DNA of 21,075 bases, from IMG/VR virus record IMGVR_UViG_3300025120_000693, positions 1-21,075 of that record, one strand, 5' to 3'. Positions 1-21,075 of this stretch are shown here, piece after piece; position 1 is the stretch's first letter, and each line of letters opens with the position of its first letter. The stretch comes from a virus. Below the pieces are notes generated by a model. The model was not told the origin of the DNA and made no database searches. It saw only the letters and a program-made list of their open reading frames with translations. The position numbers and the translations under genes were made by a program.

Positions 1-1
1 A

Positions 2-166
2 TTTGCAGATTTTATACGGATGCAAGGCAAAACTGAGCAAGCTGCTGCGGAAGAAGGAATGGGTACGATGTTTTTAGCTCAAGAGTTGGAAAAAATTGAC
101 ATTCGATCAAACAATAACACAATTAACAAGAGATTTTCTACATACGTTAGTAGGCAATCTCGATAG
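2..166 (+). CDS. C-terminal end of an unidentified protein (truncated by the window edge)
   Basis: An open frame enters from the left edge and ends at TAG 164-166, giving the last 54 residues of a protein. The tail is polar and mostly helical-looking, with an Ala/Glu-rich stretch followed by a basic Asn/Arg-rich end. The next gene starts 30 bp later behind its own promoter-like -10 box, so this gene probably ends the upstream transcription unit or is read through. I do not recognise the family. Its position just before virion-type genes makes a structural or morphogenesis role possible, but that is inference. Confidence 0.6.
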   Translation, partial: FADFIRMQGKTEQAAAEEGMGTMFLAQELEKIDIRSNNNTINKRFSTYVSRQSR

Positions 167-179
167 CACTTAACCCCTG

Positions 180-188
180 TGATATAAT
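180..188 (+). promoter_or_regulatory. Extended -10 promoter element directly before a start codon
   Basis: TGATATAAT is a perfect extended -10 (TGnTATAAT), ending 8 nt before ATG 197. No convincing -35 box is seen at 16-18 bp, which is tolerated with an extended -10. With usual spacing, transcription would begin about 1-2 nt before the start codon, so the mRNA would have almost no leader. The same element at the same distance occurs before the gene at 7165. Confidence 0.55.
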
Positions 189-196
189 AATAAATT

Positions 197-457
197 ATGG
201 CAAGTTCAAGAAATAATACATTGGAGTTCAGCTCCGCGGGTTCAATAATATTAAGAGGCGCAGCTTCCGCTACAGGTAGTTTTGGGGCTATACAATTTTT
301 GATAGACTCAACTCTTAGCGGAACATTAACGTCAACAAATGTTAGCAATACCGCTGACCTTTTAACTCAAGGTTCATTTGGGGCGGGAACAATTATTTAC
401 GGCAACTTTACTGCCGTTCAAATTAGCCAAGGTTGTGTAGCATTACACAGGGTTTAA
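197..457 (+). CDS. Small beta-rich phage protein (possible virion decoration or fibre-associated)
   Basis: This 86-residue protein is rich in Ser, Thr, Gly and hydrophobic residues in alternating patterns typical of beta sheet. It ends with a segment of the type G-T-I-I-Y-G-N-F-T-A-V followed by a short polar tail. From memory, similar short proteins with an 'IYGNFT' segment are common beside structural genes of marine phages and are usually left as hypothetical. The ATG has no Shine-Dalgarno; instead it lies 8 nt after an extended -10 box, so it may be translated from a leaderless message. It has no signal peptide or membrane segment. A decoration or fibre role is inferred from composition and neighbours only. 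Confidence 0.7.
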   Translation: MASSRNNTLEFSSAGSIILRGAASATGSFGAIQFLIDSTLSGTLTSTNVSNTADLLTQGSFGAGTIIYGNFTAVQISQGCVALHRV

Positions 458-480
458 TTTTAAATTAACCTTGATGTATA

Positions 481-993
481 ATGAAAAACTCTTTTTCGCT
501 TTCTTTAAATAGAACTGGCCCCAAGCAAGTTCTGGCACTCAAACCTGCTAAAAGTCAAAGCGATCTTAGCTTAACTAATTTTACAGCAACCTGGAGTGCT
601 GGAGATCGCACTGTTAGGGCTGTTGCAAGCGGAGCTAGATCAAGCGATCAACTTGTAACCTTGTTGCACTTTGATTCTGTCCACTTTAGCCTGGGTATGT
701 ATCTTATAACCTTTGATGTTACACAAGCCTCAGGCACTAGTATAAATGATCCAATAAGTGGATCGGAAAGAAACCGCATTGAGGTAGTCACTAGAGATAA
801 TAGCGAGGTAGAGAAGAACCCTGATTCTTTAAATAAAGATAGGTTTGCTGTAAGAACAGGATCAAACTCAATTACGGCTATTTTGTTTAACGACGGGACA
901 TCATCGAAAGAACCACAGATACAATTATTTTTTCAACGTAGTGCAATCTTTGATGTTACTATTTCAAACATAAAACTCCAGCACTATTCTTGA
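481..993 (+). CDS. Predicted jelly-roll-like protein (carbohydrate-binding-like module)
   Basis: The gene encodes 170 residues. Residues from about 30 to the end alternate polar and hydrophobic positions and include a segment like Y-L-I-T-F-D-V-T-Q-A-S-G-T. The protein ends with F-D-V-T-I-S-N-I-K-L. This layout (Gly-x-Tyr-x-h-x-F-D-V-T, then a closing 'hDNhxh' strand) resembles the CBM-like jelly-roll modules frequent in phage tail fibres and other adhesins. It has no signal peptide or membrane segment. No good ribosome-binding site precedes ATG 481. The stop codon overlaps the next start (TGATG, 991-995), so the holin-like gene downstream is probably translationally coupled. The fold assignment is inferred from the pattern, not from a search. 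Confidence 0.7.
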   Translation: MKNSFSLSLNRTGPKQVLALKPAKSQSDLSLTNFTATWSAGDRTVRAVASGARSSDQLVTLLHFDSVHFSLGMYLITFDVTQASGTSINDPISGSERNRIEVVTRDNSEVEKNPDSLNKDRFAVRTGSNSITAILFNDGTSSKEPQIQLFFQRSAIFDVTISNIKLQHYS

Positions 994-1160
994 TGGACGA
1001 CATTATATACAGATCAACAATCGGAACAGGAGGATTTATAGCTACAATTGAATTAGCCCCAATTAACGAAGTGCTTGGTTTTTGCGTAGGTCTAGCAACT
1101 TTCATCTATATGACTGCCTCTGCAGTCAAAGTAATCAGAGAACTCAAGAAGAAAAAATGA
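993..1160 (+). CDS. Small single-pass membrane protein, holin candidate
   Basis: This 55-residue protein starts at ATG 993, overlapping the previous stop (TGATG). One strong membrane segment lies at about residues 26-47, preceded by a glycine-rich amphipathic stretch and followed by a Lys-rich cytoplasmic-type tail (ends K-K-K-K). Length, single helix and basic tail fit small phage holins or pinholins. The stop codon TGA 1158-1160 overlaps the next start, ATG 1157 (ATGA), so the two membrane proteins are coupled. No endolysin is visible nearby, which keeps the lysis role uncertain. Confidence 0.7.
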   Translation: MDDIIYRSTIGTGGFIATIELAPINEVLGFCVGLATFIYMTASAVKVIRELKKKK

Positions 1161-1555
1161 CACCAGAACTTATAGCAATGCTCGGAGGAGGAATCAGTGG
1201 TTTCGTAATGAAGCTGATTGGCGCACAGATGGAGAGCCAAGCTCGCCAGTTTGAGCGTATGATTACGTCCCAGCAAGCAGCGGATACATCTGCTGATGCA
1301 GCGGCTAAACGTAATGGTGGTGTATTGGTTCGTAGGTTTCTTGTTGCATCCACCGTCTTTGCCATTGTAATAGCCCCATTCGTCTTTGCGTGGACTGACG
1401 TAGGTGTGACCATAGGTAGAGAAACAAACGGCTTTCTAGGGCTATTCAAGGGCGTTAAATGGGACACCGTGCAGGGCTTTGTTATTTTACCAGAAATTAG
1501 GCAAACTGCCTTAGCCATCGTAGGGTTCTACTTTGGTTCATCTCAAATCAAATAG
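1157..1555 (+). CDS. Two-segment membrane protein, possible holin or lysis accessory
   Basis: ATG 1157 overlaps the preceding stop as ATGA. I prefer it to a TTG 75 bp upstream that would overlap the previous gene. The product is 132 residues: a glycine-rich hydrophobic N-terminus (about 3-20), a polar helix rich in Ala, Gln and Asp (about 25-50), a clear membrane helix at about 56-80 preceded by R-R, and a second short hydrophobic C-terminal helix (about 113-128). From memory, proteins of this plan recur in marine tailed phages next to small basic proteins. Pairing with the single-pass protein upstream suggests a membrane-permeabilising module. Function is not proven by any motif. Confidence 0.75.
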   Translation: MTPELIAMLGGGISGFVMKLIGAQMESQARQFERMITSQQAADTSADAAAKRNGGVLVRRFLVASTVFAIVIAPFVFAWTDVGVTIGRETNGFLGLFKGVKWDTVQGFVILPEIRQTALAIVGFYFGSSQIK

Positions 1556-1567
1556 AAAGATAATATT

Positions 1568-1669
1568 ATGCCAATGGGAAAAGGAACATACGGAAGTAAA
1601 ATGGGTCGTCCATCGAAAGCTGTTAAAGCTAAGGGGATGAAGAAGAAGGCTGTTAAAAAAAGGAAGTAA
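1568..1669 (+). CDS. Tiny highly basic protein (33 aa), first of a six-gene relay
   Basis: ATG 1568 to TAA 1667-1669 encodes 33 residues, about 40 percent Lys/Arg, with a Gly/Met-rich start (MPMGKGTYG) and a K-K-K-x-x-K-K-R-K tail. The stop overlaps the next start (TAATG), the hallmark of translational coupling. It opens a run of six tiny basic proteins. I do not recognise a named family. Such charge suggests nucleic-acid binding or packing inside the capsid, but this is inference. Confidence 0.65.
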   Translation: MPMGKGTYGSKMGRPSKAVKAKGMKKKAVKKRK

Positions 1670-1797
1670 TGCCTTTTAGCAAATACAGTCCAAAGCAAAA
1701 GAAACTAGCTAGGGTTGCCGCGCCTCGTAACAAAATTACTGGGTCTGATTTCAAATCACTTGCAAAAAATGGCAAAAAAAGCAAAAAGCGGGGGTAA
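1669..1797 (+). CDS. Tiny highly basic protein (42 aa)
   Basis: It starts at ATG 1669 inside the TAATG junction with the previous gene and stops at TAA 1795-1797. It has 42 residues with the segment Y-S-P-K-Q-K-K-L-A followed by a basic, Gly-ended tail. From memory, 'SPKQKKLA..A.PR.KI' peptides recur in marine phage genomes beside the other tiny basic genes seen here. It overlaps the next gene by 29 bp in a different frame. The function is unknown; a DNA-condensing virion component is one possibility. Confidence 0.65.
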   Translation: MPFSKYSPKQKKLARVAAPRNKITGSDFKSLAKNGKKSKKRG

Positions 1798-1939
1798 GAT
1801 ATGCCCGGAAGGTAAAGCCTGGGCGAGACGGACGTTTGATACGTATCCATCCGCTTATGCTAATATGGCTGCATCCAAGTATTGCAAGGACCCTAACTAC
1901 GCAAAGAAATCCAAGGGCGGTAAACGTAAAGGAAAATAG
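1769..1939 (+). CDS. Small basic protein with paired cysteines (56 aa)
   Basis: I place the start at ATG 1769 (M-A-K-K-A-K) rather than a TTG 54 bp upstream, which would overlap most of the previous gene. The 56 residues include I-C-P-E-G-K-A-W-A, an aromatic core, then a second cysteine in A-S-K-Y-C-K-D-P and a Lys/Gly-rich tail. The C-x(n)-C spacing and the conserved-looking W/F/Y core suggest a small folded domain with a basic tail. I recall near-identical cores in other aquatic phages, without an assigned function. TAG 1937-1939 overlaps the GTG start of the next gene. Confidence 0.7.
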   Translation: MAKKAKSGGKICPEGKAWARRTFDTYPSAYANMAASKYCKDPNYAKKSKGGKRKGK

Positions 1940-2091
1940 TGAAACAGATTGGCAAAAAACAACAAAAAGCACTAAAGGCTCACTCGGATCATCACACTAG
2001 TAAGCATATGTCCTTTATGCGTAAATTAATAAAAGAGGGTTCAACCTTTACTGCGGCTCACAACAAGGCAATTAAGAAAGTTGGAAAGTAA
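1939..2091 (+). CDS. Small basic His/Lys-rich protein (50 aa), GTG start
   Basis: GTG 1939 overlaps the previous stop (TAGTG), and TAA 2089-2091 overlaps the next ATG (TAATG). The 50 residues contain a His cluster (A-H-S-D-H-H-T) and the segment S-K-H-M-S-F-M-R-K-L followed by F-T-A-A-H-N-K-A-I-K-K-V-G. This 'SKHM..M..L...G.SF..AH..A..KVG' pattern is a recurring small phage protein of unknown role. Two predicted amphipathic helices make it look like a small helical DNA- or RNA-binding peptide, which is inference. It is below 60 residues and easily missed. Confidence 0.7.
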   Translation: MKQIGKKQQKALKAHSDHHTSKHMSFMRKLIKEGSTFTAAHNKAIKKVGK

Positions 2092-2333
2092 TGTCACAGC
2101 TTGCAGAATGGAGAAAGCAGAACTGGGTAAGGATCGGAACTGATGGGGCAATCAAAGGACCTTGCGGAACGTCGAAGGATAAGAAAAACCCTGACCGTTG
2201 CCTGCCTAAAAGAAAGGCTCTTAGCCTCACGAAAGCTGAAAGAGCAAGCACTGCTAGAAAGAAAAAAGCAGAAGGAGCTAGAGGAAAAACAGTTGTAGCA
2301 AATACACCTAAAGCGAAGGTAAAAAGTAAATGA
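2091..2333 (+). CDS. Small basic protein with a 'GPCGTSKDKKNPDRCLP' core (80 aa)
   Basis: ATG 2091 lies in a TAATG junction with the previous gene. The first ~45 residues form a compact core with W-V-R-I-G-T-D-G and two cysteines in GPCGTSKDKKNPDRCLP. The remainder is a Lys/Arg/Ala-rich tail likely to be disordered or helical on nucleic acid. From memory, this core is conserved among unrelated aquatic phages and annotated only as a domain of unknown function. The stop TGA overlaps the next ATG (ATGA at 2330-2333). Confidence 0.75.
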   Translation: MSQLAEWRKQNWVRIGTDGAIKGPCGTSKDKKNPDRCLPKRKALSLTKAERASTARKKKAEGARGKTVVANTPKAKVKSK

Positions 2334-2566
2334 GGAAGGAACACAAAAGCAAAAAAGGTGGATTAACCGCTGCGGGTCGAGCTTATTTCAAGCGAAAGAC
2401 TGGTGCTAACCTCAAGCCCCCTGTTACGGAATCCAATCCAAAGGGTAAAAAACTTGCTCGACAGAAATCATTTTGTGCTAGAATGTCTGGTGTTAAGGGA
2501 CCGATGAAAGATAAGAAGGGAAGACCCACCCGCAAAGCACTTGCCTTAAAGCGATGGAAGTGCTAA
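2330..2566 (+). CDS. Small basic protein with 'KSFCARMSGVKGPMKDKKG' core (78 aa), domain of unknown function
   Basis: ATG 2330 overlaps the upstream stop (ATGA). The 78-residue protein has a G-L-T-A-A-G-R-A-Y-F-K-R-K-T-G segment and a strongly conserved-looking core with K-S-F-C-A-R-M-S-G-x-K-G-P-M-K, ending R-K-A-L-A-L-K-R-W-K-C. I recognise this core as a widespread phage domain of unknown function (I believe catalogued as a DUF, number not certain). It is the last of six consecutive basic proteins, all linked by overlapping stop and start codons, so their stoichiometry is probably linked. The two cysteines sit in the core and at the last residue. Confidence 0.8.
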   Translation: MRKEHKSKKGGLTAAGRAYFKRKTGANLKPPVTESNPKGKKLARQKSFCARMSGVKGPMKDKKGRPTRKALALKRWKC

Positions 2567-2576
2567 TTCTATCCCA

Positions 2577-2629
2577 TTGCATTGCATATACATATATAAT
2601 ATAACTTAACAATTAAAGAATAAAATATT
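2577..2629 (+). promoter_or_regulatory. AT-rich leader with consensus -10 box upstream of the 2630 gene
   Basis: The 63-bp gap after the basic-protein relay has two ATTGC direct repeats (2576-2585), then an alternating TATA run containing TATAAT at 2595-2600. A start about 7 nt downstream would give a leader of roughly 20-25 nt before ATG 2630. No good -35 hexamer sits at 16-18 bp and no clear Shine-Dalgarno precedes the ATG, so this is a tentative promoter based on the -10 alone. Confidence 0.35.
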
Positions 2630-3259
2630 ATGGGAATTAAAATAATGTCACCGAGCGAACGAGCAGCTCGCAATAAACCTAGTAATGATTTAAATTTAGC
2701 ATACCGTATGGGGTTTAATAGGCGAGATTTGCCAAAAGATCGATTTGGAAATCTTGCCCCTGGATATGCCGCGCCAGGTATAAGGCAAAATCGTTTTCAA
2801 ATACAAAAATCAGCTGATTTTCTTTTGGGTCGAGGTGGTGACAATATAAGAGCTAGAGAAAAAGCTAAATTTGCTAATATAAAAAGGGCACTAGCAGCAG
2901 ATCGTATTAATGATCCCCAAAGAACTAAAACTTATACAGTTAGAGAAGGTGGTGCAGATGGTACTAGCCAGACGTTTAGAGAACCTATAAAATACGAAAC
3001 CGCTGGACAAGAAATTTTAAGTAATCTAGGTGCGGCTGAAAGAGGAACCGGGATGTCTAGTTCTTCTAGCTTGGGCGGTATGACTGCCCAAGAGGCTTTG
3101 ACAAACTACGGACAGAGATCGACATTAATTGGGGAAACTCAAGGCAGACCTGCACCTCAAAGTGCAGGTAGTGGTGTTATGATCTATGGGCGTGCACCAG
3201 ATAATACAATTAACTTAGACCCAAGCGCAGGTACAGATTTTTCTAGAAAAATTATTTAG
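2630..3259 (+). CDS. Unidentified phage protein, possible minor virion protein
   Basis: This 209-residue, Arg-rich, polar protein has no membrane segment. The N-terminal ~90 residues contain repeated short Arg/Asn-rich turns (R-M-G-F-N-R-R-D-L-P-K-D-R-F-G) and a Y-A-A-P-G-I-R motif. A Ser-run and Gly/Ala/Gln-rich region near residues 140-185 looks disordered. I do not recognise a family. It lies between the basic-protein relay and a 658-aa virion-type protein and ends 14 bp before it, so an accessory virion or connector role is plausible but unproven. Its start has no evident ribosome-binding site, like several plus-strand genes here. Confidence 0.7.
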   Translation: MGIKIMSPSERAARNKPSNDLNLAYRMGFNRRDLPKDRFGNLAPGYAAPGIRQNRFQIQKSADFLLGRGGDNIRAREKAKFANIKRALAADRINDPQRTKTYTVREGGADGTSQTFREPIKYETAGQEILSNLGAAERGTGMSSSSSLGGMTAQEALTNYGQRSTLIGETQGRPAPQSAGSGVMIYGRAPDNTINLDPSAGTDFSRKII

Positions 3260-3273
3260 GCAAATCGTTTAAT

Positions 3274-5250
3274 ATGCCAGTATTTCACAGAAGTCAGCGG
3301 CTACAGATTTATGGTAGCCGTGTAGAAGTAACTCAACTACACAACTCTAGGTATGAGCTTGTAGTTAGGTGTACAGCTAACAATGATACCGAGGCTTGGT
3401 ATAATTCTAATAAAGCTCAAATCTTTGCAAATTTTGGAACTCTTTATGATGCCCAGATGTCTATTGAGGGTATTGATCCTAGAACCGGGGAAGCATATCC
3501 CAATATGGTTTTGGTTCAAAATGAAGCAGGTTTTACAAGAACTGGTGATTATGTAATAACTTTTATATATGAAACTCTTACGGATACATATGTACAAGAA
3601 AGTCAAGAAAAGGTAGATCACGAGTTAAACGGTCTGCGTAGAGTAACTAGAACAATTATTGCAAAGTCTGGAACTTCTTATGCTAAAGTTATAGGTTCTG
3701 CTACAATTACTCACTCTGCTCTTGGTTATGGGTCTAAAACTCTAACTCTTGCTTCGGTGCAAGAAGATGTTTTGGATTCAAACGAAGGAGGTTTTGTTAG
3801 ACTTCAAGAAACCTGGTTGGAAGCAGGAGAACTTTCACAAGTTAAAAATAATTTGAAGGACGGAATCATTCAAGTAACTACGGAATTTCTTGTTACAGAA
3901 GGAACTACAGTAGGTCCAATCATTAGACGGTCAGAAGATAATACTAATGGATTAAAAACAATTAGTGTTACTACTCTTCAAAAGAAAGACGGAACATCTG
4001 TATTGGCTGGTTTAGACGCAGATGGCGTAGCCACAACCCCTATATCCACTCATAGTAGTTTAAATGCTTTTACATATCCAGGAGTTGTAAATTTAGTAAA
4101 AAGAACTATTGATGCTCGGTCATATTCAGATAGAGATGACATTACATCATTTGAATACTATTTAACGCCTCCTGCTGAATCTTTAATAACTACTACAACA
4201 TCTGTTCTTGTGCAGACTAAGGATACATTAGTAGATGCAGATAAGACTTTTAATGGCTCGACTCAAGGACTATGGAATCCAGAATCTTGGGCTTCTTCGT
4301 ATTCTTCTGGGGTAGATATAAATAAAAATCCTTTTAGCAGAACTGATGCCCTACGGAGTTATCGAGCTTTATCAGATTTAGATGTTCTTGTTACCGAACC
4401 AGCAGAAGATTTTAGCGGAAACTTTTTAATTAATGGAAGACCAATACTTAATGGAAATTCTGCTAATATAGGTATGAAAGGAGGTCCAGCCGACCCAGAG
4501 GGTGGAAGTTATGTTTTAGATATAACTATAGTTCCTGCTTTTGAAACAGTAGATGGTACAGTTGCATTTAAAAAAAGAATTACTACGGCAACAATCCCTA
4601 CAAGGACAGTTAGTTATGTCCCAGAAGGAGCAGAACAAGTAGGAACTTCGTTTTCTAGTGCATCTGGAAGATTCCACAATTCATCTGGAGTAAATCCTAT
4701 TGTATGTGGAACCGGGACTTCTCCATCACTTACTTTAGATTTTAATAAAGCACCCGCAAATGCTTCTGATTTAGAACATAGTTGTATTGCAATAACAAAG
4801 GGCGGTGTGACTGTACGTGATGCTAACGGTAATGTTACATCTGGAATTGAAGAGGCTAGAGTAATTACTGATTATAATTCAACTACAAAAAAGGTAACAC
4901 TTAGTTCCGATCTCGTTAACTCTGCGGATTATATGAGCGATGGGGACATTACCTTTTATACACTTTACGGCTTTGAAAGAGAGGGTTTTATATCTCAAAA
5001 TATTCCAAACGCAGCACAAGTTGTTTCAAATACAAAGTTTTTATTAGATCACACTAAAACTAAAATTCCTCGTAACGCTACATTTAATAACGTATTTAAA
5101 AACGTAGTGTTACACATTACGGCAGGTGTGGGTTCTGGAGAATCTAAAACAATTACCGCCTACGATGGTGCAAGTGGCGAAGTAACAGTTGCTTCTGCTT
5201 TTACTGCTACCCTAGATCAAACATCAAAATATAGACTAGGACCCGCGTAA
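3274..5250 (+). CDS. Large beta-rich virion protein, likely tail or fibre component
   Basis: The 658-residue product is dominated by Thr, Ser, Val and Gly with regular alternation, typical of beta-structured tail and fibre proteins. It shows no membrane segments or enzymatic motifs. The first ~130 residues form a module including V-L-V-Q-N-E-A-G-F-T-R-T-G-D-Y and Y-V-Q-E-S-Q-E-K; from memory this module recurs in uncultured marine phage structural proteins. Several internal segments (about 140-230, 300-420, 430-600) look like separate beta domains. TAA overlaps the next ATG (TAATG at 5248-5252), so it is coupled to the following gene. A tail or baseplate assignment rests on composition and position. 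Confidence 0.75.
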   Translation: MPVFHRSQRLQIYGSRVEVTQLHNSRYELVVRCTANNDTEAWYNSNKAQIFANFGTLYDAQMSIEGIDPRTGEAYPNMVLVQNEAGFTRTGDYVITFIYETLTDTYVQESQEKVDHELNGLRRVTRTIIAKSGTSYAKVIGSATITHSALGYGSKTLTLASVQEDVLDSNEGGFVRLQETWLEAGELSQVKNNLKDGIIQVTTEFLVTEGTTVGPIIRRSEDNTNGLKTISVTTLQKKDGTSVLAGLDADGVATTPISTHSSLNAFTYPGVVNLVKRTIDARSYSDRDDITSFEYYLTPPAESLITTTTSVLVQTKDTLVDADKTFNGSTQGLWNPESWASSYSSGVDINKNPFSRTDALRSYRALSDLDVLVTEPAEDFSGNFLINGRPILNGNSANIGMKGGPADPEGGSYVLDITIVPAFETVDGTVAFKKRITTATIPTRTVSYVPEGAEQVGTSFSSASGRFHNSSGVNPIVCGTGTSPSLTLDFNKAPANASDLEHSCIAITKGGVTVRDANGNVTSGIEEARVITDYNSTTKKVTLSSDLVNSADYMSDGDITFYTLYGFEREGFISQNIPNAAQVVSNTKFLLDHTKTKIPRNATFNNVFKNVVLHITAGVGSGESKTITAYDGASGEVTVASAFTATLDQTSKYRLGPA

Positions 5251-5990
5251 TGCCTTCAGAATCTGAACTAAATGATAGAAATTCTGCATCCCGTGCTAGA
5301 GAGCAAATAAGCAGAAGAAATAGATCAGAGCTAAGATTTGTTAGAAATTTAGAAAAACAAGCTCTAAATACAACTGGTAACTCTGCAAGGAGGCGAGAAA
5401 TAAGAGGAGCTGCGAATGATATGCGAGCACTTATTACGGCTCGCACAGTAGATGAAAGAGGTAAATTAGAGGAAGGTATTATTTACGACAGTAAACAGTA
5501 TGCAAAACCTACTTTTAATAGTGAAGGAACTAAGGATAAGGCAACTGACGACGAGGGAATAGACTCAATTAGCAGTGAGGATACTCCCGGTAATAGTCAA
5601 GGCGGTGCTTCAGGTGGTGTGCCAAATGACAATTCAACTCCTCCACCAGAAGACCCAGACGATGGCAGTCTTAGAGAAAATGATTGGTATAATTATGCCA
5701 ATGAGGGTAATCAAGACCTTGTATTTGGAACTCCAGGAGCAAGGGGTTCCGTAAATGGCTTAAAAATAAATTATTCTGGTTTAGTTCTTGCACCAGATGA
5801 AGCAGACGGAGGGTTTGTTGTAAGAACTCCAGGAGGATCAGATTTAATAACTGTGTTTATGCAAGATTTGCCAGGTACGGTAAGCGATTCTGATCCTGCA
5901 AAATTTAGAAGCATCTTGGTGTGTAGCAGTAATAGCTTAAAAGAGATGTATGTTTTAGGAACGGCTCCAGAAACTCCCGCTACTCCATAA
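5250..5990 (+). CDS. Virion-associated protein with charged helical N-terminus and disordered linker
   Basis: The gene encodes 246 residues coupled to both neighbours by TAATG junctions. Residues 1-75 are strongly charged and helical (Arg/Glu-rich, coiled-coil-like). Residues about 85-140 are a Gly/Ser/Asp/Pro-rich linker ending in a P-P-P-E-D-P-D-D stretch, and 145-246 form a compact beta-type domain. This plan (helical base, flexible linker, C-terminal beta domain) fits a trimeric or adaptor tail protein. I do not recognise a named family. Tight coupling to the 658-aa and 266-aa genes suggests the three act in one structure. Confidence 0.7.
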   Translation: MPSESELNDRNSASRAREQISRRNRSELRFVRNLEKQALNTTGNSARRREIRGAANDMRALITARTVDERGKLEEGIIYDSKQYAKPTFNSEGTKDKATDDEGIDSISSEDTPGNSQGGASGGVPNDNSTPPPEDPDDGSLRENDWYNYANEGNQDLVFGTPGARGSVNGLKINYSGLVLAPDEADGGFVVRTPGGSDLITVFMQDLPGTVSDSDPAKFRSILVCSSNSLKEMYVLGTAPETPATP

Positions 5991-6790
5991 TGGCTATTTG
6001 GAATTTAGATACGCTTGATTCCGTTGTTGATGCTGCTAGGGGAGCCAAGTTTCCTGCACCCTATGTAGAAGGCGTTCCTCAAGGTGTCACAAGAGATGGT
6101 CCGCAGGACAATCCGTTTGAAGGAACTGCTTCTATTTTAGGAACTTATAGAACTGGTGCTAATTCCAGTGGTAGTAATAAGTATATGCATTACTGCACCA
6201 GAATGCTTAGATGGAGCGACATTGATTTAACTGACATTCCCAACATAGGAAATAGAGATACTTGTCACGTTACAAACAGGTTTGGTGACCTTGGAGGTAT
6301 GCTAGGCTACGGCAACGATGGCGATACGGGAAAGTCCAACAGCGTTGAAACAAGACCGTTGCACGGCAGCAGAACTTATGATTTAAACGATGGTATAAAC
6401 AGGTATAGATTTGATCCAGTTTCTACGGTAAAGTATTCTCAATACACTAGCAGAGGAATGAGATACTCAAATGATTTTGGCGGTCACCCATTTGCGGGTA
6501 TGACCTGCGGATGGCAACCAGGAGCATCGGATAGTAGTTTTCATTGGAACCCAAGTTCTAGCGAGCTAACAACAATATCAAGCGATATAGCATCTAACCT
6601 AACATCAAAATCAACTACATTGGCAGCCCTACAGGCACTTGACTACACTTGGAATTTGTGTGTTATTGCTTGGTGCTGGGCTGGTTACCGAAGAGCGGGA
6701 GATCACGGTGCTGGTCCCAAAACTTATCAAGGTGCAAGTTCAAGAGGAGTGAACGAAGTGGATATTTCTTATTTTCCATTTATTTATTAA
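5990..6790 (+). CDS. Virion-type protein upstream of a group I ribozyme
   Basis: The protein has 266 residues and starts in a TAATG junction. It is rich in Gly, Ser, Asn, Tyr and Trp, with five cysteines (in Y-C-T-R, D-T-C-H, M-T-C-G, N-L-C-V and A-W-C-W). It includes a hydrophobic segment N-L-C-V-I-A-W-C-W-A-G-Y near residue 225 and ends Y-F-P-F-I-Y. The composition suits an extracellular beta-sandwich, tail tip or receptor-contact protein, but no family is recognised. The stop TAA 6788-6790 precedes a group I ribozyme core by 34 nt. A possible P1 pairing partner (AAGGT, 6727-6731) for the ribozyme guide GCCTT lies within this gene, so the C-terminal ~20 residues could be subject to splicing. 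That point is speculative. Confidence 0.72.
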   Translation: MAIWNLDTLDSVVDAARGAKFPAPYVEGVPQGVTRDGPQDNPFEGTASILGTYRTGANSSGSNKYMHYCTRMLRWSDIDLTDIPNIGNRDTCHVTNRFGDLGGMLGYGNDGDTGKSNSVETRPLHGSRTYDLNDGINRYRFDPVSTVKYSQYTSRGMRYSNDFGGHPFAGMTCGWQPGASDSSFHWNPSSSELTTISSDIASNLTSKSTTLAALQALDYTWNLCVIAWCWAGYRRAGDHGAGPKTYQGASSRGVNEVDISYFPFIY

Positions 6791-6801
6791 AAAACATTAT
6801 C

Positions 6802-14245: not shown

Positions 14246-14485
14246 TTAGAACGGCATTACGTCGTCCGCTTCAACGGCAGCCTTGGGCTGTTCCTTCTTC
14301 TCTTGGAAGTCGGACACCTTTCCGCTAATGAAGTTCACTCCAGACTTGGACTGCTTTTTCCAACCTGCCAAGCGTTTTTCAACGCCATCTATGTTGATTT
14401 TGCCAGTTACGTCTGGTTGACCTTCGTTCTGTTTGTTCTTGTTCGGAAACAAGGCAAACGAGTTTGTATCATCGTATTGAGCCAT
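14246..14485 (-). CDS. SSB-like small protein with acidic C-terminal tip
   Basis: The 79-residue protein has a compact beta-rich core (about 25-60: V-T-G-K-I-N-I-D-G, then W-K-K-Q-S-K-S-G-V-N-F-I-S-G-K-V) resembling the small DUF736-like/OB-like phage proteins. A charged linker follows, and the C-terminus is E-A-D-D-V-M-P-F. The acidic tip ending in Pro-Phe closely mimics the D-D-D-I-P-F tail of bacterial SSB, which recruits replication and repair partners. It is encoded just after the ERF annealing protein and before the helicase, fitting a ssDNA-binding or partner-recruiting role in recombination-dependent replication. ATG 14485 is 8 nt after a TATAAT box with no Shine-Dalgarno. A strong terminator follows. 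Confidence 0.78.
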   Translation of the reverse strand: MAQYDDTNSFALFPNKNKQNEGQPDVTGKINIDGVEKRLAGWKKQSKSGVNFISGKVSDFQEKKEQPKAAVEADDVMPF

Positions 14486-14493
14486 AGTTATAT

Positions 14494-14499
14494 ATTATA
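14494..14499 (-). promoter_or_regulatory. Candidate -10 box 8 nt before the SSB-like start
   Basis: On the minus strand, TATAAT (14499-14494) is followed by 8 nt and then ATGGC. This is the same spacing and start context as the elements at 183-188 and 7151-7156. It overlaps the last codons and stop of the ERF gene, so it could supply a second, leaderless message for the SSB-like gene. No -35 match is seen, so this is weaker than the plus-strand examples. Confidence 0.35.
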
Positions 14500-14986
14500 T
14501 GATGTCATCGAGTTGTTGAACTCTCCGAGTTGTTGTTTTGGTTGCGTTGGACTTTCCGTGCGTATTAGTTGCATCTGGGTCTAACGAAGAATCTGAAATA
14601 CAGAATAGATTTCCTAATGCTCGCTTCAAGCTATAGGATGCGGCACTACCAGTAATCTGAGCGTCATCCATACCTTTCTTGTTTTCTGCTTCCTTGGCAA
14701 GCCCGGTCGTAGAAATGAAATCGCCCGTATCCACATCAGTCAAGGTGGATGTTGTCTGCACATATACCCTACCGCCAATCTCCACCATCTGGTCTTGACT
14801 GACAAGGATACAGCACCACTCCCCCAATAAAGGTTTTAATGCTGATAGTATACCTTCTGCGGATCGATAGTTGTAGTTACCGAAGTTATTAGTCTGCCCC
14901 TTAGGAGCTTTCAAAGAGGACTGTATCCCCTGCATTTTGTGACGTATAGTCAACTTTTTTGTTACTGTCTTTTTTGGCTTGTCCAT
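14495..14986 (-). CDS. erf: ERF-family single-strand annealing protein
   Basis: The 163-residue protein matches the Essential Recombination Function family of P22-type annealases. It has a helical N-terminal segment with I-Q-S-S-L-K-A-P-K-G (21-30), then N-F-G-N-Y-N-Y-R-S-A-E-G-I-L (34-47), a beta region with G-R-V-Y-V-Q-T-T-S-T-L-T (72-83), and the signature K-K-G-M-D-D-A-Q-I-T-G-S-A-A-S-Y-S-L-K-R-A-L (103-124). ERF proteins form rings on ssDNA and anneal complementary strands in phage recombination. The exonuclease partner is plausibly the PD-(D/E)XK protein at 18042-18806. ATG 14986 lies 2 nt after the previous stop. The C-terminal 30 residues are a Thr/Arg-rich tail. The stop is followed 9 nt later by the SSB-like gene. 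Confidence 0.92.
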   Translation of the reverse strand: MDKPKKTVTKKLTIRHKMQGIQSSLKAPKGQTNNFGNYNYRSAEGILSALKPLLGEWCCILVSQDQMVEIGGRVYVQTTSTLTDVDTGDFISTTGLAKEAENKKGMDDAQITGSAASYSLKRALGNLFCISDSSLDPDATNTHGKSNATKTTTRRVQQLDDII

Positions 14987-14988
14987 AA

Positions 14989-15435
14989 TTATTTATACTT
15001 TCTCTTTATTAGAGAAGTTCGATACAACAAAGACCTGTCGGAAGTGCTGTTGCAAGAACTAATTTGCATTTTAGAGCATTTATTTTTTTTGAGTATATTT
15101 ACCTGTTCCTCTTTGCTTGATCGATTGAAACGTGAAATGATTTGTCTAAGACCCTTGGGGTGCAGATAATCCATATCGCCCTTGTCTATGTATTTGCATA
15201 CATTCTTTAGAGCAGAAGAAAGATCAACCGAAGCACAAGACCCAAATCTTTTCCAAGAGTTTTCTATCTTTCCTAGCCAGGAATTGGATTGCCTGTGAAT
15301 TACTCCACGAACCATACCAGTATCGTGGTTGTGATCTAGGACTGCATCCTCTAGGTCGCATTCAAATATCGGACACTTCTCTGGCTTGTTATCCTCACGA
15401 AACTTTGCGATCTTAGTATATGGGATATATTTCAG
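14989..15435 (-). CDS. Endonuclease VII-like (His-Me finger) nuclease, apparent CTG start
   Basis: The frame contains D-H-N-H-D-T-G-M-V-R-G (34-44), the core of recombination endonuclease VII and other His-Me finger nucleases, which resolve branched DNA or nick phage DNA. C21 and C26 give one half of the usual zinc site; the second pair is replaced by H47 and S50 (V-I-H-R-Q-S-N-S-W-L-G), so metal binding differs. The first in-frame ATG (15315) would delete the catalytic motif. A TAA closes the frame at 15445-15447 and no ATG, GTG or TTG lies between. CTG 15435-15433, overlapping the upstream stop as CTGA and preceded by GAAGGG, is the best start. The product is 148 residues. Confidence 0.82.
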   Translation of the reverse strand: MKYIPYTKIAKFREDNKPEKCPIFECDLEDAVLDHNHDTGMVRGVIHRQSNSWLGKIENSWKRFGSCASVDLSSALKNVCKYIDKGDMDYLHPKGLRQIISRFNRSSKEEQVNILKKNKCSKMQISSCNSTSDRSLLYRTSLIKRKYK

Positions 15436-15749
15436 AGCAGACCCTTCTCTTTAAGCAAAACTTTCCATCTGCCAAAGGTGCAGTAATGTATTCCCATCTG
15501 CTCACAACCATACTTTATAGTGTGACCCTCCTTTTTCATCTCTTCGATTGATTTGATAATATGAAGTTTTTCCTTGGTAACCACCTTCCTGCCTTGGACG
15601 TTTTTGGCTGAAGGCATAAAATCTATGCCCCCGGATTCCCTCGCCACCTTCTCGTTCTCCAGAAATTCTTTTTCTATTCTGTCCGCTGCCCAGGTCATAA
15701 AGCTACTAATTGAGCTTGTTCCAATAGCGTCGTAATCGTTGTTAATCAT
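15432..15749 (-). CDS. Small helix-turn-helix protein
   Basis: In this 105-residue protein the last ~45 residues (K-E-K-L-H-I-I-K-S-I-E-E-M-K-K-E-G-H-T-I, then Y-G-C-E-Q-M-G-I-H-Y-C-T-F-G-R-W-K) have the spacing of a helix-turn-helix of the transposase/terminase-small-subunit type. It probably binds DNA. The N-terminal half is acidic and helical. The start overlaps the preceding stop by ATGA, and its own stop overlaps the CTG start of the endonuclease VII-like gene. It could be an early regulator or a small packaging-type DNA binder; the sequence does not decide. Confidence 0.75.
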   Translation of the reverse strand: MINNDYDAIGTSSISSFMTWAADRIEKEFLENEKVARESGGIDFMPSAKNVQGRKVVTKEKLHIIKSIEEMKKEGHTIKYGCEQMGIHYCTFGRWKVLLKEKGLL

Positions 15750-16006
15750 TTCTTTGAACGGTAGTAGTCAGCCATATACTGAACAGTTGTTTCGAGTCGA
15801 TCAAGGATGCGTTGAGGGTTAACGCCTTCAGCAACCTTGAGGTTGTTAAGAATCTCTACGTCGCTAGCACGACCGCCTAGTGTGCGACCGAAGCCGTAGC
15901 GACCATCCGTAAACACAAAGCGATTATTTTCGGTTGTGCGTAAAACCATAGGCTTGCCATCGACGATGTAAGCCTTGCCGAGTGTGAGTGTGTTTTGGTA
16001 TTCCAT
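15746..16006 (-). CDS. Unidentified 86-aa protein
   Basis: The first ~50 residues look like a small beta barrel or SH3-like fold (L-T-L-G-K-A-Y-I-V-D-G-K-P-M-V-L, then N-R-F-V-F-T-D-G-R-Y-G-F). The rest is an amphipathic helix with a basic end. I recognise no family. The stop overlaps the next gene (ATGA). A TATACT box lies 7 nt before ATG, with no clear ribosome-binding site, similar to the other -10/ATG modules in the window but weaker. Confidence 0.7.
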   Translation of the reverse strand: MEYQNTLTLGKAYIVDGKPMVLRTTENNRFVFTDGRYGFGRTLGGRASDVEILNNLKVAEGVNPQRILDRLETTVQYMADYYRSKK

Positions 16007-16032
16007 AGTAGGTAGTATATTTATTTCCTTAT

Positions 16033-16224
16033 TTATTTTATCCTTTTTATTGATATTAATTTTGCCCGTCCACCCCTTTTTAGAGTTCCGAACCGATCCT
16101 TCTTCAATCTAGTTCTGAAGATGTAAGATAGGGCTTGATTTTCGTCATTAGCCCACTTGTCAGATTTCTGTATATTGTTAGAAGGGATGTCGTTCCTCTG
16201 TATAGTTATTTGATACTCATTCAT
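16033..16224 (-). CDS. Small basic protein (63 aa) overlapping the methyltransferase end
   Basis: I take ATG 16224 (M-N-E-Y-Q-I-T) as the start. A TTG at 16248 would extend it deeper into the methyltransferase gene. The start overlaps the methyltransferase stop by 8 bp. The 63 residues end in a basic tract with L-K-K-D-R-F-G-T-L-K-R-G-G-R-A-K-L. The helix around A-L-S-Y-I-F-R-T-R plus the basic tail suggests DNA or RNA contact. The family is unknown. Tight overlap suggests co-translation with the methyltransferase. Confidence 0.6.
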   Translation of the reverse strand: MNEYQITIQRNDIPSNNIQKSDKWANDENQALSYIFRTRLKKDRFGTLKRGGRAKLISIKRIK

Positions 16225-17611
16225 ATAGTCTACTAAACAGGGTAACAAAAGCCTTTGAAGCTACTTGTGGAACAACTCCGTTCCCCAAGAGCCTAAGTCT
16301 GTCGATCCTATGGGAAGACCCATTAGCTGCTCCACCCAATCCGGGTTGAGCTTTCCGCTTGCCCTCTGGAGGTTTGGCTGTGACTCTAGGTGCTTCCCAC
16401 TCTTCTTGAGGCTCTCCAGGTCTATTGGGGAATCGGTAGTTGGACGGCTCGATGGATCGTATTCTACCATCTGGGGCAGGGCATCCATCCTGCTCTTGCC
16501 ATCCTTGCGGATCATACTCTCTGGTCTGTAGCCACCCTTGTAATCCCTCGCTCTTGGCGTTGCCCACTTCTTCTGCTCCTCGTGAGTCTCCACCGCATCC
16601 CTCAGCTTGGCTCCAAAGGTCTGGTTGCTCTTGTGCCTCTTGCTCTTGAACACTCCGTCCTCTATCACCGTCTCTATCCGACCGCCCTCCGCATCCGATG
16701 TTCTCGGTGTTGGAAAGTTTGTGGCTTCCTCGGCTCTGATCGCATCTGCGGCTCTCCTTACCTTCAGATATAGTTTCATCGAGTCCTTGTATGCTTGCAC
16801 CGACGTTTCGTCCACCTGCTCCCTCAAGTTCGATGGATCTGTCCTGCCCTTCCGACTTGTCGTCGCTTGCCTCATCGCAGCCTCGTAACTCCTTGGTGGT
16901 AGGGTATCCATCGTGTTGGGTGTTGCCCAATTCCTGGCTTGATCCGCTAGGGGTATTCCCCCGTTGACCTGTTTCTCCTCCTCCAGTAAGGCTATCTTTT
17001 CTCTGAGTTGGATGTTGTTCCATTTGCCTTTTTTGATTTGTTCCAATCTCATTCCCCCAGATGTTTCCGCAATCGTTGGCGTGGGCCAAGATGAAGACTC
17101 TTTTTCTTTGGTGAGGTGCGCCAACTTCACTCGCTGAGAATACTCCTGCCTCTGCATAGTAACCCAATCCTTCCAGTTCTCTGAGGACATATTGGAGAAC
17201 CGATTCTCCCTCGGCTGTTTTTGCTGAGATAATTCCTTCAACATTTTCGAGGAAAACAATTCTAGGTTTGCACTCCCGGATTCCGTCTCGGATGTAAGGG
17301 AACAGATGTCTGGGGTCTTCAGTTCCGCGACGCGCTCCTGCATTTGAGAAAGGCTGACACGGGAATCCTCCAGAGAGGATGTCCACCTTTCCACAAAATT
17401 TTCCGAATGGGAAGGCTTTAAGATTAGAGAAGATAGGTGCTGTATCCAAGACACCCGTTTCCATCTCTTTGACCAAGTTGGCGATGCAGTAGGTTTCGAT
17501 CTCCACATAAGCGATTTCTCTGAGAGTTGGGAAAACTGCTCGCAGTCCACGCCCAATTCCTTCATATCCGCTACATAGCGAGAGGTGTGTAAGTTCTTTG
17601 GTATTATCCAC
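16217..17611 (-). CDS. dcm: Cytosine-5 DNA methyltransferase (Dcm type), GTG start, overprinted target-recognition region
   Basis: The 464-residue protein carries the C5-methyltransferase motifs: I, S-L-C-S-G-Y-E-G-I-G (11-20); II, Y-V-E-I-E (35-39); IV, G-G-F-P-C-Q-P-F-S with catalytic Cys85; VI, E-N-V-E-G (122-126); VIII, Q-R-K-R-V-F-I-L-A (168-176); X, G-N-G-V-V-P-Q-V-A (443-451). It transfers a methyl group from SAM to cytosine C5, probably shielding phage DNA from host restriction. Residues about 180-430, where the target-recognition domain should be, are low-complexity and rich in Gly, Glu, Gln, Ser and Asp, with four short L-x-N-x-like repeats. The whole gene lies within or beside a second same-strand frame. 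The start is GTG 17611, interlocked with ATG 17613 (ATGTG) behind one AAGGA site. Confidence 0.9.
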   Translation of the reverse strand: MDNTKELTHLSLCSGYEGIGRGLRAVFPTLREIAYVEIETYCIANLVKEMETGVLDTAPIFSNLKAFPFGKFCGKVDILSGGFPCQPFSNAGARRGTEDPRHLFPYIRDGIRECKPRIVFLENVEGIISAKTAEGESVLQYVLRELEGLGYYAEAGVFSASEVGAPHQRKRVFILAHANDCGNIWGNEIGTNQKRQMEQHPTQRKDSLTGGGETGQRGNTPSGSSQELGNTQHDGYPTTKELRGCDEASDDKSEGQDRSIELEGAGGRNVGASIQGLDETISEGKESRRCDQSRGSHKLSNTENIGCGGRSDRDGDRGRSVQEQEAQEQPDLWSQAEGCGGDSRGAEEVGNAKSEGLQGWLQTREYDPQGWQEQDGCPAPDGRIRSIEPSNYRFPNRPGEPQEEWEAPRVTAKPPEGKRKAQPGLGGAANGSSHRIDRLRLLGNGVVPQVASKAFVTLFSRLYE

Positions 17612-17613
17612 AT
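16261..17613 (-). CDS. W-x-T-P repeat protein overlapping the methyltransferase in another frame
   Basis: The 450-residue frame starts at ATG 17613, 4 nt after AAGGA, two bases before the methyltransferase GTG. It ends 44 bp before that gene does. Residues 1-170 are Trp/Ser-rich (L-M-W-R-S-K-P-T, W-S-K-R-W-K-R, W-T-S-S-L-E-D). Residues 176-385 hold four repeats headed W/F-x-T-P at 176, 229, 300 and 350, usually continuing D-x-x-G-G and ending in an amphipathic helix. The tail has L-N-P-D-W-V-E-Q-L-M-G-L-P-I-G (422-436). Where this frame looks like a normal protein, the methyltransferase frame is low-complexity, arguing that this frame is under selection. From memory, proteins with T-P-N-T-M-D-x-L-P-x-R-S and L-N-P-x-W-V-E-x-L-M-G motifs occur in many phages, often mislabelled as methyltransferase. 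The function is unknown. Confidence 0.72.
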   Translation of the reverse strand: MWIIPKNLHTSRYVADMKELGVDCEQFSQLSEKSLMWRSKPTASPTWSKRWKRVSWIQHLSSLILKPSHSENFVERWTSSLEDSRVSLSQMQERVAELKTPDICSLTSETESGSANLELFSSKMLKELSQQKQPRENRFSNMSSENWKDWVTMQRQEYSQRVKLAHLTKEKESSSWPTPTIAETSGGMRLEQIKKGKWNNIQLREKIALLEEEKQVNGGIPLADQARNWATPNTMDTLPPRSYEAAMRQATTSRKGRTDPSNLREQVDETSVQAYKDSMKLYLKVRRAADAIRAEEATNFPTPRTSDAEGGRIETVIEDGVFKSKRHKSNQTFGAKLRDAVETHEEQKKWATPRARDYKGGYRPESMIRKDGKSRMDALPQMVEYDPSSRPTTDSPIDLESLKKSGKHLESQPNLQRASGKLNPDWVEQLMGLPIGSTDLGSWGTELFHK

Positions 17614-17637
17614 TGTATCCTTTTTTTTATTTTGTTA

Positions 17638-18045
17638 TTATTGTTTAGCACTAAGAATTAGTGCATCTTTGTTGTATAAATATCCAACCGTTTTATCTAT
17701 TGACTTAGTATTCTTGAAGTCCGTATGCCAAGGCATCTCTCTTTCTTGGAATCTAAAGTCATAGTTATTCCTAATTAATTTTGAAATGTTCCAGATGTAA
17801 AGTAAAAATTCAAACTCATTCACATATATGAAGTCCTTCTTAACTGATTCGGCAATGCCAGTATTGGTATCCACCTTCAGCTGCTCGATTATCCAAGGGT
17901 CGTAAGACTTTCTTCTGGATTTTATTTCAAACAGGTAGTTGTCATTTTCGTAATCGAAATAACTAAATTGGTCTACAGCCTTGATGAGCTTATTCATCTT
18001 AGGAAATAAAACCATTAACTGCTCTGCTACTTCGTTCTCCTTCAT
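17638..18045 (-). CDS. Small PD-(D/E)XK-like protein next to the methyltransferase
   Basis: The 135-residue protein contains F-D-Y-E-N-D-N-Y-L-F-E-I-K-S-R (30-44). D31 followed by E40-x-K42 on a hydrophobic strand is the catalytic signature of PD-(D/E)XK nucleases. A helix with conserved-type Tyr/Lys (S-Y-D-P-W-I-I-E-Q-L-K-V-D) follows. The C-terminal M-P-W-H-T-D-F...K-T-V-G-Y-L segment resembles small phage PD-(D/E)XK proteins that I recall beside replication genes. It overlaps the upstream exonuclease by ATGA and ends 25 bp before the methyltransferase pair. It could be a structure-specific nuclease, or, since it borders a methyltransferase, a restriction-like partner. The first is more likely in a phage. 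Confidence 0.68.
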   Translation of the reverse strand: MKENEVAEQLMVLFPKMNKLIKAVDQFSYFDYENDNYLFEIKSRRKSYDPWIIEQLKVDTNTGIAESVKKDFIYVNEFEFLLYIWNISKLIRNNYDFRFQEREMPWHTDFKNTKSIDKTVGYLYNKDALILSAKQ

Positions 18046-18806
18046 TTGCCTTTGGGCATCCAGTCCATCCAGTATAATTTAGACAAGTATCTGAATCTCG
18101 TCACACCCTTCTTGGCTTGTGCCTTAGTCCAGTTCTTGTGGTAGTGCTTTCTGGATTCCACACAAATGCAAACACTTGTGATGCCCGGATCGTAGTCCAG
18201 TCCCATAACATCCTTTAGGAATCTTGCTTCTATAGCTAACTGTGTGCAATCCTTCTCTTCGTAAAACTTGCCACCAGTTCCCTTGGTATCCCTGCACTTA
18301 TAATCAAACAGATGATACTTACCTTCCACCTTTGCTATTAAATCAACGGAGCCTACTGATTTGAATTTATTACAAAACAAAATCTTCTCTGTTGCTATTG
18401 GCTCTATGTCGTGATCGGACATAAAGTCTATAAACGGTAAAGCCCACCTATCCCAAGCGGTGACGGATTCCTGGTCTATGTTACCAGTCCTCATAATGGA
18501 TTCTATCTGATGCTCTAGTCTAGCGTGAACGGCAGTTCCAAATTCAGAGCTACTGATAGGCTTGCCGTCCAATGGGTTTGTTCGGAAGCCATACTTCATC
18601 TCCATTAAGTCCCTACTGCTAGCTTCTGGGTGGATTCTAGCTAGTTCTACTAATTTTCTGGGTGTCCATATATTATCTAAGAAGTCACTCTTCTTGCTCG
18701 ATAATATAGTTGTTACTGAGGGTAATGCACCGAGCTTCTTGGCTTGGCTTGGGGTTCTCGCTTTCGTGAGAAATGGCTCTTGAGAGCAATCGTAGAAATG
18801 GCTCAT
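18042..18806 (-). CDS. PD-(D/E)XK exonuclease, RecB/Cas4-like
   Basis: The 254-residue protein has the ordered nuclease motifs: G-T-A-V-H with H94, V-G-S-V-D with D155, F-D-Y-K with D168 and K170, and T-Q-L-A-I-E-A with Q189. This H...D...DxK...Q set defines the RecB/Cas4/PDDEXK_1 exonucleases, which resect dsDNA ends using Mg2+. I see no iron-sulphur cysteine cluster typical of Cas4. It would generate ssDNA for the ERF annealase encoded downstream, making a two-component recombination system. The start overlaps the previous stop (ATGA), and the stop overlaps the next ATG (ATGA). The N-terminus (residues 1-60) has the P-S-V-T-T-I-L segment common in this phage subgroup. Confidence 0.9.
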   Translation of the reverse strand: MSHFYDCSQEPFLTKARTPSQAKKLGALPSVTTILSSKKSDFLDNIWTPRKLVELARIHPEASSRDLMEMKYGFRTNPLDGKPISSSEFGTAVHARLEHQIESIMRTGNIDQESVTAWDRWALPFIDFMSDHDIEPIATEKILFCNKFKSVGSVDLIAKVEGKYHLFDYKCRDTKGTGGKFYEEKDCTQLAIEARFLKDVMGLDYDPGITSVCICVESRKHYHKNWTKAQAKKGVTRFRYLSKLYWMDWMPKGK

Positions 18807-19042
18807 TTGATTTTTTGGTTTAAGAATTTGTCGGCTGCATTCTGTATGCTCGCAAGAGCTTCTTCTGTGTCCGAATTGAGGTTATCTAAAAGCTCCATCC
18901 AGTTTCTTTTTTCGTCTTGCAGTTGAATACGTTGCTCTTGCATACGCTCTATCTTGTAGGAAAGGATTCTGGATTCTTTACGAATCATATCAATCCTTGT
19001 TTCTATTCTCTCTTCTTGGTCTTGTTGGTATTTATTACACAT
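18803..19042 (-). CDS. Small coiled-coil protein (79 aa)
   Basis: The 79 residues are almost entirely helical: charged heptads from about residue 8 to 50 (E-E-R-I-E-T-R-I-D-M-I-R, then Q-E-Q-R-I-Q-L-Q-D-E-K) and a second acidic helix (about 50-75). It overlaps the winged-helix gene upstream by 8 bp and the exonuclease start downstream by 4 bp (ATGA). No enzymatic motif is seen. A helper for the replication-initiator-like or nuclease neighbour is possible; nothing in the sequence shows it. Confidence 0.72.
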   Translation of the reverse strand: MCNKYQQDQEERIETRIDMIRKESRILSYKIERMQEQRIQLQDEKRNWMELLDNLNSDTEEALASIQNAADKFLNQKIK

Positions 19043-19460
19043 AAGGCTTTATATTTATTATATTTATATCTGGTATTGGTTGATCAGTTTTGATCGAGGC
19101 TGTTCTGATATTGGACACCACTCTTTTCCAGTAATCAGATCGCTTAACTTCTCGGTAAAGACCGGGTGAAAGTGTAAACCACTTGGTCTTGTCGTATCTC
19201 TTCTTATTGTAGTTAGATACAGTCAAAGCTCCTTGCTTGGATAATGATCTAAAGGTTCTAGCTATCTGCTGCTCCGTCAAAAAAGGGAAGTAAGGAATCC
19301 AACCCTTAGCTGAATTGTAAGTCCAATACTTCCCTTCTCTCTTATTGCGGTTCTGTTTTTCGTTTAGCAAAACAAAGAATATAATTGTGTGCAGAATCAC
19401 GGATTCCCTTAGACCATACTTTTCAGCGTGAGCCTTGAGGAATGATTGTTGGTCGTGCAT
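19035..19460 (-). CDS. Winged-helix replication/organiser-like DNA-binding protein
   Basis: The 141-residue protein has a central segment typical of phage replisome-organiser or Rep winged helices. It has K-Y-W-T-Y-N-S-A-K-G-W, then F-P-F-L-T-E-Q-Q-I-A-R-T-F-R-S-L-S-K-Q-G-A-L (58-79), where the recognition helix and wing lead to N-Y-N-K-K-R-Y-D-K-T-K-W-F-T-L. This 'aromatic linker, L-T-E-x-x-I-x-R-x-h-x-x-L, wing, Y-D-x-T-K-W-Y' pattern recurs in phage proteins near DnaB-type helicases. It probably binds origin DNA or recruits the helicase. It overlaps the previous gene by 52 bp and the next by 8 bp, and its start has no clear ribosome-binding site, so coupling is likely. Confidence 0.78.
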   Translation of the reverse strand: MHDQQSFLKAHAEKYGLRESVILHTIIFFVLLNEKQNRNKREGKYWTYNSAKGWIPYFPFLTEQQIARTFRSLSKQGALTVSNYNKKRYDKTKWFTLSPGLYREVKRSDYWKRVVSNIRTASIKTDQPIPDINIINIKPYV

Positions 19461-19696
19461 TCGTAATAGTCTGCCATCTTGTTCATCTCTTGTTCAAACC
19501 TTTTCCGACCCATCACCTCTAAAGGTTGAAAGTCGTCGGTTTCCATTTTGTTCGAGGACTCGATTGCCATACATAAAGTGCTAGGCAAACCATCCTGGGC
19601 AAAGAGATCATATAGCTTCTCGGCTTCCTCTCTCTTGTTAAATACGTGAGCATACTGGGAATAAGTTCCTCTTGGGTTGCAGGTTACTATCCACAT
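19409..19696 (-). CDS. Unidentified 95-aa protein
   Basis: ATG 19696 follows GGAGG with a 7-nt spacer, the best ribosome-binding site in the minus block, and overlaps the previous gene by 10 bp. The protein has a beta strand start (M-W-I-V-T-C-N-P), a helix with E-E-A-E-K-L-Y-D-L-F, and a polar, Met/Glu-rich C-terminal helix. I recognise no family. The strong site suggests it is made in larger amounts than its neighbours. Confidence 0.72.
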   Translation of the reverse strand: MWIVTCNPRGTYSQYAHVFNKREEAEKLYDLFAQDGLPSTLCMAIESSNKMETDDFQPLEVMGRKRFEQEMNKMADYYECTTNNHSSRLTLKSMV

Positions 19697-19860
19697 ACAA
19701 CTACCTCCGATTGAAGCTCTGCCCTATAATTAATTTCAGTAACAGAGATTTGCACATCTGCATCTCTCCCTGCTACAACGTAAATGCTTCCGTCATCTTC
19801 ATATGCGGAGACATCGTTTTCCTTAAACCATTTTAAGGCTAGTTTAATTTTATCTTTCAT
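19687..19860 (-). CDS. Unidentified 57-aa protein
   Basis: I choose ATG 19860 (M-K-D-K-I-K-L-A-L-K-W-F), preceded by AAAGGA at a 6-nt spacing, over ATG 19881, which lacks a ribosome site and adds seven residues. The product is a helix followed by about four beta strands (S-I-Y-V-V-A-G, V-Q-I-S-V-T-E-I, S-E-V-V-V-C-G), compact and acidic. Family and function are unknown. The last 10 bp overlap the next gene, whose ribosome-binding site is inside this gene. Confidence 0.68.
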   Translation of the reverse strand: MKDKIKLALKWFKENDVSAYEDDGSIYVVAGRDADVQISVTEINYRAELQSEVVVCG

Positions 19861-19870
19861 AGTTCGTCCT

Positions 19871-21075: not shown

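Follow-up and report, generated by a model that had tools for sequence, protein, structure and literature searches.

A proposed new, widespread variant of the naturally split C5-methyltransferase with a putative cassette-built specificity subunit in the other frame

Two overlapping genes in a phage replication module

The DNA analysed here, which we refer to as the window, is a whole IMG/VR virus record of 21,075 bases. Its minus strand contains two long genes that share about 1.35 kb. Gene A (positions 16217..17611) starts with a GTG codon at 17611 and encodes a protein of 464 residues, the putative alpha subunit of a C5-cytosine DNA methyltransferase. Gene B (16261..17613) starts with an ATG codon at 17613, lies in the +1 frame relative to A and encodes 450 residues that we assign as a nested beta (specificity) subunit. 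A preliminary description of this DNA gave coordinates, lengths and motifs for both genes that agree with ours. It described A as a methyltransferase with convincing motifs I-VIII and X, which is borne out by a PF00145 match through motif VIII and a nearly invariant motif X at the end of the protein, and it described B as having four W/F-x-T-P units and a closing LNPDWVEQLMG, which we confirm.

The genes around A and B form a phage replication module encoding an exonuclease, an Erf-like annealing protein, an endonuclease VII, a DnaB-like helicase and a replication initiator, and the gene neighbourhood in phage C75C1 is similar. Directly upstream of A and B is a 135-residue gene (17638-18045) with a nuclease-like YLFEIKSR stretch. 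This gene is present in few relatives only (L004, L006 and L076) and found no match in PHROG.

Both frames are protein-coding

We used B as a query to identify 80 viral relatives of the locus, and reduced these to a non-redundant set of 47 sequences less than 90% identical in B, 45 of which were used for statistics. Both the A and B frames run full length in nearly all of the 80 loci. We compared this openness with chance by holding the protein of one frame fixed, shuffling its synonymous codons and counting stops in the other frame. With A fixed, the 45 homologues would be expected to contain ~120 B-frame stops over A residues 1-178 and 173 past B residue 180, but none is observed in either region; for B overall there are 0 stops against ~290 expected. 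With B fixed, 344 A-frame stops are expected, and 43 of the 45 homologues have none (0.03 expected). All 33 A-frame stops that are observed are confined to two loci, L057 and L068. The third frame contains roughly the expected number of stops. The shuffling test also holds for the distant viral and bacterial loci described below after removal of close copies.

Substitution patterns separate the overlap into two parts. Where B overlaps motifs I-VIII, the third (wobble) position of A is the second position of B, and the pairwise difference at this position is 0.32; at third positions in those neighbouring single-frame genes that offered the most pairs, it is 0.59-0.61. The N-terminal half is thus constrained in both frames. 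Across the cassette region the differences at B positions 1, 2 and 3 are 0.20, 0.15 and 0.49, and motif IX has the same pattern (0.17, 0.16 and 0.44). Because the third position of B is the most variable, this region evolves as B-frame coding sequence. Cassettes of the same type have an identity of 0.76 in the B frame versus 0.44 in the A frame.

Coding DNA often contains long alternative frames, and B could in principle be a spurious open frame generated by the codon usage of A. This explanation can be given hardly any credence in view of the complete absence of B-frame stops under synonymous shuffling, the conservation of the start, order and motifs of B, and the finding that in the cassettes B is the better coding frame of the two. 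On these comparisons of homologous sequences, both frames are protein-coding. The preliminary proposal of two long genes in different frames therefore survives the two sequence-based outcomes that would have refuted it, namely B-frame stops in close relatives, of which we found none, and a lack of conserved B residues beyond what A forces, which the observed conservation exceeds; both frames are open in nearly all relatives, with stops far below chance.

A is a probable catalytic half without motif IX

Motifs I-VIII of A occupy residues 9-175 (17087..17587, minus strand), as assigned from alignments and a PDB profile match, and include the catalytic PCQ at 17354-17362. The PF00145 profile matches A with E=3e-34 over residues 9-214 only, the match ending at profile column 183 of 324, and the A profile also matches M.HhaI in a PDB profile search. 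phrog_363 matches A residues 2-456. A thus has motifs I-VIII of a C5-methyltransferase, with PCQ and ENV as invariant columns, and it also has the C-terminal motif X (GN.VVP; LRLLGNGVVPQVA, residues 439-451, 16259..16297, minus strand), in which LRLLGNGVVP is nearly invariant in the family. The motif X columns of phrog_1008 (289-319) match the tail of A weakly (E=0.0044).

The A chain itself includes neither the variable region nor motif IX; both the units resembling a target-recognition domain (TRD) and motif IX are in frame B. The A residues between motifs VIII and X form a low-complexity linker (residues ~180-390, 16442..17074, minus strand). To judge from the substitution pattern, this linker looks like a passenger of B, with constraint in this part of the overlap acting mainly on B.

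B corresponds to the recognition segment of single-chain relatives

All segments of B are on the minus strand. An N-terminal domain (residues 1-175, 17089..17613) overlaps motifs I-VIII of A and is followed by four cassettes beginning with W/F-x-T-P units at residues 176, 229, 300 and 350. These are cassette 1 (WPTPTIAET..., residues 176-228, 16930..17088), cassette 2 (WATPNTMD..., type T1, residues 229-299, 16717..16929), cassette 3 (FPTPRTSDAEGG..., type T2, residues 300-349, 16567..16716) and cassette 4 (WATPRARDYKGG..., type T6, residues 350-421 including a variable spacer, 16351..16566). The cassettes lead into the nearly invariant motif IX (LNPDWVEQLMGLPIGSTDL, residues 422-440, 16294..16350), with LNPDWVEQLMG at residues 422-432.

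The relatives that reveal what B corresponds to are found in actinobacterial phages, where x-P-T-P units and an LNPxWVExLMG motif occur in one frame of a single-chain protein. Mycobacteriophage mcgavigan and Gordonia phage Jabberwocky each encode a single chain in which motifs I-VIII are followed by several L-P-T-P units, motif IX (RLxAAFxEWMM) and motif X; the motif IX segment of these chains, RLAAAFPEWMMGWPAGWV or RLNAAFAEWMMMLPAGHV, precedes motif X. Mycobacteriophage Peaches has two tandem genes, gp77 with motifs I-VIII and gp76 with PTP units and motifs IX and X. We compared B-type proteins with the C-terminal halves of the single-chain and tandem relatives using hhalign and obtained a match over the cassettes and motif IX (97.3%, E=1.7e-11). 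The window's own B family matched the same halves at 95.8% (E=7.4e-9). Each of these E-values refers to one comparison of small alignments. The PHROG profile 1008, which matches the window B with E=5.9e-18, also matches the C-terminal half of a single chain (E=4.6e-72) and Peaches gp76 (E=1.7e-79). The hhalign and PHROG matches together place the four units of B at the variable, target-recognition position and identify LNPDWVEQLMG as motif IX. B is the counterpart of the TRD-IX segment of the single-chain relatives. On this homology it is most likely the specificity half of the enzyme, comprising target-recognition cassettes and motif IX, and probably does not have a new function.

Because the same units are found in frame in the single-chain relatives, the cassette and motif IX part of B corresponds to a TRD and motif IX that moved to the +1 frame. 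The preliminary description had argued for overprinting, with the second protein dictating the sequence of the target-recognition region. The B-type substitution pattern and the shuffling results uphold the second part of this argument, but the single-chain relatives show that the cassette and motif IX part was not overprinted de novo. Of the roles that had been suggested for the second product, supplying specificity to the enzyme or partnering it is the option favoured by the homologues.

Two further actinobacterial phage loci are related. Arthrobacter phage JayCookie has a two-gene split like that of Peaches, in which gp81 (L104 388-1662) contains many LPTP cassettes followed by motifs IX and X, and is downstream of a separate gene annotated as a cytosine DNA methylase. 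In Gordonia phage Baddon (L086 1535-2284, 1489-2556) the x-T-P cassettes are in the +1 frame, and all of motifs I-VIII, IX and X are together in a single frame. It is possible that this locus encodes a cassette-only second subunit or is a frameshifted relative of Jabberwocky.

The N-terminal domain of B is an extra domain that is absent from the single-chain forms. It has invariant residues that include W47, R50, W147, R155, R161 and K163, and related N-termini occur in Sphingomonas, an Acidovorax phage and a Synechococcus phage. Its function is unknown; perhaps it has a docking role.

Profile searches of B found no Pfam or NCBIfam match. By profile B is therefore not a PF00145 member, although it may still function within such an enzyme. 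When B or the single-chain C-terminal half was used for PDB profile searches, no methyltransferase was retrieved and motif IX of M.HhaI was not reached; the link between motif IX and known enzymes thus depends on the single-chain relatives alone. AlphaFold models of B alone have a mean pLDDT of 58 for the 450-residue window copy and 55 for the 308-residue copy of L076, and a Foldseek search of the PDB with these low-confidence models gave no fold match. A poorly predicted model of the isolated protein might be expected if the subunit folds on its partner.

The tryptophan of the motif IX consensus LPxGWT (W437) is present in at least 90% of the family. The window copy reads LPIGSTD, with serine at this position, as does L004. 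Since a nearly invariant residue is replaced, activity of the window copy in particular is not assured. The replacement of GWT by GST could also be taken to mean that B is still translated but is no longer a specificity subunit, the overlap being a relic. We regard this as very unlikely because B is under protein constraint and its cassettes are kept and exchanged across many phyla.

Cassettes are shuffled between phages

The 47 non-redundant B proteins contain 176 units, mostly 2-6 per protein. We clustered the units at 60% identity with the x-x-T-P letters excluded, as a trial at 40% chained most of them together. This gave 22 recurring types and 31 unique units. Types occur at varied ordinal positions and in many combinations. 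Those of window cassettes 2 and 3 (T1 and T2) each have 17 units, found at ordinal positions 1-3, and that of cassette 4 (T6) has 8 units at ordinal positions 2-5; cassette 1 has no same-type partner at 60% identity in the 47 proteins. A cassette similar to window cassette 2 is also found on a Paenibacillus polymyxa plasmid.

Phages that are only about 50% identical in the N-terminal halves of B share units that are 84-89% identical and are located at different positions, which indicates that cassettes are exchanged between phages. The inference that a cassette is a recognition module, like those of type I specificity subunits and multispecific phage methyltransferases, fits these observations, although no target has been measured. 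The recurrence of the types in so many combinations makes the array a natural experiment for reading a recognition code, since methylomes could show which target belongs to which cassette type.

Loci with closed or shifted frames

In L057 (3545-4430), L063 and L068, A stops just past motif VIII and many further stops interrupt the linker. Motif X is nevertheless retained further on in the A frame, and B is intact. The A linker therefore seems to be dispensable as protein. L097, L237 and L241 are likewise closed in A after motif VIII, with motif X in a separate A-frame ORF. We identified no clear start with a Shine-Dalgarno sequence for the separate motif X ORF in any of these six loci, which may possibly encode a three-piece enzyme or undergo recoding.

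The closure of frame A between motifs VIII and X at L057, L063 and L068, and an order of pieces along the DNA that is the same as in the single-chain enzymes, would be compatible with a single chain rebuilt by ribosomal frameshifting, with a +1 shift past motif VIII to read the cassettes and motif IX and a return shift to read motif X. Such a mechanism would need two efficient shifts. It would require neither the stop-free B frame upstream of motif VIII, with its conserved start, nor an A frame without stops throughout the cassettes, as seen in 43 of the 45 homologues, and we consider it improbable. The spurious-ORF and frameshift readings were both judged unlikely on the basis of synonymous shuffling and openness upstream of motif VIII.

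A different arrangement is seen in L066, in which a late frame switch places motif IX in the third frame and motif X in frame B. This suggests a frameshift or a sequencing error.

A double start for two genes

The two genes begin within a single ATGTG (17609..17613, minus strand), in which the ATG (17611-17613) is the start of B and the GTG (17609-17611) the start of A. A Shine-Dalgarno-like AGGA (17618..17621, minus strand) precedes the ATG by 4 nt and the GTG by 6 nt, and apparently serves both starts. ATGTGG is conserved in 43 of the 47 non-redundant homologues, and 38 of the 47 have a Shine-Dalgarno-like motif, mostly 3-7 nt from the ATG. L081 and L056 have lost the GTG; A there has a separate ATG a few bases upstream, and the ATG of B is retained.

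Initiation in both frames has been shown for suitably spaced AUGUG in E. coli, in vitro as well as in vivo (PMC9841429). The two cases have in common an overlapping pair of start codons that open two frames behind one Shine-Dalgarno sequence, and they differ in that the E. coli study concerned reporters and a few E. coli genes (PMC9841429) whereas the phage starts precede a long conserved protein pair. Dual initiation at the window ATGTG is inferred by analogy with this precedent, and the ATGTG makes it directly testable in the A/B pair.

A model for a split methyltransferase

We propose, with good confidence, that A and B are the catalytic subunit and the nested specificity subunit of a split C5 methyltransferase with shuffled cassettes. 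One ribosome-binding site and the overlapping ATG of B and GTG of A would yield both proteins from one message. A would contribute motifs I-VIII, a linker whose sequence is of little importance and a motif X that folds back onto the catalytic domain; B would contribute its N-terminal domain, the tandem x-P-T-P target-recognition cassettes and motif IX. The two are envisaged to form a heterodimer, and thereby one active enzyme, with recognition of the DNA falling to B and its methylation to A, in the manner of M.EcoHK31I. The heterodimer is inferred, as are dual initiation, the recognition role of the cassettes and a role against restriction; there are no expression, binding or methylation data. 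Defence against host restriction is the usual role of phage methyltransferases, and this enzyme, too, would methylate phage DNA, probably to the same end. With cassettes gained, lost and swapped between phages, several targets would probably be recognised and would change by recombination.

Split enzymes of related design are known. In M.EcoHK31I (YGGCCR) the gene for the small subunit overlaps in another frame. A and B are alike in this layout. The large subunit of that enzyme has motifs I-VIII and X, and motif IX is on a second, smaller polypeptide (PMC3404938), a division that A and B also show. They differ from M.EcoHK31I in being phage-borne, in overlapping from the first codon, and in the tandem recognition-like cassettes and N-terminal domain that B has in addition to motif IX. 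M.AquI also consists of two polypeptides, and is split in the variable region (PMC3404938). Its plan is shared by Peaches gp77/gp76. It differs from the arrangement described here in that motif X is on the small subunit, while here it is on A, with B nested in A.

The TRD of M.EcoHK31I is predicted to be in the large subunit (PMC3404938). By this precedent, A might be a complete methyltransferase that recognises its target through its own linker, with B as a coexpressed regulator or other partner; B does have an extra N-terminal domain missing from the single-chain forms. Such an arrangement is unlikely given that the linker is poorly conserved as protein (0.44 in A against 0.76 in B for same-type cassettes), that it is closed by stops in L057, L063 and L068, and that the single-chain relatives have x-P-T-P units and motif IX inside the enzyme.

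The assignment of recognition to the cassettes of B also has a parallel in the multispecific C5-methyltransferases of Bacillus phages, which are single chains with tandem recognition units in the variable region. B likewise has several tandem units at this position, mostly 2-6 per protein and of 22 recurring types, with their recognition role inferred; the difference is that here the units are on a separate overlapping gene. We know of no x-P-T-P units in the Bacillus phage enzymes, for which PMC12707154 cites Trautner et al. (1996).

Distribution and annotation

For each locus, the layout was assigned according to which frames contain motifs I-VIII, IX and X. The nested layout, with motif IX in the +1 frame and motif X in the A frame, was found at 78 of 80 distant viral loci and, always in +1, at 74 of 80 loci in bacterial genomes. 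B served as the query for both sets, and the strength of its match set their ranking. Because a B-based search favours long open B frames, they show the breadth of the layout and not its prevalence. Nested loci occur in Proteobacteria, Acidobacteria, Planctomycetes, Chloroflexi, Bacteroidetes, Firmicutes and other phyla, and named cases include Bacteroides phage BS-TP4, Acidovorax phage Alfacinha1, Burkholderia phage BcepC6B, Lactobacillus phage Lc-Nu and plasmids. Our literature searches found no description of the nested methyltransferase arrangement. We regard the locus as a new variant, of wide occurrence, of the naturally split C5-methyltransferase, one whose putative specificity subunit is built from cassettes in the other frame. 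It is also a strong and phylogenetically broad case of a long gene overlap, of which convincing bacterial examples are few.

A further proposal is more tentative, and we rate its chances at slightly below even. On this view, the nested loci represent a class of C5-methyltransferases that is widespread among phages and bacteria but has largely gone unrecognised, with a combinatorial B nested in +1. Each x-P-T-P cassette would have its own target, and phages would reprogram methylation through the exchange of short cassettes that have to be open in two frames; L057, L063 and L068 would perhaps be three-piece forms.

Nested loci are usually annotated as one gene, in some cases with only frame A. 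An exception is Paenibacillus phage Pagassa, for which both overlapping frames were deposited as genes (PAGASSA_59/_60). In the passages that we found in the paper on Pagassa and related phages, no role is described for the nested gene. PAGASSA_59/_60, phrog_1008 and phrog_363 ('DNA methyltransferase') comprise proteins of the same kinds as A and B, but are known as annotations only. Genome pipelines usually retain a single gene where two overlap. Annotation therefore probably lacks half of many phage and prophage methyltransferases, and an enzyme of the nested kind may be taken for inactive if it was cloned without B.

Some database entries show the converse pattern. In Alfacinha1 (L085 1493-2626) only frame B is annotated, under the name methyltransferase, and the catalytic frame A is unannotated. 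The nested B is likewise the only annotated gene in a Sphingomonas plasmid (L091 1905-2996) and in Synechococcus phage Ssp-JY39 (L082 3001-4116), and across these three loci the sole annotated frame is labelled methyltransferase or hypothetical. In PHROG, the nested protein is split into pieces (phrog_1008, phrog_27243 and phrog_26627), some of 'unknown function', and phrog_1008 mixes nested proteins with tandem beta proteins and tails of alpha.
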